DNA from: an uncultured Clostridia bacterium | GTDB lineage: Bacteria; Bacillota; Clostridia; UBA1381 | DNA length: 64,000 nucleotides | Direction of reading: 5' to 3' | Assembly: GCA_947623955.1 (NCBI GenBank) | Contig: CANQIP010000003.1 | Location: 62,001 to 126,000 of the forward strand | In this document: positions 1 through 64,000 of the stretch, in pieces | Layout: the number at the start of each line of letters is the position of its first letter | Position numbering within the stretch: the stretch's first letter is position 1 | The notes under the pieces: model-generated | Database searches by the model: none | The model's input: only the letters and a program-made list of their open reading frames with translations | What the model was told of the DNA's origin: nothing | Position numbers and translations under genes: made by a program

Positions 1-747
1 CTGGAGGCGCTCGTAAATGACGGAGAACAGGCGAAAAAGAACCTCGCCGAGGCTAACCTCCGCCTTGTCGTAAGTATAGCCAAGAGATACGTCGGACGCG
101 GCATGCTTTTCCTCGACCTTATACAGGAGGGTAACCTCGGTCTCATAAAGGCGGTGGACAAGTTCGACTACACGAAGGGCTACAAATTCTCGACGTACGC
201 GACATGGTGGATACGTCAGGCAATAACGCGCGCGATAGCCGATCAGGCGCGCACGATACGTATACCCGTACACATGGTTGAAACGATAAACAAGCTTGTG
301 CGCGTGTCGCGTCAGCTTGTGCAGGAGCTCGGACGCGAACCCACGCCGGAGGAACTTGCAAAGGAACTCAATATGTCGGTGGAGAAGGTGCGCGAGATCT
401 CAAAAATATCACAGGAACCCGTATCGCTCGAAACACCGATAGGCGAGGAGGAGGACAGCCACCTGGGCGACTTTATACCCGACGACGACGCGCCCGCACC
501 GTCGGAGGCGGCAAGCTTTGTGCTTTTAAAGGAACAGCTCGGCGACGTGCTTTCAACGCTTACGCCGCGTGAGGCAAAGGTTTTGAGACTGCGTTTCGGT
601 CTGGACGACGGACGCGCGAGAACGCTCGAAGAAGTCGGCTCGGAATTCGGCGTAACGCGTGAGCGTATACGTCAGATTGAGGCAAAGGCGCTCCGTAAGC
701 TGCGCCACCCGTCGAGAAGTAAAAAACTGAAGGATTTTCTTGATTGA
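1..747 (+). CDS. rpoD: RNA polymerase primary sigma factor (RpoD/SigA), 5' truncated
   Basis: The window opens inside this gene; the reading frame is open from base 1, so the true start lies outside. It encodes the group 1 sigma-70 factor that directs core RNA polymerase to housekeeping promoters. Region 2 is visible in [36 protein letters not shown] and [14 protein letters not shown] (core binding, -10 recognition and melting). Region 3 follows ([12 protein letters not shown]). Region 4 has a helix-turn-helix for the -35 box, [30 protein letters not shown]. The protein ends KLKDFLD, as is usual for the family. Host-style codon use. A small GC hairpin lies in the gap before prmA. Identification is secure; only the N-terminal part is missing. 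Confidence 0.97.
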
Positions 748-804
748 TTTACACCGGGGCGGTATATTTTGTGCCGCCTCGTATTCATATAACGGAGGAT
801 AAGC

Positions 805-1770
805 ATGAACTGGATAAAACTGACAATATACACATCTCACGAGGGTATAGAGCCGGTAAGCGGCAGACTGTACCGTCTCGGCATAACAGGTCTTGAAATA
901 GAGGACGCGGAGGAATTTGACGACTTTCTTGAAGAAAGCAAACCGTACTGGGATTATGTGGACGAAGGACTTGTCGAGAAAATGCACGGCGAAACAAAGG
1001 TTAAGGCGTACATAAGCGACGACACCGCCGGACATGAATTGTTGCTCGGTATAAAATCCACGCTCGCCGAACTGAAAAGAATGGATAGTGACGGCGCGTT
1101 CGGACGTCTTGAAATTGACATGGATGGCATGACCGAGCAGGACTGGGCGAACAACTGGCGCAAATACTTCCACCCCATAGAAATAGGCGAGAAGATAATG
1201 ATAAAGCCCGTGTGGGAGGAACTTACCGAGCCCACCGACCGCACAGTGTTCAACATAGAACCCGGTATGAGTTTCGGCACAGGTTCGCACTACACAACGC
1301 AGCTTTGCCTTGAAACGCTTGAAAAATACATAAAGTCGGGCGATAAAATGCTCGACCTTGGCTGCGGCAGCGGTATACTGTCGATTGTCGCGCTCATGCT
1401 CGGCGCGTCTGAGGCCGTCGCGGTTGACGTTGACCCCGTCGCGGTCGATACGGCGTACCAAAACGCCGAGCGCAACGGCATAGACAAATCGCGCTATACC
1501 GTCATAAGCGGCGACGTTGTGAAGGACAGCGGCGTTCAGGACGTAATATCGAGGAACAAGTACAACGTCGTATGCGCGAATATCGTTGCCGACGTTATAA
1601 TCGGTCTCGCGCCCGTTGTAAGGCAGTACATGGCTGACGGCGCGGTATTTATAACGTCGGGCATAATCGAGGACAGAATAAACGATGTGACGGCTGCGCT
1701 TACCGAAAACGGTTTTGCCATAACCGAAATAAACCGCAGAAAGGATTGGGCGTCAATCGTATGCAAGTAA
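805..1770 (+). CDS. prmA: Ribosomal protein L11 methyltransferase PrmA
   Basis: Predicted cytosolic S-adenosylmethionine-dependent methyltransferase that modifies lysines of ribosomal protein L11. The 321-residue length fits the family. The N-terminal half contains WANNWRKYFHP, a PrmA signature, followed by EPGMSFGTGSHYTTQLCLE and the SAM-binding glycine loop LDLGCGSGILSIVAL. A further core motif is VVCANIVADVI. The start has a clear ribosome binding site (cggagg) seven bases upstream. Its last 10 bases overlap the start of the next gene, so the two are probably cotranslated. No oddities were seen in the protein. Confidence 0.95.
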   Translation: MNWIKLTIYTSHEGIEPVSGRLYRLGITGLEIEDAEEFDDFLEESKPYWDYVDEGLVEKMHGETKVKAYISDDTAGHELLLGIKSTLAELKRMDSDGAFGRLEIDMDGMTEQDWANNWRKYFHPIEIGEKIMIKPVWEELTEPTDRTVFNIEPGMSFGTGSHYTTQLCLETLEKYIKSGDKMLDLGCGSGILSIVALMLGASEAVAVDVDPVAVDTAYQNAERNGIDKSRYTVISGDVVKDSGVQDVISRNKYNVVCANIVADVIIGLAPVVRQYMADGAVFITSGIIEDRINDVTAALTENGFAITEINRRKDWASIVCK

Positions 1771-2801
1771 GTGAGAATATATACCGTATCGGCGGCGCGT
1801 ACCTTGTCATAGGCGGCAAAACCGCGCTTATTGACACCGCGCCGTGCGGCGGTGAAAGTGCGCTCGTACAAAGCGTCGGGGAAATTCTGCGTGACAGGCG
1901 GCTCGACTATGTAATTTTAAACCACACCGAGGCGAACAGGTCGCATGGGCTTTGCGCGGTGATTGAGCGTTACCCCGACGCGGAGGTTATCGCCACCGTC
2001 GCGGGTATAAGGAATTTAAAGGAAAGGTACAGTCTGCCGTTTCGTGAGCGAGCCGCCAAAGACAACGCGCTGCTTGAACTCGGAAACGATGTGACGCTGC
2101 GCTTTATAATCACCCCGAACCTAAACTGGCCCGACAGCATGGTAACGTATGAGGAAAACAGCGGCACGCTCTTTACCTGCGACCTGTTTTCGGACGGTGA
2201 GAACCTTATGACGTACCCCGACTATGTGGAAAACGCGCTTAAAAGGCTATTCGCACTTAAAATAACGGCGGTTATGCCCGCCGACGGCGATATTCTACGC
2301 GGCGCGGATATTCAAAAGGCGTTCGATTTTTACGGCGGACTGGTTGATAAATATCGCGAGCAGGAGAAAAACAAAACCGTGCTTATTCTGTACTCGTCAC
2401 ACTACGGCGCGACGCGTGAAATGGCTGACTGCATACGCGCCGAACTGGAAAGCGCGGGAGTTACCGTTACAATGTGCGGCGCGGACGAGGATACCATGCC
2501 CGATATTAACACATTTTCGGCAATAATAGCCGGAACGGGCACGTATGAGCGCGGCGCGGCAAAAAGCGTTATGCGCGCGCTGTGCGGCGTGAATGCCGTG
2601 CTTATGCGCCATAAGCCGTTTTTCACCTTCGGCTCGCACGGCTGGAGCGGAGAGGGCGCAAACATTCTCCACGGTATGCTCGTAAGTCTCGGCATGAAAC
2701 CGTTTTCAAAGCCGTTTACGAGCATATTCGGTATGTCGGACGATACACGGGAACGTTTAAAGCGTCACACGCGCAAATTCGGCGAATTTATTTTAAACTA
2801 A
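1761..2801 (+). CDS. FprA-like A-type flavoprotein with degenerate diiron site
   Basis: The architecture is that of flavodiiron proteins (O2/NO reductases): an N-terminal metallo-beta-lactamase-like domain (about residues 1-190) and a C-terminal flavodoxin domain (about 204-346, VLILYSSHYGATREMADCI as the FMN phosphate loop). The WPDSM and CD motifs mark the family clearly. The metal ligands do not match the canonical H-x-E-x-D...H...D...H set: H55 and E57 are present, but the following Asp is N59, the His before WPDSM is N122, D141 is kept, and the last His is D175. About 27 residues are also missing between the last two ligand positions. The protein may therefore bind FMN but not a normal diiron centre. 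The ATG at 1761 is preferred over an in-frame TTG 15 bases upstream. Calling it an O2/NO reductase would be unsafe. Confidence 0.85.
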   Translation: MQVSENIYRIGGAYLVIGGKTALIDTAPCGGESALVQSVGEILRDRRLDYVILNHTEANRSHGLCAVIERYPDAEVIATVAGIRNLKERYSLPFRERAAKDNALLELGNDVTLRFIITPNLNWPDSMVTYEENSGTLFTCDLFSDGENLMTYPDYVENALKRLFALKITAVMPADGDILRGADIQKAFDFYGGLVDKYREQEKNKTVLILYSSHYGATREMADCIRAELESAGVTVTMCGADEDTMPDINTFSAIIAGTGTYERGAAKSVMRALCGVNAVLMRHKPFFTFGSHGWSGEGANILHGMLVSLGMKPFSKPFTSIFGMSDDTRERLKRHTRKFGEFILN

Positions 2802-2869
2802 CTATTGATTTATTGGCAAAAATAGTATAAAATATGCTTTTTAAGAAAAATTGCTATAAAAAACACTCA

Positions 2870-3090
2870 ATAATTGCAGTAGACCGAGGTAGACAGCAGT
2901 TGTCGGGAGTAGACAGGAGTAGACAAATACAAGGGTAACAAGGAATTAAAGAAAATGGCTTAGATATGCCGTTTGAGTAGACTGGAGTAGTCAGGAGTAG
3001 ACAACGCGTTAGGGTAAAAACAAGGGTAAAATTCTTAAATTTACCCATAAATAAAAAAACGCAAGGGTAAACAAGGGTAACGTCCAAAAC
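2870..3090 (+). repeat. Iterated short motifs at the left end of the accessory island
   Basis: No gene is convincing in 2802-3560. This part is filled with two families of short direct repeats. The first is agtagac or ggagtagac, occurring about seven times between 2878 and 3003. The second is caagggtaa or agggtaaaa, occurring at about 2933, 3011, 3023, 3063 and 3073. The second family recurs just after the tyrosine integrase gene near 16743. Short repeated sites flanking both ends are what arm-type binding sites of a lambda/Tn916-type integrase look like. The att role is inference; the repeats are directly visible. Confidence 0.6.
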
Positions 3091-3203
3091 GAACCCGCCA
3101 AACTGATTTTTTAAACACATAGATGATATAAGCAGACAAGCCGTATTGCCGGTTTATATGATTTATGTCAAAATACCATCTTTGCAACGACATAAGTCAC
3201 ATA

Positions 3204-3238
3204 GAGACCACCTTCTCCCTATTAGGCGGTCTTTTTTT
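3204..3238 (+). terminator. Intrinsic terminator
   Basis: Hairpin of AGACCACCT with AGGCGGTCT around a short loop, followed by seven T. It sits in the non-coding left end of the island with no intact gene directly upstream, so it is probably left over from an older element. Confidence 0.6.
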
Positions 3239-3273
3239 GTGCAGCAGTTTATACATGCTGTGTACTGAAGGGT

Positions 3274-3301
3274 ATAGGTTCAAGTCCTATCGTCAGCACC
3301 A
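3274..3301 (+). pseudogene. tRNA 3'-end fragment (T arm, acceptor strand, CCA)
   Basis: The sequence has a perfect T arm (ATAGG, TTCAAGT loop, CCTAT), then CGTCAGC, a discriminator A and CCA. The matching 5' acceptor strand GCTGACG is not found in the bases upstream, so no complete tRNA exists here. A bare tRNA 3' end inside an accessory island usually marks a former integration site. Confidence 0.6.
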
Positions 3302-3394
3302 AAAATATAGGGATGGGATATTGTATAATATATCTAAGCATAAAAATCGGTAATTGTTCGATGGAGCACTCTGAATTCATGCAAAATTGAATAA

Positions 3395-3508
3395 CACAAG
3401 CGAATGAAACGTCCACTGAAAACGGGTAAGCTGTACAAATTTGAAATGCCCAAGGAATTTAAAAGGGCGAAAGCCGCTGATTGTTCGTTATTTAAAATTA
3501 TAGATTGA
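3395..3508 (+). pseudogene. 3' fragment of a ParB-like (DUF6551-type) gene
   Basis: This short open stretch has no start. It translates to HKRMKRPLKTGKLYKFEMPK and onward, then a stop. It matches the last 25 or so residues of the ParB-like gene at 8456-9271 (KRMKHPLKLGKLRKFEMPKE) at protein level and closely at DNA level. It is therefore the tail of a second, related gene whose body has been lost. It lies directly before the inositol-phosphatase-family gene, so similar tails flank 3.5-9.2 kb. Confidence 0.75.
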
Positions 3509-3560
3509 TTTTAACGACCGCCCATGTTAAAATAAAGAAAAAATACAAGCGGAGGGCGAC

Positions 3561-4349
3561 ATGCGAACAGATACGGAATTAATCAAATCCCTGGCATACC
3601 AAACGAAGGACATCACAACCGACCGCGCGCTCGTGGGAACGGTCAGCGAAAAAGGTCGCGCCGATTTTGTCACATCGGTCGACACTGGCGTGCAGGATTT
3701 TCTCGAGCGCGAGCTTTTGGCGCGTTATCCCGGCACGCAGCTTTTGGGCGAGGAAGGACGCCGGCATGAAATCGATCCGAACGGCGCGATTTTGATTTTA
3801 GACCCGATTGACGGCACGACGAATCTTATCTACGACTACCGCATGAGCGCGGTTTCGCTTGCGCTGTACGACGGCGGCGAAATCGTGACGAGTATTGTTT
3901 ACAACCCGTTCACCGAGGAAATGTTCACCGCCGAAAAGAGCGGCGGCGCGTATTTAAACGGCGTCCGCATCCGCGTCACGACCACGAAAACCGTGTCGGA
4001 AAGCCTTATCGCCATCGGCACGTCGCCGTATGAAAAGGAGCGCGCGGACAGGAATTTCGAGGTTTTCAAAAATATTTACAAGGCGTCGCTTGACATTCGT
4101 CGCAGCGGTTCCGCCGCGCTCGATTTGTACTATGTCGCCGTCGGCCGCATCGACGGATTTATGGAGCAGAATTTGAAACCGTGGGATTTCGCGGCGGGTA
4201 TGCTGATTTTATCCGAGGCGGGCGGCGTGGTGACGGATTATTTCGGCAGCGCGGTGAATCCGCTTGCAAACTCTGACATCCTTGCCTCAAACGGATTCAT
4301 CCACGCGAGCTCATGCGGTTTTGGAAATAGCTTTGCAAAAAAGATATAA
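3561..4349 (+). CDS. Inositol monophosphatase family protein
   Basis: Mg-dependent phosphatase fold of the IMPase/SuhB superfamily, acting on inositol monophosphate or related sugar phosphates. Motifs are in order: the LLGEEGRR glutamate, the metal-binding LILDPIDGTTNL, and the late WDFAAGMLILSEAGG motif. The length of 262 residues is normal. The start follows a good ribosome binding site (ggaggg). The gene is richer in GC than the recombinase operon beside it and uses ATC/ATT for isoleucine, unlike the host ATA style, so it may have come from elsewhere. The last residues (ASSCGFGNSFAKKI) look abnormal. Restoring one G near 4306 would give HAELMRFWK and a stop, a more family-like end, so a one-base deletion is likely. 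The core enzyme should be unaffected. Confidence 0.88.
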   Translation: MRTDTELIKSLAYQTKDITTDRALVGTVSEKGRADFVTSVDTGVQDFLERELLARYPGTQLLGEEGRRHEIDPNGAILILDPIDGTTNLIYDYRMSAVSLALYDGGEIVTSIVYNPFTEEMFTAEKSGGAYLNGVRIRVTTTKTVSESLIAIGTSPYEKERADRNFEVFKNIYKASLDIRRSGSAALDLYYVAVGRIDGFMEQNLKPWDFAAGMLILSEAGGVVTDYFGSAVNPLANSDILASNGFIHASSCGFGNSFAKKI

Positions 4350-4357
4350 TCCTGTCA

Positions 4358-4702
4358 TTATTGCGGATGATTTTGCATCGAGTTCATTATCACTTTCGCA
4401 ATCAAATAAATTATCCGCCGCTGTTCTTCATCGCATTGCGACAAAATCAAATCCATCTCAATATGATAGGACGAAGCGTCCGCCTTTTGCTGACCGTAAA
4501 GCAGCTCATTAACGGTAACGTTGAGCGCATCCACTATTTTAATAAGCGTTTTCACGCTCATTATTTTCTTCCCACATTCGATATAGCTTATATAAGAAAC
4601 GGACAAATCTGTCATCTCCGCAAGCTCCGCCTGTGTAAATCCCATCTGGCAGCGTACTTCCTGCACTCTTTTTCCTATTGTGTGTTTTAAATCTGATTTC
4701 AT
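4358..4702 (-). CDS. XRE-family transcriptional repressor
   Basis: A 114-residue protein with an N-terminal Cro/C1-type helix-turn-helix at about residues 9-65 (VQEVRCQMGFTQAELAEM, LSVSYISYIECGKK, MSVKTLIKIVDALNVTVNELL). A helical tail follows that could serve dimerisation. It is transcribed away from the serine recombinase, and a perfect 12-bp inverted repeat lies in the gap between them, so it probably represses itself and the recombinase operon. The start follows aaggagg. It converges on the phosphatase gene with an 8-base gap. The arrangement resembles a prophage or integrative-element maintenance switch. Confidence 0.88.
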   Translation of the reverse strand: MKSDLKHTIGKRVQEVRCQMGFTQAELAEMTDLSVSYISYIECGKKIMSVKTLIKIVDALNVTVNELLYGQQKADASSYHIEMDLILSQCDEEQRRIIYLIAKVIMNSMQNHPQ

Positions 4703-4729
4703 AATTCAAGCCTCCTTTTTGATTATTAT

Positions 4730-4757
4730 ACTATAGGTCAACAGCTTGACCTATAGT
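4730..4757. promoter_or_regulatory. Palindromic operator between XRE repressor and recombinase operon
   Basis: The arms ACTATAGGTCAA and TTGACCTATAGT are a perfect 12-bp inverted repeat around a CAGC spacer. The repeat lies next to a TATAAT box for the repressor gene (4725-4730, minus strand) and carries a TTGACC that could be a -35 box for the recombinase. Its position supports repressor binding that controls both directions. The binding itself is inferred. Confidence 0.7.
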
Positions 4758-4818
4758 CGGTTTAAATTTTAAAAGAGATATTGTATTATATTGTCATAAA
4801 AAATTCGGGAGGATAAAA

Positions 4819-6657
4819 ATGGAAAAAAAAGAAAGTAAAAAAGAGCAAATACGCAAGCGGTATCAGGGCATTGATCAAGATGAAATAGACGTAATACCCG
4901 CTATTCCCGAGGATGATGTTTTCGAGGCGGATAAGGAGAAACGGGTAGCTGTATACGTAAGAGTTTCCACGGGCGATCCGAGGCAGACCTCATCATACGA
5001 ACTGCAAAAAAATCATTACTCGGACGTCGTAAGCCGCCATCCCAACTGGTCCCTCGTAAAAATATACGCGGATGAAGGGATTACCGGGACATCTCTTAAT
5101 CATCGGGACGCGTTTAATGAAATGATACGTGATTGTTACGACGGCAAAATAGACTTGATTATTGCCAAGAGCGTGTCGCGGTTTGCCCGCAATGTTATGG
5201 ACTGCGTAGGCTACGTACGGCAATTAGCGCAATTACCTTCCCCTATCGGGATCTTTTTCGAAGCTGAAAACATTTACACCCTGGACAAAGACAGCGAACT
5301 GATATTAACCATAATATCGGCATTGGCACAGGAAGAAAGTCACAATAAAAGCGAATCCATGAACGCCTCAATAGAAATGCGTTTTCGGCGCGGAATATTT
5401 CTTACGCCCCCTCTGCTCGGGTATGACCTGGATGAAAACGGAGAGCTTACAATAAACGAAAAGGAAGCAAGCGTTGTCAGGCTTATTTTTTTCATGTACC
5501 TATATGGATTTACCTGCGCTCAAATCGCAAAAACGCTTACCAATCTCGCATGTAAAACAAAACCCGGCAATACAGAATGGGCACCCGGTTCCGTGCTTGG
5601 CATTCTCCGCAATGAACGTTACTGCGGCGATGTGCTGGCAAGAAAAACATGGACTCCGAACTACCTTGACCATAAGTCAAAAAAGAACAGGCGGAACCGG
5701 AACCAATACCGCACATATGACCACCATGACGCCATCATTTCCAGAGCAGATTTTATAGCCGTACAGCAATTTATAGATAATGCCAAATACGGTGATAACA
5801 GATTCCTACCCGAATTAAAGGTTGTCAATCAAGGGGCTTTAAGCGGATTTGTAATGGTACACCCGCGGTGGGCGGGATTTAAGGCAAAGGATTATTTTGC
5901 CGCGGTTGCAAGTGTTCAAATTGATGAAGAGTATGAGTTTAATCCCGAAATTGAACTCAACGACGGGGAATTTGACTTACGTAATTATGAGATAGCAAGA
6001 TCGCAGTTTTTCAATATAAGCGGGAAACCGTTTATGACAATTTCTAATCGAGAAATAATGTTCAGCGATAAATGCATACATAAATTTGATGAAAATCAAT
6101 ACATAGACATTCTTATTTCTCCCAATAAGCGGTTAATCGCTGTGCGTCCGTCCGATAAAGGCAAAAAGAACGCGCTTCGATGGGCTAAATATAAAGATGG
6201 TGATATTGTTCCCAGAAAAATCAGCGGCGTCGCGTTCCTTGGCACCATATATGAAATTCTCGGTTGGAATTTAGTGTGGAATTATCGCATACAAGGAACA
6301 TATTACAGCCGTGATGATTTACCCGTATTGATTTTTGATATGAGCGACGCCGAGGTTATAATGCGCGAATCGGATAGTGACCAACAACCGGTCAATAAAG
6401 AGAATTCTTTATCGACAACAGGAAAAAGTGTTATAGCATATCCGACGGAATGGATACACGATTTCGGATATAATTTCTATACTCATGCGCAGGTAAAAGA
6501 GTTGGAAGGATATGCGAAAACCGGGAAATGGGACACTGACAGCGAAGGAATTGGCTATAAAGACAGTGCTGTATCTGAGATGTCCGACAAGAATGAAATA
6601 AAGGAAAACATAACAAACGCAATAGATGAAATAGAAAAGAGGAAAAACGATGAGTGA
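4819..6657 (+). CDS. Large serine recombinase with an unusual C-terminal domain
   Basis: Site-specific DNA recombinase, probably an integrase or excisionase for an element. The resolvase catalytic domain spans about residues 43-190, with YVRVSTGD supplying the nucleophile S50 and R48, then LIIAKSVSRFARN and the long E-helix region. The recombinase domain spans about 195-320 (LLGYDLDENG, ILRNERYCGDV). No zinc-ribbon cysteine pairs are seen. Instead there is a C-terminal region (about 395-560) with YIDILISPNKRLIAVRPS, LGWN, VLIFDMSDAEV and YPTEWIHDFG. This region reappears in the next two proteins. RBS gggagg. The gene is first in a five-gene run in which each start overlaps the previous stop. 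The family is certain; the role of the tail is unknown. Confidence 0.92.
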   Translation: MEKKESKKEQIRKRYQGIDQDEIDVIPAIPEDDVFEADKEKRVAVYVRVSTGDPRQTSSYELQKNHYSDVVSRHPNWSLVKIYADEGITGTSLNHRDAFNEMIRDCYDGKIDLIIAKSVSRFARNVMDCVGYVRQLAQLPSPIGIFFEAENIYTLDKDSELILTIISALAQEESHNKSESMNASIEMRFRRGIFLTPPLLGYDLDENGELTINEKEASVVRLIFFMYLYGFTCAQIAKTLTNLACKTKPGNTEWAPGSVLGILRNERYCGDVLARKTWTPNYLDHKSKKNRRNRNQYRTYDHHDAIISRADFIAVQQFIDNAKYGDNRFLPELKVVNQGALSGFVMVHPRWAGFKAKDYFAAVASVQIDEEYEFNPEIELNDGEFDLRNYEIARSQFFNISGKPFMTISNREIMFSDKCIHKFDENQYIDILISPNKRLIAVRPSDKGKKNALRWAKYKDGDIVPRKISGVAFLGTIYEILGWNLVWNYRIQGTYYSRDDLPVLIFDMSDAEVIMRESDSDQQPVNKENSLSTTGKSVIAYPTEWIHDFGYNFYTHAQVKELEGYAKTGKWDTDSEGIGYKDSAVSEMSDKNEIKENITNAIDEIEKRKNDE

Positions 6658-7288
6658 TACTGCGAATAATGATGAGTTCAGCTACAGCGGTTATCAGGTG
6701 GTTCGCGGAGAATTTTTCGCTCATATCAAAGAGCCGTCGCTCACCTTTAATAACTGCAAAATATATGTAAATGCCGCTTGTCTTAACAAGTCGCCGCAAA
6801 CAGATTTTGTACATATCCTTATCAATCCCACAGAGAAAAAGCTTGTAATTCGTCCGTGCAATGAAGAAGAGAAGGATTCGTTCTGTTGGAGATCAAACAG
6901 CGCCAAGCGGCGCCCCAAGCAGGTTACTTGCAAAATATTTTTCGCGAAGGTTGTGGAGCTTATGGACTGGAATCCGGCTTACCGGTACAAACTCATCGGG
7001 AAGTTGGTTCGTTCAAACGGGCAATATCTCTTCGTATTTGATTTAAAAACCGCCGAGATATTCAAGCGCGTTATAAACGCGGATAATAAGCTTAAATCAT
7101 CGCGCATACCGGCATTTCCGGAGGATTGGAAGGATCAGTTCGGTCTGCCGTACGATGAACACCGTAAATCCCTTAAGGTAAATATCGTTGACGGATACGC
7201 CGTATTCAAGCTTGAAAACAACAGAGCTAAAACCGTGTATAACGCTAACGAGCAAATAGAAATAGGAGAGCAAAACGATGACAAATAA
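6650..7288 (+). CDS. Accessory protein sharing the recombinase C-terminal domain (copy 2)
   Basis: Unnamed 212-residue protein with no catalytic resolvase domain. Residues about 20-172 align with the recombinase tail: FVHILINPTEKKLVIRPC against YIDILISPNKRLIAVRPS, MDWNPAYRYKLIGK against LGWNLVWNYRIQGT, LFVFDLKTAEIF against VLIFDMSDAEVI, and FPEDWKDQFG against YPTEWIHDFG. It overlaps the recombinase gene by 8 bases and the next gene by 11, so it is tightly coupled to both. It could be a DNA-binding or assembly partner of the recombinase, possibly a directionality factor, but nothing in the sequence proves this. Not a known named family to me. Confidence 0.8.
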   Translation: MSDTANNDEFSYSGYQVVRGEFFAHIKEPSLTFNNCKIYVNAACLNKSPQTDFVHILINPTEKKLVIRPCNEEEKDSFCWRSNSAKRRPKQVTCKIFFAKVVELMDWNPAYRYKLIGKLVRSNGQYLFVFDLKTAEIFKRVINADNKLKSSRIPAFPEDWKDQFGLPYDEHRKSLKVNIVDGYAVFKLENNRAKTVYNANEQIEIGEQNDDK

Positions 7289-7664
7289 AAATCCGACAAT
7301 TTCCATAAACCTGAAGTATTCATGGATTGTCATACACAAACTTACGCTTAAATTATTAGGAAATCCCGAATATATTCAGATATTAGTAAATCCGGCGGAA
7401 AAATCCATAGTCTTATGCCGCAGCACAAAAAAAGATCATCTCGCGCAGCATGTTCGTGAAGATGTTTTTACAAGCTGCAAGGTAACGTACAGAATACATA
7501 GTCAATTGCTTGTCAAAGGTCTGCAAAAAACATATCCCGCATGGAATAATGAAAATACATATCAGATAAAGGGAAAGTTTATGCCCGCTTTAAATATTAT
7601 TAAATTTCGTATGAAAGACTCGGAGATAGTAACCGATAACGGCGGAGATAATTGCTATGAATAA
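7278..7664 (+). CDS. Small accessory protein, partial copy of the recombinase C-terminal domain (copy 3)
   Basis: A 128-residue protein of unknown function. Residues about 30-120 resemble the start of the domain shared by the two preceding proteins: YIQILVNPAEKSIVLCRS matches YIDILISPNKRLIAVRPS, and YQIKGKFMPALNIIKFRMKDSEIV matches the GTYY to DAEV part. The final PxEWxxxFG segment is missing. The start overlaps the previous gene by 11 bases and the stop overlaps the next start by 8. The divergence between copies suggests old duplications kept by selection. No signal peptide or membrane segment. Confidence 0.75.
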   Translation: MTNKNPTISINLKYSWIVIHKLTLKLLGNPEYIQILVNPAEKSIVLCRSTKKDHLAQHVREDVFTSCKVTYRIHSQLLVKGLQKTYPAWNNENTYQIKGKFMPALNIIKFRMKDSEIVTDNGGDNCYE

Positions 7665-8463
7665 ATATTCCGACAGAAAAAGCGAAATTATGGACAGATT
7701 AAAAGCGTATATTGAAGCAGCGTCTCTCGAGTCTGTAAAAATAATTAATAACGATATTAAAGCCAGCGCCCACGATAATATTGAAAACGCTATTATATCA
7801 ATATGCAATCATCAGCTTTTGTGCAAAGGTACAACCGTGGAGATGAAAAGATATCTTATCGGAAAAATATACCGTATAGAAATGGTGATAAATAAAAACA
7901 TCCGGCGGCCGCAATCAACATCATTGTCTGATTACATAATGGAAGTCGTAAGCGTTCGGTATGGCATTTCTCCTGCCCTTGTAAGCAAGTATAGCACATT
8001 TTCCAAAGCGATAGATAGATGTATAAATAAAAAAGCATTGTCAACCGCAAAAATATTGCGCGGCAGCCTGAAAATTCCTTATGACTATATATCAAAGTTG
8101 TCAAATATGTCGGATTTTGATATTGAATATTTGCAATCTTTGTTCCATGAGGATTTTTATAAGCTCGCGGGATATATTCTTATCAAAGACGGAAAATTTG
8201 ATTTGAATTGCCCCGCATATGAAAAACCACATGCGACGACTGCGCTGATAAAACAAATGCCTAAGCACGACCCCGATGCCATGATAACAAGCTTGTCGCT
8301 TACCGCCTCTTCATGGATCAATTCAATACAAAAAACCGTGTCGTTATCCGATATAAGTCAAATCTCCGAGGATGCGAAAGTAAATTTATATGTGCAGCTA
8401 AGTGAATTAAAAGATGAAATCGAAAAAACATTAATAATTCTGGAGGAAAAATACGATGGATGA
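7657..8463 (+). CDS. Hypothetical protein with ParB-type helix-turn-helix look
   Basis: I do not recognise a named family for this 268-residue protein. The middle (about residues 97-160) reads VVSVRYGISPALVSKYSTFSKAIDRC, then ALSTAKILRGSLKIPYDYISKLSNMS. That is the pattern of the ParB/KorB helix-turn-helix: a first helix-turn-helix for DNA contact, then a stretch of helices. The N-terminal 90 residues are helical and Lys-rich. The C-terminus ends in an acidic helix that may form a coiled coil. It overlaps both neighbours by 8 bases and directly precedes a protein with a ParB nuclease-fold domain. The pair could be a ParB-type protein split into HTH and N-terminal parts. Function is inferred only from this. 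Confidence 0.7.
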   Translation: MNKYSDRKSEIMDRLKAYIEAASLESVKIINNDIKASAHDNIENAIISICNHQLLCKGTTVEMKRYLIGKIYRIEMVINKNIRRPQSTSLSDYIMEVVSVRYGISPALVSKYSTFSKAIDRCINKKALSTAKILRGSLKIPYDYISKLSNMSDFDIEYLQSLFHEDFYKLAGYILIKDGKFDLNCPAYEKPHATTALIKQMPKHDPDAMITSLSLTASSWINSIQKTVSLSDISQISEDAKVNLYVQLSELKDEIEKTLIILEEKYDG

Positions 8464-9271
8464 TTTTCAGGAGTTTATACCTAATGTAAATTTTGAGCTT
8501 ATACCTATAAAAAATCTTGTTTCCAATCAGGAATATCAGAGAAACCTGTCAACGGCGCACGTGGAGCGGGCCGCCAAGAATTTTGACCTTTGCCAGGTTA
8601 ATCCTGTTAAAATCAGCCGCAGAAACGGCGTAAATTACGTTTTCAACGGTCAGCATACAATTGAAATTATAGCGCTCGTATCCGGGTCACGTGAGACTCC
8701 CGTATGGTGTATGGTTTATGATGACCTTGAATATGAACAGGAGGCGGACATATTCGCGAACCAGATGAAATATGTAAGACCACTGCTGCCGTATGAAATA
8801 TTTATGGCGAATGTTGAAGCCGGCAACGATAAGCAGCTTATTATAAAAGAGCTTGTCGAATCATACGGTATGAAAATCTCGCGCAACAATAAATTCGGCA
8901 GAATCTGCGCGGTCACAACGCTTGAAAGGATTTACGACAGATACGGATTTCACATCCTTAGTCATGTGCTGCGTCTTTGCATCGGCACATGGGAAGGAAG
9001 CTTTAATTCTCTCAGCGGAAATATTATGAGCGGAGTGTCGCATCTGATTGCCGCGTTCGGAGACGAATTAAAGGACGACACTTTTAAGGAAAAGCTCGGA
9101 GTAGTATCAATCAAGGAAATTACCCGAAGCGCAAAAGAGCGCGGCAACGGTTCTATGGGATACGCCGAAGCCATGCTAAATGAATACAACAAGCGCATGA
9201 AACACCCGCTGAAACTAGGTAAACTGCGCAAATTTGAAATGCCCAAGGAATTGAAAAAGAGCGGACGATAA
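8456..9271 (+). CDS. ParB/sulfiredoxin-fold protein (DUF6551-like)
   Basis: Last gene of the recombinase operon, 271 residues. The N-terminal domain has the ParB/Srx pattern: LIPIKNLVSNQEYQRNLS, then HVERAAKNFD, VNPVKISRRNG and VFNGQHTIEII, where GQHT takes the place of the GxHR nucleotide-binding motif. The rest is helical. In ParB relatives this fold binds or hydrolyses CTP, or acts as a nuclease; which applies here cannot be told. Its last 25 residues are nearly repeated in a scrap at 3395-3508. It overlaps the preceding gene by 8 bases. No terminator was seen directly after it; insertion-sequence debris begins about 20 bases downstream. Confidence 0.82.
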   Translation: MDDFQEFIPNVNFELIPIKNLVSNQEYQRNLSTAHVERAAKNFDLCQVNPVKISRRNGVNYVFNGQHTIEIIALVSGSRETPVWCMVYDDLEYEQEADIFANQMKYVRPLLPYEIFMANVEAGNDKQLIIKELVESYGMKISRNNKFGRICAVTTLERIYDRYGFHILSHVLRLCIGTWEGSFNSLSGNIMSGVSHLIAAFGDELKDDTFKEKLGVVSIKEITRSAKERGNGSMGYAEAMLNEYNKRMKHPLKLGKLRKFEMPKELKKSGR

Positions 9272-9290
9272 TCAATATTCACTTCGAACA

Positions 9291-10030
9291 ATACGGGACC
9301 CCCAATTTTGTGTAAACTCCAAAATGAACATATAATCTGAGTAATATTACGAGGGATGAAATCCATATTATGGGGTTCATCTCTTAGTTAATATATAGCA
9401 TGAAATCGTCGGCATGTCAAGGGCTCCCTCATCGAGGGCGTTCATTTTACCCTTTATTTGCCCACAGATTTTATGCCACTGCTCCAATCGGTCAGCGAAA
9501 ATACCTCCAGTTGAGAGTGGATTTGTCCCCAACCCCACATCAGCGACGGACACAGCATTTCCAGCAGACTGTCATCGGTCGGAAATACGACTTTGACTTC
9601 GTTACCTTACGCAATTGACAATCAAATCCTTCTAGCGCATTGGTAGTATAAATCAGCGTCCGCACCTCCTGCGGATACTTGAAATACGTCGATAACCGGA
9701 GCCAGTTAGCGTTCCACGACTGAGAGCAATTTTTGGATATTTGCTGTTCCATTTTCACCTAGTATGAAACAAACCGGGTTTTCATCGTTTTTGTGCTGTG
9801 ACCGTTTCGGCTGTTGTCGGTGGATTTGCTGCGATAGTCGTACCGGCTGTAACCCAACTCCTCGTCAAGCTCGACCTCAAGACCGTTTTCCAGCACATCG
9901 CCGACAAATTCCTTGAAGTCGCATATTTCCAACAGTATTACTCCTTCGTTTCAGTCAATTTGCGGTCAATTTCCGCTCAATGTAATTCCGTCACTTTTCA
10001 AATATAATTATATTACACAAAACAAAAAAC
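9291..10030 (-). mobile_element. Decayed IS256-family (mutator-type) insertion sequence
   Basis: Only pieces of the transposase survive, all on minus. An N-terminal piece near 9780-9945 reads DFKEFVGDVLENGLEVELDE, then LGYSRYDY and TDNSRNGHSTKT. It is followed, after a deletion, by a C-terminal piece near 9540-9758 with RTLIYTTNALEGFDCQLRKV. Both are typical of IS256 transposases; the catalytic middle is gone. Candidate ends share TTTTGTGTAA: one near 9299-9312 and the other, inverted, near 10012-10024. The element cannot move by itself. Confidence 0.8.
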
Positions 10031-10149
10031 TAAATACAGCAATACAAAAATTGTAAAATTATTCGATAAAGGCATTGATTTTACGGGCTTTTGGCGGTAT
10101 AATGTTACTATACAAAATCTTGAATTGCTGTTTGGAAAGGAAGGAACAT

Positions 10150-10325
10150 GAGCCCTACTTTTAATTTACTCAAATCATCTGAAAGGAATGTAATCTTTTC
10201 AAAGAGTACGTTAAAGCCTTCCATACTGTTATGAAAGGTGAATGTTTTACAGAGAACCTCCCCTCTGAATTACAGATAAAGCAATCGTGCTTATCCTTTG
10301 CCACATCAATGCCTACCAAAATCAT
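10150..10325 (-). pseudogene. Truncated, frameshifted IS110-family transposase (N-terminal part)
   Basis: The start MILVGIDVAKDKHDCFICNS is the first RuvC-like DEDD motif of IS110 transposases. A frameshift follows: another frame continues as FTFHNSMEGFNVLFEKI and then SDDLSKLKVGL, which is also IS110-like. The gene is cut off after about 60 codons. Ribosome binding site aaaggag. Confidence 0.75.
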
Positions 10326-10505
10326 ATTAAAAACTCCTTTGTAAAGTATTTGATATTGTAAGACCCACAGGGTCTCATTGCTCTTGTAACCTCGTTCCAA
10401 ATAAACCGTCGAGCAGTATCTGACTGATTAACAAACTGCAAAGAGTCTGTGGTTGTAGCCTTTCTTAAACCGTCAAGCGGTAGGAGAAACGAACCAAGGC
10501 TTTCA
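10326..10505 (-). ncRNA. IS110 left-end non-coding region, possible bridge RNA remnant
   Basis: About 180 bases lie between the IS110 transposase start and the IS3 fragment. In IS110-group elements such as IS621 the left non-coding end encodes the bridge RNA that pairs with target and donor. The length fits, and a small hairpin (AGACCC/GGGTCT near 10360-10375) lies before the gene. I cannot fold the RNA here, so the call is by position only. Confidence 0.35.
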
Positions 10506-10512
10506 GTATACC

Positions 10513-10832
10513 TCACAAGCGTACTTTAAGCTAACAACCTTATACGGCATTACGCCGTCAATGTCAAGACGCGGGAACCCATATGATAATGCGATGGCAG
10601 AGAATTTTTTCTCCATACTGAAAGCGGAATGTATCCACAGAATGAAACTACGAACATTTGAAGAGGCTCGCGCAGTTATTGATGAATATATATACTTTTA
10701 CAATAATCAACGGATTCAATTAAAAACAAAACTGACACCGTTAGAAAAACGATGTCAGTATGTTGCTTGAATGTGAATGTTTTACCATAGATACTCTTTT
10801 TTTGTACTGTCTGTATATTCTGGGGCAGTTCA
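10513..10832 (+). mobile_element. IS3-family (IS150-like) fragment: end of OrfB and right inverted repeat
   Basis: The frame is open from 10513 (SQAYFKLTTLYGITPS) through MSRRGNPYDNAMAENFFSIL to LTPLEKRCQYVA and a stop at 10770. This is the last third of the IS3 DDE integrase with its final catalytic Glu region (NAMAENFFSILKAE). The downstream sequence ends in ggggcagttca (10822-10832), the complement of the usual IS3 TGAACTGCCCC terminus. The upstream part is missing and abuts the IS110 left end. Confidence 0.8.
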
Positions 10833-10852
10833 TATAGGAAGGGAGAACTAAT

Positions 10853-11545
10853 ATGTATAGCTTAAAAAGAGAGGTATGGGGAAAAAGGATAAAGAAAATT
10901 TTTAGTTCCTTTTCATTCAAGGCGCAGATGTTTCAAACAGCTTTATTGGAAATACAATTTATGCTGCATGAAGTAGAAAACGACAAGAAAAAGCTTGATA
11001 TTCTTCAATTTCTTACAAAATGCGTTATCAATGATATATGCGCCTCATATGCTGCCAAACCGATATATTGTCATTTGGAAAGAAACAAACATCTTACTAT
11101 ATTTCCGTCTGTAACAGATACAGGAGAAAAAGGTGAGGTAGATTTTACACAAACACCTGTTTTAAGCTTTCCGTGGGAAAGTAAAAAATTTCGTGAGGTC
11201 GTCCGGTCTTTTGCAAATATTGGTTTTGATAAAAGTAAATATGACGGTATGGTAACATATTTCAAAGACTTAAATTTTGCCGTGATAATGACCCACTATC
11301 ATTCGACTGCGGCAGCGTCTGTGATACGTCAAGGAACGGCAAAAGCGTGTATAATGGATTTGACGACAGGCTATGAACGGTATACGACAGACGGGGCGCA
11401 ATATTTTCTTAAAGAGGAATATATAGCACAAAAGAAGAAAATCGACATATATGATACATATGATTATCGGTTTGCGGTTCTGTTCGTTTTGGGACAGATG
11501 CAATACGACATTCAGAAAAATCATAATAAACATTATACATGGTAA
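10853..11545 (+). CDS. Hypothetical protein, resembles DUF6710
   Basis: A 230-residue soluble protein of unknown function; no signal peptide or transmembrane segment. The pattern VLSFPWESKKFREVVRSFANIG, then NFAVIMTHYHSTAAASVIRQG and YDYRFAVLFVLGQ recalls the DUF6710 family, which occurs in clostridial mobile regions; this is recollection, not a search result. The start follows aagggagaacta. It sits just after IS3 debris and is AT-rich like the rest of the island. A pair of about 60-base repeats lies right after its stop. Confidence 0.6.
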   Translation: MYSLKREVWGKRIKKIFSSFSFKAQMFQTALLEIQFMLHEVENDKKKLDILQFLTKCVINDICASYAAKPIYCHLERNKHLTIFPSVTDTGEKGEVDFTQTPVLSFPWESKKFREVVRSFANIGFDKSKYDGMVTYFKDLNFAVIMTHYHSTAAASVIRQGTAKACIMDLTTGYERYTTDGAQYFLKEEYIAQKKKIDIYDTYDYRFAVLFVLGQMQYDIQKNHNKHYTW

Positions 11546-11550
11546 AACAA

Positions 11551-11708
11551 GTAGGGAAGGGACAGCCCGAATTTAAGCTTGATGTAAGGCAAGAAGTCGT
11601 AAGACAGTCCACAAAAACCCTAGAAAAAAATATATATAGCAATATATGTAGGGAAGGGACAGCCCGAAATCATGCTTATGTAAAAGTAAGAAGTTATATA
11701 CAGTCCAC
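11551..11708 (+). repeat. Two tandem copies of a roughly 61-base non-coding repeat
   Basis: Copy 1 (11551-11612) and copy 2 (11648-11708) both begin gtagggaagggacagcccga and both end acagtccac, with a partly conserved middle (gctt, taag, aagaagt). A third acagtccac stands alone at 11734-11742. The repeats share no reading frame, so conservation is at DNA or RNA level. The 11546-11882 stretch otherwise holds only a TATAAT box near 11795 and a terminator-like hairpin. Confidence 0.7.
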
Positions 11709-11825
11709 CTGTGATGGATTTTTATAAAATATAACAGTCCACTATTTTTCTCCAAGGAATAATCTCTTGACAAAAGACATCATTCGTGATACAGTATAAT
11801 TATCAGGTATGAAGGATTTTATTAA

Positions 11826-11852
11826 GGGAAAGTGCGCTTGCTTTCCCTTTTT
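11826..11852 (+). terminator. Terminator-like hairpin in the leader of the next gene
   Basis: GGGAAAG pairs with CTTTCCC around an 8-base loop, followed by five T. It lies between a TATAAT box (11795-11800) and the gene start at 11883, so a transcript from that box would have to read through it. It could be an attenuator, or could end an upstream transcript. Confidence 0.65.
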
Positions 11853-11882
11853 GTATTTTTATTGAAAGGAGAACAAACAACA

Positions 11883-13139
11883 ATGAATGAGAATAAGAAA
11901 AAGGTCATAACTACCATAGTGGCTATAATAGCGATAATCGGTATAGTCGTTGTGGGAATTATCCTGTCACATAAGAGCCGGAACGGTGAAAAGCCGTATG
12001 TACCGGGCAACCCGACACAAACTGACGACCAATCATCGGCAGATGACCCGAACAGTTCCGATTATGCCGAGCCGATGCCGACATACAGTGCGGCAAATTA
12101 CTTGAACGACAAAGTATTATCGGCGCAGGATAAGCAGGGTAATATGTTATCTGTCGGCGTTCAAGGCGTAGACTTTGACGGACTGATATTTGCACCGCAG
12201 TATTCCAATGCGGGACAAAATTACAAGGTGGGTTATTACATAAACTATCGCAGTAATAATTCATTATTCCTTGCATCGGACACGGAGTATTCGGATATTG
12301 AGAGCGTAAAGGGAAATAACGTATTTATCTCTCAAACCTACGACAGACTTAAAACGGCTGAGTATACAGATAACAACAACTTTGGTGTAGCGTTTAAACT
12401 TCCCATCGGACCGCCTCCGTTACCGGAAATGAACGTAAAGATAACAGCGGTAAGAATGGACACGCACAATGTTCTGGGTTCATATACACTGGTTATAGCG
12501 TATGAAGATGAGAAGTTTTGCTTTAAAGAACTGTATAACAACGATGTAACGCTGATACCTGAAGATAAACTACGTGAACGGTGGAATGTCAGCGGTTCAA
12601 ACCAAGAAACGGTCGATGATATAAACGAGGGCTTTAAACGTCAGGAAGCACGGTTAAAGGCGCAGGGAAATGAAGGTTCGGGCTTTGAGATGCTGACCCT
12701 GACCCCGTATGAGAACGTAGATTTTAACGCTATAAGCGATAAACTTATTGCACAAGCCAAAGCAATCCGGGATTCCGGGGATTTCGGTACAAGCGATGAG
12801 CCGATGGAGTTAAGCACATTCGTTGAACTTGCCATACAACCGGCACAAAAGCTATATCTGACAAGTGCGCATGATGTAAAATATGTCATGGATGAGTTTC
12901 AAAGTCCTGTATGGGCGGTGACAATTAACTCCATCAACCCAAATGTCGGGGCATATACGTATTATTTTACAGTGGAAAACATAACGCAGTATATGAATAA
13001 CGAACTTGCATTTGTGGGTATGGATTTTGCAACCAAAGATACGGCAGAGCATTACACCAATCTTACGAAAGAGCCGATAGAACGGTATCAGGAAGGCTAT
13101 TCGGGGGACGAAGAAGCCGCTGAAGCTGAACAGGAATAA
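11883..13139 (+). CDS. Membrane-anchored hypothetical protein
   Basis: A 418-residue protein with a short Lys-rich N-terminus and one transmembrane helix (about residues 8-29, ITTIVAIIAIIGIVVVGIIL). A Pro/Asp/Ser-rich linker and a large extracellular region follow. The C-terminus is acidic (EEAAEAEQE). No family is recognised. The ATG at 11883 is chosen over a GTG 51 bases upstream because it has a good ribosome binding site (aaaggag) and puts the membrane helix at the N-terminus; the upstream choice would run through the leader hairpin. It is followed by the first of three identical terminators. Confidence 0.75.
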   Translation: MNENKKKVITTIVAIIAIIGIVVVGIILSHKSRNGEKPYVPGNPTQTDDQSSADDPNSSDYAEPMPTYSAANYLNDKVLSAQDKQGNMLSVGVQGVDFDGLIFAPQYSNAGQNYKVGYYINYRSNNSLFLASDTEYSDIESVKGNNVFISQTYDRLKTAEYTDNNNFGVAFKLPIGPPPLPEMNVKITAVRMDTHNVLGSYTLVIAYEDEKFCFKELYNNDVTLIPEDKLRERWNVSGSNQETVDDINEGFKRQEARLKAQGNEGSGFEMLTLTPYENVDFNAISDKLIAQAKAIRDSGDFGTSDEPMELSTFVELAIQPAQKLYLTSAHDVKYVMDEFQSPVWAVTINSINPNVGAYTYYFTVENITQYMNNELAFVGMDFATKDTAEHYTNLTKEPIERYQEGYSGDEEAAEAEQE

Positions 13140-13147
13140 ACAAGAGA

Positions 13148-13173
13148 AGAAGGTCGTTTGACCTTCTTTTTTT
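13148..13173 (+). terminator. Intrinsic terminator, shared copy 1
   Basis: AGAAGGTC, a GTTT loop and GACCTTCT, then six T. The same hairpin ends the next two transcription units (14309 and 14592). Confidence 0.9.
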
Positions 13174-13184
13174 GTGCGTAAAGC

Positions 13185-13212
13185 TTGACTTTATCGTAAT
13201 TTGTGGTATAAT
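13185..13212 (+). promoter_or_regulatory. SigA-type promoter
   Basis: TTGACT (13185-13190), a 16-base spacer, then TATAAT (13207-13212). It reads towards a leader hairpin and the PD-(D/E)XK gene at 13343. A second TTGCAA/TATAAT pair (13294-13322) sits closer to that gene. Confidence 0.65.
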
Positions 13213-13240
13213 TAACTTAAATAGATATGAAGTTTATTTT

Positions 13241-13272
13241 AAGAGGAAAAGTGTATGTTTTTCCTCTTTTTT
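13241..13272 (+). terminator. Terminator-like hairpin in the leader of the PD-(D/E)XK gene
   Basis: AAGAGGAAAA pairs with TTTTTCCTCTT around a short loop, then a T run. It lies 29 bases after the -10 box and about 70 bases before the gene, like the hairpin at 11826. Confidence 0.65.
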
Positions 13273-13342
13273 GATGAAAAGTTTATAAATCTATTGCAAA
13301 ATAAAGAAATTTATATTATAATGTAAAGGAGGAGAACAATTT

Positions 13343-14294
13343 ATGGACGAAAAGACAAACATATCTGAAACCATCGACGCTGCATCAGGGCGCAATCCGA
13401 GAATGGATAATATAGCCAAAAGGCTGTTGGCGCATAAAGAAATCCTTGCGCATATCCTAAAAGGAGCCGTTCTTGAATATAAAGATTGCAGTATACAGGA
13501 AATCATCGACTGCATCGAAGGAGAGCCGCAAGTAGGTTGTGTGGGAGTACATCCCGATACGACAAACATACATGGACTGCCTAACGAGGACGTGACTATC
13601 ACGGAAGGTAAAATCGTGTATGACATACGATTTACCGCTCGTGTCCCGAACGAGGAAGGTCATGTAAGCCTTATTATCAACGTTGAGGCACAAATATAGA
13701 AGCAATCCGGGGTATTCGCTGATTAAACGCGGCATATACTATTGTAGCAGATTGATTTCAGCGCAGAAGGAAACCGAGTTCACACACTCGGAGTACGATA
13801 AGATAAAGAAAGTCTATTCCATCTGGATATGCACAAAAGCACCTAAAGAGATAGAGGGTTCTGTATCGCATATCTATCTGACCGGTGAAAATTCAAAAAA
13901 TGTTGTTTTTGCCGAGAAAAAGGAATACGATTTACTTCATCTTGTTATGGTTTATCTTAGCGAGGACTTAGGGATAAAGGAAGATATGATTCGTCTTTTA
14001 AATTCCCTTTTCTCAAATGAGATAGGCACAGAAGTGAAAAAAGACATTCTGGAAAACGATTTCAGCATAAAAATGACCGAGAATTTGGATAAGGAGGTTA
14101 GTGAGATGTGCAATATAAGCGAAGGAGTTTATGAAAAGGGCGTCGAAAAAGGCATCGCACAAGGAGTAACACAGGCTAACATTGAAACAGCAAAAAAATT
14201 ATTAAAGCTTAATTCGTATACGTTCAAACAAATTGCCGAACTTGTCAGCCTCCCTGTTGAGGAAGTTGAAAAATTGGCAGTAGTAAATGTATAA
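13343..14294 (+). pseudogene. PD-(D/E)XK nuclease family (Rpn-like) protein, frameshifted
   Basis: Two overlapping frames together make one protein. The first (13343-13699) ends YDIRFTARVPNEEGHVSLII, NVEAQ and a stop; the second frame carries on with NPGYSLIKRGIYYCSRLISA and about 190 more residues. The D...ExQ pattern (YDI, then NVEAQ) is the nuclease core of the Rpn/recombination-promoting family. One extra A in the run after GAGGCACAA (near 13693) would explain the shift. The C-terminus ends in a helix-rich tail (YEKGVEKGIAQGVTQANIETAKKLL, KQIAELVSLPVEEVEKLA) that recurs alone in the gene at 14399. RBS aaaggagg. It is either broken or needs a +1 frameshift. Confidence 0.8.
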
Positions 14295-14308
14295 CCAAAA
14301 ACAAGAAA

Positions 14309-14334
14309 AGAAGGTCGTTTGACCTTCTTTTTTT
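14309..14334 (+). terminator. Intrinsic terminator, shared copy 2
   Basis: Same AGAAGGTC-GTTT-GACCTTCT hairpin and T run as at 13148, placed 15 bases after the nuclease-family gene. Confidence 0.9.
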
Positions 14335-14346
14335 GTGTATAAGAGT

Positions 14347-14374
14347 TTGACATGATAAGAATTTATGATATAAT
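14347..14374 (+). promoter_or_regulatory. SigA-type promoter for the small tail-like gene
   Basis: TTGACA (14347-14352), a 16-base spacer, TATAAT (14369-14374). The ribosome binding site begins about 9 bases later, so the leader is very short. Confidence 0.75.
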
Positions 14375-14398
14375 GTAATTATAAAAGGAGTGACTGAC

Positions 14399-14578
14399 AT
14401 GTGTGATATTATGGAACGTCTTATGCGGGAGAATAATGAACAAAGCTACGAAAAAGGAAGACAGGAAGAAAAAATTTCCATGATAAAAAATGCAATCGCA
14501 AAAGGATATACCTATAATGATATTGCGGAATTTGTTAATCTCTCCGTAGAGGAAGTAAAAGGATTGGCAAATGCATAG
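14399..14578 (+). CDS. Small protein homologous to the tail of the Rpn-like nuclease
   Basis: A 59-residue protein: MCDIMERLMRENNEQSYEKG, then RQEEKISMIKNAIAKGYTYNDIAEFVNLSVEEVKGL. It matches the C-terminal tail of the preceding nuclease-family protein (MCNISEGVYEKG..., FKQIAELVSLPVEEVEKL) but has no nuclease domain. It has its own promoter, a ribosome binding site (aaaggag) eight bases before the ATG, and its own copy of the shared terminator, so it looks like an expressed gene rather than a scrap. The ATG is preferred over a GTG nine bases upstream, which lies inside the ribosome binding site. It might compete with or regulate the nuclease-family protein through the shared tail. Confidence 0.7.
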   Translation: MCDIMERLMRENNEQSYEKGRQEEKISMIKNAIAKGYTYNDIAEFVNLSVEEVKGLANA

Positions 14579-14591
14579 CCAAAAAGAGAAA

Positions 14592-14616
14592 AGAAGGTCG
14601 TTTGACCTTCTTTTTT
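14592..14616 (+). terminator. Intrinsic terminator, shared copy 3
   Basis: Third copy of the AGAAGGTC-GTTT-GACCTTCT hairpin with a T run, 13 bases after the small gene. Confidence 0.9.
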
Positions 14617-14921
14617 GTGTGTTTTTCAGTTTTTTGCTTTTGTGAGTAATTTTTTATAAAGGTAGCCCCAACCTTGTTTGTGCTTATTTACAGACCCTCT
14701 CGTTCCACAAGCACTTTTCGCGCTTGTGTTGCCGTGCGAATAACCTCTCCGAGTTCCTCAAAAGAAAGCGCATCGAAAACATCTGTGGCAAACGGTAGAA
14801 TATTAAACAGACTCCGAGCCGAGGCAGGAGAGTATAACAGGAAACATACACGGAAGATTGACATTCCGAGGTTATATCCCGAGCAAAAAACAAGTGCGTA
14901 GGGTTGAAAGGAAGAAAGAAC
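14617..14921. other. Stretch without a supportable gene
   Basis: Both strands have short open frames here (for example 14674-14901 on plus), but none has a convincing start and ribosome binding site or a family motif. It may be the remains of an older element gene. The end of the stretch supplies the ribosome binding site (aaaggaag) of the gene at 14922. Confidence 0.5.
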
Positions 14922-15233
14922 ATGGCTAAAGAACCGTCCATGCTTGACATTGATGATGTTACGACGATAGGAACGATGAATAACTATGAAAAATTGGCGT
15001 TCGCAATCATATTACAGGCAGTTAAAGACTATCGCCGTGCTGTACACAACGAGAAAATGTGTGTAGTGAAAGAGTGTGAGCGGTTCTTTACAGGTAAATG
15101 GTTCGAGGCTTTAACAACTTTGCTGGGAACGGTCATACTGGAAAAACTGCGTCAGGAAGATGGGAAGAAACCAAAGAAACCGAAGAAACAAGCGGAAAAG
15201 GGTAAGAGAGGACGACCACGCAAGAAGGAGTAG
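14922..15233 (+). CDS. Small element protein with AT-hook-like tail
   Basis: A 103-residue protein. The body (NYEKLAFAIILQAVKDYRRA, then ECERFFTGKWFEALTTL) is of a kind seen next to excisionase and integrase in clostridial integrative elements. The C-terminus is very basic (KKPKKPKKQAEKGKRGRPRKKE) and contains the AT-hook core GRPRK, suggesting minor-groove DNA binding. The stop is 6 bases before the excisionase start, so they form one operon. The ATG after gaaaggaag is preferred to an upstream TTG. The function is not known; an accessory role in integration or excision is inferred. Confidence 0.7.
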   Translation: MAKEPSMLDIDDVTTIGTMNNYEKLAFAIILQAVKDYRRAVHNEKMCVVKECERFFTGKWFEALTTLLGTVILEKLRQEDGKKPKKPKKQAEKGKRGRPRKKE

Positions 15234-15239
15234 AAGGGC

Positions 15240-15431
15240 ATGACAGACGTTGAAACGACCGGTGATGAGTACATAACTCGCAAAGAGGCGGCAGCGTACC
15301 TGAAGATAAGCGAGCGCAGTGTTGACAGGCTTATCAACAGCAAGAACTTTGACGGTGTGCAGCGTATAGGACGATGCGTGAGAATACATAAACCATCACT
15401 GGATAAGTATTTAGCCAGACGGCGGGAATAA
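15240..15431 (+). CDS. xis: Excisionase (MerR-like HTH_17 family)
   Basis: A 63-residue protein that is almost entirely a winged-helix DNA-binding domain of the excisionase/HTH_17 type: YITRKEAAAYLKISERSVDR, LINSKNFDGVQRIGRCVRIH, KPSLDKYLARR. Such proteins bend DNA at att sites and steer the tyrosine integrase towards excision. It sits between the AT-hook protein and the integrase gene, the usual order in Tn916-like modules. The ribosome binding site is weak (aaggag at 15225-15230). Confidence 0.85.
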   Translation: MTDVETTGDEYITRKEAAAYLKISERSVDRLINSKNFDGVQRIGRCVRIHKPSLDKYLARRRE

Positions 15432-15473
15432 AAGGCAAAAAATATATCAGATTGAAAAGAAATCCCGTTGTTA

Positions 15474-15502
15474 TTGACTAATAAGGCATTTTGTGGTATA
15501 AT
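15474..15502 (+). promoter_or_regulatory. Promoter of the integrase gene
   Basis: TTGACT (15474-15479), a 17-base spacer, TATAAT (15497-15502). A leader of about 50 bases follows, before the gaggagg of the integrase gene. It lets the integrase be made separately from xis. Confidence 0.7.
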
Positions 15503-15561
15503 ATATCCACAAAAAATCAGTAATGGCGGGTTTTGCTTTTTAATCATGAGGAGGAATTAAA

Positions 15562-16749
15562 ATGGCAAAACGAGCCAATGGAGAGGGAACAATCCGAAAA
15601 AGAACAACCAAGAAGGGAAGTGTATACTGGGAAGGTCGATATTACGACCCTACAACAAAGAAACAGCACAGCATCTATGGGAATACAAAAGAAGAAGTAA
15701 GAAGGCAACTGACACAAAAAACAATAGAAAAAGATAACGGTAAATTCGTCAGTCATAACAATATAACGCTTGATATGTGGTATGAAAGCTATATCAAACT
15801 GTATAAGGAAGGCGTAATCAGACCGCAAAGTCTACAAATAATACGCGACCGATATTCTCGTTATATACAACCATATTTAGGAAATGAGGAATTACAGGAT
15901 ATATCGGATATGGACATAAAGAACATGCTTAACAAAATAGCAGAAGTTCATACTACCGACACAGTCAAATTGATACGCTCAAACCTAAAATCTATATTTG
16001 AGAAAGCTGTCGAAAAAAAATTAATTATATCCAATCCCGTAGCAAATATCCCTCCAATGAAAGGAAGAAAAGAAAATTTTTCAAAACGGGAACTGACCGA
16101 CGATGAAATATCTTGGTTTATGACGGGCATTAAGGAAAAACGACCGGATGATTTACTGTTATTTCAATTATTATTAACAACAGGTGCAAGAATAGGTGAG
16201 ATATTGGGGTTAAAATGGAGTGATTTTGCCGAAGATTACTCATATGTAACTATCAGCAGAACAACGACAAAATACAAAGATGGTAACGACTGGGTCAAAA
16301 CATCAAATGAGCCAAAAACCAAAACTTCTATTCGTACCCTTCCTATCTTACCTGAAATACAATCCGAACTACAATCATGGAAAAAGAAATTACAGCTTAT
16401 TGCCAAACAGTTTAATACGACATTTAGCGACGATAATTTTGTATTCTATAATTATAAAAAGGATTGTATATATACCGCAGACTACTATGACGGTGTAATA
16501 AATGGTATATTACGTTATCTGAAACAAAGATATAACATAGATATACCGCATTTTTCTGTGCACTATTTCAGACATACGTTCACAACGAATGCTATACGAA
16601 ATAACGTACCGATGGAAGTATTAAAAACTTTATTAGGGCATAGTAACTATACCATGATAAGCCGAGTATACGCTCATACTTCACAAGAGGATAAAATGAA
16701 CGCAGTCACAGAAATGTTTAACGCTAACCCAAACATCAAATCAGGGTAA
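15562..16749 (+). CDS. int: Tyrosine site-specific integrase (Tn916-Int-like)
   Basis: A 395-residue integrase. The N-terminal part (NGEGTIRKRTTKKGSVYWEG) is the arm-type-site binding domain, followed by a SAM-like core-binding domain (about 70-165) and the catalytic domain. The catalytic set is visible: R in TTGARIGEILGLKW, H-x-x-R in HYFRHTF, H in LLGHSNYTMISRVY and the nucleophile Y in RVYAHTS. It is complete and probably active. Together with xis and the AT-hook protein it forms the right end of the island. Repeats like those at the island's left end begin at its stop codon. Confidence 0.95.
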   Translation: MAKRANGEGTIRKRTTKKGSVYWEGRYYDPTTKKQHSIYGNTKEEVRRQLTQKTIEKDNGKFVSHNNITLDMWYESYIKLYKEGVIRPQSLQIIRDRYSRYIQPYLGNEELQDISDMDIKNMLNKIAEVHTTDTVKLIRSNLKSIFEKAVEKKLIISNPVANIPPMKGRKENFSKRELTDDEISWFMTGIKEKRPDDLLLFQLLLTTGARIGEILGLKWSDFAEDYSYVTISRTTTKYKDGNDWVKTSNEPKTKTSIRTLPILPEIQSELQSWKKKLQLIAKQFNTTFSDDNFVFYNYKKDCIYTADYYDGVINGILRYLKQRYNIDIPHFSVHYFRHTFTTNAIRNNVPMEVLKTLLGHSNYTMISRVYAHTSQEDKMNAVTEMFNANPNIKSG

Positions 16750-16795
16750 AATTAGGGTAAAATAATAATCTTAAAAATTTTACCCTTAAAACAAA
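16742..16795 (+). repeat. agggtaaaa repeats at the right end of the island
   Basis: Two direct copies of agggtaaaa and an inverted ttttaccct follow within 50 bases of the integrase stop. The same motif is iterated at 2933-3085. They are candidate arm-type sites and place the right boundary of the island between here and pgi (16918). No core duplication could be fixed with confidence. Confidence 0.5.
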
Positions 16796-16917
16796 CAAAA
16801 GAATGTAGTGTTTATGCGAGTTTAATAAACGAAAGAATATTAAACAAAATTACAAAAATAAGTATAAATATATGACAATAAATGTAATTCATACAAAATA
16901 CAGGAGGATATACGAAA

Positions 16918-18273
16918 ATGTCAAATCTGAAATTCGATTATTCAAAAGCGCTGCCGTTCGTAAAGCAGTACGAGATAGACAACCTCGCAAAGTACGTTGC
17001 CGACGCTCATCAAATGCTGCACGACAAAACGGGCGCGGGAAACGACTATCTCGGCTGGGTAAACCTTCCCGCCGACTACGACAAGGAGGAATTTGCGCGT
17101 ATTAAAAAGGCTGCGGAGAAAATACGCTCCGACTCGGACGTGCTTGTCGTAATAGGCATAGGAGGCTCGTATCTCGGCGCGAGAGCAGCTGTCGAAATGC
17201 TTTCGCACTCGTTCTACAATTCGCTTGACAAGGACAAGAGAAAGGGTCCCGCCGTATTTTTCGCGGGTAACAGCATAAGCTCGACGTACCTTGCCGACCT
17301 TCTCGATGCGGTAGAGGGCAAGGACATAAGCGTAAATGTAATATCAAAATCAGGCACAACGACCGAACCGGCGATAGCGTTCAGAATATTCAAGGATTTG
17401 CTTGAAAAGAAATACGGCAAAGCCGAGGCGGCAAAGAGAATTTACGCCACGACCGACAAGGCGCGCGGCGCGTTAAAGACGCTTGCCGACAGTGAGGGCT
17501 ACGAAACGTTCGTGGTACCCGACGACGTGGGCGGACGCTACTCCGTTCTTACCGCCGTGGGACTTTTACCGATTGCCGCCGCGGGCATAGACATTGACGC
17601 CATGATGCGGGGCGCGAAGGACGCTATGGACGAGTACAACAACCCGAACCTTGCGGAAAATCAGTGCTACCAGTACGCGGCTGTAAGAAACGCGCTCGCG
17701 AGAAAGGGCAAGACCGTTGAAATGGTCGTAAACTACGAGCCTGCCGCGCTGCACTATTTCGGCGAATGGTGGAAACAGCTTTACGGCGAGAGCGAGGGCA
17801 AGGACAATAAGGGCATATTCCCGGCGGCAGCCGATTTCTCGTCAGACCTCCACTCAATGGGTCAGTATATCCAGGACGGTCAGAGAATAATGTTTGAAAC
17901 GGCGATACTCGTTGAAGAGCCGAGAAAGAATATAACAATTGAGGCTACTGAGGACAACATAGACGGACTTAACTTCCTCGCGGGCAAGACCGTTGACTTT
18001 GTAAACTCAAAGGCGGCGCAGGGTACGGCTTTGGCGCATACGGACGGTAATGTGCCGAACCTCGTTGTATCCGTACCGACGCTCGACGCGTACAACTTCG
18101 GCAAGATGGTATACTTCTTCGAGAAGGCGTGCGGTATATCGGGCTACCTTCTCGGCGTAAATCCGTTCGACCAGCCGGGCGTTGAGGCGTACAAGAAAAA
18201 CATGTTCGCACTTCTTGGCAAGCCGGGCTATGAGGATCAAAAAGCGGCTCTCGAAGAAAGACTCGCGAAATAA
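16918..18273 (+). CDS. pgi: Glucose-6-phosphate isomerase
   Basis: Cytosolic glycolytic enzyme interconverting glucose 6-phosphate and fructose 6-phosphate. At 451 residues it is the shorter bacterial form. Signature stretches are [18 protein letters not shown], the sugar-phosphate loop [14 protein letters not shown], and [19 protein letters not shown]. The catalytic Glu region follows in [12 protein letters not shown], and the Lys region near the C-terminus in [14 protein letters not shown] aggagg. First host-style gene after the island; codon use returns to the GC-rich, ATA-using pattern. Confidence 0.97.
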
Positions 18274-18318
18274 AATCGTTTTTAATGCGATTGTCGTATT
18301 AAATAAATTATGTTGAAT

Positions 18319-18385
18319 TGTAGGGGCGACCCTTGCGGTCGCCCGAAAAGAAATCCGTCGGGCGACCTCAAGGGTCGCCCCTACA
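18319..18385. repeat. Palindromic intergenic repeat (GTAGGGGCG family)
   Basis: Two 28-base arms (18319-18346 and 18358-18385) are reverse complements with one mismatch and an 11-base spacer. The outer end reads tgtaggggcgaccc. A related palindrome stands at 39841-39867. It can fold into a long hairpin and may end pgi transcription, but no T run follows. It resembles dispersed small palindromic repeats of clostridial genomes. Confidence 0.85.
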
Positions 18386-18450
18386 TCAAAACGATACGAT
18401 TTATTACGGCAATCCCGCAAAATAAAATAAATCAAAGGAGGAAGTTTCTT

Positions 18451-18861
18451 ATGGTTGAACTTCTTATCGGTAAAAAAGGAACAGGCAAGACAAAGGCTCT
18501 TGTGGACAAGGTAAACACGGCTCTTACGGTCGCGAAGGGAAACGTGGTATTTATCGCAAAGACGAGCGATCAGATGTACGCCGTTGACTCAAAGGCGAGA
18601 ATGGCTACCACGTCCGATTTCGACATCAGGAGCTATAACGAGCTTTTGGGCTTTATCTACGGCATAGTAAGCCGCGACTACGACATCACGAACATATTTA
18701 TCGACGGCATCTTCAAGATTGTCGGCACGACGGAGCTTGACGGCTTTGAGGAATTCCTCAAAAGACTTGAGGATTTGTCGAGAAAGCAGAGCATATCGTT
18801 CGTAATATCGGTAAGCATTGACGCGGACACTGCGCCCGACTATATTAAGGAACTGGCGTAA
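18451..18861 (+). CDS. Small P-loop ATP-binding protein, function unknown
   Basis: A 136-residue protein that opens with a Walker A motif, MVELLIGKKGTGKTKALVDK (G7 to T14). A hydrophobic strand ending in Asp (DITNIFIDGIFK) could be Walker B. The mid part lists FIAKTSDQMYAVDSKARMAT. It is much shorter than usual P-loop ATPases and has no sensor or lid region that I can see, so it may be a minimal ATP-binding unit or a twitching/KaiC-like offshoot. The start is fixed by aaaggagg. It stands between pgi and thrC without obvious operon partners. Confidence 0.75.
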   Translation: MVELLIGKKGTGKTKALVDKVNTALTVAKGNVVFIAKTSDQMYAVDSKARMATTSDFDIRSYNELLGFIYGIVSRDYDITNIFIDGIFKIVGTTELDGFEEFLKRLEDLSRKQSISFVISVSIDADTAPDYIKELA

Positions 18862-18933
18862 ATAATAAAAAAACAGACAAGGGGCTGCCGCGCATAGCGG
18901 CAGTCCCGTAATCTGTATTCGGAGGTTTAACAC

Positions 18934-20436
18934 ATGCAATATCAAAGCACGAGGGACAAAAGCATATCGGTATCATCCGCACAGGCGATAAAGCAGGGAC
19001 TTTCAAGCGAGGGCGGATTGTTCGTACCCGAGAGTTTTCCGACGGTGACTGGCGCGGAAATAAAGGCTCTCACCGAAATGACATACAACGAGAGAGCAAA
19101 GTTTATACTCGGCAAATTCCTCACCGACTTTACCGATGAGGAGCTTACAAAATGCGTAAACAGCGCGTACACGAAGGAGAAATTCGGCACGAGCGCGATC
19201 GCTCCGGTGTATAAGCTTGACGATACCGTATACGTTCTCGAACTGTGGCACGGGCCGACGTGCGCGTTTAAGGATATGGCTCTCCAAATTCTGCCGCACC
19301 TGCTCACAACGTCGATGAAAAAGACGAACGAGGATAAGGAAGTCGTGATCCTCGTCGCAACTTCGGGCGACACGGGTAAAGCGGCTCTCGCGGGATTTCA
19401 GGACGTTGACGGCACGCGTATAATCGTGTTCTATCCCGACAACGGCGTAAGCGAGATACAGAAACTCCAAATGGTAACGCAGGAGGGTAACAACGTGTCC
19501 GTAGCCGCCGTAAAGGGTAACTTTGACGACGCGCAGAACGGCGTTAAAAAGATATTTACCGACGAAGAGTACAAGACGCTCCTTGCGCGCAACAAATTCA
19601 GCCTGTCGTCGGCGAACTCGATAAACTGGGGCAGACTCGTACCGCAGATAGTCTACTACTTCTCCGCGTACGCCGAGCTTATAAAGAGTGGCGACATAGA
19701 AAACGGCGACGAGATAAACGTCGTTGTGCCGACAGGTAACTTCGGCAACATCTTGGCGTCCTACTACGCGAAGAAAATGGGACTCCCCGTTCGCAGATTT
19801 ATCTGCGCATCGAACGAGAACAACGTCCTCACGGAGTTCATAAACACGGGCGTATACAATAAAAACCGTCCGTTCCACACGACAATATCGCCGTCGATGG
19901 ACATCCTGATTTCGAGCAACCTCGAAAGATTTTTATACGACCTCACCGGCTGTGACGACGCGGCTGTAAGAGATTTAATGGCAAAGCTTGCGTCGGACGG
20001 CGTGTATGAAGTGTCCGCCGACGTTAAGGCTAAGATGCAGTCGATGTTCTCGGCAAATTACTGTGACGACGCCGAAACTATGGCTGCAATCAGGAAAACG
20101 GCCAAGGAATACGACTACGTAATCGACACCCACACAGCCGTCGCAAAAGCCGTGTACGATAAGTACGTCGCGGAAACGGGCGACAGGACAAAGACAATAA
20201 TAGCGTCCACGGCAAGCCCGTTCAAATTCAACCAGAGCGTGCTTATCGCGCTCGAGGATCATAACGCCGTTGTGGGCAAGGATGAATTTACGCTTTTGGA
20301 CGAACTCAGCCAAAAGAGTGGTATGAAAATTCCCGACTCGCTCGCGGCTCTCAAAGATAAATCCGTTGTGTTCGACCTTGTCTGTGACAAGAACGAGATG
20401 CAGCAGACGGTAAGCGACTTTCTCATGGTTGAGTAA
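18934..20436 (+). CDS. thrC: Threonine synthase
   Basis: PLP enzyme converting O-phosphohomoserine to threonine, last step of threonine synthesis. The 500-residue length fits the longer bacterial form. The N-terminal YQSTRDKSISVSSAQAI and LSSEGGLFVPE are family hallmarks. The PLP lysine lies in HGPTCAFKDMALQ. The phosphate-binding stretch is VATSGDTGKAALAGF, and VPTGNFGNILASYYAKKMG follows. RBS cggagg. A GC-rich hairpin without a T run (18882-18907) precedes the gene and could act in its leader. The galactokinase start follows 16 bases after its stop. Confidence 0.96.
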   Translation: MQYQSTRDKSISVSSAQAIKQGLSSEGGLFVPESFPTVTGAEIKALTEMTYNERAKFILGKFLTDFTDEELTKCVNSAYTKEKFGTSAIAPVYKLDDTVYVLELWHGPTCAFKDMALQILPHLLTTSMKKTNEDKEVVILVATSGDTGKAALAGFQDVDGTRIIVFYPDNGVSEIQKLQMVTQEGNNVSVAAVKGNFDDAQNGVKKIFTDEEYKTLLARNKFSLSSANSINWGRLVPQIVYYFSAYAELIKSGDIENGDEINVVVPTGNFGNILASYYAKKMGLPVRRFICASNENNVLTEFINTGVYNKNRPFHTTISPSMDILISSNLERFLYDLTGCDDAAVRDLMAKLASDGVYEVSADVKAKMQSMFSANYCDDAETMAAIRKTAKEYDYVIDTHTAVAKAVYDKYVAETGDRTKTIIASTASPFKFNQSVLIALEDHNAVVGKDEFTLLDELSQKSGMKIPDSLAALKDKSVVFDLVCDKNEMQQTVSDFLMVE

Positions 20437-20452
20437 GACAAAGGAGGACAAT

Positions 20453-21748
20453 ATGCGCTCTTTAAAGGAAACTAAAGCCGCACTTCTCGCTGGCGGGTAC
20501 GACGATAAGCTTAAATTCATATACGTGTGCGGCGACGGCGAGACAAAGCAGTACGCCGAAAGGTATGTCGACGCGATTGACAGCTTTACGGACACGTTCG
20601 GCGACGCCGACGACATCGCTCTCTTTTCCGCGCCCGGACGCACGGAAATAGGCGGCAACCACACCGACCACCAGCACGGACGCGTGCTTGCGGGCAGCGT
20701 GAATATCGACATAATAGCCGCCGCGCGTCCCAACGGCACAAACACCGTCCGCATACAGTCGAGAAATTACAAAATGGACGTAATAGACCTTGACGATTTG
20801 GAGATCCACGAGGAACAGTACGACAAGGCTATCGCGCTCATTCGCGGCGTAATCAAGCGTTTTACGGACATGGGAATAGCTGTAAAGGGCTTTGACGCGT
20901 ACACGATATCAAACGTGCCGAAAGGCTCGGGAGTATCGTCGTCGGCTGCGTTTGAGGTTCTCGTCGGCACGATCATAAACGGACTTTTCGCGGACGGCAG
21001 CGTAAGCCCCGTGGAAATAGCGAAATTCGGTCAGTACGCGGAAAACGTCTACTACAATAAGCCAAGCGGTCTTATGGATCAAATGGCGTCGTCCGTGGGC
21101 GGCGTTGTCGCGATTGACTTTGAAAGCACGGAAAATCCCGTGATAGAGAAGGTGGAACTTGACCTCACAAAGGAACGTCACGCGCTCTGCATAATAGATT
21201 CCGGCGCGGATCACGCGGATCTTACGGACGAGTACGCTACGATCCCCGCCGATATGAAATCGGTAGCCGCGTATTTCGGCAGGGAATATCTGCGCGAGGT
21301 GGACGAAACGGAATTTATGGCAAACATCGGCGCGCTGCGCGATAAGCTTAAAAACGACCGCGCGGTTCTCCGCGCAATTCACTTCTTCCGCGACAACAAG
21401 TGCGCTCTCGACGAAACGAACGCGCTCAAATCGGGAAATTTTGACGAATTCCTGCGTCTTAACAGACTTTCGGGACGCTCGTCATATATGTATCTGCAAA
21501 ACGTCTACGCGTCGTCAATGCCGAAGGCGCAGGCAGTGTCGGTAACGCTCGCCATGTGCGATGAACTCCTGGGCGACAGAGGGTCGTACCGCGTACACGG
21601 CGGCGGCTTTGCCGGAACGGTTCAGGCGTTTGTGCCGTTCGATATGCTCGACGAGTTTAAAAACGGTATAGAAAGCGTGCTGGGCGAGGGAATGTGCCAT
21701 GTGCTGTCGATAAGACCCGTAGGCGGCTACGAGCTTAAACAATCATAA
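20453..21748 (+). CDS. galK: Galactokinase (GHMP kinase family)
   Basis: Phosphorylates galactose to galactose 1-phosphate. The 431-residue protein has the galactokinase signature FSAPGRTEIGGNHTDHQHGR, the GHMP ATP loop PKGSGVSSSAAFEVLVG and the late GHMP motif YRVHGGGFAGTVQAFVP. The substrate-defining first motif is well kept, though other GHMP sugar kinases cannot be fully excluded. The ATG at 20453 is chosen because an aaaggagga site precedes it; an upstream TTG would sit across the thrC stop. It is probably cotranscribed with thrC and the following aminopeptidase. No galT or galE is in the window. Confidence 0.9.
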   Translation: MRSLKETKAALLAGGYDDKLKFIYVCGDGETKQYAERYVDAIDSFTDTFGDADDIALFSAPGRTEIGGNHTDHQHGRVLAGSVNIDIIAAARPNGTNTVRIQSRNYKMDVIDLDDLEIHEEQYDKAIALIRGVIKRFTDMGIAVKGFDAYTISNVPKGSGVSSSAAFEVLVGTIINGLFADGSVSPVEIAKFGQYAENVYYNKPSGLMDQMASSVGGVVAIDFESTENPVIEKVELDLTKERHALCIIDSGADHADLTDEYATIPADMKSVAAYFGREYLREVDETEFMANIGALRDKLKNDRAVLRAIHFFRDNKCALDETNALKSGNFDEFLRLNRLSGRSSYMYLQNVYASSMPKAQAVSVTLAMCDELLGDRGSYRVHGGGFAGTVQAFVPFDMLDEFKNGIESVLGEGMCHVLSIRPVGGYELKQS

Positions 21749-21766
21749 ATCAGGGAGGTCGGCAAT

Positions 21767-23170
21767 ATGACGGATAAAGAACTTTTCAAATCACTTTCCT
21801 ACGAAAGAAAAAACGTTTACGAAAATATAACCGAGGAAGAAAAACGCGAAATGAACGCGCTCTGCGACGAGTACCGCGCGTTTCTCGACGCGGGCAAAAC
21901 GGAGCGCGAATGTGTTGAAACCGCGCTTAAAGCGGCGCAGGACGCGGGCTACAAGAACCTTGACGAAACGGACACGCTTAAAGCCGGCGACAGGGTGTAC
22001 AAGATAAACCGCGCGAAAAACATTCTTTTGGCTGTAATCGGCAAGGACGACATACGTAACGGTATCAACCTTGTCGGCGCGCATATCGACTCGCCGCGCC
22101 TTGACTTAAAGCAGAACCCTCTCTACGAATCGATGGGTATGGCGCTTTTAAAAACGCACTACTACGGCGGTATAAAAAAGTATCAGTGGACGGCGATGCC
22201 GCTTGCTTTGCACGGCGTTGTATTCACAAAAGACGGCGGCAAGGTAACGCTCAATATCGGCGAAAAGGACAGCGATCCCGTATTCTGCATAACCGACCTT
22301 CTGCCGCATCTCGCGAAGGATCAGATGTCGAAGTCTCTGGCTGAAGGCATAGAGGGAGAAAACCTCAATGTGCTTATAGGCGGTATGCCGATCGGCGACG
22401 ACGAGGTTAAGGAAAAGGTTAAATTCGCGGCTCTTAAGCTTATAAACGACCGCTACGGCATAACCGAGCGCGACTTTTTGAGCGCGGAAATAGAAATAGT
22501 TCCGGCGTTCAAGGCGCGAAACGTGGGGCTTGACGAAAGCTTCATAGGCGCGTACGGTCAGGACGACAGAGTGTGCGCGTTCACGACACTTAAAGGCATA
22601 CTGGCAGTTGACAATCCGAACAAAACGGCTGTCGCGCTGCTTGTGGATAAGGAAGAAATCGGCTCTATGGGCAATACGGGAATGCTCAGCGCGTTCTTTG
22701 AAATGACCGTAGCAGAAATTGCCGAAAAGCTCACAGGCTCATGCACAATGAGCGACTTTAACAAGATAATATCAAATTCCGCCTGCATGTCCTCGGACGT
22801 CGGCGCGGCTGTCGACCCGAACTACGAGAGCGTTTCGGAGAAGAAAAATGCGGCGTTCGCGGGCTGCGGCATGGTGCTGGTGAAGTACACCGGCGCGCGC
22901 GGCAAATCGGGCAGCTCCGACGCGTCGGCTGAATTCGTGTACAGAATAGGCAAAATACTCGACGACGACGGAGTAATATGGCAGACCTCGGAGCTTGGCA
23001 AGGTTGATCAGGGCGGCGGCGGTACAATCGCGCAGTACGTCGCGAACCTCAATATCGACGTAATCGACTGCGGCGTGCCCGTACTAAGCATGCACTCGCC
23101 GTTCGAGGTTACGGCAAAGAGCGACGTCTACATGGCGTATAGGTCGTATGTCGCGTTCTATAAAAGCTGA
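21767..23170 (+). CDS. M18-family aminopeptidase
   Basis: Zinc aminopeptidase of the aspartyl-aminopeptidase/aminopeptidase I family, cytosolic, acting in peptide turnover. The 467-residue protein carries the metal-ligand stretches VGAHIDSPRLDLKQ, YGQDDRVCAF, VDKEEIGSMGNTG and the last His motif SMHSPFEVTAKSDVY. RBS agggagg, 18 bases after galK, so likely the same transcript. An intrinsic terminator follows. The exact substrate preference cannot be read from the sequence. Confidence 0.93.
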   Translation: MTDKELFKSLSYERKNVYENITEEEKREMNALCDEYRAFLDAGKTERECVETALKAAQDAGYKNLDETDTLKAGDRVYKINRAKNILLAVIGKDDIRNGINLVGAHIDSPRLDLKQNPLYESMGMALLKTHYYGGIKKYQWTAMPLALHGVVFTKDGGKVTLNIGEKDSDPVFCITDLLPHLAKDQMSKSLAEGIEGENLNVLIGGMPIGDDEVKEKVKFAALKLINDRYGITERDFLSAEIEIVPAFKARNVGLDESFIGAYGQDDRVCAFTTLKGILAVDNPNKTAVALLVDKEEIGSMGNTGMLSAFFEMTVAEIAEKLTGSCTMSDFNKIISNSACMSSDVGAAVDPNYESVSEKKNAAFAGCGMVLVKYTGARGKSGSSDASAEFVYRIGKILDDDGVIWQTSELGKVDQGGGGTIAQYVANLNIDVIDCGVPVLSMHSPFEVTAKSDVYMAYRSYVAFYKS

Positions 23171-23181
23171 ATAATATAATT

Positions 23182-23209
23182 AAGTACGGCTTTGCGCCGT
23201 ACTTTTTTT
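23182..23209 (+). terminator. Intrinsic terminator after the thrC-galK-aminopeptidase run
   Basis: AAGTACGGC, a TTTGC loop and GCCGTACTT, followed by five more T. Confidence 0.9.
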
Positions 23210-23249
23210 ATTACGTGCGCATAGAATAAAAGCGGGGGAGGTATGTCCT

Positions 23250-24065
23250 GTGATAAAAATAACGGAGCATATAAAAATAAACCCGCTAACAATCGCGCTG
23301 CTTGCGCTCGGGATAATATTCAAATGCCCGACCGTGTTCTACGTGTCATACGCCGTAATGGCTCTGCACGAAACGGCGCACCTTGTCGCAGCCGTGTGCG
23401 TCGGACTTAAAATTGACTGTGTGATTTTGCAGCCGTTCGGACTCAATCTGCGGCTAAAAAACAGGATTGTAAACACGTTTTCGGACGAGGTGATACTCTA
23501 CCTCTCGGGGCCTCTTTTCAACGCCGTTGCCGCACTCGTATCGCTTTGGATATACAGCCTTTGCGGCGCGGAGGTCGTGCGTGAATGTTACGCGATGAAT
23601 ATAGCCCTTTTCGCTGTAAATATGCTGCCCGCAATGCCGCTTGACGGCGGCGTGCTTTTAAAACGATTTCTGTCGCGCCGCTTGGGTTACAGAACGGCAA
23701 ACCGCGTAAGCGGTGTGGTAAGCGCAGTGATATGCGTCATGCTCGCCGCGCTCGGCGTGTACGTAGTGACATTGAACAGAACGAACTTCTCGCTGATACT
23801 TTTCTCACTCCTGCTTATGGGAAACATATTTACGCAGCGCGAAAAGTACGACGTGGATTTTGTGAGCGAGCTTATGTTCGCGGAAAAGAAAAAAAAGAAC
23901 CGCGTCCGCCTTATCGCGGCGGACACGGACAGTAACATAAGAGACGTTGCCGCGAGGTTTAACCGCGGCAGCTACGCCATAGTGTATTTTATAGATAACG
24001 GCGGTAAAATCGCCGACGTAAAAACGGAAACCGAGATTATAGAAAGCCTTACCTCGACTTATTGA
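23250..24065 (+). CDS. Site-2 protease family M50 metalloprotease (SpoIVFB-like)
   Basis: Membrane-embedded zinc protease of the site-2 type. The HExxH motif is in MALHETAHLVAAV, and the third ligand motif in MLPAMPLDGGVLLKRFL; several hydrophobic helices surround them. The C-terminal part (RVRLIAADTDSNIRDVAARF, SYAIVYFIDNGGK) looks like a small regulatory domain of the CBS type, as in SpoIVFB. In spore formers SpoIVFB cleaves pro-sigma-K, but general S2P homologs occur widely, so the substrate is uncertain. Start is GTG with a strong gggggagg site. The stop overlaps the end of folD, which converges from the other strand. Confidence 0.88.
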   Translation: MIKITEHIKINPLTIALLALGIIFKCPTVFYVSYAVMALHETAHLVAAVCVGLKIDCVILQPFGLNLRLKNRIVNTFSDEVILYLSGPLFNAVAALVSLWIYSLCGAEVVRECYAMNIALFAVNMLPAMPLDGGVLLKRFLSRRLGYRTANRVSGVVSAVICVMLAALGVYVVTLNRTNFSLILFSLLLMGNIFTQREKYDVDFVSELMFAEKKKKNRVRLIAADTDSNIRDVAARFNRGSYAIVYFIDNGGKIADVKTETEIIESLTSTY

Positions 24066-24900
24066 CCATGGCGGCTCTGACGGTGTTTTTCATAAGCATC
24101 GCCACGGTCATCGGGCCAACGCCGCCCGGCACGGGCGTAATCGCTCCCGCGACCTTTTCGGCAGTATCAAACTCAACGTCGCCGCACAGCTTTTTATCCG
24201 GCATACGGTTTATACCCACGTCGATAACGACCGCGCCTTCCTTGATCATGTCGCCCTTGATAAAATTCGGAATACCCACAGCCGCGACAAGTATATCGGC
24301 GCGCTTTGTCTTTTCGGCGAGGTCTTTCGTGCGCGAATGGCATATCGTAACCGTGCCGTTTTGGTGCAAAAGCAGCATAGCCTGCGGCTTGCCGACAATG
24401 TTGCTCCTGCCGACAACGACACATTCCTTACCATTCACATCAACGCCACTTTCCTTTATAAGCTCCATAACTCCGGCGGGTGTACACGGCACAAAATCGT
24501 AGTTGCCGACCATGATTTTACCGACGTTTACAGGGTGGAACGCGTCAACGTCCTTTTTCGGGTCAATCGCCTCGATCACGGTCTTTTCGTCAATGTGATC
24601 AGGTACGGGTAGCTGAACGAGTATGCCCGATATACACTCCTTGTGATTGAGTTCGTCTATAAGACGCAAAAGCTCCTCCTGCGTCGTTTCCTCGGGCAGC
24701 GCGTACTTCTCGCTGTAAATGCCGCACTCCTCGCATGCTCTTTCCTTGTTTCGCACGTACACCTGACTTGCGGGGTCTTCGCCGACTATTATAACCGCAA
24801 GACCGGGGTTTATACCCTGTGCCTTCAGCTTTTCGGTTTCCTCACGCAGTTCTTTTTTTATACGCGCCGACACCTCTTTACCCATTAAAAGCTTTGCCAT
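24049..24900 (-). CDS. folD: Bifunctional methylenetetrahydrofolate dehydrogenase/cyclohydrolase FolD
   Basis: Cytosolic one-carbon enzyme that converts 5,10-methylene-THF via methenyl-THF to 10-formyl-THF. The 283-residue length is typical. Motifs: VGEDPASQVYVRNKERACEE with the catalytic Tyr and Lys, LVQLPVPDHID, and PCTPAGVMELI. The dinucleotide loop is VVVGRSNIVGKPQAMLLL, and the end motif is PVPGGVGPMTVAMLM. RBS aaggagg. It is 25 bases downstream of ftsK on the same strand. Confidence 0.97.
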   Translation of the reverse strand: MAKLLMGKEVSARIKKELREETEKLKAQGINPGLAVIIVGEDPASQVYVRNKERACEECGIYSEKYALPEETTQEELLRLIDELNHKECISGILVQLPVPDHIDEKTVIEAIDPKKDVDAFHPVNVGKIMVGNYDFVPCTPAGVMELIKESGVDVNGKECVVVGRSNIVGKPQAMLLLHQNGTVTICHSRTKDLAEKTKRADILVAAVGIPNFIKGDMIKEGAVVIDVGINRMPDKKLCGDVEFDTAEKVAGAITPVPGGVGPMTVAMLMKNTVRAAMVNKSR

Positions 24901-24925
24901 ATTATTTCCTCCTTGTTATTTTACG

Positions 24926-27388
24926 TTATTCATTCACATCGTCGTCAAAATCGTCCTCATAGTCGGCATCCGAACCGATACCGAGTTCCGACGGCAGCTT
25001 TAATAGTTCGCGCGGTTTTGAGCCGTTAGCGCCCGAAATTATACCGCGCGCCTCCATCTGGTCTATAATACGTCCAGCACGGCTGTAGCCCACGCCGAGA
25101 CGACGCTGAACCATTGACGTCGATATTTTGCCGAGAGACGCCGCAAGCTCGATCGCCTCGCGCAAAAGCGGGTCGCCGTCCTCGTCGGGAGCGTCGGGCG
25201 TCACGCCGCTTTCACCCGTGGCGCGGCGTTCTATTTCTTCCATTAAATCCTCGCTGTAATGCGTTTCGCCCGTGTTTTCCTTAATATATTCGAGTACCCT
25301 CTCGATCTCCGCGTCGCTTACAAACGCGCCCTGCACACGCGTAGCTGCTCTCGCGCCGGAGGGGTGGTAAAGCATATCGCCCATACCGAGCAGCTTTTCC
25401 GCGCCGCCCTTGTCGAGTATAGTGCGGCTGTCGATCTGGCTCGACACCGCGAACGCTATACGCGACGGAATATTCGCCTTGATAAGACCCGTGATAACGT
25501 CAACCGACGGACGCTGCGTCGCGATAATAAGATGTATACCCGCCGCGCGCGCAAGCTGCGCCAGACGGCATATGTAATCTTCGACCTCTTTAGCCGCCAC
25601 CATCATAAGGTCGGCAAGCTCGTCTATGATAACCACAAGCTGCGGTATCTTCTCGCCGCCCGTGCTTTCCATAAGCTTGTTGTAGCTTTCGAGCTTTCTC
25701 ACGCCCGTTTCCTTAAATAAATCGTATCGGCGCATCATCTCGGTAACAGCCCAGTTAAGCGCGCCAGCAGCCTTTTTCGGCTCAGTGATAACGGGTACGC
25801 GCAGGTGGGGTATACCGTTGTACACGCCGAGCTCGACCACCTTCGGGTCGACCATTATAAGATTTACCTCGTCCGGCTTTGACTTAAACAACAGGCTCAT
25901 TATAATCGTGTTTATGCACACGCTCTTACCAGAACCGGTCGCACCCGCGATAAGCACGTGCGGCATTTTCGCGATGTCGCCTATTACGACGTTGCCGCCT
26001 ATATCCTTACCGAGCGCGACAGTAAGCTTTGACTTCGCGCCGCGGAACTCGTCCGATTCGAGCATTTCGCGTATCGACACGGAGCTTACCTTGCTGTTCG
26101 GTATCTCCACGCCGACAGCCGCCTTACCCGGAACGGGCGCGACAAGCACCGTTGAAACGGCGAGGTTAAGCGCAATATCGTCCGCAAGCCCGACTATTTT
26201 GCTCAGCTTTGTACCCGTCTCGGGCTGTATTTCGTAGCGCGTGACCGTCGGGCCCTGCGTCACCTGAACAAGCTTTGCCTTAACTCCGAAATCGTCGAGA
26301 ACCGATATAAGCTTTTCCGCCGTGCGGCGCATTTCCTCGCGCTTGTCACCCGAAACGGCTTTCGGCGGATTTAAAATCGAAAGCGGGGGAGCCTTGTACT
26401 CGATTTTCGGCGGCTCTATCGGTAAATTAAATTCACTGTTTATTTCTTCTTTTTCCTTTTCGGTGAGATTGTCCGCCTTTTTCGGCTTTTCCTTGACCGC
26501 CGTCACAACGCTTTCCGTCGTATTCTCGACAGGCGGATGTTCTTCTGCGGGCAGCGGTGTACTTTCACGCTCCATTCTCGAAAAAATCGCGTCAATATCC
26601 TCCGACAGTGTATCCTTCACTTCGCTTTTACCGCCCTTAACGGACGACTGTTTCCCGTCCGAAAGCGAATTCGCGGCGTCGAGAATTGAGCCGACGCCTT
26701 TTTTCTTTGTTTTGCTCCTGCTCCTGTTTTTATCTTCAATATAATCTTCTTCATAATTGTAGGGTTCATCTTCCGTTTTTTCAAACTCGCGCCGTTCCTT
26801 CGCGTCGGCGATAGTGCGCTTTATCCAATCGGTGAACAGCGAAATGAGCGACACATTGCTTATAACGCTTGCGAGAATAATAAGCGTTATAAACAGTATA
26901 ATGTACGACGCGACCTTCTGCACCATCTTTTCCAGGAATAACGCTATACACGTTCCGAAAAAACCGCCCGCCGCGTCGGCATATCCCGCAAACAGCGCGT
27001 CAAGCGGTGTAAAAGCCGTATCCGACGCCGCAAGCTGCGTTATCGCGCTTACGTTAATAAGAGCGAGCGTAGACCACATCAGTTTTTTCCAAAATTCGTC
27101 AATGTCCTTCGTCTTAATAAGGTACGCCGTAACGCCCGCCAAAAGCACGGGTACGAAATATCCGCACACGCCGAAAAGACGGCTCATACCAAACTTTAAA
27201 AAGCCGTTAAAAATACCGCCGCTGCCGGTATCTACATATAAAAGCACCGAAACGAGCACCGTTATGATTATCATTGAAATAATATATGTGGGGAGTGGAT
27301 TGCTTTTTTTTGACGCGGCTCGTCCACTCTTTGAGTTTGACTTTTTAACCGTCGTCTTGGTTTGCGCGGTTTTCTTCTTTGCAGCCAT
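24926..27388 (-). CDS. ftsK: DNA translocase FtsK/SpoIIIE
   Basis: Septum-located ATP-driven DNA pump that clears chromosome DNA during division or sporulation. The 820-residue protein has about four N-terminal transmembrane helices (residues 30-190), a charged linker and the motor domain. The motor shows Walker A in LIAGATGSGKSVCINTII, Walker B in LVVIIDELADLMM and the ATQRPSVDVITGLIKANIP stretch. A C-terminal gamma domain (STSMVQRRLGVGYSRAGRII, EARGIIS) recognises orienting DNA motifs. The ATG at 27388 after gcgagga is preferred over an ATG 48 bases upstream, giving a Lys-rich cytoplasmic start. Confidence 0.96.
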   Translation of the reverse strand: MAAKKKTAQTKTTVKKSNSKSGRAASKKSNPLPTYIISMIIITVLVSVLLYVDTGSGGIFNGFLKFGMSRLFGVCGYFVPVLLAGVTAYLIKTKDIDEFWKKLMWSTLALINVSAITQLAASDTAFTPLDALFAGYADAAGGFFGTCIALFLEKMVQKVASYIILFITLIILASVISNVSLISLFTDWIKRTIADAKERREFEKTEDEPYNYEEDYIEDKNRSRSKTKKKGVGSILDAANSLSDGKQSSVKGGKSEVKDTLSEDIDAIFSRMERESTPLPAEEHPPVENTTESVVTAVKEKPKKADNLTEKEKEEINSEFNLPIEPPKIEYKAPPLSILNPPKAVSGDKREEMRRTAEKLISVLDDFGVKAKLVQVTQGPTVTRYEIQPETGTKLSKIVGLADDIALNLAVSTVLVAPVPGKAAVGVEIPNSKVSSVSIREMLESDEFRGAKSKLTVALGKDIGGNVVIGDIAKMPHVLIAGATGSGKSVCINTIIMSLLFKSKPDEVNLIMVDPKVVELGVYNGIPHLRVPVITEPKKAAGALNWAVTEMMRRYDLFKETGVRKLESYNKLMESTGGEKIPQLVVIIDELADLMMVAAKEVEDYICRLAQLARAAGIHLIIATQRPSVDVITGLIKANIPSRIAFAVSSQIDSRTILDKGGAEKLLGMGDMLYHPSGARAATRVQGAFVSDAEIERVLEYIKENTGETHYSEDLMEEIERRATGESGVTPDAPDEDGDPLLREAIELAASLGKISTSMVQRRLGVGYSRAGRIIDQMEARGIISGANGSKPRELLKLPSELGIGSDADYEDDFDDDVNE

Positions 27389-27488
27389 ATTTCCTCGCCT
27401 TTCATGCGCATACGCGCAGATTTTTAACGTCATCATTCTACCACAAAACCGCGCTGATTTCCATACATGTTACTAAACTGTAATAATA

Positions 27489-28742
27489 TTACAGCTGCCG
27501 CACCGTTACGTTTTTAACGTCCGCGCTGTCGAATATACCCGCGTCATATCCTGTGTTGACCGCTTTTACGTTAATATCCTCAAATGTAAAGCCGCTTAAT
27601 CTGTACTGCTCGTCGTTCCTCTCCGCGTCGCAGTACGTATTGCACTCCGCGCCGCACCGTCTTATCGTGATATGCTCGGCGCGTGAAAGGGGAATATCCT
27701 CTCTGCCGCCGAGGTCGAAAAACTGTGTCCACGGTCTTATATGCAGAAAGCTTGCCATATCACCGGTAATGTCCTCAACTGTTATATACTCGTAAAGCTG
27801 CGGCGTGTCGGGACGCATTTTGAGCCACAGAAGATTAAGCGCGCCGTTTACCTTTACACGCCGCATTATAATATTTCTGTTATGTATTGACTCCGAGCCG
27901 CACGTGAGACAGCTGTGACAAAAGCCGTACTCGCAGTCCTCAATGATCACGCGCTCGTTGGCGCCGTTTTCGGGCAGCGTGTCGGCATACGCGCCCTTGC
28001 CGCCCTTTAACGCGACAGCGTCGTCGTTTACAGCCATATAGCAGTTTTTTATAAGCACGTCGCGGCATACGTCAATATCAATCGCGTCGGTACTCGGAGC
28101 TTTAACCGGCTCGCGCGGCGACAGTATGCGGCAGTTTATGTACTTCACGCGCTCGCAGCGGTACAGATGCGTTGTCCAGAAATGCGAGTTTTGCAAAGTA
28201 AGACCCGATATAATGACATTTTTGCTGTTCGAGATATAAACGAGTCTCGGACGCTGCTCGTCTTTATTCGTGCAGTCGGGGTTCCATTCGCGCCTTAACC
28301 AAAACGCGCGCCATGACTTCTCGCCGCTGCCGTCGATAACGCCCTCGCCCGACATAACAAAGCCGTCGAGACTGTCGGCGTTTACAAGGGCGGGGAAGTA
28401 CACGCACGTTTCGCCCTCGATACGCGTTTCGCACGGCGGGTAGTCGGATATATCGTCGCTGCCCTTTAAAACACCGCCCTTTTCGATATAAAGATTAACG
28501 CCCCGCTTAAAGTACAGCGCGCCCGATATGTATGTACCATTCGGCACATACACCGTGCCGCCGCCCGCCGCGTGCGCCGCGTCTATCGCGTTTTGAATTT
28601 CTTTTGTATAAATCTTCCCGTCGCTTTTTGCGCCGTAATCCGTAACAGTGAAAAGCGCGCCGCTTTTTATATCCGGCACGCTCAAATCGTAAAACCAATC
28701 GTCTATTACCGTTCCGTCGGGAAAATACTCCTTTTCGCGCAT
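27489..28742 (-). CDS. Glycoside hydrolase family 28-like protein (polygalacturonase fold)
   Basis: Right-handed parallel beta-helix protein of the pectin-degrading GH28 kind, 417 residues, with no signal peptide, so probably cytosolic. The start (VTDYGAKSDGKIYTKEIQNA, GGTVYVPNGTYISGAL) is typical. Active-site regions are recognisable but altered: STDAIDID for the NTD motif, NDDAVALKGGK for the catalytic Asp pair, CGSES in the GHG area, and LWLKMRP where related proteins have an Arg before LK. It may act on oligogalacturonides taken up by the cell. Its ATG shares one base with the stop of the pseudouridine synthase gene, an odd but tight coupling; RBS aaaggagg. Confidence 0.85.
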   Translation of the reverse strand: MREKEYFPDGTVIDDWFYDLSVPDIKSGALFTVTDYGAKSDGKIYTKEIQNAIDAAHAAGGGTVYVPNGTYISGALYFKRGVNLYIEKGGVLKGSDDISDYPPCETRIEGETCVYFPALVNADSLDGFVMSGEGVIDGSGEKSWRAFWLRREWNPDCTNKDEQRPRLVYISNSKNVIISGLTLQNSHFWTTHLYRCERVKYINCRILSPREPVKAPSTDAIDIDVCRDVLIKNCYMAVNDDAVALKGGKGAYADTLPENGANERVIIEDCEYGFCHSCLTCGSESIHNRNIIMRRVKVNGALNLLWLKMRPDTPQLYEYITVEDITGDMASFLHIRPWTQFFDLGGREDIPLSRAEHITIRRCGAECNTYCDAERNDEQYRLSGFTFEDINVKAVNTGYDAGIFDSADVKNVTVRQL

Positions 28743-29485
28743 TACTTGTCCTCCTTTGACGCGTTCATAAGATAGCTGACCTCGTGGCTCGTAAGATGCC
28801 GCCACCGTCCGAGAGGAAGGATGCCGAGCTCGACGCTGCCTATCGCGAGCCTTTGAAGTGCGCCGAGCTCCTTGCCGAGCGCGGCAAACATACGCCGCAC
28901 CTGACGGTTTTTACCCTCGTGAATTGTAAGCTTTACAAACGTGTAGCCGTTTTTTACGTCGGTTATCTCCGCCTGCGCGGGCGACGTTTTAAATCCGTCG
29001 TCAAGCCTTACGCCCGAGCGCAGCACGTTCATGTCATGCACGGTCATACCGCCCTTTACGGCGGCGAGATACGTTTTGCCCATATTGAATTTCGGGTGGG
29101 TGACGCGGTAGGAAAAGTCGCCGTCGTCCGTGAGCAGCAAAAGCCCCTCGGTGTCGTAGTCGAGCCTGCCGACGGGGAAGATGCGCTTATTTTTCAAATC
29201 GGTCTTTATAAGGTCTGTAACGGTCGGGCGGTTAAACTGATCCTTGACCGTCGTAACGTAGCCGACGGGCTTGTTCAGCATAATGTAGTAACGCTTTTGG
29301 CTGTGTTTGAGCGTTTCGCCGTCGAGCGTCACCTTATCCGCGCCTATCTCCACCTTAACGCCCTGCTCGGTGACGGTCTTGCCGTTGACCGTAACGCGCC
29401 CCTCGCTTATCATCGTTTCGGCGGCGCGGCGCGACGCCGCACCGCACATGGCGATGTATTTCTGCAATCTTACTGTTTCTCCCAT
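28742..29485 (-). CDS. rluB: rRNA pseudouridine synthase, RluB/RsuA type
   Basis: Makes a pseudouridine in ribosomal RNA. The 247-residue protein starts with an S4 RNA-binding domain (RLQKYIAMCGAASRRAAETM, ISEGRVTVNGK). The catalytic Asp motif is VGRLDYDTEGLLLLTDDGDF, preceded by MLNKPVGYVTTVKD. The family end motif is IHEGKNRQVRRMFAALG. RluB (23S), RluE, RluF and RsuA cannot be separated with certainty. It is transcribed together with the GH28-like gene downstream. Confidence 0.92.
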   Translation of the reverse strand: MGETVRLQKYIAMCGAASRRAAETMISEGRVTVNGKTVTEQGVKVEIGADKVTLDGETLKHSQKRYYIMLNKPVGYVTTVKDQFNRPTVTDLIKTDLKNKRIFPVGRLDYDTEGLLLLTDDGDFSYRVTHPKFNMGKTYLAAVKGGMTVHDMNVLRSGVRLDDGFKTSPAQAEITDVKNGYTFVKLTIHEGKNRQVRRMFAALGKELGALQRLAIGSVELGILPLGRWRHLTSHEVSYLMNASKEDK

Positions 29486-29592
29486 AATTTCCCTTTCTTA
29501 TGTCGTTTTAAACGTATTTTGATTTTCCTGCAAATATTTTAAAATTACTCTTGACAAATCTGTGAATTGCTGGTACAATATTAAACGGTCAC

Positions 29593-29676
29593 GCGAGGGT
29601 GGCGGAATAGGCAGACGCGCACGTTTGAGGGGCGTGTGGTTTACCCGTGCCGGTTCAAGTCCGGTCCCTCGCACCA
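29593..29676 (+). tRNA. tRNA-Leu (GAG)
   Basis: Acceptor GCGAGGG pairs with CCCTCGC and CCA is encoded. The anticodon stem CACGT/GCGTG holds the loop TTGAGGG with anticodon GAG. The T loop is TTCAAGT. The long variable arm typical of tRNA-Leu is present. Confidence 0.93.
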
Positions 29677-29750
29677 TATTTAACCGCCTCATGTTGCGTA
29701 TATTTTATCACATAAAGGATAAATTAGCAATATCGTTTTCGGTTAAATAT

Positions 29751-29824
29751 TGCGGAATTGTGTAAGGGTAGCACTAGTGACTCTGACTCACTCTGTTCGG
29801 GTTCGAATCCTGATTCCGCAGCCA
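29751..29824 (+). tRNA. tRNA-Gln (CTG)
   Basis: Acceptor TGCGGAA pairs with TTCCGCA, discriminator G, encoded CCA. The anticodon stem AGTGA/TCACT holds CTCTGAC, so the anticodon is CTG. The T loop is TTCGAAT. A terminator follows directly. Confidence 0.92.
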
Positions 29825-29826
29825 TG

Positions 29827-29855
29827 AAAGTCTCTGCTTTTGCGGAGACTTTTTT
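29827..29855 (+). terminator. Intrinsic terminator after tRNA-Gln
   Basis: AAAGTCTC and GAGACTTT around a 10-base loop, then a T run. It also separates the tRNA unit from the convergent sortase gene. Confidence 0.88.
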
Positions 29856-29857
29856 AT

Positions 29858-30625
29858 TTACTCCGCAGCAGCATACGCCGCAACAACCACACGCTCGTTT
29901 TCGCTGTTGTACGCGCAGGTGGAGAGCGTCAGCAGCCTGTCCCCGAACACGGGCGTATCGTCCGATTTACATACTGCGCGGTCGATTATACCGTTCACAT
30001 ATTCATTGTAGGCGTATTCATCCGTCAAATCCGCAAAGCCGCGGTAAAAAAACTCGTTATCACTGCCGACGCTTGTGCGGAAAACGGCAAACGCCTTATA
30101 TTCGCCTCCGTAAATTACGTTCCTGTGCGCGTCAAAAAAGGATTTGTCCGTGTAACGCGTAAGCGGAGCGAACATCGAGCCGTCCTTCATATTGTGCGCG
30201 TAGATAATCGTGTTTAGGCTATCGGGCGTACATTCGCAGTCAACAAACGGCGTACCGCTTGCGCTTTTGCTTTTGTAAAAATCTCTTTTCAAATAATAGT
30301 CGTTGTTATCCGTCCGCACAACGGGGTAATCTATTGACGTATAGGGTACAGTTATCCAACCCGCATAGTCGCCGTTTTTCTCGGCGAGCATAGCCGCGGC
30401 GCGGGCGGCGTCGTCACCCATATCCGTATTTTCATCAGCGTTTTCGTCATACTTTTCGTACGCGCCCGACGCGTCGACAGCCTCGGCTACCTCGCGCCGC
30501 AGCTCCTCGTATTCGTTATTCGCGTGATGCAAATCGTAAGCGTATTTACCGAGATACGCTGCGCAGCATAAAAATATCAACAATAAAAGGACTTGCGCGC
30601 CGGTAAGCCATTTTCTCACTGTCAC
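29858..30625 (-). CDS. srtB: Class B sortase
   Basis: Membrane-anchored transpeptidase that links a surface protein to the cell wall. The 255-residue protein has one N-terminal membrane helix (LTGAQVLLLLIFLCCAAYLG). The catalytic domain has SIDYPVVRTDNNDYYLKRDF, TIIYAHNMKDGSMFAPL with the active His, LTLSTCAYNSENERVVVAAY with the active Cys and Arg. The spacing and the DNNDYYL motif point to class B. The start is GTG after aaagga. It lies 17 bases downstream of a gene whose product carries an NPKTG sorting signal, its probable substrate. Confidence 0.93.
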   Translation of the reverse strand: MTVRKWLTGAQVLLLLIFLCCAAYLGKYAYDLHHANNEYEELRREVAEAVDASGAYEKYDENADENTDMGDDAARAAAMLAEKNGDYAGWITVPYTSIDYPVVRTDNNDYYLKRDFYKSKSASGTPFVDCECTPDSLNTIIYAHNMKDGSMFAPLTRYTDKSFFDAHRNVIYGGEYKAFAVFRTSVGSDNEFFYRGFADLTDEYAYNEYVNGIIDRAVCKSDDTPVFGDRLLTLSTCAYNSENERVVVAAYAAAE

Positions 30626-30642
30626 ACACGTCCTTTCTTTTT

Positions 30643-31818
30643 TTATTTACGTATTCTTCTCTTTATAACGGCTATCGCCGCAGCCGCAAGCAACGCCGCC
30701 GCGCCTATTACACTGACGAGCGCGACGGGCGTAGTGTCGCCCGTTTTGGGGTTCTGCGAAGAAACGTTTTTCTGCGCGGGTGAAGACGTTGAATTTGTAC
30801 CGCTTTTCGGCTCCGCCGACGGCGACGGGGAAGGTGAGGGAGACGCGGACGGAAGTATTACCGATGAACGGAACGGGCTTAGCATAATTTCATTTTCAAC
30901 GCCGACCGTTTCGCCGTCCTTTACCGTAAGCACATATTCGTCAACGCCGTTTGCGCTGTTGTCCCCCTTATGTTTCAGCACGATGGTCATGCGCAGTATT
31001 CCCTCGTCGGTATATACGTGAACCTTTCCGCTGCCTGTCATTGTATAGCGTCCGGCGGGTATGTCGTGTCCGACAACGTAATTTCCGGCGTTTATGACCG
31101 AGTTCTCCGACAGCGGAGCCGCGCTCGGAACGCTTGTCGGCGCAGCCGTGACCTGCGCGGACGTCGCGTCGTTTTCGCTTTTCTCCGTGTCGGCTGCATT
31201 TTCCGTTTCAGGCGGCGGTGTGGTGGAAACTCCGCCTGCCGACGTCACAATGCTCCAGTCAAGCTTTTCCGCGGTCTTCGCGTACTTTTTCATATACTTA
31301 TTGACCGATATTGTTACATTGAATATCTTGTTTTCCGCGTCCGACGTTTCGTTCACAGTACCGAGATTTATATCCCTGTAACCGATATTTTCATACGTTT
31401 CGGGTGCGTCCTTGCCGTCATACAAAACCGTACCGTCAGACGAAGTAACCTTTACATCATAGTAACCGAGAGCCTCCGCATCGTATGTTAACGGTGATGT
31501 CGGGCCGTCGTCCGTTTCCGCGCTCGGGAGCGACAGCCTCAGCTTTACGTTTACCGGCGCGCCTCCGTCGGACTTGCTCGTAACGGTAAGCGTCTGCACA
31601 ACGCTGTCCTGACGTTCAAGCTCGTCAAGCTTGGTCATAAGAGATTTTATTGATTTTGACACCTCCGCGTCCGATTCGGCGTCGTAGGAATACGATACCG
31701 GCTTTGACTGTGGAGAATTGTTTTTTACCGATATATCGGACGTTCCCGCCATCGCGGTAAGCGAGGACGCAAACGCCGCAGCCGTGCATAGAACCGCCGC
31801 AATTACTGTTTTTTTCAT
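30643..31818 (-). CDS. Cell-wall-anchored surface protein with NPKTG sorting signal
   Basis: A 391-residue secreted protein. Signal peptide: MKKTVIAAVLCTAAAFASSL, cleaved after AMA. No named domain is recognised in the middle, but VINAGNYVVGHDIPAGRYTM resembles small beta-rich surface modules. A Pro/Ser-rich spacer follows, then the sorting signal: NPKTGDTTPV, a hydrophobic helix (VALVSVIGAAALLAAAAIAV) and the basic end KRRIRK. NPKTG-type signals are used by class B sortases, and srtB is the next gene. The ATG after aaaggagag at 31818 is clear. It may be a pilin-like, haem-binding or adhesive protein; I cannot decide. Confidence 0.85.
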   Translation of the reverse strand: MKKTVIAAVLCTAAAFASSLTAMAGTSDISVKNNSPQSKPVSYSYDAESDAEVSKSIKSLMTKLDELERQDSVVQTLTVTSKSDGGAPVNVKLRLSLPSAETDDGPTSPLTYDAEALGYYDVKVTSSDGTVLYDGKDAPETYENIGYRDINLGTVNETSDAENKIFNVTISVNKYMKKYAKTAEKLDWSIVTSAGGVSTTPPPETENAADTEKSENDATSAQVTAAPTSVPSAAPLSENSVINAGNYVVGHDIPAGRYTMTGSGKVHVYTDEGILRMTIVLKHKGDNSANGVDEYVLTVKDGETVGVENEIMLSPFRSSVILPSASPSPSPSPSAEPKSGTNSTSSPAQKNVSSQNPKTGDTTPVALVSVIGAAALLAAAAIAVIKRRIRK

Positions 31819-31852
31819 ATTATCTCTCCTTTTGAGGATTACAGATAAATAA

Positions 31853-31881
31853 AGTATATCATAAAACTTGAAATTTGTCAC
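31853..31881 (-). promoter_or_regulatory. Promoter of the surface protein/sortase operon
   Basis: On minus: GTGACA (31881-31876), 17-base spacer, TATACT (31858-31853), 35 bases before the gene start. Confidence 0.6.
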
Positions 31882-31926
31882 TATTTTTCAAAAAAATTTG
31901 TGTAAACAAGCGTCTGAAAAAAATAC

Positions 31927-31955
31927 TTGAAATTTCGCCAATAATATATTATACT
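31927..31955 (+). promoter_or_regulatory. Promoter of tRNA-Arg
   Basis: TTGAAA (31927-31932), 17-base spacer, TATACT (31950-31955), 13 bases before the tRNA. Confidence 0.7.
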
Positions 31956-31968
31956 GTATTATGCACTT

Positions 31969-32043
31969 GCCCCCGTAGTTAAGTGGATATAACAAGCCCC
32001 TCCTAAGGGTTAGTCATCGGTTCGACTCCGGTCGGGGGTGCCA
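31969..32043 (+). tRNA. tRNA-Arg (CCT)
   Basis: Acceptor GCCCCCG pairs with CGGGGGT; CCA is encoded. Anticodon stem AGCCC/GGGTT holds CTCCTAA, giving anticodon CCT. T loop TTCGACT. metY follows 72 bases later with no terminator between, so they may share a transcript. Confidence 0.93.
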
Positions 32044-32115
32044 GAAACCGCCGCGACGCGCAAGGCTCGCGGCGAATTTTATAAGCGTTTTATGCGAAAT
32101 ATTGGAGGAATAAAA

Positions 32116-33399
32116 ATGAGCGATTACAAAATCAACACAAAATGCGTGCAGGGCGGCTATACGCCCGGCAACGGCGAGCCGAGACAAATCCCGATAGTTC
32201 AGTCCACGACGTTTAAGTATGACACGAGCGAGGATATGGGCAAGCTTTTCGACCTTGAGGCGGAGGGTTACTTCTATACGCGTCTGCAAAACCCGACGAA
32301 CGATTACGTCGCGGCGAAAATCGCGGAGCTTGAAGGCGGCAGTGCCGCAATGCTCACGTCGTCGGGGCAGGCAGCGAACTTCTTCGCGCTCTTTAACATC
32401 TGCGAGGCGGGCAGTCATATTGTGTCGTCCTCGTCAATATACGGCGGCACGTTCAACCTTATATCGGTCACAATGGCGAAAATGGGCATCGAGGCAACAT
32501 TTGTATCGCCCGACTGCACCGAGGAGGAACTTAATGCGGCGTTTAAGGAAAATACACGCGCCGTATTCGGCGAAACTATCGCGAACCCCGCGCTCACAGT
32601 GCTTGATATAGAAAAATTCGCGAAGGCGGCTCACGCACACGGCGTGCCGCTTATCGTTGACAACACGTTCCCGACGCCGGTTCACTGCCGCCCGATAGAG
32701 TGGGGCGCGGACATTGTGACGCACTCGACCACAAAGTACATGGACGGTCACGGCGCGGCTGTCGGCGGCGCGATATGCGACAGCGGCAATTTTGACTGGA
32801 TGGCTCACGCCGACAAATTCCCCGGTCTTACCACGCCCGACGAGTCGTACCACGGCATTACATACGCGGAACGGTTCGGCAAGGAGGGCGCGTTTATAAC
32901 CAAATGCACGGCTCAGCTCATGCGCGATTTGGGCAGTATACAGTCGCCGCAGCACGCGTTTCTCTTAAATCTCGGACTTGAATCGCTGCACGTCAGAATG
33001 AAACGCCACGCCGAGAACGGTTACGCCGTGGCAAAGTTTTTGGAGTCGCGCAGCGAGGTTGAGAGCGTAAGTTTCCCGCACCTTGAAAGCGATAAGTATT
33101 ACGACAGAGCGATGAAGTACATGCCCGACGGCGGCTGCGGCGTTGTGTCGTTTACCGTTAAGGGCGGCAGAGAAGGGGCGGAGCGTTTTATGAAGGCTCT
33201 GCGCCTTGCGGCTATCGAAACGCACGTTGCCGACGCGCGCACATGCTGTCTTAACCCCGCGACGTCCACGCACCGCCAGATGAACGATGAGCAGCTTGCG
33301 GCTGCCGGCATAAGCGCAGGACTTGTCAGAATTTCCTGCGGCCTCGAAGATAAGGATGACCTTATCGCCGACCTCGCCCAGGCTCTTGACAAGGTTTGA
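32116..33399 (+). CDS. metY: O-acetylhomoserine sulfhydrylase/aminocarboxypropyltransferase
   Basis: PLP enzyme of the Cys/Met metabolism family that makes homocysteine from O-acetylhomoserine and sulfide. The 427-residue protein shows YTRLQNPTNDYVAAKIAELE, ALTSSGQAANFF-type residues near MLTSSGQAANFF, GETIANPALTVLDI, and the PLP lysine in THSTTKYMDGHGAAVGG. The end motif VRISCGLEDKDDLIADL is kept. The ATG at 32116 follows ggagga; an in-frame start overlapping the tRNA is rejected. A phage-derived scrap begins at its stop codon, so its own terminator is gone or was never there. Confidence 0.95.
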   Translation: MSDYKINTKCVQGGYTPGNGEPRQIPIVQSTTFKYDTSEDMGKLFDLEAEGYFYTRLQNPTNDYVAAKIAELEGGSAAMLTSSGQAANFFALFNICEAGSHIVSSSSIYGGTFNLISVTMAKMGIEATFVSPDCTEEELNAAFKENTRAVFGETIANPALTVLDIEKFAKAAHAHGVPLIVDNTFPTPVHCRPIEWGADIVTHSTTKYMDGHGAAVGGAICDSGNFDWMAHADKFPGLTTPDESYHGITYAERFGKEGAFITKCTAQLMRDLGSIQSPQHAFLLNLGLESLHVRMKRHAENGYAVAKFLESRSEVESVSFPHLESDKYYDRAMKYMPDGGCGVVSFTVKGGREGAERFMKALRLAAIETHVADARTCCLNPATSTHRQMNDEQLAAAGISAGLVRISCGLEDKDDLIADLAQALDKV

Positions 33400-33590
33400 T
33401 AACCGATTTAGCATCGGGCAAGAATTACAAGGTTGACGGCGATATAACGTTTGAGGAATGGCAGACGAGCCTTACGCCGGAGCAAAAGGCGGCTATGGAA
33501 ACGCACGTCAAAGAGGCGCGGACGAAAAAGACAAAATCTGTTGACAATTCGGGTGGAAGTGGTATAATAAAGACAGGGAGTGAAAAGAGA
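33400..33590 (+). pseudogene. Remnant of a phage head-morphogenesis-like or polymorphic toxin carrier
   Basis: The open frame from the metY stop codon reads LASGKNYKVDGDITFEEWQT, SLTPEQKAAMETHVKEARTK and NSGGSGIIKTGSEK. It is continuous with the toxin-like gene at 33594 but has no start of its own. The wording resembles the linker region that joins phage minor head or CDI-type proteins to a C-terminal toxin; this is by memory of such proteins. The front of the carrier is missing. Confidence 0.5.
33541..33568 (+). promoter_or_regulatory. Consensus promoter inside the carrier remnant
   Basis: TTGACA (33541-33546), 16-base spacer, TATAAT (33563-33568): both boxes are perfect. The -10 box ends 25 bases before an ATG with a gggag ribosome binding site. 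Confidence 0.7.
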
Positions 33591-33593
33591 ATT

Positions 33594-34025
33594 ATGCAAA
33601 GCGGAGCTTTTTACGGTGCGCTTAATCCTGAAAGCGATAAAGATTTTGCACGTTGTGAGGAACATGCTAACCGATACTATACTGAAATAAGAAAACGCAA
33701 ATCCGATATATCGGCAATAGCGATGAATGCGGGGTATTCAGAACAAGACATTGAAACAATAAAAAATCACATTTTTATAAATAAATATGATTTGGGCGAG
33801 GAAGAACCCACAACATTTTATCCCAATTATGATATTGCTGTTTCATGGCAAAATTTAATTGAGGGAAAGAATATTGAGGAAAAGGATCTTATTTTGCTGC
33901 AGCATGAGTATTATGAACATAAACTAATGATAGATGAAGGTCTTTCATATGTTGAAGCACATGAAAAGACACAGGAGTTGTATAATTATAAAAAAGCGGT
34001 TGATGATTGGAGGTCAAAAAAATGA
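33594..34025 (+). CDS. Toxin-domain-like protein (polymorphic toxin C-terminal module)
   Basis: A 143-residue AT-rich gene. It reads FYGALNPESDKDFARCEEHA, IKNHIFINKYDLGEEEPTTF, then IAVSWQNLIEGKNIEEKDLI and LLQHEYYEHKLMIDEGLSYVEAHEKTQ. The H-E-x(2)-E-H cluster and the IKNHIF...DIAxSWQxL pattern match a module I recall at the C-termini of phage head-morphogenesis-like and contact-toxin proteins in Bacillota. The ATG at 33594 is chosen for its promoter and gggag site, although the frame is open further upstream. It overlaps a small gene by 4 bases (ATGA), the usual toxin-immunity layout. Neither activity nor family is proven. Confidence 0.6.
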   Translation: MQSGAFYGALNPESDKDFARCEEHANRYYTEIRKRKSDISAIAMNAGYSEQDIETIKNHIFINKYDLGEEEPTTFYPNYDIAVSWQNLIEGKNIEEKDLILLQHEYYEHKLMIDEGLSYVEAHEKTQELYNYKKAVDDWRSKK

Positions 34026-34258
34026 ATGTTTTAACCTTAATGTATTTTGACGGAGATACTATCCGCTATGGATACCAGCCAGAGGGCAAGGGTAAAAAAG
34101 GGATAATAGCATACAACAGCAAGGACAATACAATCCATATTGAAAAACACGCAGAAACAGACAGCAATCAATACTATGCTAATATGGCAAAATCAAAAAT
34201 TCAAAAGATAGTAACCGAAAAAACGCTGCCTCGTGAGTGCGTTCAAGCGTGGTATTGA
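34022..34258 (+). CDS. Small protein, possible immunity partner
   Basis: A 78-residue protein (MNVLTLMYFDGDTIRYGYQP, then GKGKKGIIAYNSKDNTIHIE) with a basic C-terminal helix. No signal peptide or membrane helix, so it is cytosolic. The ATG overlaps the previous stop (ATGA), so translation is coupled to the toxin-like gene. Partner genes in that position are often immunity proteins, but no known family is recognised. A strong terminator follows about 30 bases downstream, so the two genes form a closed unit with the promoter at 33541. Confidence 0.6.
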   Translation: MNVLTLMYFDGDTIRYGYQPEGKGKKGIIAYNSKDNTIHIEKHAETDSNQYYANMAKSKIQKIVTEKTLPRECVQAWY

Positions 34259-34289
34259 TATATTGCATTCAACAAAAAATACAGCATAC

Positions 34290-34319
34290 AAGCACATTCC
34301 TTTATGGGGTGTGCTTTTT
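34290..34319 (+). terminator. Intrinsic terminator after the toxin/immunity-like pair
   Basis: AAGCACA and TGTGCTT around a 13-base loop, then a T run. Confidence 0.85.
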
Positions 34320-34419
34320 GCATGGAAGGAATGAGGGCTATGCGGATATTTTGTACACCATACACAAAATCACGCCACATGGGCGGGGAAAATTCTCCCG
34401 TAAAAAAGTGTAAAACAAC

Positions 34420-34448
34420 TTGAAAAAAATGGGGATTTGCGGTATAAT
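34420..34448 (+). promoter_or_regulatory. Promoter of the sodium-pump decarboxylase operon
   Basis: TTGAAA (34420-34425), 17-base spacer, TATAAT (34443-34448). The mmdA ribosome binding site (ggagg) lies about 45 bases downstream. The rest of the 34320-34503 gap shows nothing else. Confidence 0.75.
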
Positions 34449-34503
34449 GTATAATAGGTTAAAATGTGATTTATCACAGCAAAATAACAATGGAGGTTAA
34501 ATC

Positions 34504-36054
34504 ATGGGAACAATTGATAAATTGACCGAGCTTCAATACCGCAGAAGCGTCATAAACGCGGGCGGCGGCGAGGCAAGAATCAAAAAGCAGCATGACAGCG
34601 GCAAAAAGACCGCCCGCGAGAGAATAAACCTTCTCCTGGACGAGGGCAGCTTCGTTGAGATTGACGCTTTTGTTACGCACCGCGCGACGGAGTTCGGCAT
34701 GGACTGCGTTGAAGCTCCGGGCGAGGGCGTTGTTACAGGTTACGGCACGGTGGACGGCAGACTTGTGTACGTCTACGCGCAGGACTTCACCGTAATAGGC
34801 GGCTCTCTGGGCGAGATGCACGCGAAGAAAATATGCAAGGTTATGGACATGGCTGCCAAGATGGGCGCGCCGATAATCGGCATGAACGATTCGGGCGGCG
34901 CGAGAATACAGGAGGGTATCGACGCTCTTTCGGGTTTCGGAGAAATCTTCTTCCGAAATACGTGTAACAGCGGCGTAATTCCTCAGATTTCCGTAATAAT
35001 GGGACCCTGCGCCGGCGGCGCGGTGTACTCTCCGGCTATAACCGACTTTGTATTCATGGTTGAAAAGACGAGCCAGATGTTTATTACCGGCCCGCAGGTT
35101 ATAAGTTCCGTTACGGGCGAGGCGGTAACAGCCGAAGAACTCGGCGGCGCGGACACACACATGACAAAATCGGGCGTCGCGCACTTTAAGGCATCTGGCG
35201 ACGAGGACTGCATAGAGAAGATCAAGACGCTTCTCTCGTATCTGCCGTCAAACAATCTCGAAGAACCGCCCTACGAGCCGACAAACGACGAGATCAACCG
35301 TCTTTCCGAAAAGCTCACGGAAATAGTTCCCGACGAGTCGGGCAAGGCTTACGACGTGAAGGACGTTATCGCGGAAATCGTCGATAACGGCACATTCTTC
35401 GAGGTACAGGAAGAGTTCGCGAAGAACATAGTCATAGGCTATGCGCGTATGAACGGACAGGTTGTCGGCATAGTCGCGAACCAGCCGAAGGTTATGGCGG
35501 GTTCTCTGGACGTTGACTCGTCCGACAAGGCGGCGAGATTTGTGCGTTTCTGCGACAGCTTTAACATTCCTCTCGTAACGCTTACCGATGTGCCGGGTTA
35601 CTTCCCGGGCGTGGAGCAGGAAACAAGCGGAATTATAAGACACGGCGCGAAACTCCTTTACGCGTTCAGCGAGGCTACCGTTCCGAAAATCAACGTAATA
35701 CTCAGAAAAGCATACGGAGGCGCTTACATAGCGATGAACTCCAAGCATCTGGGCGCGGACGTCGTTATGGCATGGCCCACGGCTGAAATCGCGGTTATGG
35801 GGCCCGAGGGCGCGGCTAATATCATCTTCAAGAACGATATTAAGGAAAGCTCCGACCCGATCGCCACGCGCAACGAAAAGATACAGGAATACAGAAACAA
35901 GTTTGCGTCGCCGTACGAGGCGGCGAGACGCGGTTATGTAGACGACGTAATCGAGCCCGACTCGACGCGTCCGCGCATTATCGCGGCTCTGGAGATGCTC
36001 GCGTCAAAACGCGACTCGCGTCCGGCTAAGAAACACGGCAACATTCCCGTATAA
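34504..36054 (+). CDS. mmdA: Methylmalonyl-CoA decarboxylase-type carboxyltransferase (alpha subunit)
   Basis: Carboxyltransferase of the acyl-CoA carboxylase beta-subunit family that takes CO2 from an acyl-CoA (methylmalonyl- or glutaconyl-CoA type) onto carrier biotin. It has 516 residues with two crotonase-like halves. Motifs: [20 protein letters not shown] at the front, [32 protein letters not shown], then [20 protein letters not shown]. In the second half are [17 protein letters not shown] and [19 protein letters not shown]. It heads an operon with gamma, biotin-carrier, beta and OadA-type subunits. The acyl-CoA cannot be fixed: MmdA, PccB and glutaconyl-CoA decarboxylase alpha are related. 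Confidence 0.93.
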
Positions 36055-36071
36055 TCGGAAGGGGGATAAAT

Positions 36072-36497
36072 ATGTATTCTGACGCATTATTGACAGGAAA
36101 GGATTTGCCTCTGTCCGAGGCGCTCGCGATGGGCGGCGAGACGACCGTTATAGGTCTTGCGATAGTTTTCGGCGTGCTTGTCATACTGATGATTGTGCTT
36201 ATGCTTTTTAAGGTAATTTTTTACAAGGACCCGAAAAAGCAGCAAAAATCGGCTGACACCGCAAAGCCGACCACTGCTGAGAGCGTAACGACCGCTGCGG
36301 AAACCGCCGCGGTAGTGAGCGACAAATCGGACGAAATTCCCGAGGACGAGCTCGTGGCTGTGCTTATGGCTGCGGTCGCATCAAGTCTCAACACCTCGAC
36401 GTACAATTTGAGGATAAAGTCGTACAGACGCGTTGACGGAAGACAAAACGCATGGAACAGAGCAGGTCTTACCGAGACCATCAACAACAGATATTAA
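36072..36497 (+). CDS. oadG: Sodium-pump decarboxylase gamma subunit (OadG family)
   Basis: A 141-residue membrane protein with one transmembrane helix (TTVIGLAIVFGVLVILMIVL) followed by a Lys/Ala/Thr/Glu-rich cytoplasmic tail. The late stretch DELVAVLMAAVASSLNTSTY and RIKSYRRVDGRQNAWNRAGL is typical of OadG proteins. In known pumps the gamma subunit holds the soluble carboxyltransferase to the membrane beta subunit. RBS gaaggggg. It lies 17 bases after mmdA. Confidence 0.88.
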   Translation: MYSDALLTGKDLPLSEALAMGGETTVIGLAIVFGVLVILMIVLMLFKVIFYKDPKKQQKSADTAKPTTAESVTTAAETAAVVSDKSDEIPEDELVAVLMAAVASSLNTSTYNLRIKSYRRVDGRQNAWNRAGLTETINNRY

Positions 36498-36510
36498 GGA
36501 GGATAATAAA

Positions 36511-36891
36511 ATGAGAAAGTTCAATATAACCGTAAACGGAAAAACATACGCGGTAGACGTGGAAGAAGTAGGCGGAGTACAGACGAGCGCACCCGCGCCT
36601 GCGCCTGCTCCCGTTCCGGCGGCTGCACCGAAGGCGGCGGCTCCCGCACCCGCGCCGAAGGCTGCTCCCGTAGAGGGCGCAAAGCAGGTTACCGCGCCGA
36701 TGCCCGGCACGATCGTATCGGTAAAGGTAAACGTGGGCGACACCGTTAAGTCGGACACGCTTGTTGCGGTACTTGAGGCAATGAAGATGGAAAACGAGAT
36801 TTTCGCGGGCGTTGACGGCACTGTTGCCGGTATAAGCGTATCCGCGGGCGACAGCGTAAACAGCGGCGACGTGATTGTTTCGGTAAACTGA
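36511..36891 (+). CDS. Biotin carboxyl carrier subunit of the decarboxylase
   Basis: A 126-residue protein with an N-terminal beta-hairpin (MRKFNITVNGKTYAVDVEEV) and an Ala/Pro-rich flexible linker (residues 28-60). The C-terminal biotinyl domain has VTAPMPGTIVSVKVNVGDTV and the biotin lysine in LEAMKMENEI. It carries CO2 between the carboxyltransferase and the membrane beta subunit. The ATG after aaggagg at 36511 is chosen; an upstream in-frame start would overlap oadG. Equivalent to MmdC/GcdC. Confidence 0.93.
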   Translation: MRKFNITVNGKTYAVDVEEVGGVQTSAPAPAPAPVPAAAPKAAAPAPAPKAAPVEGAKQVTAPMPGTIVSVKVNVGDTVKSDTLVAVLEAMKMENEIFAGVDGTVAGISVSAGDSVNSGDVIVSVN

Positions 36892-36929
36892 CGCATTATA
36901 TATACTTAACGGAAAGTGGTGAAAAAAAA

Positions 36930-38174
36930 GTGATTGAAAGCTTTTTAAACTTTTTGCAGAATACCGGAGCAGCCGCGCTTTTCGCCTACGGCGGCATGGA
37001 AGCGATAAAGACGGTTCTGATGATTATAATCGCGTGCGTGCTTTTGTATCTTGCGATAGTAAAGAAATTTGAACCGCTGCTGCTTTTACCGATAGCGTTC
37101 GGAATGCTGCTCACGAACCTGCCTGTTCTTAAAGACTCTCCGGCGGTCATGATGCACACCGAATGGTTTACGGACACGCAGTACATGATAGACGGTCATT
37201 TTATAGATGTGGGCAAGATAGCGCGCGAGGGCGGACTTTTAGACCTTCTCTACCTCGGAGTTAAACTCGGCATTTATCCGCCGCTTATCTTCGTCGGCAT
37301 AGGTGCGATGACGGACTTCGGCCCGCTTATAGCGAACCCTAAGAGTATTCTGCTCGGCGCGGCTGCGCAGTTCGGCGTGTTCTTCACGTTTGTCGGCGCA
37401 TTGGTACTGAGCGCGCTCGTACCTTCGATTATGTTCGGCGTTAAGGAGGCTGCGTCAATCGGTATTATCGGCGGCGCGGACGGCCCCACGGCGATATACG
37501 TAACGAAAACGCTCGCTCCGGCTCTTTTGCCGGCGATAGCGGTAGCGGCGTACTCGTATATGGCTCTTATACCCGTTATTCAGCCGCCCATAATGAAACT
37601 TATGACGCGTAAAAAGGACAGAATGATAGTTATGGAACAGCTGCGCCCCGTTTCAAAGACGGAGAAAATACTGTTCCCGATAATAGTAACGATAGTCGTT
37701 GCGCTCATAATCCCCGACGCGGTATCGCTCGTCGGCTGCCTGATGCTCGGAAATCTCCTGAAGGAGTCGGGCGTCGCGGACAGACTTGCAAAGACGGTGC
37801 AGAACGAGCTTATGAATATCGTAACGATATTCCTCGGCGTAACGGTTGGCGCGACGGCAACGGCGTCGAGTTTCCTCTCGCCTCAGACGATAGGCATTGT
37901 CGTGCTCGGTCTCGTGGCGTTCTGTTTCTCGACAGCGGGCGGACTTCTGCTCGGCAACATTATGTGCTGGCTCACAAAGGGCAAGGTCAATCCGCTTATA
38001 GGCAGCGCGGGCGTAAGCGCCGTGCCTATGGCTGCGAGAGTGTCGCAGCAGGTCGGACAGAAGGAAAACCCGTCCAACTTCCTGCTCATGCACGCTATGG
38101 GCCCGAACGTTGCCGGAGTTATCGGTTCGGCAGTCGCGGCGGGCGTGTTCCTTGCGATGTTCAGCAATATTTAA
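36930..38174 (+). CDS. oadB: Sodium-translocating decarboxylase beta subunit
   Basis: Polytopic membrane protein that decarboxylates carboxybiotin and exports Na+. The 414-residue length and motifs fit: GVGKI-like region DVGKIAREGGLLDLLYLGVK, PPLIFVGIGAMTDFGPLIAN, the reentrant signature GGADGPTAIYVTK with the key Asp, SYMALIPVIQPPIMKLMTR, and NPLIGSAGVSAVPMAARVSQ. Start is GTG after aaagtggtg, weaker than its neighbours. It serves both carboxyltransferases of the operon, as it is the only beta subunit here. Confidence 0.95.
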   Translation: MIESFLNFLQNTGAAALFAYGGMEAIKTVLMIIIACVLLYLAIVKKFEPLLLLPIAFGMLLTNLPVLKDSPAVMMHTEWFTDTQYMIDGHFIDVGKIAREGGLLDLLYLGVKLGIYPPLIFVGIGAMTDFGPLIANPKSILLGAAAQFGVFFTFVGALVLSALVPSIMFGVKEAASIGIIGGADGPTAIYVTKTLAPALLPAIAVAAYSYMALIPVIQPPIMKLMTRKKDRMIVMEQLRPVSKTEKILFPIIVTIVVALIIPDAVSLVGCLMLGNLLKESGVADRLAKTVQNELMNIVTIFLGVTVGATATASSFLSPQTIGIVVLGLVAFCFSTAGGLLLGNIMCWLTKGKVNPLIGSAGVSAVPMAARVSQQVGQKENPSNFLLMHAMGPNVAGVIGSAVAAGVFLAMFSNI

Positions 38175-38204
38175 TTTAAAATTCGGATAAAGGAGTGAAA
38201 ATAT

Positions 38205-39617
38205 ATGGCAAAAGGAAATAAAGCGGTAGAGATTACCGAAACAGTCCTCCGAGACGCGCACCAGTCGCTTATCGCGACGCGCATGACGACGGAGGAAATG
38301 CTCCCCATAGTAGAGAAACTGGACGATATAGGTTTCCACTCGCTAGAGGCGTGGGGCGGCGCGACGTTTGACTCGTGCCTTCGTTTCCTTAACGAAGACC
38401 CGTGGGAGAGACTTCGCAAAATAAAGGATAAGGCTAAGAAAACGCCTTTGCAGATGCTTTTCAGAGGTCAGAACATTTTGGGCTACCGTCACTACGCGGA
38501 CGACATTGTACAGTACTTCGTACAGAAGTCTATCGCGAACGGTATCGACATTATAAGAATATTTGACGCGCTCAACGATACGCGTAACCTCAAATGCGCG
38601 ATTGACGCGTGTATAAAAGAAAAGGGTCACTGCCAGGCTGCGCTTTCGTACACGATCGGCGGACCCCACACGACCGAGTCGTTCGTTAAGCTGTCAAAGC
38701 AGCTTGAAGAAATGGGCGCGAACTCCATCTGTATAAAGGATATGGCGGGACTTTTGCTCCCGTACACGGCGTATGAGCTTGTAAAGGCGATAAAGGAAAC
38801 GGTTAAAATTCCCGTGCAGTTACACACGCACTACACGTCGGGCGAGGCGTCGATGGTATACTTAAAGGCTGTCGAGGCGGGCGTTGACGTTATCGACTGC
38901 GCGATGTCGCCGATGGCTATGGGTACATCCCAGCCGCCGACAGAACCGATGGTCGCGGCGTTCCAGAACACGCCTTACGACACGGGCTACGACCTCGACA
39001 AGCTGGTTGAAATTTGCGATTACTTCAAGCCGCTGCGTGAGAAGTACCTCGCAAGCGGACTGATGAACCCGAAGGTAATGGGCGTTGACGTAAACACGCT
39101 TAAATACCAGGTACCGGGCGGCATGCTCTCGAACCTCGTTTCGCAGCTTAAGCAGCAGGGCAGAGAGGACGCGTTCGAGGAGGTTCTTAAAGAAGTGCCT
39201 CGCGTAAGAGCAGACATGGGTTATCCGCCGCTTGTAACTCCGTCGTCGCAGATCGTCGGCACACAGGCGGTGCTGAACGTTCTTATGGGCGAGAGATACA
39301 AGATGGTTTCAAAGGAAACGAAGGGTATCGTAAGAGGAGAGTATGGCAGAACTCCCGTACCCATAAGCGACGAAATAGTGAAGAAGGTTATCGGCGACGA
39401 GAAACGTATAACGTGCCGTCCCGCGGATCTTTTGGAGCCGGAGCTTGACAAGATGCGTAAGGAGTGCGCGGAGTGGACGGAGCAGGACGAGGACGTATTG
39501 TCCTACGCGCTGTTCGGACAGGTTGCCGTTAAATTCTTCGAGTACAGACGCGCACAGAAATATAAGATCGACGCGGATTTATTGGACGAGGAAAACAAGG
39601 TTTATCCGGTGCAGTAA
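38205..39617 (+). CDS. oadA: Oxaloacetate decarboxylase alpha/pyruvate carboxylase B-type carboxyltransferase
   Basis: Biotin-dependent carboxyltransferase with a TIM barrel (HMG-CoA lyase-like). Motifs: VEITETVLRDAHQSLIATRM with metal Asp, SLEAWGGATFDSCLRFLNED, MLFRGQNILGYRHYADD, the metal His pair in VQLHTHYTSGEA, and DCAMSPMAMGTSQPPTE. The 470 residues end after the conserved carboxylase domain (about residue 450); the biotinyl domain of classic OadA is absent, so it must use the separate carrier. Its substrate is probably oxaloacetate (decarboxylation) or pyruvate (reverse). RBS aaggag. Last gene of the operon; a terminator follows. Confidence 0.94.
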   Translation: MAKGNKAVEITETVLRDAHQSLIATRMTTEEMLPIVEKLDDIGFHSLEAWGGATFDSCLRFLNEDPWERLRKIKDKAKKTPLQMLFRGQNILGYRHYADDIVQYFVQKSIANGIDIIRIFDALNDTRNLKCAIDACIKEKGHCQAALSYTIGGPHTTESFVKLSKQLEEMGANSICIKDMAGLLLPYTAYELVKAIKETVKIPVQLHTHYTSGEASMVYLKAVEAGVDVIDCAMSPMAMGTSQPPTEPMVAAFQNTPYDTGYDLDKLVEICDYFKPLREKYLASGLMNPKVMGVDVNTLKYQVPGGMLSNLVSQLKQQGREDAFEEVLKEVPRVRADMGYPPLVTPSSQIVGTQAVLNVLMGERYKMVSKETKGIVRGEYGRTPVPISDEIVKKVIGDEKRITCRPADLLEPELDKMRKECAEWTEQDEDVLSYALFGQVAVKFFEYRRAQKYKIDADLLDEENKVYPVQ

Positions 39618-39623
39618 ATTAAA

Positions 39624-39653
39624 GCGGGACTGCCCAGCGGCAGTCCCCGTTTT
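39624..39653 (+). terminator. Terminator of the decarboxylase operon
   Basis: GGGACTGCC and GGCAGTCCC around CAGC, followed by cgtttt. Confidence 0.8.
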
Positions 39654-39698
39654 GTAATATAAATTGTGATTTAATGGCGCATTAAAGGCGTGGACGTA

Positions 39699-39867
39699 GG
39701 GCGGTCATCGGCCGCCCGTTAGCCTCCCTTGTTAAAGGGAGGGGGACCGCCGAAGGCGGTGGAGGGATTCATTGTAAAATTGAAAAGGAATCCCCCAGTC
39801 GCGCTCCGCGCGCCAGCCCCCTTTGACAAGGGGGCCTCACGTAGGGGCGAACACGGTTCGCCCCTAC
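39699..39867. repeat. Cluster of dispersed clostridial palindromic repeats
   Basis: The gap 39654-39922 holds no gene. A small palindrome (GGGCGG/CCGCCC, 39699-39717) is followed by two inverted copies of one repeat. The left copy (39721-39770) runs from cctcccttgttaaagg to gagggattc; the right copy (39788-39836), inverted, runs from gaatccccc to caaggggg. A perfect 12-bp-arm palindrome ends the cluster (39841-39867, arm GTAGGGGCGAAC), related to the repeat at 18319. Such units are common between genes in clostridial genomes. Confidence 0.85.
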
Positions 39868-39922
39868 ACCTACACCATAAACACACTGCCAAATCACAAT
39901 TTACAAAAAGGAGCATACAAAC

Positions 39923-40726
39923 ATGAAAATAGGATTTATAGGCGGCGGTAACATGGGCGGCGCGATAATAAAGGGAATTATCGCGTCAGGTACTGCCAAT
40001 GCCGCAAACATTTCGGTATCCGACAAAAACGCGGACGCGCTCCGTGCGCTCAAAAACGAGTACGGCGTTTACACGACCGACGACAACAGGGAAGTTGTAC
40101 GCATTTCGGACGTTATTTTCCTGTGCGTAAAGCCGCAGATATTGTACGGCGTGATAGACGAAATAAAGGACGTTACGAACGGTAACACGCTTATCATATC
40201 CATAGCGGCGGGTCAGGCGATAGCGGATATTGAAAACGCGTTCGGCAAAAAAATAAAGCTCGTCCGCGTAATGCCTAACACTCCCGCGCTTGTCGGAGAG
40301 GGTATGGCTGCGCTTTCGGCGAACGGTAACGTAACCGACGACGATATGAAAACAGCTGTAGGAGTTATGGGCAGTCTCGGCAAGGCGGAAATCGTACCGG
40401 AGCACCTTATGGACGCGGTAACGGCAGTGTCGGGCTCATCGCCTGCGTATGTGTTTATGATGATTGAGGCTATGGCTGACGCGGCTGTTCGCGAGGGTAT
40501 GCCGCGCAAGCAGGCGTACACGTTTGCGGCGCAGGCTGTTATGGGCAGCGCGAAAATGGCGCTTGAAACGGACAGTCACGTCGCGGAACTTAAAGATATG
40601 GTCTGCTCTCCGGCAGGCACGACGATTGAAGCGGTAGCCGCGCTCGAAAAGAACGGTTTCAGGAACGCGGTTATGGAGGCTATGCACGAGTGCGCCGAAA
40701 TGTCAAGGCGAATGGGCAGGAAATAA
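39923..40726 (+). CDS. proC: Pyrroline-5-carboxylate reductase
   Basis: NAD(P)H-dependent last step of proline synthesis. The 267-residue protein begins with the dinucleotide loop IGFIGGGNMGGAIIKGII. Family motifs follow: LCVKPQILYGVIDEIK, VRVMPNTPALVGEGMAAL, and the C-terminal signature SGSSPAYVFMMIEAMADAAV, ELKDMVCSPAGTTIEAVAAL. RBS aaaaggag. It is followed after 22 bases by a phosphoesterase gene, probably cotranscribed. Confidence 0.96.
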   Translation: MKIGFIGGGNMGGAIIKGIIASGTANAANISVSDKNADALRALKNEYGVYTTDDNREVVRISDVIFLCVKPQILYGVIDEIKDVTNGNTLIISIAAGQAIADIENAFGKKIKLVRVMPNTPALVGEGMAALSANGNVTDDDMKTAVGVMGSLGKAEIVPEHLMDAVTAVSGSSPAYVFMMIEAMADAAVREGMPRKQAYTFAAQAVMGSAKMALETDSHVAELKDMVCSPAGTTIEAVAALEKNGFRNAVMEAMHECAEMSRRMGRK

Positions 40727-40748
40727 CGCGTAGCAGAGGAGAGAGCGA

Positions 40749-41447
40749 ATGGCACTGTACACGATAGCAGACTTACACCTGCCGCTTGGAATAGACAAGC
40801 CCATGGACATATTCGGAAAGGCATGGGAAAATTATGTGGAGCGTCTCGCCGACAACTGGCAGAGCAGCGTTAAGGCGGACGACCTTGTCGTTCTGCCGGG
40901 CGACTTCTCGTGGGCGACGTACCTTGAACAGAGCGAGCGCGACTTTGACTTTCTGCACAGCCTAAACGGCAGGAAGATACTGTTAAAGGGCAACCACGAC
41001 TACTGGTGGACGACGATGAACAAGCTCCGCGCCTTTACCGCAGCCCACGGTTATGACGACATTGACTTTCTGCACAACAACAGCTTTACCTATAACGGTA
41101 TCGCGCTTTGCGGCACGCGCGGCTGGATAAATCCCGGCTGGGACGGCTTTACCGACGAGGACAGAAAAATATTCGACCGCGAGGTGCAGCGTCTCGAATT
41201 GTCTCTTAAAAGCGCGGAAGGCGCGGAGGAAATATACGTGTTCGCGCATTACCCGCCCATATCGCAAAGCTGCGCGGAGAACGAGTTTACGGCTATGATG
41301 AAAAAGTACCCCGTGACGCGGTGCCTGTACGGTCACCTTCACGCCGCGTCTCACAAAAACGCGGTGCAGGGTGAGGAAGACGGCATAACGTACACGCTTG
41401 TGTCGGGCGACTACCTGAAATTCGAGCCGCTTATGCTCGCGGAATAA
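40749..41447 (+). CDS. Calcineurin-like metallophosphoesterase
   Basis: A 232-residue cytosolic metallophosphatase. Metal-ligand motifs are in order: IADLHLP, LPGDFSWAT, LLKGNHDYWWTT, VFAHYPP and YGHLHAAS. GTRGWINPGW is typical of a subgroup common in clostridia, whose substrate is not known. RBS agaggag. It belongs to the proC transcript. Confidence 0.9.
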   Translation: MALYTIADLHLPLGIDKPMDIFGKAWENYVERLADNWQSSVKADDLVVLPGDFSWATYLEQSERDFDFLHSLNGRKILLKGNHDYWWTTMNKLRAFTAAHGYDDIDFLHNNSFTYNGIALCGTRGWINPGWDGFTDEDRKIFDREVQRLELSLKSAEGAEEIYVFAHYPPISQSCAENEFTAMMKKYPVTRCLYGHLHAASHKNAVQGEEDGITYTLVSGDYLKFEPLMLAE

Positions 41448-41463
41448 ATATGTGAAAAATACC

Positions 41464-41492
41464 TTGCAATATAGCATGAAATGTTGTATAAT
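41464..41492 (+). promoter_or_regulatory. Promoter of tyrS
   Basis: TTGCAA (41464-41469), 17-base spacer, TATAAT (41487-41492). The leader is only about 40 bases, so there is no room for a T-box. Confidence 0.7.
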
Positions 41493-41539
41493 AGGTGACG
41501 CTGTGAAAAAAAGCAAATCTAAAGAAGGAGGAAAAACAT

Positions 41540-42760
41540 ATGCACGATAACGTATATGACGTTTTGCTGGAACGCGGCTTGATTGCTCAGACGACGCACG
41601 AGCAGGAAATCAGAGAATTACTTGGAAAGGAAAAAGTCACGTTCTATATCGGCTTTGACCCGACGGCGGACAGCCTCCATGTGGGACATTACCTGCAAAT
41701 GGTGGTTATGCGCCATATGCAGAATTACGGACACAGACCGATTGCCCTTGTGGGCGGCGGTACGGGTCATATCGGCGACCCTTCCGGACGCACCGATATG
41801 CGTTCGATGATGACAAAGGAAACTATCGACTACAACTGCGAGCGTTTCAAGGAGCAGCTCGCGAAGGTCGTTGATTTTTCGGACGACAAGGCGATAATGG
41901 TAAACAACGCCGACTGGCTTTTAGACCTTAACTACATCGATTTTCTGCGCGACATAGGCTCGTGCTTTTCGGTAAACAAGATGCTCACCGCGGAGTGCTT
42001 TAAACAGAGGCTTGAAAAAGGACTTTCGTTCCTTGAATTTAACTATATGCTGATGCAGGCGTATGACTTTTTGATGCTCAGCCGTAAGTACGGCGCGAAA
42101 ATCGAGCTTGGCGGCGACGACCAGTGGAGCAATATTCTGGCGGGTATCGACCTTTGCCGCAGAAAGGATCAGACACAGGTTTACGGCATGACGTTCACGC
42201 TGCTTACGAACAGCGAGGGCAAGAAGATGGGCAAGACCGCCGCGGGCGCGGTATGGCTCGACCCGAAAAAGACCACGCCGTACGACTTCTACCAGTACTG
42301 GGTAAATGTGGACGACGCGGACGTTATAAAATGCCTGAAACTTCTCACATTCGTTCCCATGGACGAGATACACGAAATGGAAACGTGGAAGGACGCGAAA
42401 ATAAACGAGGCTAAGCGCATACTTGCGTACGAGGTAACAAAGCTTGTACACGGCGCGGACGAGGCGGATAAGGTTAAGGCTGCCGCCGAGGCTGTTTTCG
42501 GGGGCGGCGGCGTGTCGGCTGATATGCCGACGAGCGTTATTCCCGACGTTGTGGGAATGGGCGTGCTCGATATGCTCGTATCGACAGGTCTCGTACCGTC
42601 GAAGGGCGAGGCGAGAAGGCTAGTTCAGCAGAACGGTCTTTCGATAAACGACGCAAAGTACACCGACGTGAACGGCTCCGTTACAGCCGACATGCTCACG
42701 GACGAGGGTATGATTATAAAGAAGGGCAAGAAAACCTTCCACAGAGTTGTTTTAAAGTAA
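41540..42760 (+). CDS. tyrS: Tyrosyl-tRNA synthetase
   Basis: Class I aminoacyl-tRNA synthetase charging tRNA-Tyr. The 406 residues contain [20 protein letters not shown] (HIGH-type motif), [38 protein letters not shown] and [12 protein letters not shown] (KMSKS-type). A C-terminal S4 domain follows ([20 protein letters not shown]). RBS aaggagg. It is a single-gene unit ending at a bidirectional terminator. No T-box leader is present, unusual but not rare for this gene. Confidence 0.97.
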
Positions 42761-42770
42761 GCGATTAAAA

Positions 42771-42800
42771 AACTCAGCCGTAGAAACGGCTGAGTTTTTT
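42771..42800. terminator. Bidirectional terminator between tyrS and the fumarase beta gene
   Basis: AACTCAGCCG and CGGCTGAGTT around tagaaa, with a T run on the plus side and an A run on the other, so it can serve both convergent genes. Confidence 0.9.
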
Positions 42801-43351
42801 CATATTTCCCTGTACTGTTTTTGACCGATTTCGTAGAGGTCGCTGCCGTTACAGTCGATAAGCACGACGGCGGGAAAATCCTCAACTTCGAGAAGGCGTA
42901 TAGCCTCCGTGCCGAGGTCGTCGTAAGCGACAACCTCCGCCTTCTTTATCGACTGCGCGATAAGCGCGCCCGCGCCGCCGATCGCGCCGAGGTACACGCA
43001 GGTGTTGCGTTTCATCGCGTCAACGACAGCCTCGCTCCTCGCGCCCTTGCCTATCATGCAGCCGAGCCCCTTATCGAGAAGGAGGGGCGTGTACGCGTCC
43101 ATTCTGCCTGCCGTTGTCGGACCGCACGAGCCAATAACCTCGCCGGGTTTTGCGGGGCAAGGTCCGGCGTAATAAATCACGTTATCGGTAAGGTCAATCG
43201 GGAACGGCTCGCCGTTTTCGTAATTTTTAACCATTCTCTCGTGCGCCGCGTCGCGGGCGGTGTATATTGTGCCTGTCAAAAGCACGCTGTCACCGGCTTT
43301 AAGCTCTTTTATCTTATCCTTCGTCAGCGGCGTTGTAATTCTCTTTTCCAT
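42800..43351 (-). CDS. Fumarate hydratase class I, beta (C-terminal) subunit
   Basis: Fe-S hydro-lyase beta subunit (FumB/TtdB type), 183 residues. Motifs: LTGTIYTARDAAHERM, IYYAGPCPAKPGEVIGSCGP, TTAGRMDAYTPLLL, GLGCMIGKGARS and VVLIDCNGSDLYE. It works with an alpha subunit that holds the 4Fe-4S cluster to hydrate fumarate to malate, or in the tartrate dehydratase reaction. No alpha gene is visible in this window; the upstream neighbour is a HAD hydrolase. The ATG at 43351 is preferred because the upstream TTG-like start overlaps the HAD gene too far. Confidence 0.9.
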   Translation of the reverse strand: MEKRITTPLTKDKIKELKAGDSVLLTGTIYTARDAAHERMVKNYENGEPFPIDLTDNVIYYAGPCPAKPGEVIGSCGPTTAGRMDAYTPLLLDKGLGCMIGKGARSEAVVDAMKRNTCVYLGAIGGAGALIAQSIKKAEVVAYDDLGTEAIRLLEVEDFPAVVLIDCNGSDLYEIGQKQYREI

Positions 43352-43355
43352 AGCG

Positions 43356-44372
43356 TTACCCCTCCTCAATAAAATCGGCAATACTGTTTAATATGTATTC
43401 GGCTTTCATGTCCTCGAAATACCTGCGCGACTTTTCGCCGTTTATACCTGTAAGCACGGCGCAGAAGTCCGCGCCCATCGCCCGTGCCGCGAGTATGTCC
43501 GCGCCCGCGTCGCCGACTATCAGCGCGCGTTTTATTTTGTCCTTGTCGTACAGCCCTTCGACTATCTTTTTGTCGTCGTAATCCGTGCCGTAAAGCGCTT
43601 TTAAGAACATGTACGGGTGCGGTTTTGTGAGGGCGTTATTGCCGAGAGCCTTTTCAGCCGCCTCGACGTGGTCGTAGCAGCACAGCCCGTCGGGCGAGAA
43701 ATACCGTAGCGCGCCCCAGTCGGAAAGCGGTCTTTGCATCTCGATACCCGGTCTGCCCGTTCCGGTGCAGACGCGCTTGTTCAAGCTTAAAAGACGCAGT
43801 ATTTCAAGCAGACTGCCCTTTGGTATTATCGGTTCTTCTCTTTCGATAAGCCCGCTTTTAAAGCCGTTTTTCGACGGTTTCCCGTTAAGTGCGTCGCCCA
43901 AGAACCACTCCTGGAACAGTCCGTGCATCTCACGCCACATTTTGCCGTTACGCCTTAAATCCTCCGCGCTTTCGCCCGTAACGGCGGCGCACCTTTCCGC
44001 GAGCGCGTCGTACGCGTCTATGATGTTGTCGGGAAGAGTTTTCGCGTATTCGAGCGCGGCGGTGAAAACGCTGTCACCCTCGCCGCCCGCAAGCCGTGCG
44101 CACAGAACCGTGACGTAACCCAGATCCCAGTTGGAATTTACGCCCTTCGCTTTCAGCAAGCCTATCAGCTTGTCGCCGCAGAAAACGGTCTCGCGTATTT
44201 TGTCCGTGCGGCGTATATACATTTCCGTGTCAACATCTGCGCCCGCGCACATACTCATGTATTCCGCGACCGTGAGCGCCGCGCTCGTCCAGTAGTTTTC
44301 CTCGCTTGTGATAACGCCGTCCATATCAAATATAACGGTGTCGTATTTGCTTAAAAATGATTTCAGTTTCAT
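43356..44372 (-). CDS. HAD-superfamily hydrolase
   Basis: A 338-residue phosphatase-type HAD protein. Motif I is VIFDMDGVITSEENYW (nucleophile Asp), motif II is VCTGTGRPGIEMQRPL, and the last motif is RALIVGDAGADILAARAMGA. A long helical cap (about residues 60-190) makes it larger than standard HAD phosphatases; the substrate is unknown. It ends 4 bases before the fumarase beta start, so the two form an operon. Confidence 0.85.
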   Translation of the reverse strand: MKLKSFLSKYDTVIFDMDGVITSEENYWTSAALTVAEYMSMCAGADVDTEMYIRRTDKIRETVFCGDKLIGLLKAKGVNSNWDLGYVTVLCARLAGGEGDSVFTAALEYAKTLPDNIIDAYDALAERCAAVTGESAEDLRRNGKMWREMHGLFQEWFLGDALNGKPSKNGFKSGLIEREEPIIPKGSLLEILRLLSLNKRVCTGTGRPGIEMQRPLSDWGALRYFSPDGLCCYDHVEAAEKALGNNALTKPHPYMFLKALYGTDYDDKKIVEGLYDKDKIKRALIVGDAGADILAARAMGADFCAVLTGINGEKSRRYFEDMKAEYILNSIADFIEEG

Positions 44373-44447
44373 CGTATCGTTCCCTTGCTTTGTTTCACGT
44401 ACAGTATACCATTTTTATACGCCCGCTGTCAATCGGGGCGTGAGACT

Positions 44448-45902
44448 TTAATGCAGTTTTACGATTTGCGCGTTATCATAGTCAAGTTTTACGTCCTTTG
44501 GATATGTGACGGTAAGAGAGTTTATCGTCTGTTTGATTACCTCGTCGCTTACGCTTTCGTCGGGAACAATGTAATATCCCGTTTCGTCGTACCCTCCGAA
44601 TATGAGCCGTGCGGTGTATGAATTTGTGTCGTAATGCACTCTGTCGCCGTGGTCGGGCATCGGGGTAATACCGTCGGGAGCAACGTTGCCGTTGTTTTCG
44701 TCGCGCAGACCGAATTTAATTCCGCACGGCACAAACCCGTCCTTATAATAGTCAATGCTTACCACTCCGCCGTCCGTGCGCACATCCGTCACGACTATAC
44801 TGCCCAATCCGTCGGGCAGTTCATAACGTATCGGATAATCTCCGATTTTATGCGATATTTCGCCCGTTTCCGCGTCGTCGGCGTATATAATCGGAACAAT
44901 TTTGATTTCTTTTGTATCTGTATCCGCTTTCAGAAATTCATAGGAATTTTCCTCACCGATAACGTCGGTATCAAGAATGTCGAGCGATACGCCGTTTTCG
45001 TCAAACAGCGCGACCTTCTCCGCAATATTACTGCTGCCCGTTGTCACAAGTTGGCTGCCGAACGGCGACAGAACGATTTTCTCTATTGACGCGTCTGTAT
45101 CGGGAATGTTTATGCTTGTTTCGGCAGTAACGGTCGCCTCTTTTGCGGCTTCCCTGTCTATATCCGCGGAAACATACCATATCCTTGATTTTTCCTCATC
45201 CGTTAAGCCACGGCTTTGAAGTTCTGTAAGGTCTATCGGATTTTCGCTGTCATGCTTGTCGGCAAAAACCTCAACCTTAATCGTATCGGGCAGTCCAGCC
45301 GCGGATATATTGTATTTATATACCGTCTTAAACGTGTACCTATCGGCAAAATATCCCTGCGTGATGCTGTGGTTACCGACTGCGCTTACATCGTGCTGAC
45401 CATTTATTCTGATCTCGACCCACATTTTCTCGTATGCCTTCGCGTAGGCATTGTGACCGATCGGCTCGCTGCCCTCGTAAAACGGCTCGTCTGACTTTAA
45501 CGTGTAAAACACGTGGAGATAGTTGTCGTCGGCAGCCGCGTTGTCAAGCGTCAGCGTTATTCCGTCCTTTGTGACGCTTTCCCCGATTTGCGCGCTGTAC
45601 TTTGCCAATTCTTCCGTATCTGTTATTTCGTTTACTTTTTCGTTTTGAAAATAGCTTATAATATTGCCGATAGCCTCGCGTCCCGCCGGCGACGCGGCAA
45701 CCGCCGCTGCGGTGCATATTACCGCCGCACACGCCGCAACAAGTGAGGCTTTAAATATTTTGTGTCGCATATACCTCTTCCTTTCCGAAGGGGCGGCGGT
45801 TATGGACGCTGTTACTCTGCGCGTAATATCGTCCGCGCTTATTTTAAGGTCGGTATCGGGAATGCCCGTTTCCGATATAAGCTCTTTAAGTCTTTTATTC
45901 AT
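44448..45902 (-). CDS. DUF4179-type membrane protein, probable anti-sigma partner
   Basis: A 484-residue protein. The N-terminal 50 residues are cytoplasmic (LKELISETGIPDTDLKISAD), followed by a transmembrane helix (FKASLVAACAAVICTAAAVA) and a large extracellular part that starts SYFQNEKVNEITDTEELAKY, SAQIGESVTKDGITLTLDNA, as in DUF4179 proteins. In many clostridia such proteins follow an ECF sigma gene and are thought to hold it inactive. Its start overlaps the sigma gene by 8 bases, which fits that view. Not proven here. The ATG at 45902 follows gaggggg. Confidence 0.85.
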   Translation of the reverse strand: MNKRLKELISETGIPDTDLKISADDITRRVTASITAAPSERKRYMRHKIFKASLVAACAAVICTAAAVAASPAGREAIGNIISYFQNEKVNEITDTEELAKYSAQIGESVTKDGITLTLDNAAADDNYLHVFYTLKSDEPFYEGSEPIGHNAYAKAYEKMWVEIRINGQHDVSAVGNHSITQGYFADRYTFKTVYKYNISAAGLPDTIKVEVFADKHDSENPIDLTELQSRGLTDEEKSRIWYVSADIDREAAKEATVTAETSINIPDTDASIEKIVLSPFGSQLVTTGSSNIAEKVALFDENGVSLDILDTDVIGEENSYEFLKADTDTKEIKIVPIIYADDAETGEISHKIGDYPIRYELPDGLGSIVVTDVRTDGGVVSIDYYKDGFVPCGIKFGLRDENNGNVAPDGITPMPDHGDRVHYDTNSYTARLIFGGYDETGYYIVPDESVSDEVIKQTINSLTVTYPKDVKLDYDNAQIVKLH

Positions 45903-46446
45903 TTCCGTACCCCCTCTCAATCAAATACTCCTTTATCTTTTTGCGTCCTCTTGAAAGTCTGGATTTGACAGTTGAAGAATTAAGTCCTACCGCTTTAGCG
46001 ATATCGGATATTTTCTCCTCGTAATAGTAGTATCGGAGGAATATTTCGCTGTCGGGTTCTCCGAGATTTTTTATAATTCCCATAAGGATTTCACGTTTCT
46101 CTTGCTCAATCGCGGCGTCCTGCGGCGTGTTGTAATCGGAAATTATACTCTCGTCCATATTCTCGTGTACGCGCAGTGTGCGGAGTTTATTCTTTGCCGC
46201 GTTACGAGCCGCTGCCGCAAGGTACGCTCTAAGACTGCCCTTAGCGCCGTCAAGTCCCGACGCGTTTTTCCAAAGCGACAGGAACACATCGCTCACGACT
46301 TCCTCTATATCCTCGCGCGTCATTACCGTTCCGATAACGCCGTAAACGACGACCGTCACATACGGCGTGTAAAGTTCTATCACTTTTTCAAGGCTGCCGT
46401 GACGGTGGCGGCACAGTCCCGATATGAGCTTTTCCTCTTTTGTCAA
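45895..46446 (-). CDS. ECF-type sigma-70 family factor
   Basis: An extracytoplasmic-function sigma factor of about 183 residues. Region 2: VIELYTPYVTVVVYGVIGTV, TREDIEEVVSDVFLSLWKNA, GSLRAYLAAAARNAAKNKLR. Region 4: FLRYYYYEEKISDIAKAVGL, NSSTVKSRLSRGRKKIKEYL. The start is uncertain: a TTG at 46446 has aagggag eight bases upstream and is used here, while GTG at 46455 and TTG at 46464 are also in frame. It overlaps the probable anti-sigma gene by 8 bases. It may control envelope genes nearby. Confidence 0.88.
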   Translation of the reverse strand: MTKEEKLISGLCRHRHGSLEKVIELYTPYVTVVVYGVIGTVMTREDIEEVVSDVFLSLWKNASGLDGAKGSLRAYLAAAARNAAKNKLRTLRVHENMDESIISDYNTPQDAAIEQEKREILMGIIKNLGEPDSEIFLRYYYYEEKISDIAKAVGLNSSTVKSRLSRGRKKIKEYLIERGYGNE

Positions 46447-46490
46447 TGTATTCACTCCCTTCAATCGAACAAAACAACGTTGTTTCTGTA

Positions 46491-46523
46491 ATTATATACA
46501 CGTAAAACCCATGTTTGGTTGCA
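46491..46523 (-). promoter_or_regulatory. Possible ECF-type promoter of the sigma gene
   Basis: On minus the gap holds TGCAACC (46523-46517), about 14 bases, then CGTGTA (46502-46497). This resembles ECF promoters (an AAC-type -35 and a CGT-type -10) and would make the sigma gene autoregulated. A TATAAT overlaps the same place, so a SigA promoter cannot be excluded. Confidence 0.35.
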
Positions 46524-46707
46524 TAATGCGAAAAATTTTTATGATTAATTCGACACAAAAGTATATAAATTATACAGCAAACAGAATTTCAAATCAATAA
46601 TTTTTATTGTTAAATTTTCCGCATTTTAAGGTTCATTTAAGAAAACGGTCATATAATTAACTTAGTCAAAAGAGAAAGACGCATTGAATTTTGAGAGGAT
46701 GATAGTT

Positions 46708-49026
46708 TTGAAACGGAATATATTTAAAAGAACGGTAAGTATTGCGGCAGCGGCGGCGGTTACGGTCACGCTTTGCGGCGGGTGTACGGCTGCGGAAAGC
46801 GGTACGGACAGTATAAAGGTAACGTACGACGGTCAGACGATAGAGCTTAACGCCCAGCCCGAAATCATAAACGACAGAGTCATGGTACCGATGCGCGCAA
46901 TATTTGAAGCGTTCGGCGCAAAGGTGAAGTGGGACGGCGAAAGCAAAACAATAACGTCAAAGAAAAAATCGAAAACAATCACCATGACAATAGACTCGTG
47001 CGACATGACGAAGAACGATGAGACGTACACCTTTGACACCGCGCCCGTAATCGAGAACGGCAGAACGCTCGTACCCGTAAGAGCGATAAGCGACCTTCTG
47101 GGGCTTAACGCCGAGTGGGATGAGGGGAGCCGCACCGTTAAAATCACAACTCCCGCAGACGAGGAAGATAACTCGTGGGAGAAGAATACGGGAACGATTG
47201 ACCTTGACAAAATGAGCGTCACCGGCGACGGCGTAAGCGTGTCGGGCAAGGTCATAACGATAGCGTCGGGCGGCGACTTCACCGTCACGGGCGAGTGCGC
47301 CGACGGTCAGATAGTCATTGACACGGAGGATAAAGCAAAGCTGCGGCTTTCGGGCATGAGCCTTACGAATAGCGACGGTGCGGCGATTTATGTCAAAAAC
47401 GCCGACAAGGCGTACATCACCGTAAGCAAGGACAGCGAAAACAGCGTAAGCGACGGCGCGGAGTACGCGTCGGGCGACGAGAACGAAAAGGCGGCGATAA
47501 CGTCACGCGACAATCTCGAAATTAAGGGTAACGGCTCGCTTACCGTAAACGCGTCATACAATAACGGTATCGACTGCAGCGACAGCCTTGACATAGAGAA
47601 CGGCAATATAACGGTAAACGCGGCAAACGACGGTATTAACGTAAACGATACGCTCGCCGTTTCGGGCGGTACGCTCACGGTAAACGCGAAGGGCGACGGT
47701 ATGCAGGCGGGCGAGATAATAGACGTATCGGGCGGCGAGGTAAATATCACAACCACCGGCGAAGTCGCGTCGTCCGCGTCTGAGACGAGAGACTTCGGAC
47801 GGTTCGCGCAAAGCACAGCGCCTACCGAAACAACCCCAACCGATACGGCAAGCGACGCGTCGAGCAAGGGTATAAAGGCGGATTGGCTCGTGGACATATC
47901 GGGCGGTACGCTTGATCTCACAACTACCGACCACGCGATCCACTGTACCTCGGACATGGAGATTTCGGGCGGCGATATAACTATCTCGTCCGACAACAAG
48001 GGCATATCGGCGCACGGAAATCTTACGTTTGACGGCGGCAAAGTGAACATAACGAAGTCGACCGAGGGCATAGAAACAAAGACTATTATGACGATAAACG
48101 ACGGCGATATAAGCGTCACCGCGAGCGACGACGGTATTAACGCGGGCGGCGGCAATACGTTCGGCGGTATGGGCAGGAATATGGCAGCAACGGACGGTCA
48201 AACTATGCCGAACGGTATGGAGCGCCCCAATACAGAAAATATGATGCCTCAGGAAACAGCGGGCGAGATGAATAATATGCGCCGCGGTCACGGTATGGAC
48301 AATGGCATTACTCCGCCCGATGTTCAAATGCCGACGGACAGAATGACCCCTCCCGACGGTCAAGTTCCGCAAATGCCTGACGGTCAGACTATGCCGCAAA
48401 TGCAGGGCGGTATGAGAGGCGGTATGGGCATGAACCGCGACAGCACGGAAATAAGCGCGGAACACCACATACAGATAAACGGCGGCAATGTCTACATTAA
48501 CGCCATGGGCGACGGCATAGACTCGAACGGTTCGATCGTTATGGACGGCGGTACGGTCACGATTGACGGCACAACGTTCAGCGGCAACAGCGCGCTCGAC
48601 CACGACGGCGCGATGATGGTAAACGGCGGTACACTTACGGCTGTCAGCGCGGCGGGAATGGTTGAAGTTCCGGGCAGCGCGTCAAAGCAGAACGTGCTTT
48701 GCTATACGCTCTCCGAAAGCGTCGCAGCGGGCGCGAAAACGGAAGTTAAAAGGTCGGACGGCACGGTAATAGCGTCGCATACGGGCAAAAACGCGTACCA
48801 ATCGTTTATATTCTCGTCATCGGAACTTGTGACGGGCGAAACGTACACTATATATGTAAACGGCGAGGAAAAGGACAGCTTTACCGTGTCGGAAAGCATC
48901 TCGGCAGTGGGTTCGGCAACGCTTAACGGTATGGGCGGCGGTATGCGTCAGGGACACGGTATGAGAGGTGCGCCGCCCGACGACGCGGCGCGGCAGAATG
49001 GTCAATACACCGAAAAGACATCGTAA
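46708..49026 (+). CDS. Secreted beta-helix protein with copper-amine-oxidase-N domain (Cthe_2159/DUF4353-like)
   Basis: A secreted protein of about 772 residues. The N-terminus (RTVSIAAAAAVTVTLCGGCT) is a signal peptide with a possible lipoprotein Cys. A copper amine oxidase-like N-domain follows (about 36-150: MVPMRAIFEAFGAKVKWDG, TLVPVRAISDLLGLNAEWDE). Then come repeats of the DUF4353 beta-helix (SGGTLTVNAKGDGMQAGEII, ISGGDITISSDNKGISAHGN), a family with a described pectin- and calcium-binding member. An insertion at about 480-577 is very rich in Met, Gly, Gln and Pro. The TTG start is chosen for gagagg nine bases upstream; an ATG nine bases earlier is also possible. Confidence 0.82.
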   Translation: MKRNIFKRTVSIAAAAAVTVTLCGGCTAAESGTDSIKVTYDGQTIELNAQPEIINDRVMVPMRAIFEAFGAKVKWDGESKTITSKKKSKTITMTIDSCDMTKNDETYTFDTAPVIENGRTLVPVRAISDLLGLNAEWDEGSRTVKITTPADEEDNSWEKNTGTIDLDKMSVTGDGVSVSGKVITIASGGDFTVTGECADGQIVIDTEDKAKLRLSGMSLTNSDGAAIYVKNADKAYITVSKDSENSVSDGAEYASGDENEKAAITSRDNLEIKGNGSLTVNASYNNGIDCSDSLDIENGNITVNAANDGINVNDTLAVSGGTLTVNAKGDGMQAGEIIDVSGGEVNITTTGEVASSASETRDFGRFAQSTAPTETTPTDTASDASSKGIKADWLVDISGGTLDLTTTDHAIHCTSDMEISGGDITISSDNKGISAHGNLTFDGGKVNITKSTEGIETKTIMTINDGDISVTASDDGINAGGGNTFGGMGRNMAATDGQTMPNGMERPNTENMMPQETAGEMNNMRRGHGMDNGITPPDVQMPTDRMTPPDGQVPQMPDGQTMPQMQGGMRGGMGMNRDSTEISAEHHIQINGGNVYINAMGDGIDSNGSIVMDGGTVTIDGTTFSGNSALDHDGAMMVNGGTLTAVSAAGMVEVPGSASKQNVLCYTLSESVAAGAKTEVKRSDGTVIASHTGKNAYQSFIFSSSELVTGETYTIYVNGEEKDSFTVSESISAVGSATLNGMGGGMRQGHGMRGAPPDDAARQNGQYTEKTS

Positions 49027-49037
49027 GATGTCTTTTT
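49013..49037 (+). terminator. Intrinsic terminator overlapping the stop codon
   Basis: AAAAGACATC and GATGTCTTTT around GTAA; the stop codon lies in the loop. A T run follows. Confidence 0.85.
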
Positions 49038-49118
49038 AGCGTATTATTGCGCCGAGGGCGAAAACGCGAAAGTCAGAAATAAAAGCGTGAAAACGCGTAA
49101 CAAATACGTGTACGCGCC

Positions 49119-49147
49119 TTGACATGCTCATGGCAAAGTGTTAAAAT
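49119..49147 (+). promoter_or_regulatory. Promoter of the MacA/MacB-like operon
   Basis: TTGACA (49119-49124), 17-base spacer, TAAAAT (49142-49147), about 90 bases before the first gene. Confidence 0.7.
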
Positions 49148-49236
49148 AGTAATAATTCAGAGAAAATAACAAGGATATAATTCTTTACGCAATATCATCT
49201 GTGTGAAACGCAAATAAAGAGCAAGGAGGGAACAGA

Positions 49237-51339
49237 ATGGCAGAGCTTGAAAACGGCGAAACGCTCGAACAAACCGAAGAAACCGAACAAACCGAAGAAA
49301 CGCTTGACGCGTCGTCGGAAACGCCGGAGGAACCGCTTACGTTCTCGGACGATATAGAAAACGAAAACGAGAATTACGACAATGTTCCTGTCGATCCCAA
49401 AAAGCGTAAGAGAAAAAAGAAGTTTATCATATTGGGTATAATCGCGCTTGTCGTTATCGGTCTTATTGTGGCTGACGTAATATCGTCCAAAATAGAAGAG
49501 GCGGAAGAACTCAAAAATATGTATACCGACGTGGCTGTGGAACGCCGCACTATAAAGAAGTCGATAACAGGCTCGTCCTCGACCGAACCGAACGACTCCT
49601 ACGACGTTATGACGATGAAGTCGGGCGACATAACGGCTGATTACTTCAAAGAGGGCGACACCGTTAAAAAAGGCGACAAGCTATACCAGTTTGACGACGA
49701 GGAGGCGCGTGACTCGCTCGCTACGGCGCAGAACGCTGTCACAAAGGCGCAGCAGGCGTATGTTGACGCGGTGAAACAAAAGACTAACACCGTAAGCACA
49801 AACAATATCACATCCAAGAGTACTCAAAACGCGATAAACAGGGCGCTTAACAGTCTGAACGACGCGCAGAGTTCATACGACGACCAGTACATAAAATCGG
49901 ATATAGGCGGAAGGGTCACGGGTGTTACGGTCAAAGAGGGCGACAACATAAACACGGGAACAAAAATCGCCGATATATATGACGACAGCAGAATGAAACT
50001 GCGCGTGCCGTTTAACGAGTACGACGCGGGAAATGTGGCTGTTGGCGACGGCGCGGAGGTAATTGTGACGGCGTCGGGCGACATGCTTTACGGAATGGTG
50101 ACGGAAAAATCGTCCGCGGCTGTATCGACGGCGGCGCATAATATGCTTGTGTATGCCACAGTAGAGGTTGACAATCCCGGCGCGCTCACAACGGCAGACC
50201 GCGGCAGCGTGACGGTAAACGGCGCGGCGTGCGCCGACAGCGCGAATTTTGAATATATAGAAACACAGTCGCTCATAGCCAAATCGTCGGGAACGGTCGA
50301 GGCTCTCTACATAGAGGAAGGCGACAGCGTGTACGCGGGCGAACAGGTCGCATACGTTAAATCCGACACGCTCACGACCGCGCTCGACAACGCTAAGCTG
50401 TCATACGACGACGCTGTACTGAATTTACAAAAGCAGGTAATCCAAAACGACACCTTCTCGCAGGACAGTTCCATAAAGAACGCGCAGCTTGCGCTCGACG
50501 ACGCGAGAACAAACCTCAAAAAGGCGCAGGACGCTGTGGACGATTTTGTCGTGGAGGCTCCGATCGAGGGTACCGTTGTAACGAAAAACGCGAAAAACGG
50601 CGACACACGCGACTCCACAAACAGCACCGAGGCGCTTTGCGTCATATACGACCTTTCGAGCCTTAAAATATCCTTGGAGGTTGACGAAACGGAAATATCT
50701 CTCGTAAAAACGGGAATGAAAGCGACGGTTACGGCTGACGCGGTAGAAGGAGAGTTTGAAGGCGAGGTTACGAAAGTACCCGTTGACGGCGTAAACACAA
50801 ACGGCGTGACGACGTATACGGTCGAGATACAGATAAGGGAATACGGCGCACTCTTGCCCGGAATGAACGTTGACGCGGAAATTGTCGTTGACGAGGCGGA
50901 CAACGTGCTTACCATACCCGTGAACAGTATCAACCGAGGCAACGTCGTATTCGTAAAGGATGACGGTACACAGCACACGGGCGACATTACCGACATTATA
51001 AACGAACGCCGCGAAAACCCCGACAAAAAGGACGATATGCCCGACGTGCCGGCAAATATTGAAATACCCGAGGGCTACCGCGCTATACGGATAGATACGG
51101 GACTTAACGATAACGACTATATAGAGGTCAAATCGGGACTCGGCGAGGGTGACAGCGTGCGGACGCTTAACACCAAATCGAGCAGCGAGGACGCAGACTT
51201 CGGTATGCCGGAAGATATGCCGAACATGAACGGCGGCGGTATGCGTCAGGGCGGCGCACCCGGCGGCATGAACGGCGGTGGAGGAAATATGCGCTCCGGC
51301 GGCGGCAATATGAACGGCGCGGGCGGCCCGCCGAGATAA
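49237..51339 (+). CDS. MacA/HlyD-like efflux adaptor with Gly/Met-rich tail
   Basis: A 700-residue membrane-fusion-type protein. An acidic Glu/Thr-rich cytoplasmic N-terminus is followed by one membrane helix (about 65-85, FIILGIIALVVIGLIVADVI). Then come two lipoyl/barrel units (GDITADYFKEGDTVKKGDKL, GRVTGVTVKEGDNINTGTKI), a helical hairpin and further beta-barrel parts (VVTKNAKNGDTRDSTNSTEA). The C-terminus is low-complexity, rich in Gly, Met and Asn (GGGMRQGGAPGGMNGGGG). It is larger than classic MacA and carries duplicated lipoyl regions. It precedes an ATPase and a MacB-like permease, so the set is a YknXYZ/MacAB-type exporter or envelope stress pump. Confidence 0.85.
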   Translation: MAELENGETLEQTEETEQTEETLDASSETPEEPLTFSDDIENENENYDNVPVDPKKRKRKKKFIILGIIALVVIGLIVADVISSKIEEAEELKNMYTDVAVERRTIKKSITGSSSTEPNDSYDVMTMKSGDITADYFKEGDTVKKGDKLYQFDDEEARDSLATAQNAVTKAQQAYVDAVKQKTNTVSTNNITSKSTQNAINRALNSLNDAQSSYDDQYIKSDIGGRVTGVTVKEGDNINTGTKIADIYDDSRMKLRVPFNEYDAGNVAVGDGAEVIVTASGDMLYGMVTEKSSAAVSTAAHNMLVYATVEVDNPGALTTADRGSVTVNGAACADSANFEYIETQSLIAKSSGTVEALYIEEGDSVYAGEQVAYVKSDTLTTALDNAKLSYDDAVLNLQKQVIQNDTFSQDSSIKNAQLALDDARTNLKKAQDAVDDFVVEAPIEGTVVTKNAKNGDTRDSTNSTEALCVIYDLSSLKISLEVDETEISLVKTGMKATVTADAVEGEFEGEVTKVPVDGVNTNGVTTYTVEIQIREYGALLPGMNVDAEIVVDEADNVLTIPVNSINRGNVVFVKDDGTQHTGDITDIINERRENPDKKDDMPDVPANIEIPEGYRAIRIDTGLNDNDYIEVKSGLGEGDSVRTLNTKSSSEDADFGMPEDMPNMNGGGMRQGGAPGGMNGGGGNMRSGGGNMNGAGGPPR

Positions 51340-51383
51340 TACGCGGCTTTTGGAATTTTGAGTTGAAGGGTGATGACCGGGAT

Positions 51384-52145
51384 ATGCCACCGCTTGTGGA
51401 AATGAAAAACGTATATAAGATATACCGCACGGGCGACGTAAGCGTACACGCGCTTGACGGTATATCTCTTACCATAGAAAAAGGCGAGTTTGTCGCTATA
51501 GTCGGACAGTCCGGCAGCGGCAAATCCACCTGTATGAATATAATCGGCTGTCTCGACGTTGCGACAAAGGGTACGTATAAGCTGAACGGCAGAGCAATCA
51601 CAAACTACACGCAGGATGAGCTTGCCGAGGTGCGCAACAAAATGCTCGGCTTTATATTTCAGCAGTACAATCTGCTCCCGAAACTGACTGTACTCGAAAA
51701 CGTACAGCTCCCGCTGCTATACGCGGGCATGAGGGAAAGCGAACAGCGCAGACGCGCACTGCAGTCGCTCGACCGTGTGGGCTTAAAGTCAAAGGCGCAC
51801 AACTACCCCTCGCAGCTCTCGGGCGGACAGCAGCAGAGAGTATCCATAGCCCGCGCACTCGCGGGCGACCCGTCGGTAATACTCGCCGACGAGCCTACGG
51901 GCGCGCTCGACTCGCGCACGGGCAGGGAAGTAATGATGTTTCTGCAGCAGCTTAACCGTGAGGGCAACACGATCATACTCATAACCCACGACAACTCGAT
52001 AGCCGCACGCGCGAAACGCATAATCAGAATAACCGACGGCAGAATAGTCTACGACGGCCCCGTCGAGGGCGACGTGACGGTTATGAAAATGCACGGCGCG
52101 GGCGAGGAGGCTCCCGAGGACGCGAAAGCGAAGGGGGCGACGTAA
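51384..52145 (+). CDS. ABC transporter ATP-binding protein (MacB/LolD type)
   Basis: A 253-residue ATPase of the MacB/LolD group. Walker A is VGQSGSGKSTCMNIIG, the Q-loop IFQQYNLLPKLTVLENVQLP, the signature LSGGQQQRVSIARALAG, Walker B VILADEPTGALDS, H-loop LITHDNSIAARAK. The start is taken at the ATG 51384; an in-frame TTG 21 bases earlier has no ribosome binding site. Its stop and the permease ATG overlap by one base (TAATG). Confidence 0.92.
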   Translation: MPPLVEMKNVYKIYRTGDVSVHALDGISLTIEKGEFVAIVGQSGSGKSTCMNIIGCLDVATKGTYKLNGRAITNYTQDELAEVRNKMLGFIFQQYNLLPKLTVLENVQLPLLYAGMRESEQRRRALQSLDRVGLKSKAHNYPSQLSGGQQQRVSIARALAGDPSVILADEPTGALDSRTGREVMMFLQQLNREGNTIILITHDNSIAARAKRIIRITDGRIVYDGPVEGDVTVMKMHGAGEEAPEDAKAKGAT

Positions 52146-53314
52146 TGAATTTGTGGAAATGCTTTAAAATGGCTGTTTCGAGCATTTTAAGCAACAAGCT
52201 GCGCTCCATGCTTACCATGCTCGGAATAATTATCGGCATAACCGCCGTAATATCGCTCGTCAGCCTTATGAGCAGCATGACGAACGAGGTAAACAGCGTT
52301 TTTGAGGACGTCGGCATAGACGCGGTACTCATAAACGTAATGGACAGGTCGAATAAGGAATTAAAGCCCGAGGAGGTTCAGGCTCTCGCCGACGAACACC
52401 CCGACGTAATACGCGGACAATCGCCGACGGTGACGATGCAGGCGGTAATAAAAAACGGCAACGACTCGCTTCAAAGCACCGCGACGGGCGTGAACGAGAC
52501 GTATCTCGGACTTAAAAAGCTCAACGTCGAATACGGACGCGAGCTTACGTTCATAGATATAGAAAAGCGTCAGAAGGTATGCGTAATAGGCACGTACATA
52601 GCCAAAGAGGTATTCGGCGGCAACGCGCTCGGCAAGACGATAAAAATAACGGGCGTACCGTATGAGGTCGTCGGCATACTCGAAGAAAAGGACGATTCGG
52701 AGGAAGGCGGCGACGACGACTGCATATACCTTCCGTACACTCTCGCCACGGCTGCGAACAAGAATGCGAAGGTATCGAGTTACGCCGTTTACGCGCTCAA
52801 TCAGGACATGGTTGAGCAGACGGAGTCGCTCATAAACGAAATGTGCGACAAGGCGATAGGCGACAGCGACTATTACAACGTAACCGCGCTCAAAGCCATA
52901 GCCGACCAGGTATCGAGCATTTTGTCCACGATGGAGACGATGCTTGTAGCGATAGCCGCGATTTCGCTTGTGGTTGCGGGTATAGGCATTATGAACATAA
53001 TGCTTGTGTCGGTAACGGAAAGAACGCGCGAGATAGGCATACGCAAATCGCTCGGCGCGAAACAGCGCGACATACTTTCCCAATTCGTGATAGAGGCGGG
53101 AATGTTAAGCTGTCTGGGCGGTGTGATAGGTATAATCGTCGGGTCGGCGCTCGCCGTCGGCGCGGGAGCGCTGCTCGAACTGTCGGTGAGACCGACAACA
53201 ACGTCAATTATAGTGTCATTCACCGTATCGGCGATGATAGGCGTGTTTTTCGGCGTAATGCCGGCGCGTAAGGCTGCGGCATTAAACCCGATAGACGCGC
53301 TCAGATACGACTAA
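52145..53314 (+). CDS. ABC transporter permease (MacB/FtsX type)
   Basis: A 389-residue membrane protein: one N-terminal helix (LTMLGIIIGITAVISLVSLM), a large extracellular MacB-PCD domain (about 45-265), then three helices. The family motif VSVTERTREIGIRKSLGAKQ and the end PARKAAALNPIDALRYD are clear. With the adaptor and ATPase it forms a three-gene pump. In Bacillota such pumps act in peptide or toxin export and in defence; the substrate is unknown. The next gene starts 15 bases after its stop. Confidence 0.92.
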   Translation: MNLWKCFKMAVSSILSNKLRSMLTMLGIIIGITAVISLVSLMSSMTNEVNSVFEDVGIDAVLINVMDRSNKELKPEEVQALADEHPDVIRGQSPTVTMQAVIKNGNDSLQSTATGVNETYLGLKKLNVEYGRELTFIDIEKRQKVCVIGTYIAKEVFGGNALGKTIKITGVPYEVVGILEEKDDSEEGGDDDCIYLPYTLATAANKNAKVSSYAVYALNQDMVEQTESLINEMCDKAIGDSDYYNVTALKAIADQVSSILSTMETMLVAIAAISLVVAGIGIMNIMLVSVTERTREIGIRKSLGAKQRDILSQFVIEAGMLSCLGGVIGIIVGSALAVGAGALLELSVRPTTTSIIVSFTVSAMIGVFFGVMPARKAAALNPIDALRYD

Positions 53315-53329
53315 ATGAAAGGAAAGAAT

Positions 53330-55669
53330 ATGAAGAGGTTAATTTCGCTTATAATGACAATATCGCTCCTTGCAATGCTCCTTTTACTTCCGCAGCACGC
53401 GCTTGCCTTGTCGGAGGAGGACGCGGCGTCCGCGCTTATGAAGGAACTTGAAATAATGCAGGGCGACGAAAACGGCAACATGATGCTCGACAAAAAGGTG
53501 TCACGCGCGGAGTTTGCGAAAATAGCGATAGCCGCGTCGCCGAATAAGGACAGCGTCGCCGTGGGACTTAAGCAGTCGCCGTTCCGCGACGTGCCGTACA
53601 CGGAATGGTACGCGCCTTACGTAAAAGCGGCTGTGTCAGCAGGTTACGTCGTCGGCTACCTTGACTCGACGTACCGCCCGGGTAATACGGTGACATACGA
53701 GGAGGCAGTGTCGGTAATGCTGCGCGTACTCGGCTATGACGACAGCACGTTTAACGACGCGTACCCCTACGGTCAGCTTTCAAAGGCGCAGGGCTTAAAC
53801 CTTCTGGACGGCGTGAACGCGTCGATAGGCGACGAGCTTGACCGCCGACAGGTTATGATGCTCACGTACAACGCATTGAAGGAGTCGATACCCGTAAGTC
53901 CCACGCAAGACCCGACTTTCAACCTGTCAAAGACGGATAACGTTAACGTAATCGCCACGGGAAACGAGGATGACTCGCTCGGCGCGGATAAGGTTTACAC
54001 GTCGGCGGGTACGTTCGACAAGGGCGCGTTTTTCAGCGACAGCTTTGCGGGCATGACGGGTACAATATACGTGCGCAACGGCAATGAACTTGCCGCGTTT
54101 ATACCCGACAAGGGAAAAACCGCGAACGGGTATAAGTCGTATTGCATATATTCGGTAATGCCCGACTCGACGATTGTCGGCTACCGCAACGGCAGCTTTG
54201 AGGAAATAGATATACCCGACGGCGCGGCTGTATACAACAACCAAACGCGCACGACATACGCCGCGGTAAAAGATAGTATGAGTACGGGCGATATACTTAA
54301 CGTAAAGTACACCGACAACGGCTCGGTTGACTATGTGGCTTATGATACGAACAATCTGACGGGCCCCGTTAAGGTCACGTCCGATAACTGGACGGCGCAG
54401 GTCGGCGCAAGCGGTGCGTCAAAGGTGTTCCGCAGCGGAGTGGAGAGTACGATTTCAGCCGTAAGCGTGAATGACATAGTTTACTACAGCGAGCCTTTGG
54501 ACGTTGTGTTCGCGTATACCGATAAAGTGACGGGCATATACGAGAAAGCCACGCCCACGAAGGACTCGCCCCAAAGCGTTACCATATCCGGCGTTACTTA
54601 TGACATAGAGGGAATAGACGCGTTTAACGAGCTTTCGTCAAACGGCTCGTTCCGATACGGCGACACGGTGACGGTACTTCTCGGCAGAACCGGAGGCGTT
54701 GCCGGAGTAATGGGCGCGGGAACAGCGTCCGTAAGCACGTCGTCGGGAACGTCGTCGGGTAGCGCGGCTGGCTTTGTGATTTCAGCGGGTAAAAAGGACT
54801 TTACAAACGAAAAAAATCAAGCATACACGAGTTATTATGTAACGGTAGCCGATCCCGACGGCTCCGAGAGAGAATATACTACCAACAGCAACTATTCATC
54901 ATTTGTATGTTCAGCCGTTCATATAAGTTTCAAAGATGGAAAAGCCATGCTTTCAAAAAGCAAAAGCGGTTCTGTGTCGGGTAAGGTCAACGCGTCCAAG
55001 GGAATGATAGGCGGTGAATATCTTTCTGACGACGTTAAGATAATTGATACCGCCGGTTTGGATGACGATGATATACCCGCCTACAAAAGAATATATCCGC
55101 AGCGTCTCGACGGACTTACGCTAAAATCTTCCGATGTACTATACAGCTCAAAAAACACCGCAGGAGAAATCGACGAACTGATATTAAAGAATGTAACAGG
55201 AGATGCTTACACATACGGCTTAACATTAAAATACGAAAGAACCAAGGCAACGGTAAACACGGACATTGCCAATCCAAATGCAACATTGACAACCAGTAAT
55301 ACTATTCTTACGGTTGAAATTAAAGATTATATATATACATACACTTATATCTATTCCGGAAACATACAAGAGCAAAAAGGACCGTCTAAAGTAAAAGAAG
55401 ACAGGAGCAGAACGTATGTAGATGAAGTAACACCGCTAAAAGCATATTCAGGCAGTATATCCGACCTTACTCATACAGAGGCGACCATTGCGGGAAATGA
55501 GTATTTGTTGAGCGACGATGTTGTTGTTTATTATGAAAGGGGAATAGGAGAGTATTTCCAGTTGCCGATTGACGACGCGACAGAAGGCAATTACAGCATG
55601 ACGGCATACTACGACAAGCGTCAGGAAAACGGCGGAAGAATACGAATAATAGTTGCGCGGAGCAAATAA
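53330..55669 (+). CDS. SLH-domain surface protein
   Basis: A 779-residue secreted protein. Signal peptide: MKRLISLIMTISLLAMLLLL, with a cleavage site near ALA. Two SLH motifs follow (about 35-160: VSRAEFAKIAIAASPN, FRDVPYTEWYAPYVKAAVSA, YVVGYLDSTYRPGNTVTYEE) that bind secondary cell-wall polymer. The rest has no recognised domain. Base composition changes inside the gene: from about 54810 to 55560 codons become AT-rich (many AAA, ATT, TAT), while the ends keep the host style. This suggests exchange of the middle section. It lies directly after the exporter genes and may be cotranscribed. The ATG at 53330 follows aaaggaaag. Confidence 0.88.
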   Translation: MKRLISLIMTISLLAMLLLLPQHALALSEEDAASALMKELEIMQGDENGNMMLDKKVSRAEFAKIAIAASPNKDSVAVGLKQSPFRDVPYTEWYAPYVKAAVSAGYVVGYLDSTYRPGNTVTYEEAVSVMLRVLGYDDSTFNDAYPYGQLSKAQGLNLLDGVNASIGDELDRRQVMMLTYNALKESIPVSPTQDPTFNLSKTDNVNVIATGNEDDSLGADKVYTSAGTFDKGAFFSDSFAGMTGTIYVRNGNELAAFIPDKGKTANGYKSYCIYSVMPDSTIVGYRNGSFEEIDIPDGAAVYNNQTRTTYAAVKDSMSTGDILNVKYTDNGSVDYVAYDTNNLTGPVKVTSDNWTAQVGASGASKVFRSGVESTISAVSVNDIVYYSEPLDVVFAYTDKVTGIYEKATPTKDSPQSVTISGVTYDIEGIDAFNELSSNGSFRYGDTVTVLLGRTGGVAGVMGAGTASVSTSSGTSSGSAAGFVISAGKKDFTNEKNQAYTSYYVTVADPDGSEREYTTNSNYSSFVCSAVHISFKDGKAMLSKSKSGSVSGKVNASKGMIGGEYLSDDVKIIDTAGLDDDDIPAYKRIYPQRLDGLTLKSSDVLYSSKNTAGEIDELILKNVTGDAYTYGLTLKYERTKATVNTDIANPNATLTTSNTILTVEIKDYIYTYTYIYSGNIQEQKGPSKVKEDRSRTYVDEVTPLKAYSGSISDLTHTEATIAGNEYLLSDDVVVYYERGIGEYFQLPIDDATEGNYSMTAYYDKRQENGGRIRIIVARSK

Positions 55670-55676
55670 TAATCGG

Positions 55677-55702
55677 CGGGTCTTATCTTAGGGTAAGACC
55701 CG
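55677..55702 (+). terminator. Hairpin terminator after the SLH gene
   Basis: CGGGTCTTA and TAAGACCCG around an 8-base loop; the following T-rich stretch is weak. Confidence 0.65.
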
Positions 55703-55773
55703 TCCGTTATTTAAAAAAGTGTTATGGATTGTTACAATAACATAACATTTTCCTCGTTTTCATTGTTTTGACA

Positions 55774-55802
55774 TTGACATATTAGCCGTATTTGGATATA
55801 AT
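55774..55802 (+). promoter_or_regulatory. Consensus SigA promoter of the HD-protein unit
   Basis: TTGACA (55774-55779), 17-base spacer, TATAAT (55797-55802). Both boxes match the consensus. The gene starts 37 bases downstream. Confidence 0.85.
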
Positions 55803-55839
55803 ATAATTTGCTATAATAGTGTGTAAGGGTTTGGTATAT

Positions 55840-56343
55840 ATGAATTCTGTTATGTTCTGCATGAAACGTCTATCGGAGCAGTCAAAGCTGCGCCGCATGG
55901 ACGAATATACGCAGCACGGCAGCACAAGCTGTTTAAAGCACACGATTGCCGTTGCGTATTACAGCGTAAGGCTTGCGGAAAAACTCGGTATAAAATACAA
56001 AAAAACCGACCTTATCCGCGGCGCGCTTTTGCATGACTATTTTCTGTATGACTGGCATGACGGAAACGGACGCAAAGTTCACGGCTTTACTCACCCGAAG
56101 GCTGCGCTCGTAAACGCCGACAGGGACTACGAGCTGACGGATACGGAGAAGGAAATAATAGTAAAGCATATGTTCCCTTTGACGATAATGCCGCCGAAGT
56201 GCCGCGAGGGCTGGATAGTATGTATGGTGGACAAATACTGTTCTCTGTACGAGACGTTTAAGAGAAAGAGACCTTACGAAAATCTGCTTACCAAAAATCC
56301 GACGGCTTATGCCGAATTGTACAGACAGATAATCGCGATGTAA
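55840..56343 (+). CDS. HD-domain phosphohydrolase
   Basis: A 167-residue cytosolic HD-fold protein. The metal-binding residues are in TSCLKHTIAVAYYSVRLAEK (His), LIRGALLHDYFLYDWHD (His-Asp), and a later KHMFPLTIMPPKCREGWIVC with a further His and MVDKYCSLYET. Small HD proteins of this kind occur widely in clostridia; their substrates (nucleotides or related) are not established. The ATG at 55840 is chosen over a GTG upstream because the latter has no ribosome binding site. Confidence 0.85.
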   Translation: MNSVMFCMKRLSEQSKLRRMDEYTQHGSTSCLKHTIAVAYYSVRLAEKLGIKYKKTDLIRGALLHDYFLYDWHDGNGRKVHGFTHPKAALVNADRDYELTDTEKEIIVKHMFPLTIMPPKCREGWIVCMVDKYCSLYETFKRKRPYENLLTKNPTAYAELYRQIIAM

Positions 56344-56359
56344 GAGGAGATAAAAGACG

Positions 56360-56944
56360 ATGGAAATGTGTAAATATTTTCTGTGCTTTGCCTTTTTCAG
56401 CTTTATAGGCTGGGCGTGGGAGTGCGTATATTACACCGTTCAGCAGCGTAAACGCGTCAACAGCGGTTTTCTCACGACCTGTTTCTGCCCGATATACGGC
56501 ATAGGCGGACTTCTCGGACTTGTGCTTTTGGGCAGGGTAGAGAATACGCTCGTGCTTTTTACGCTCGGTATGGCTGTGTGCGGCGCGCTGGAGTATTTTG
56601 TCGGCTGGCTTTTGGAAAAGCTCTTTGACCGTAGGTGGTGGGACTACACCGGCTGGCCGCTCAACATAAACGGCAGAATATGTATTATAAGCCTGCTCGC
56701 TTTCGGCGTGGGAATAGTCGCGCTCGTTAAATTCATAGGGCCCGCGACGATAGGCGTTATTAACGCTATGAATCCCGCGCTTGTGGATTGTTCGGCGGTG
56801 TTTATTGCGCTCGTGATGATTATCGACACGATCTATTCCGTAAAGCATATCGACTCCGAAAAACTCTGGTTCGTCGATAAGCAGGAAGAATTTATCGAAA
56901 ACAATAAAATAATGAATATAATAAGAAATACATTTAAGAAATAA
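56360..56944 (+). CDS. CmpB-family putative ABC transporter permease (PF06541-like)
   Basis: A 194-residue membrane protein with about five helices. Characteristic stretches are FFSFIGWAWECVYYTVQQRK, NSGFLTTCFCPIYGIGGLLG, VCGALEYFVGWLLEKLFDRR and WWDYTGWPLNINGRIC. These match the family named putative ABC transporter permease/CmpB, whose role is not well known. RBS agaggag. It starts 17 bases after the HD gene and shares its promoter. Confidence 0.85.
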   Translation: MEMCKYFLCFAFFSFIGWAWECVYYTVQQRKRVNSGFLTTCFCPIYGIGGLLGLVLLGRVENTLVLFTLGMAVCGALEYFVGWLLEKLFDRRWWDYTGWPLNINGRICIISLLAFGVGIVALVKFIGPATIGVINAMNPALVDCSAVFIALVMIIDTIYSVKHIDSEKLWFVDKQEEFIENNKIMNIIRNTFKK

Positions 56945-57051
56945 AAAAGACTTCTTAACGTCTCTAATTGATTTTTGTTCAATGCGGAAATGCGGCAGTG
57001 ATACCAAGATAGCAGTTTCGTTATATCATATTAAAAAATTGGGAAAGACAT

Positions 57052-57089
57052 AAAAGGCGATATCCTCATAAAAGAGGATAGCGCCTTTT
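57052..57089. terminator. Bidirectional terminator
   Basis: AAAAGGCG plus TATCCTC pair with GAGGATA and CGCCTTTT around a short loop. It serves the CmpB-like gene and the convergent giant surface gene. Confidence 0.85.
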
Positions 57090-57102
57090 CGATGTACATC
57101 TT

Positions 57103-60100
57103 TTACCTTGTCATATTCAAATACCGTTCAAACACGGCTGCGCCCTCGGCGCGGGTAATATTCGCTTTCGGGTCGAACTCTCCGCTGACGCGTCCCACCA
57201 TAATATCTTTCATGGTGCAGAACATGACGCTTTCAAGCGCCCAGTCGGAAATTTCGGCAAGGTCGGAATAGTCGAGCCGTATCGCCCACGCTCCCGTCGG
57301 ACCTTCGCCTTTATACGTTGCGTATCTGAACATTATCGCCGCGGCTTGCTCGCGCGTTATGACGTCATCGGGCGCATACTCGGTATCGGAATAGCCTTTA
57401 ACAATTCCGTTCGCGCTTGCCCACGCCACAGCGTCGGCATAGTAAGCATCGCTCGGAACATCCGTAAACGTGTATCCGCCGTCAGTTTCCGGCTCATCTT
57501 CCATACGATACAACACAGTTATAAACATTCCCCGCGTAATATCCGTAAGGGGTTCAAATGTTGTGTCGGTCACACCCTCCATGATACCGTCCCTGTATGC
57601 TTGCAACACAGGCTCATAAAACCAGTAATCGCTTGTAACGTCCGTGAAAGGATTATATAGCTCGTCGTCCGGCAGGTCAGGCTCGTATGTCGGCTCGCCC
57701 GTAGGCGCGGGAGTTGCTTCCGTTTCGTCGTCCGACTTTACATCATTCCACTTCGCATACAGGGTAAAGCTCTTTGTAACCTTCGATGTAAAATCATATT
57801 CGGCTGTCAAATCCTTATCCGTGTACCAGCCGACGAACGTATAACCGTCCTTTGTCGGAGCGGTCGGCTCTTTCACAACGCCGTTACGCGAAATCCTTTG
57901 TGATGTCACCTTGCTGCCGCCATTCGTCTCAAACTGAACCGTATATGACGAAAAACCACCGCCACCGCCGCGCGACGAAGAGGGTGAAGAGCTTTCGTCG
58001 TAGCCTATGGCATAAGTTGAGAACTTACTTGTGTAAATTGTTACATATCCGTTTCCGACTGTGAAGTAGTCGCCCCGGTCGGCTGTATTTGCAAGAGCCG
58101 CCGCCTCGCCGTCGTGGTAACGATAGACGAGAATATTTCTCTTATTCGCAGTATCAAACGGAACAACGATTGTAAGCTGCCTTCTTGTTTCCAAAATATG
58201 TTCAGGTGTACCGTTATCAATCTGCTTAACAAGGGCAATATCTATGAAATTGATAGCCGCATTATCGCAAATCTCGTCAATACCTTGCTGCTCGGCGTTC
58301 TCGCTGTCCGCGGGCTGAGTTTCCACAGTCATTGTAACGGTTACGTGGCTTGTATCGGGAATATCCGACGCCTCATCCGACGCTACACTGTCAAGACCGC
58401 CGACAACAACATCGGGAGTATCGTTATTATTCTCAACGATAAGTATACTGTCCGCCTTCGCCGTGGGCAGTCTTACCTCCACATTATCCACATCGCTGTC
58501 CGTAATTGCTACCATTTCCGTAACCGTAACAGTTGCGTCCTCTGTCGTAAACTCCGCTACAATATTGTATACGCCCGCTCCCACGCCGGTAAACTTAAAC
58601 TCACCGTCCTCGTCGGATACAACGCCGTCCTGCGAGCCGAATATTGTATTACCCTGCTTTAATACCACATGCACGCCCGCCTTTGGATTGCCTTCACCGT
58701 CAATGGTCGTGCCGCGTACTCCATAGGTCGGCGGCGCGTTGAGCGTGGGCAGCACCTCAGTAAACTCGCCGAATTCGTCCGATGTGTACTTTTGATAGCC
58801 CTCCTCGGTTTCGGTCGGCTCCCGACGCTCGCCCTTTATCCATGAACTGTCGCTTAATGCGGGAACGTCCGTTGTTTCCTGATGTTCGCCGTTCAACGCG
58901 CATACGCGTTTCGCTTTACCTGCCGCTGTCTGTGTCGGGTCTATCGTGATTGTCCATGAGCCGTAGCTGTGACCGAGCGCGTCCGTTTCTGTCTGCGCCG
59001 TAATAACATAGCCGCACACGTCACAGTGGCTGCCTTCGGTTTTGCCTGCATCGGTACAGGTCGCGGGTATCGCCGCGTCAATCACCGCCTCATGCGCCGT
59101 TTCGTTCGATCTCGCTCCGCACACACATTCGTGCCAATGATTATTTTCGTTGTTTTTCCAATCGGACGAATACTCATGCGATACGGTAAAATCGTCGGTC
59201 ACGGTCAACTCGGTATAGTTATCGGTTGATGCGAATACCGCCCTAACCGTATATTCTCCGGCTGTTAAAGGCTTGGCCTCGCCGTAATCGTCCGTACCCT
59301 TCGCCGCATATGAATAGGTTACGCTTTCCGTTCCGTTTGTATCGGACGAGGGGACGGGGTTCACACTTTCATCGCCGCACTTGTAGTCTGCCATTGTAAC
59401 ACTCGCTCTGCCTTTCGCCTTCGCGATTTCAACGTCAGACGTTAAATCCGCGCCACTCTTTTCGGCGTCTACGCTGTAATACTGTGCATCGCCGCCGTCA
59501 ATAGCGATTTCGGTCAAATTCACCTTACCATAGTTTCCGGCATTGGGGGACGATACCGCGCCCTTTGCCGTAAGCGTTACATCGTCCTCGCCGTTGTTTG
59601 TAGGCGTGAGCGTTACATTTACCGATGTATTTTCGTCATACACTTTGCCGTCAGCCGTCACATCATACGTCAGCGGCTTTTGTTTCATCGTAACGGTAAT
59701 CGAATTGTTTCCGCTGCCGTTAAGGTTCACACTTCCGCCGTACTCCGCGCGGATTGTGTTCGTGCCGATTGCAAAACGCTTGTCAGCCGTGATTTCAAGC
59801 GTCGCCGTACCGCTGTCATTAAACAGACTGTCGTATGTGACGTTAGCCGTGCCGAGAGACGTTTCATTGAGGAAGAACTCGACCTTATCCAACTCTGCCG
59901 CCGCTAAACGTATACCGCTCGTATTGTCTCTCGCAACAGCCGCGGTAAGCGTAATCGTATCGCGGTATGTTACCTCGCCGCCGTCAACCGCCAATGTTGA
60001 ATTTGCTTTTTTAATAGTCACGTCCACGGACTGCGGCTCGGTGTCGTTATGGTTCTCGTCGCCGACTACCTTATACCAAACGGTGTATGTGTCCGCGTTC

Positions 60101-63100
60101 GTGCCTGTCGGGACAGTAGTAGAATAGCTGTCATTATCAAGACTGTACTGTAACTCACCGCCGACAGCCTCGCCGGTCACAAGCTCCTGCTCCGTACCCT
60201 TGTACGTCAAATCCTTCGGCGTTACAACCGCGGTCGAATTAGCCTTTGCGATTGTAACATCAATCGTCTTTTCAAAATGATGATAACCCTCTCTTTCAAC
60301 TTTCACCTTAACCGAGTAATCACCCGCGTTTGTACCCGTCGCCTTCTCCGTGCTGCCGACCGGATCATCGTTTACATAGTATGTAACGGTATCACTGTCA
60401 CTCGCTCCCGTTACGGTTACAAGCTCCTGCGCGCTGCCGTTGTAAACAAGACCGTCGTTTGCCGTTACATCAACGCCGCTAATCGCCGGCTCGTTTGTAA
60501 TCTGTATGGTAGCTTTAATATAGAGTGTGTTATAATTTTCTCTCTCTATTTTAATCGTAATTGTCTTATCTGTACCCTCGTTACTGTAACTCGGACAGGT
60601 TTCTTTCCAATCCGCGCTTTCATCGGTGTCCGCGTTATAGTCGCCCTCGGCATATCTTACGGTATCGCCCGCAATCGTTCCCGTCGGCGCGGCAAGCGTG
60701 TACTGCTTTGTCGGCTGCGATTCGTCAAACCGCGCCGTTACGTCCTGAACTTCCACGCCGGTAATAGTTGCCTTTGCGACATTTACCGTAACCGTATCGG
60801 TAATGCTTGTAGGCTCGTAATTCTCGCTGTTTGCGGGCGTAAATACCGCCTGCACACTGTTTGCGCCTGCCGTAAGAGCGGTGTTGCCATCGCTCCACGC
60901 GAGCGTACCGCCGTCTACCTCCGGCACGGGTACACTGCTAAGTTTCTTATTAGGCTCATATGTACCGCCGTCAACCTCATCAACAGTCGGGAATGTCGGC
61001 TTTGCCTTCGCGATATTGACTGTTATACTTTGTTCGTCAATACCGTTATAGTTGTCATTTCCAACTACTTTATAATATACGGTATGCTCTCCGGCTGTTG
61101 TTGCTGTCGGCGCGGCGGTCGAATACTCGCCCTCATCAACCTTGTATTGCAATTCGCCGCCGGTCGCCGAGCCTGCTGTTGCAAGAAACTCCTGCGCCGT
61201 ACCGTTATACGTCAAATCCGTCTTTGCCGTCGGAGCAACAACGGTCGAATCAGCCTTTTCAATATTCACCGTAACCGTTTCGGTCGGCGCGGCTGCGGCT
61301 TGATAATATTCCGCGTCCGCGCCGCCTACGGTAACTCCTGTTATCGTAACGCTCTTGCCGTTACCCGCATTCGCATCGTCAATCGTTCCCATTGCCGTTA
61401 ATGTTACAGTATCACTGCTTTCGGCATTAGTCGGCTCAAGTGTTACTTCAACATTTGTGTCGCCGTTATATTTCCTGTTCGTTGCCGCAGCCGTATATGT
61501 AAGCGTTTTCTTATTCAACGTAACGGTAATATTATCCTTTGTGCTCTCGTTCAAATTCACGCTGCCGCCGTACTCTGCTGTGATTTTACCGTCCGCAGCC
61601 TTTATCGCGTCGTATTTCGCTTTATCAACAGTAACGGTAAGCGTTGCCGTACCGACGCTTTTTAGCTCGCCATCACTGTACTCCACCGTTGCCGTACCGA
61701 GTGAGGTCTCGCCGGCTTTGAAATCTACCTGATCCTGCACCGCAGACATAAGGCTGATACCTGCGGCATCTCTTTTCTTTACCTCCGATATAAGCGTCAG
61801 CGTATCGCCGTATGTCGCGCTGCTGTTTGCAACCGTAACATCTGAGTTGGCTTTTTTAATCGTAACGTCCACCTTTTGCGGCGTGCTGTCGTTGTGGTTG
61901 CTGTCGCCGACCACCTTATACCAAACCGTGTATGTTTTCGCTTTGGTGCCTTTCGGTATATCGGCAGAGTAGTCGGCATTATCAAGACTGTAATGTATTG
62001 TGCCGTCCTCGGTTTCACCCGCCGTTACAAGCTCCTGCTCCTCGCCGTTATACGTCAAATCCTTTGCCGTCGGTTTGACTGTTACGGACGACGCGGCATT
62101 CGCGATATGCACCTTAACCGTGAGCGTAACAGCTTCCGTGCCGTAGCTCTCCACGCTCATAAGCGAATACTGCGGCGTTTTTTCTGTTGCCTTAACAGTA
62201 ATCGTATAATCATCCGCGTCAAGCCCTGTCGGAACCGACAGCGTATTCTCGCTTTCTATGCTCGCATTCGTGTTGCCCTTATTGCTTATTTCGTATGTAA
62301 ACTTACCCGTAGCCGCAACACTCTTGTTTGCATACTTCATATGCTCGTCAAGATTGACCGTAAGCGGCGCCTTGTAGCCGTAGGTTCCACTAAGTGTGAT
62401 GTCCGCACTGTCGCCGCCGAAATGATCGCGTCCGACGGCATACACCGTCATATCCTCGGTAACGGCGGTTTTCCCGTCAAACTCTTCACCGTCCGCGTTC
62501 TGCGTCTTTGCCCACTTCTCAAACGTATAATTATCCTTTACGGGGGTTTCCGGCAGCGTTACCGTTTTGTTCAGATTGGTGTACTTAACGTCATAATTTT
62601 TGTTATCCTGCGTCACGAAGGTAACCTTCAGCACCTTTTTAGTTGCATCGGTCGTCAGCACGGGATACTCGTCCGCTTTGTCGCTGAGCTTCTGCCCCCA
62701 CACCTGCTGATCGGGCATATCCTGATTGCTTTGCAAAAGCCACGCCACCTCGCCGGAGGCGAATTTGTCGGAGGTTTTTGACGTGCCGCCAAATCTTCCT
62801 CCCGCGCCGCAGGTATCGAGGTAGTAGCAATATTTAACGCTGCCGTCGGAGTTAGATCCCGCAATGCCGCCAATATAGGTGTTTGTGCTGCTCACCGTTC
62901 CCGTGTTATAGCAGCTTTTAATGCTGCCGCTGTCGGATCCCACAATGACGGCGCCGCTGTTTTCTCCCACAATGCCGCCTACATAACCGGCGCCGCTTAC
63001 CGTTCCCGTGTTATAGCAATTTTTAACGCTGCCGCTGTTGTTTCCCGCAATGCCGCCTATTCTATTGCCAGTGCCTGTTACCGCGCCCGTATTATAGCAA

Positions 63101-63669
63101 TTTTCAATGCTGCCGCCGTTGTTGTATCCCGCAATGCCGCTTGTAGAGGAACTGCCGTTTACCGCATTCGTGTTACAGCAATTTTCGACGCTGCCGCCTT
63201 TGTTGTATCCCACAATGCCGCCCGTATATGTGCCGCCGGTGACGCTGCCCGAAACGGTGAGATTTTTGATCGTGCCGGTGGAATACCCAAACAGACCTTT
63301 GTAGTAATCCTCAGTGTTTATGTAAAGTCCGTTTATCTCGAAGTCGCCGCCGTCAAATGTGCCATTAAACGGCGTTTTATCAGACGTTCCTATCGGTGTC
63401 CATGATGTATCGCTTCCCGCGCTGTACTTTGACGACATATCAATAGGCGCCGTCAGCTCAAAATACTCGCCGCTGCCGTTGCCGCCGTTGATATATTCGC
63501 AAAACGCCTCGAGGTCGGTAAGGTTTGCGATTTTGTACGGATCGCCCGCAATGCCCGTGCCGCCGCCCGAAACCGTAAGACTCTCCGCCGACGCGGTCAG
63601 CGAAAACGCCGGTATCATGGCAAGTACCATTGACAATACGACCGTTAAACTTAAAATTCGTTTTCTCAT
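57103..63669 (-). CDS. Giant multi-domain SLH surface protein (2188 residues)
   Basis: Secreted cell-surface protein. Signal peptide (residues 1-28, LSLTVVLSMVLAMIPAFSLT), then about six GLUG-type repeats (residues 120-290: GGIAGNNSGSVKNCYNTGTV). A Listeria/Bacteroides InlB-type repeat lies near 350-410. A long run of Ig/MBG/YDG-like units covers about 430-1420 (DLTYNGEEQELVTAGETEDG, KKTLTYTAAATNRKYNGDTN). A His/Cys segment follows (about 1490-1600, NHWHECVCG and HCDVCGYVI), then a carboxypeptidase-regulatory-like domain (about 1645-1745), a second InlB repeat (about 1905-1980) and three C-terminal SLH motifs (2000-2188). A block of about 280 residues occurs twice. It is probably an adhesin or matrix protein. 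RBS ggagg. Confidence 0.9.
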   Translation of the reverse strand: MRKRILSLTVVLSMVLAMIPAFSLTASAESLTVSGGGTGIAGDPYKIANLTDLEAFCEYINGGNGSGEYFELTAPIDMSSKYSAGSDTSWTPIGTSDKTPFNGTFDGGDFEINGLYINTEDYYKGLFGYSTGTIKNLTVSGSVTGGTYTGGIVGYNKGGSVENCCNTNAVNGSSSTSGIAGYNNGGSIENCYNTGAVTGTGNRIGGIAGNNSGSVKNCYNTGTVSGAGYVGGIVGENSGAVIVGSDSGSIKSCYNTGTVSSTNTYIGGIAGSNSDGSVKYCYYLDTCGAGGRFGGTSKTSDKFASGEVAWLLQSNQDMPDQQVWGQKLSDKADEYPVLTTDATKKVLKVTFVTQDNKNYDVKYTNLNKTVTLPETPVKDNYTFEKWAKTQNADGEEFDGKTAVTEDMTVYAVGRDHFGGDSADITLSGTYGYKAPLTVNLDEHMKYANKSVAATGKFTYEISNKGNTNASIESENTLSVPTGLDADDYTITVKATEKTPQYSLMSVESYGTEAVTLTVKVHIANAASSVTVKPTAKDLTYNGEEQELVTAGETEDGTIHYSLDNADYSADIPKGTKAKTYTVWYKVVGDSNHNDSTPQKVDVTIKKANSDVTVANSSATYGDTLTLISEVKKRDAAGISLMSAVQDQVDFKAGETSLGTATVEYSDGELKSVGTATLTVTVDKAKYDAIKAADGKITAEYGGSVNLNESTKDNITVTLNKKTLTYTAAATNRKYNGDTNVEVTLEPTNAESSDTVTLTAMGTIDDANAGNGKSVTITGVTVGGADAEYYQAAAAPTETVTVNIEKADSTVVAPTAKTDLTYNGTAQEFLATAGSATGGELQYKVDEGEYSTAAPTATTAGEHTVYYKVVGNDNYNGIDEQSITVNIAKAKPTFPTVDEVDGGTYEPNKKLSSVPVPEVDGGTLAWSDGNTALTAGANSVQAVFTPANSENYEPTSITDTVTVNVAKATITGVEVQDVTARFDESQPTKQYTLAAPTGTIAGDTVRYAEGDYNADTDESADWKETCPSYSNEGTDKTITIKIERENYNTLYIKATIQITNEPAISGVDVTANDGLVYNGSAQELVTVTGASDSDTVTYYVNDDPVGSTEKATGTNAGDYSVKVKVEREGYHHFEKTIDVTIAKANSTAVVTPKDLTYKGTEQELVTGEAVGGELQYSLDNDSYSTTVPTGTNADTYTVWYKVVGDENHNDTEPQSVDVTIKKANSTLAVDGGEVTYRDTITLTAAVARDNTSGIRLAAAELDKVEFFLNETSLGTANVTYDSLFNDSGTATLEITADKRFAIGTNTIRAEYGGSVNLNGSGNNSITVTMKQKPLTYDVTADGKVYDENTSVNVTLTPTNNGEDDVTLTAKGAVSSPNAGNYGKVNLTEIAIDGGDAQYYSVDAEKSGADLTSDVEIAKAKGRASVTMADYKCGDESVNPVPSSDTNGTESVTYSYAAKGTDDYGEAKPLTAGEYTVRAVFASTDNYTELTVTDDFTVSHEYSSDWKNNENNHWHECVCGARSNETAHEAVIDAAIPATCTDAGKTEGSHCDVCGYVITAQTETDALGHSYGSWTITIDPTQTAAGKAKRVCALNGEHQETTDVPALSDSSWIKGERREPTETEEGYQKYTSDEFGEFTEVLPTLNAPPTYGVRGTTIDGEGNPKAGVHVVLKQGNTIFGSQDGVVSDEDGEFKFTGVGAGVYNIVAEFTTEDATVTVTEMVAITDSDVDNVEVRLPTAKADSILIVENNNDTPDVVVGGLDSVASDEASDIPDTSHVTVTMTVETQPADSENAEQQGIDEICDNAAINFIDIALVKQIDNGTPEHILETRRQLTIVVPFDTANKRNILVYRYHDGEAAALANTADRGDYFTVGNGYVTIYTSKFSTYAIGYDESSSPSSSRGGGGGFSSYTVQFETNGGSKVTSQRISRNGVVKEPTAPTKDGYTFVGWYTDKDLTAEYDFTSKVTKSFTLYAKWNDVKSDDETEATPAPTGEPTYEPDLPDDELYNPFTDVTSDYWFYEPVLQAYRDGIMEGVTDTTFEPLTDITRGMFITVLYRMEDEPETDGGYTFTDVPSDAYYADAVAWASANGIVKGYSDTEYAPDDVITREQAAAIMFRYATYKGEGPTGAWAIRLDYSDLAEISDWALESVMFCTMKDIMVGRVSGEFDPKANITRAEGAAVFERYLNMTR

Positions 63670-63719
63670 CGTTCATTCCTCCGGTTATAATTCTATTGTG
63701 ACTATACTACATATTCATA

Positions 63720-63748
63720 TTGACATTTTTCTTTGCATACATTATAAT
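63720..63748 (+). promoter_or_regulatory. Consensus SigA promoter of the MerR-family gene
   Basis: TTGACA (63720-63725), 17-base spacer, TATAAT (63743-63748). A palindrome (GTTCA-CCCA-TGAAC, 63757-63770) lies around the expected transcription start and could be an operator. It does not sit in the -35/-10 spacer as is usual for MerR activator sites. Confidence 0.75.
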
Positions 63749-63795
63749 TATAACACGTTCACCCATGAACAAGTCAATAGTTGGGAGTGATTTTT

Positions 63796-64000
63796 ATGAA
63801 AAAATTGTTTACGGTAGGTCAGGTGTGCAAATGCTGCGGCATTTCGCGTTCAACTCTTCTGCGTATGGAGGACAGAGGTCTTTTGTCGCCCGCGCACGTC
63901 GATGAAGATACGGGGTACCGCTATTATGATATTTATAACGTGACAAAGGTCTTGCATATTCAAATGTTTTTGGAGATGGGACTTACTTATGACGACGCGT
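63796..64000 (+). CDS. MerR-family transcriptional regulator, 3' truncated by window end
   Basis: Only the first 68 residues are present. They form the MerR helix-turn-helix: KLFTVGQVCKCCGISRSTLL, RMEDRGLLSPAHVDEDTGYR, YYDIYNVTKVLHIQMFLEMG. The sensor part lies outside the window, so the inducer is unknown. The ATG follows gggagtg. It is divergent from the giant surface gene, whose expression it might affect. Confidence 0.88.
   Translation, partial: MKKLFTVGQVCKCCGISRSTLLRMEDRGLLSPAHVDEDTGYRYYDIYNVTKVLHIQMFLEMGLTYDDA

Follow-up and report, generated by a model that had tools for sequence, protein, structure and literature searches.

Serine integrases serve as tools, and serine recombinases, ParB folds, the DUF6551 family and the third recombinase of Phi1207.3 are all already known. 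The large serine integrases, such as those of SPbeta and TP901-1, have the catalytic and Recombinase domains in common with the serine recombinase (LSR) studied here, and the PDB sequence matches of this LSR include the SPbeta recombinase 9dxh and TP901-1 3bvp. In contrast to these enzymes it comes without a zinc ribbon, is accompanied by paralogues of its own tail and by ParB-type partners, and, in the prophages carrying it, leaves the tracking of the integration target to another recombinase. The likeness to the SCC recombinases CcrA, CcrB and CcrC lies in the shared domains, and we rejected an assignment to that group as the best score was 95 bits compared to a curated NCBIfam cut-off of 900. 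For the streptococcal prophage Phi1207.3 a tandem pair of recombinases has been proposed to act in excision and integration and a third recombinase has been reported; in its accessible part the paper counts orf2 in a three-recombinase machinery and assigns no specific role to orf2 and orf3 (PMC4260502). The CTP switches ParB, KorB and Noc share the fold of a homologue of ORF5, one of the operon proteins, and DUF6551 is covered in the accessible part of a 2025 survey of ParB-CTPases, which reports the binding of CTP or ATP by phage proteins that combine a ParB fold with DUF6551 (PMC12704722). Unlike ParB, KorB and Noc, the operon proteins have no ParA and are tied to a recombinase, and ORF5 of the window is without most of the nucleotide-binding domain.

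The window is the whole stretch of 64,000 nucleotides that was analysed. A preliminary description had placed a five-gene operon with a divergent XRE repressor at 4358-9271, and both the coordinates and the overlaps between consecutive genes (LSR, T1, T2, ORF5 and DUF6551: 8, 11, 8 and 8 bases) were as it gave them. The features of the operon and of the island around it are as follows.

2836..16852, no strand: 14 kb island carrying the operon; missing from the sister genome G008, in which its two flanks adjoin
3385..3464, + strand: relic of another DUF6551 3' end, just upstream of suhB (83% identity to 9178-9257)
3561..4349, + strand: suhB-type inositol monophosphatase within the island; the copy in front of the L013 operon has an internal deletion
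4358..4702, - strand: XRE/Cro-CI type repressor, divergent from the operon (PF01381, E 5e-14)
4819..6657, + strand: serine recombinase, LSR (PF00239, E 1e-25; PF07508, E 5e-23)
6650..7288, + strand: T1, stand-alone tail paralogue of the LSR (E 4e-20 to the LSR tail)
7278..7664, + strand: T2, second and shorter tail paralogue (profile match to T1)
7657..8463, + strand: ORF5, ParB-type protein by the fold of a full-length homologue; the window copy is N-terminally reduced
8456..9271, + strand: DUF6551 protein, ParB/Srx-type (PF20188, E 4e-33; phrog_1033 'ParB-like partition protein', E 6e-15)
15562..16749, + strand: tyrosine integrase at the right end of the island (PF00589, E 9e-22)

In Pfam the window LSR matched the resolvase catalytic and Recombinase domains and nothing further, and none of the zinc-ribbon models. 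Its tail module spans about residues 395-560. Both active-site motifs are kept in 109 of 112 full-length LSR relatives, and a CxxC beyond residue 320 occurs in only one of the 112. That two further proteins share the recombinase tail, as had been noticed earlier, was borne out: a stretch of T1 matched LSR residues 380-595 with E 4e-20 and the profiles of T1 and T2 matched each other at 98.5% probability (E 1.9e-15). The predicted fold of T1 shows a weak likeness to MraZ, and MraZ/AbrB is a tentative candidate fold for the tail, T1 and T2. A Foldseek comparison of this fold to the PDB gave no match at E≤0.001, and against a viral structure library we obtained two matches, the best being gp105 of Lactococcus phage KSY1 (E 8e-5). 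The PDB sequence search returned no matches for T1, ORF5 or DUF6551.

The preliminary description also held that the last two genes encode ParB-like proteins. This stood for DUF6551, a named Pfam family (PF20188) that is supported by the PHROG match, and for ORF5 as a family; ORF5 of the window itself lacks most of the N-terminal nucleotide-binding (ParB) domain present in its relatives. The window ORF5 had no Pfam or NCBIfam match at E≤1 and a single weak PHROG match (tail protein, E 0.014). The alignment of its relatives shows a ParB-like pattern, and the structure of the full-length homologue in L102, predicted at a mean pLDDT of 89, matches ParB, Noc and KorB structures. On the basis of this model ORF5 is a predicted ParB-type protein. 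In L013, the sister of the window copy, ORF5 is split.

To assess conservation we used 143 loci, consisting of 80 loci kept from 126 genome matches to DUF6551, 62 viral loci and one phage record. The loci were collected by DUF6551, so conservation is conditional on that gene; near-identical loci were retained and the window proteins served as queries. Of the 143 loci, 114 have all five genes as distinct ORFs in order; where more than 4.2 kb is available upstream of DUF6551, this holds for 108 of 119 loci (116 and 109, respectively, by a looser count). Each of the 11 misses among the 119 is without a distinct T2 match; L085 is also without ORF5, and in L035 T1 is absent as well within the distance set. 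Of the 97 loci with more than 5.8 kb upstream, 96 have an XRE-type match no further than 6.5 kb before the start of DUF6551. The expectation that a gene set is conserved around the recombinase was therefore supported at 108 of 119 loci, and the genes are not rarely found together. Between the window and L013 we computed dN/dS values of 0.02-0.09 for XRE, LSR, T1 and T2, for DUF6551 and for the stretch of ORF5 that follows the break in L013. In the same comparison dS was 0.23 for the DUF6551 gene and 0.64-1.10 for the other operon genes; the low dS suggests a separate recombination event at the DUF6551 end of the operon. The spread is patchy: a DUF6551 match was present in 5 of 101 genomes including the window's own, and these matches include a weak one (23% identity) and a partial one. 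In phages the DUF6551 protein occurs at 60-80% identity in 17 records, 16 of which are also among the T1 and LSR matches. The four of these phage records that were examined are labelled Ca. Heliusvirales and carry the operon and a nearby tandem of further recombinase genes. The operon-bearing Ca. Heliusvirales phages come from human faeces.

A simpler arrangement was found in phages without the operon. In PV036429, PV036427 and PV036448 the slot beyond the LSR pair is taken by an LSR that has no tail, together with a tail protein of 142-147 aa encoded by its own gene. The tail-less LSRs of PV036429, PV036427 and Phi1207.3 have 40-45% identity to the window LSR and terminate about where its tail begins; for orf2 of Phi1207.3 the identity is 40% over 362 residues. 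In an operon-less phage this separate tail protein matched the T2 profile at 97.7% (E 2e-12). Tail proteins of this kind are present in 20 phage records; 10 records are from Streptococcus, including Phi1207.3, where orf3 is the tail protein. Phi1207.3 differs from the operon in that the tail is a separate gene and in that no T1, ORF5 or DUF6551 adjoins. In its record orf2 and orf3 both lie near the left end, beginning 0.9 kb from it, and the pair stops 0.7 kb short of the right end. As the tail-less LSR and tail protein occupy the same slot, the operon with its five genes seems to be a more elaborate version of the two-gene unit, with the direction of change being our own reading.

The operon might be taken for an integrase with accessories. 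The prophages contradict this, as does the island in the window, which has its own tyrosine integrase. Four genomes have a comEC interrupted by an insert of ∼56-62 kb that bears both an LSR pair and the operon, and a split or cut comEC was found at seven loci in total (L028, L044, L048, L049, L052, L155 and L015/G106, the pair being outside the locus in the last). At all seven the pairs score at least 587 bits against the R. torques pair, and the operon LSRs interleave with those of loci without comEC. Another eight viral loci with a pair above 580 bits show no comEC in the stretch covered (L100-L103, L105, L106, L110 and L148); these contigs presumably end short of the gene. A relative of a pair member is present in 144 phage records (E≤1e-60), 81 of which are from Streptococcus, and 59 of the 60 pair-relative records listed have at least two matching places. 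The operon LSR was found in 18 phage records at a different cut-off (E≤1e-90), and all 14 close-pair records among the matches listed carry it too. We therefore rejected the operon LSR as the prophage integrase: because a separate LSR pair tracks the comEC target, in a correlation over seven loci, and because of the 144 versus 18 records, the prophages examined are apparently not inserted by it.

Some further observations concern comEC. This competence gene is split at about codon 250 by such prophages in the genomes of L028, L048, L049 and L015. An annotated CDS of the Coprococcus phage record PV036435 (L155:50-1651) is a fragment of the host comEC, and the record therefore includes host DNA. 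A count of phage-like neighbours was set aside since it is confounded by this phage record, which begins in host comEC. We also dropped L018 as a candidate insertion between comEC and holA because holA is located elsewhere.

Solitary copies of the operon reside in other islands. In Bilifractor porci (G108), Coprococcus comes (G109) and Blautia luti (G110) cpaF is split by an island of 19.6-21.8 kb with the operon at one end. The opposite end of the G109 island holds three tyrosine recombinases and a DUF6262 protein, with homologues in G108; the recombinase trio may resemble 'GInt' elements. The middle of the island varies, with an MmeI-type restriction enzyme in G109 and, by eye, a type I system in G108. 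G351 has the same cpaF island with the operon, and in G259, with the same island and flanking genes, ShosT and ShosA occupy the place of the operon. As described in the accessible part of the source, shosTA is a toxin-antitoxin system with a DprA-like antitoxin, and a DprA-PRTase pair is reported to protect against phages (PMC9122126). We tested ten further proteins for matches, namely nine neighbours of solitary copies elsewhere and one window gene, the latter having no match. The neighbours include a relaxase and ArdC (L090), MobA/MobL (L036), C5 methylases (L017), a tyrosine recombinase and a GIY-YIG/Schlafen-type helicase (L061), a ParA-like ATPase (L073) and a UvrD/CoiA-type protein (L071).

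We also searched for DNA sites, rearrangements and known defence systems. Downstream of the operon the k-mer count was not clearly above the shuffled control and gave no shared motif; parS-like sites were assessed by this k-mer count only, with no clear downstream excess. Upstream k-mers were modestly above the control and look subgroup-specific. An inverted block of at least 120 bases, as expected for LSR-driven inversion, was seen in none of 124 locus pairs (≥85% identity, more than 2.5 kb shared). No ParA ATPase is encoded in the operon; a ParABS partition system was rejected for this reason, the ParB fold itself being present in the predicted structure of the ORF5 homologue of L102. None of the operon proteins had a robust match to the PADLOC models, and a known anti-phage defence system was rejected accordingly. 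T1 matched PDC-M04B in 2 of 56 T1 proteins, which we took as chance; the other matches were T2 to PDC-M64C (E 0.03) and XRE to generic HTH models.

The operon is conserved, keeps its catalytic motifs, occurs in several kinds of elements and is not the integrase where this is testable. On these grounds our tentative, still somewhat doubtful reading is that of an accessory, XRE-controlled serine-recombinase complex with ParB-type partners, which temperate phages and genomic islands would carry as cargo for conflict between mobile elements. The tail would replace the zinc ribbon and coiled coil as the DNA-binding or synapsis part. T1 and T2 would join the LSR as non-catalytic partners, as would a catalytically dead resolvase head in one subgroup, and ORF5 and the DUF6551 protein would be DNA-binding proteins that serve as CTP/ATP switches and thereby license the recombinase. 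On relief of XRE repression the complex might then recombine attachment-type sites of a resident or an incoming element and so favour the carrier. Such an operon could have been derived from the simpler tail-less LSR and tail pair of Phi1207.3-like phages. Target control is a possible function. A bolder version, which we consider rather unlikely, is that ParB-type nucleotide switches gate the recombinase, that catalysis, DNA recognition (tail paralogues), inhibition (dead head) and licensing are split over five or six proteins, and that phages and defence islands rearrange the DNA of competitors in this manner as a weapon or shield.

The main rival explanation, real though somewhat unlikely, is that the operon controls the recombination of its own element, as an excision/directionality or lysogeny module aiding the resident integrase (the LSR pair or a tyrosine recombinase). 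In five prophages only 1.7-8.3 kb separate the end of the module and the comEC junction, the Phi1207.3 record has the tail-less LSR and tail at its left end and the pair at its right end, all three recombinases are counted as recombination machinery in the accessible part of the Phi1207.3 paper (PMC4260502), and the operon LSR accompanies the close pair in 14 of 14 records among the matches listed. On the other hand, pair relatives occur in 144 phage records compared to 18 for the operon LSR (at different cut-offs), and the solitary copies sit in islands with tyrosine recombinases instead. The exchange with ShosTA in the cpaF island and the neighbours of solitary copies (the MmeI-type enzyme, C5 methylases, the GIY-YIG/Schlafen-type helicase and ArdC) point towards strict anti-phage defence or superinfection exclusion, with the recombinase as the effector on incoming DNA; we regard this as improbable given that phages themselves carry the operon and that no PADLOC model gave a robust match (2 of 56 T1 proteins to PDC-M04B, and generic HTH models for XRE).

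That the operon is a mobile element in its own right, with its recombinase as the mover, is quite improbable. This would agree with its presence in prophages, in cpaF islands, in an island with a tyrosine integrase and next to relaxase genes, and with several locus pairs in which the shared block ends within 0.4 kb past the DUF6551 stop. However, these ends range from about -160 to +392, other pairs extend further, there is no shared downstream motif and an empty site for the operon alone was not found. The partition or maintenance module put forward in the preliminary description is hardly probable at all: the two ParB-type proteins speak for it, but the operon has no ParA and no shared DNA motif downstream, and each copy that was examined sits integrated in a chromosome or a prophage.

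As the preliminary description had supposed, no account of the operon was found in the literature searched (preprints and most subscription journals lay outside its scope); the same applies to the tail paralogues, the dead head and the exchange of the slot with ShosTA. The 2022 paper on Ca. Heliusviridae, in the accessible part of its main text, makes no mention of recombinase, integrase or ParB (PMC9226167). A zinc ribbon traded for a module that is shared with partner proteins, beside ParB-type proteins, would show a new kind of control of serine integrases. The operon also gives a testable role to the Phi1207.3-like third recombinase and to part of the DUF6551 family.

The copy in the window is cargo of the 14 kb island, whose flanks are joined in G007 as well as in G008. 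The site is a possible integration hotspot, and an older second DUF6551 copy may once have been part of the same island. Several minor observations were made in the surroundings. At this site contig C8 of G010 (L184) has ∼14 kb of non-matching DNA. The left end of the island (2878-3080) contains clustered short direct repeats with AGTAGAC and ACAAGGGTAA units. Around 3260-3310 the sequence has by eye the look of a tRNA 3' half (T-arm and CCA end), with no ARAGORN call. To the right of the operon, at 9540-9930 and 10170-10400, we noted by eye fragments resembling IS256-type and IS110-type transposases. In G351 (L227) a gene of 391 aa, the N-terminus of which is similar to these transposase-like fragments, lies between cpaF and the operon.
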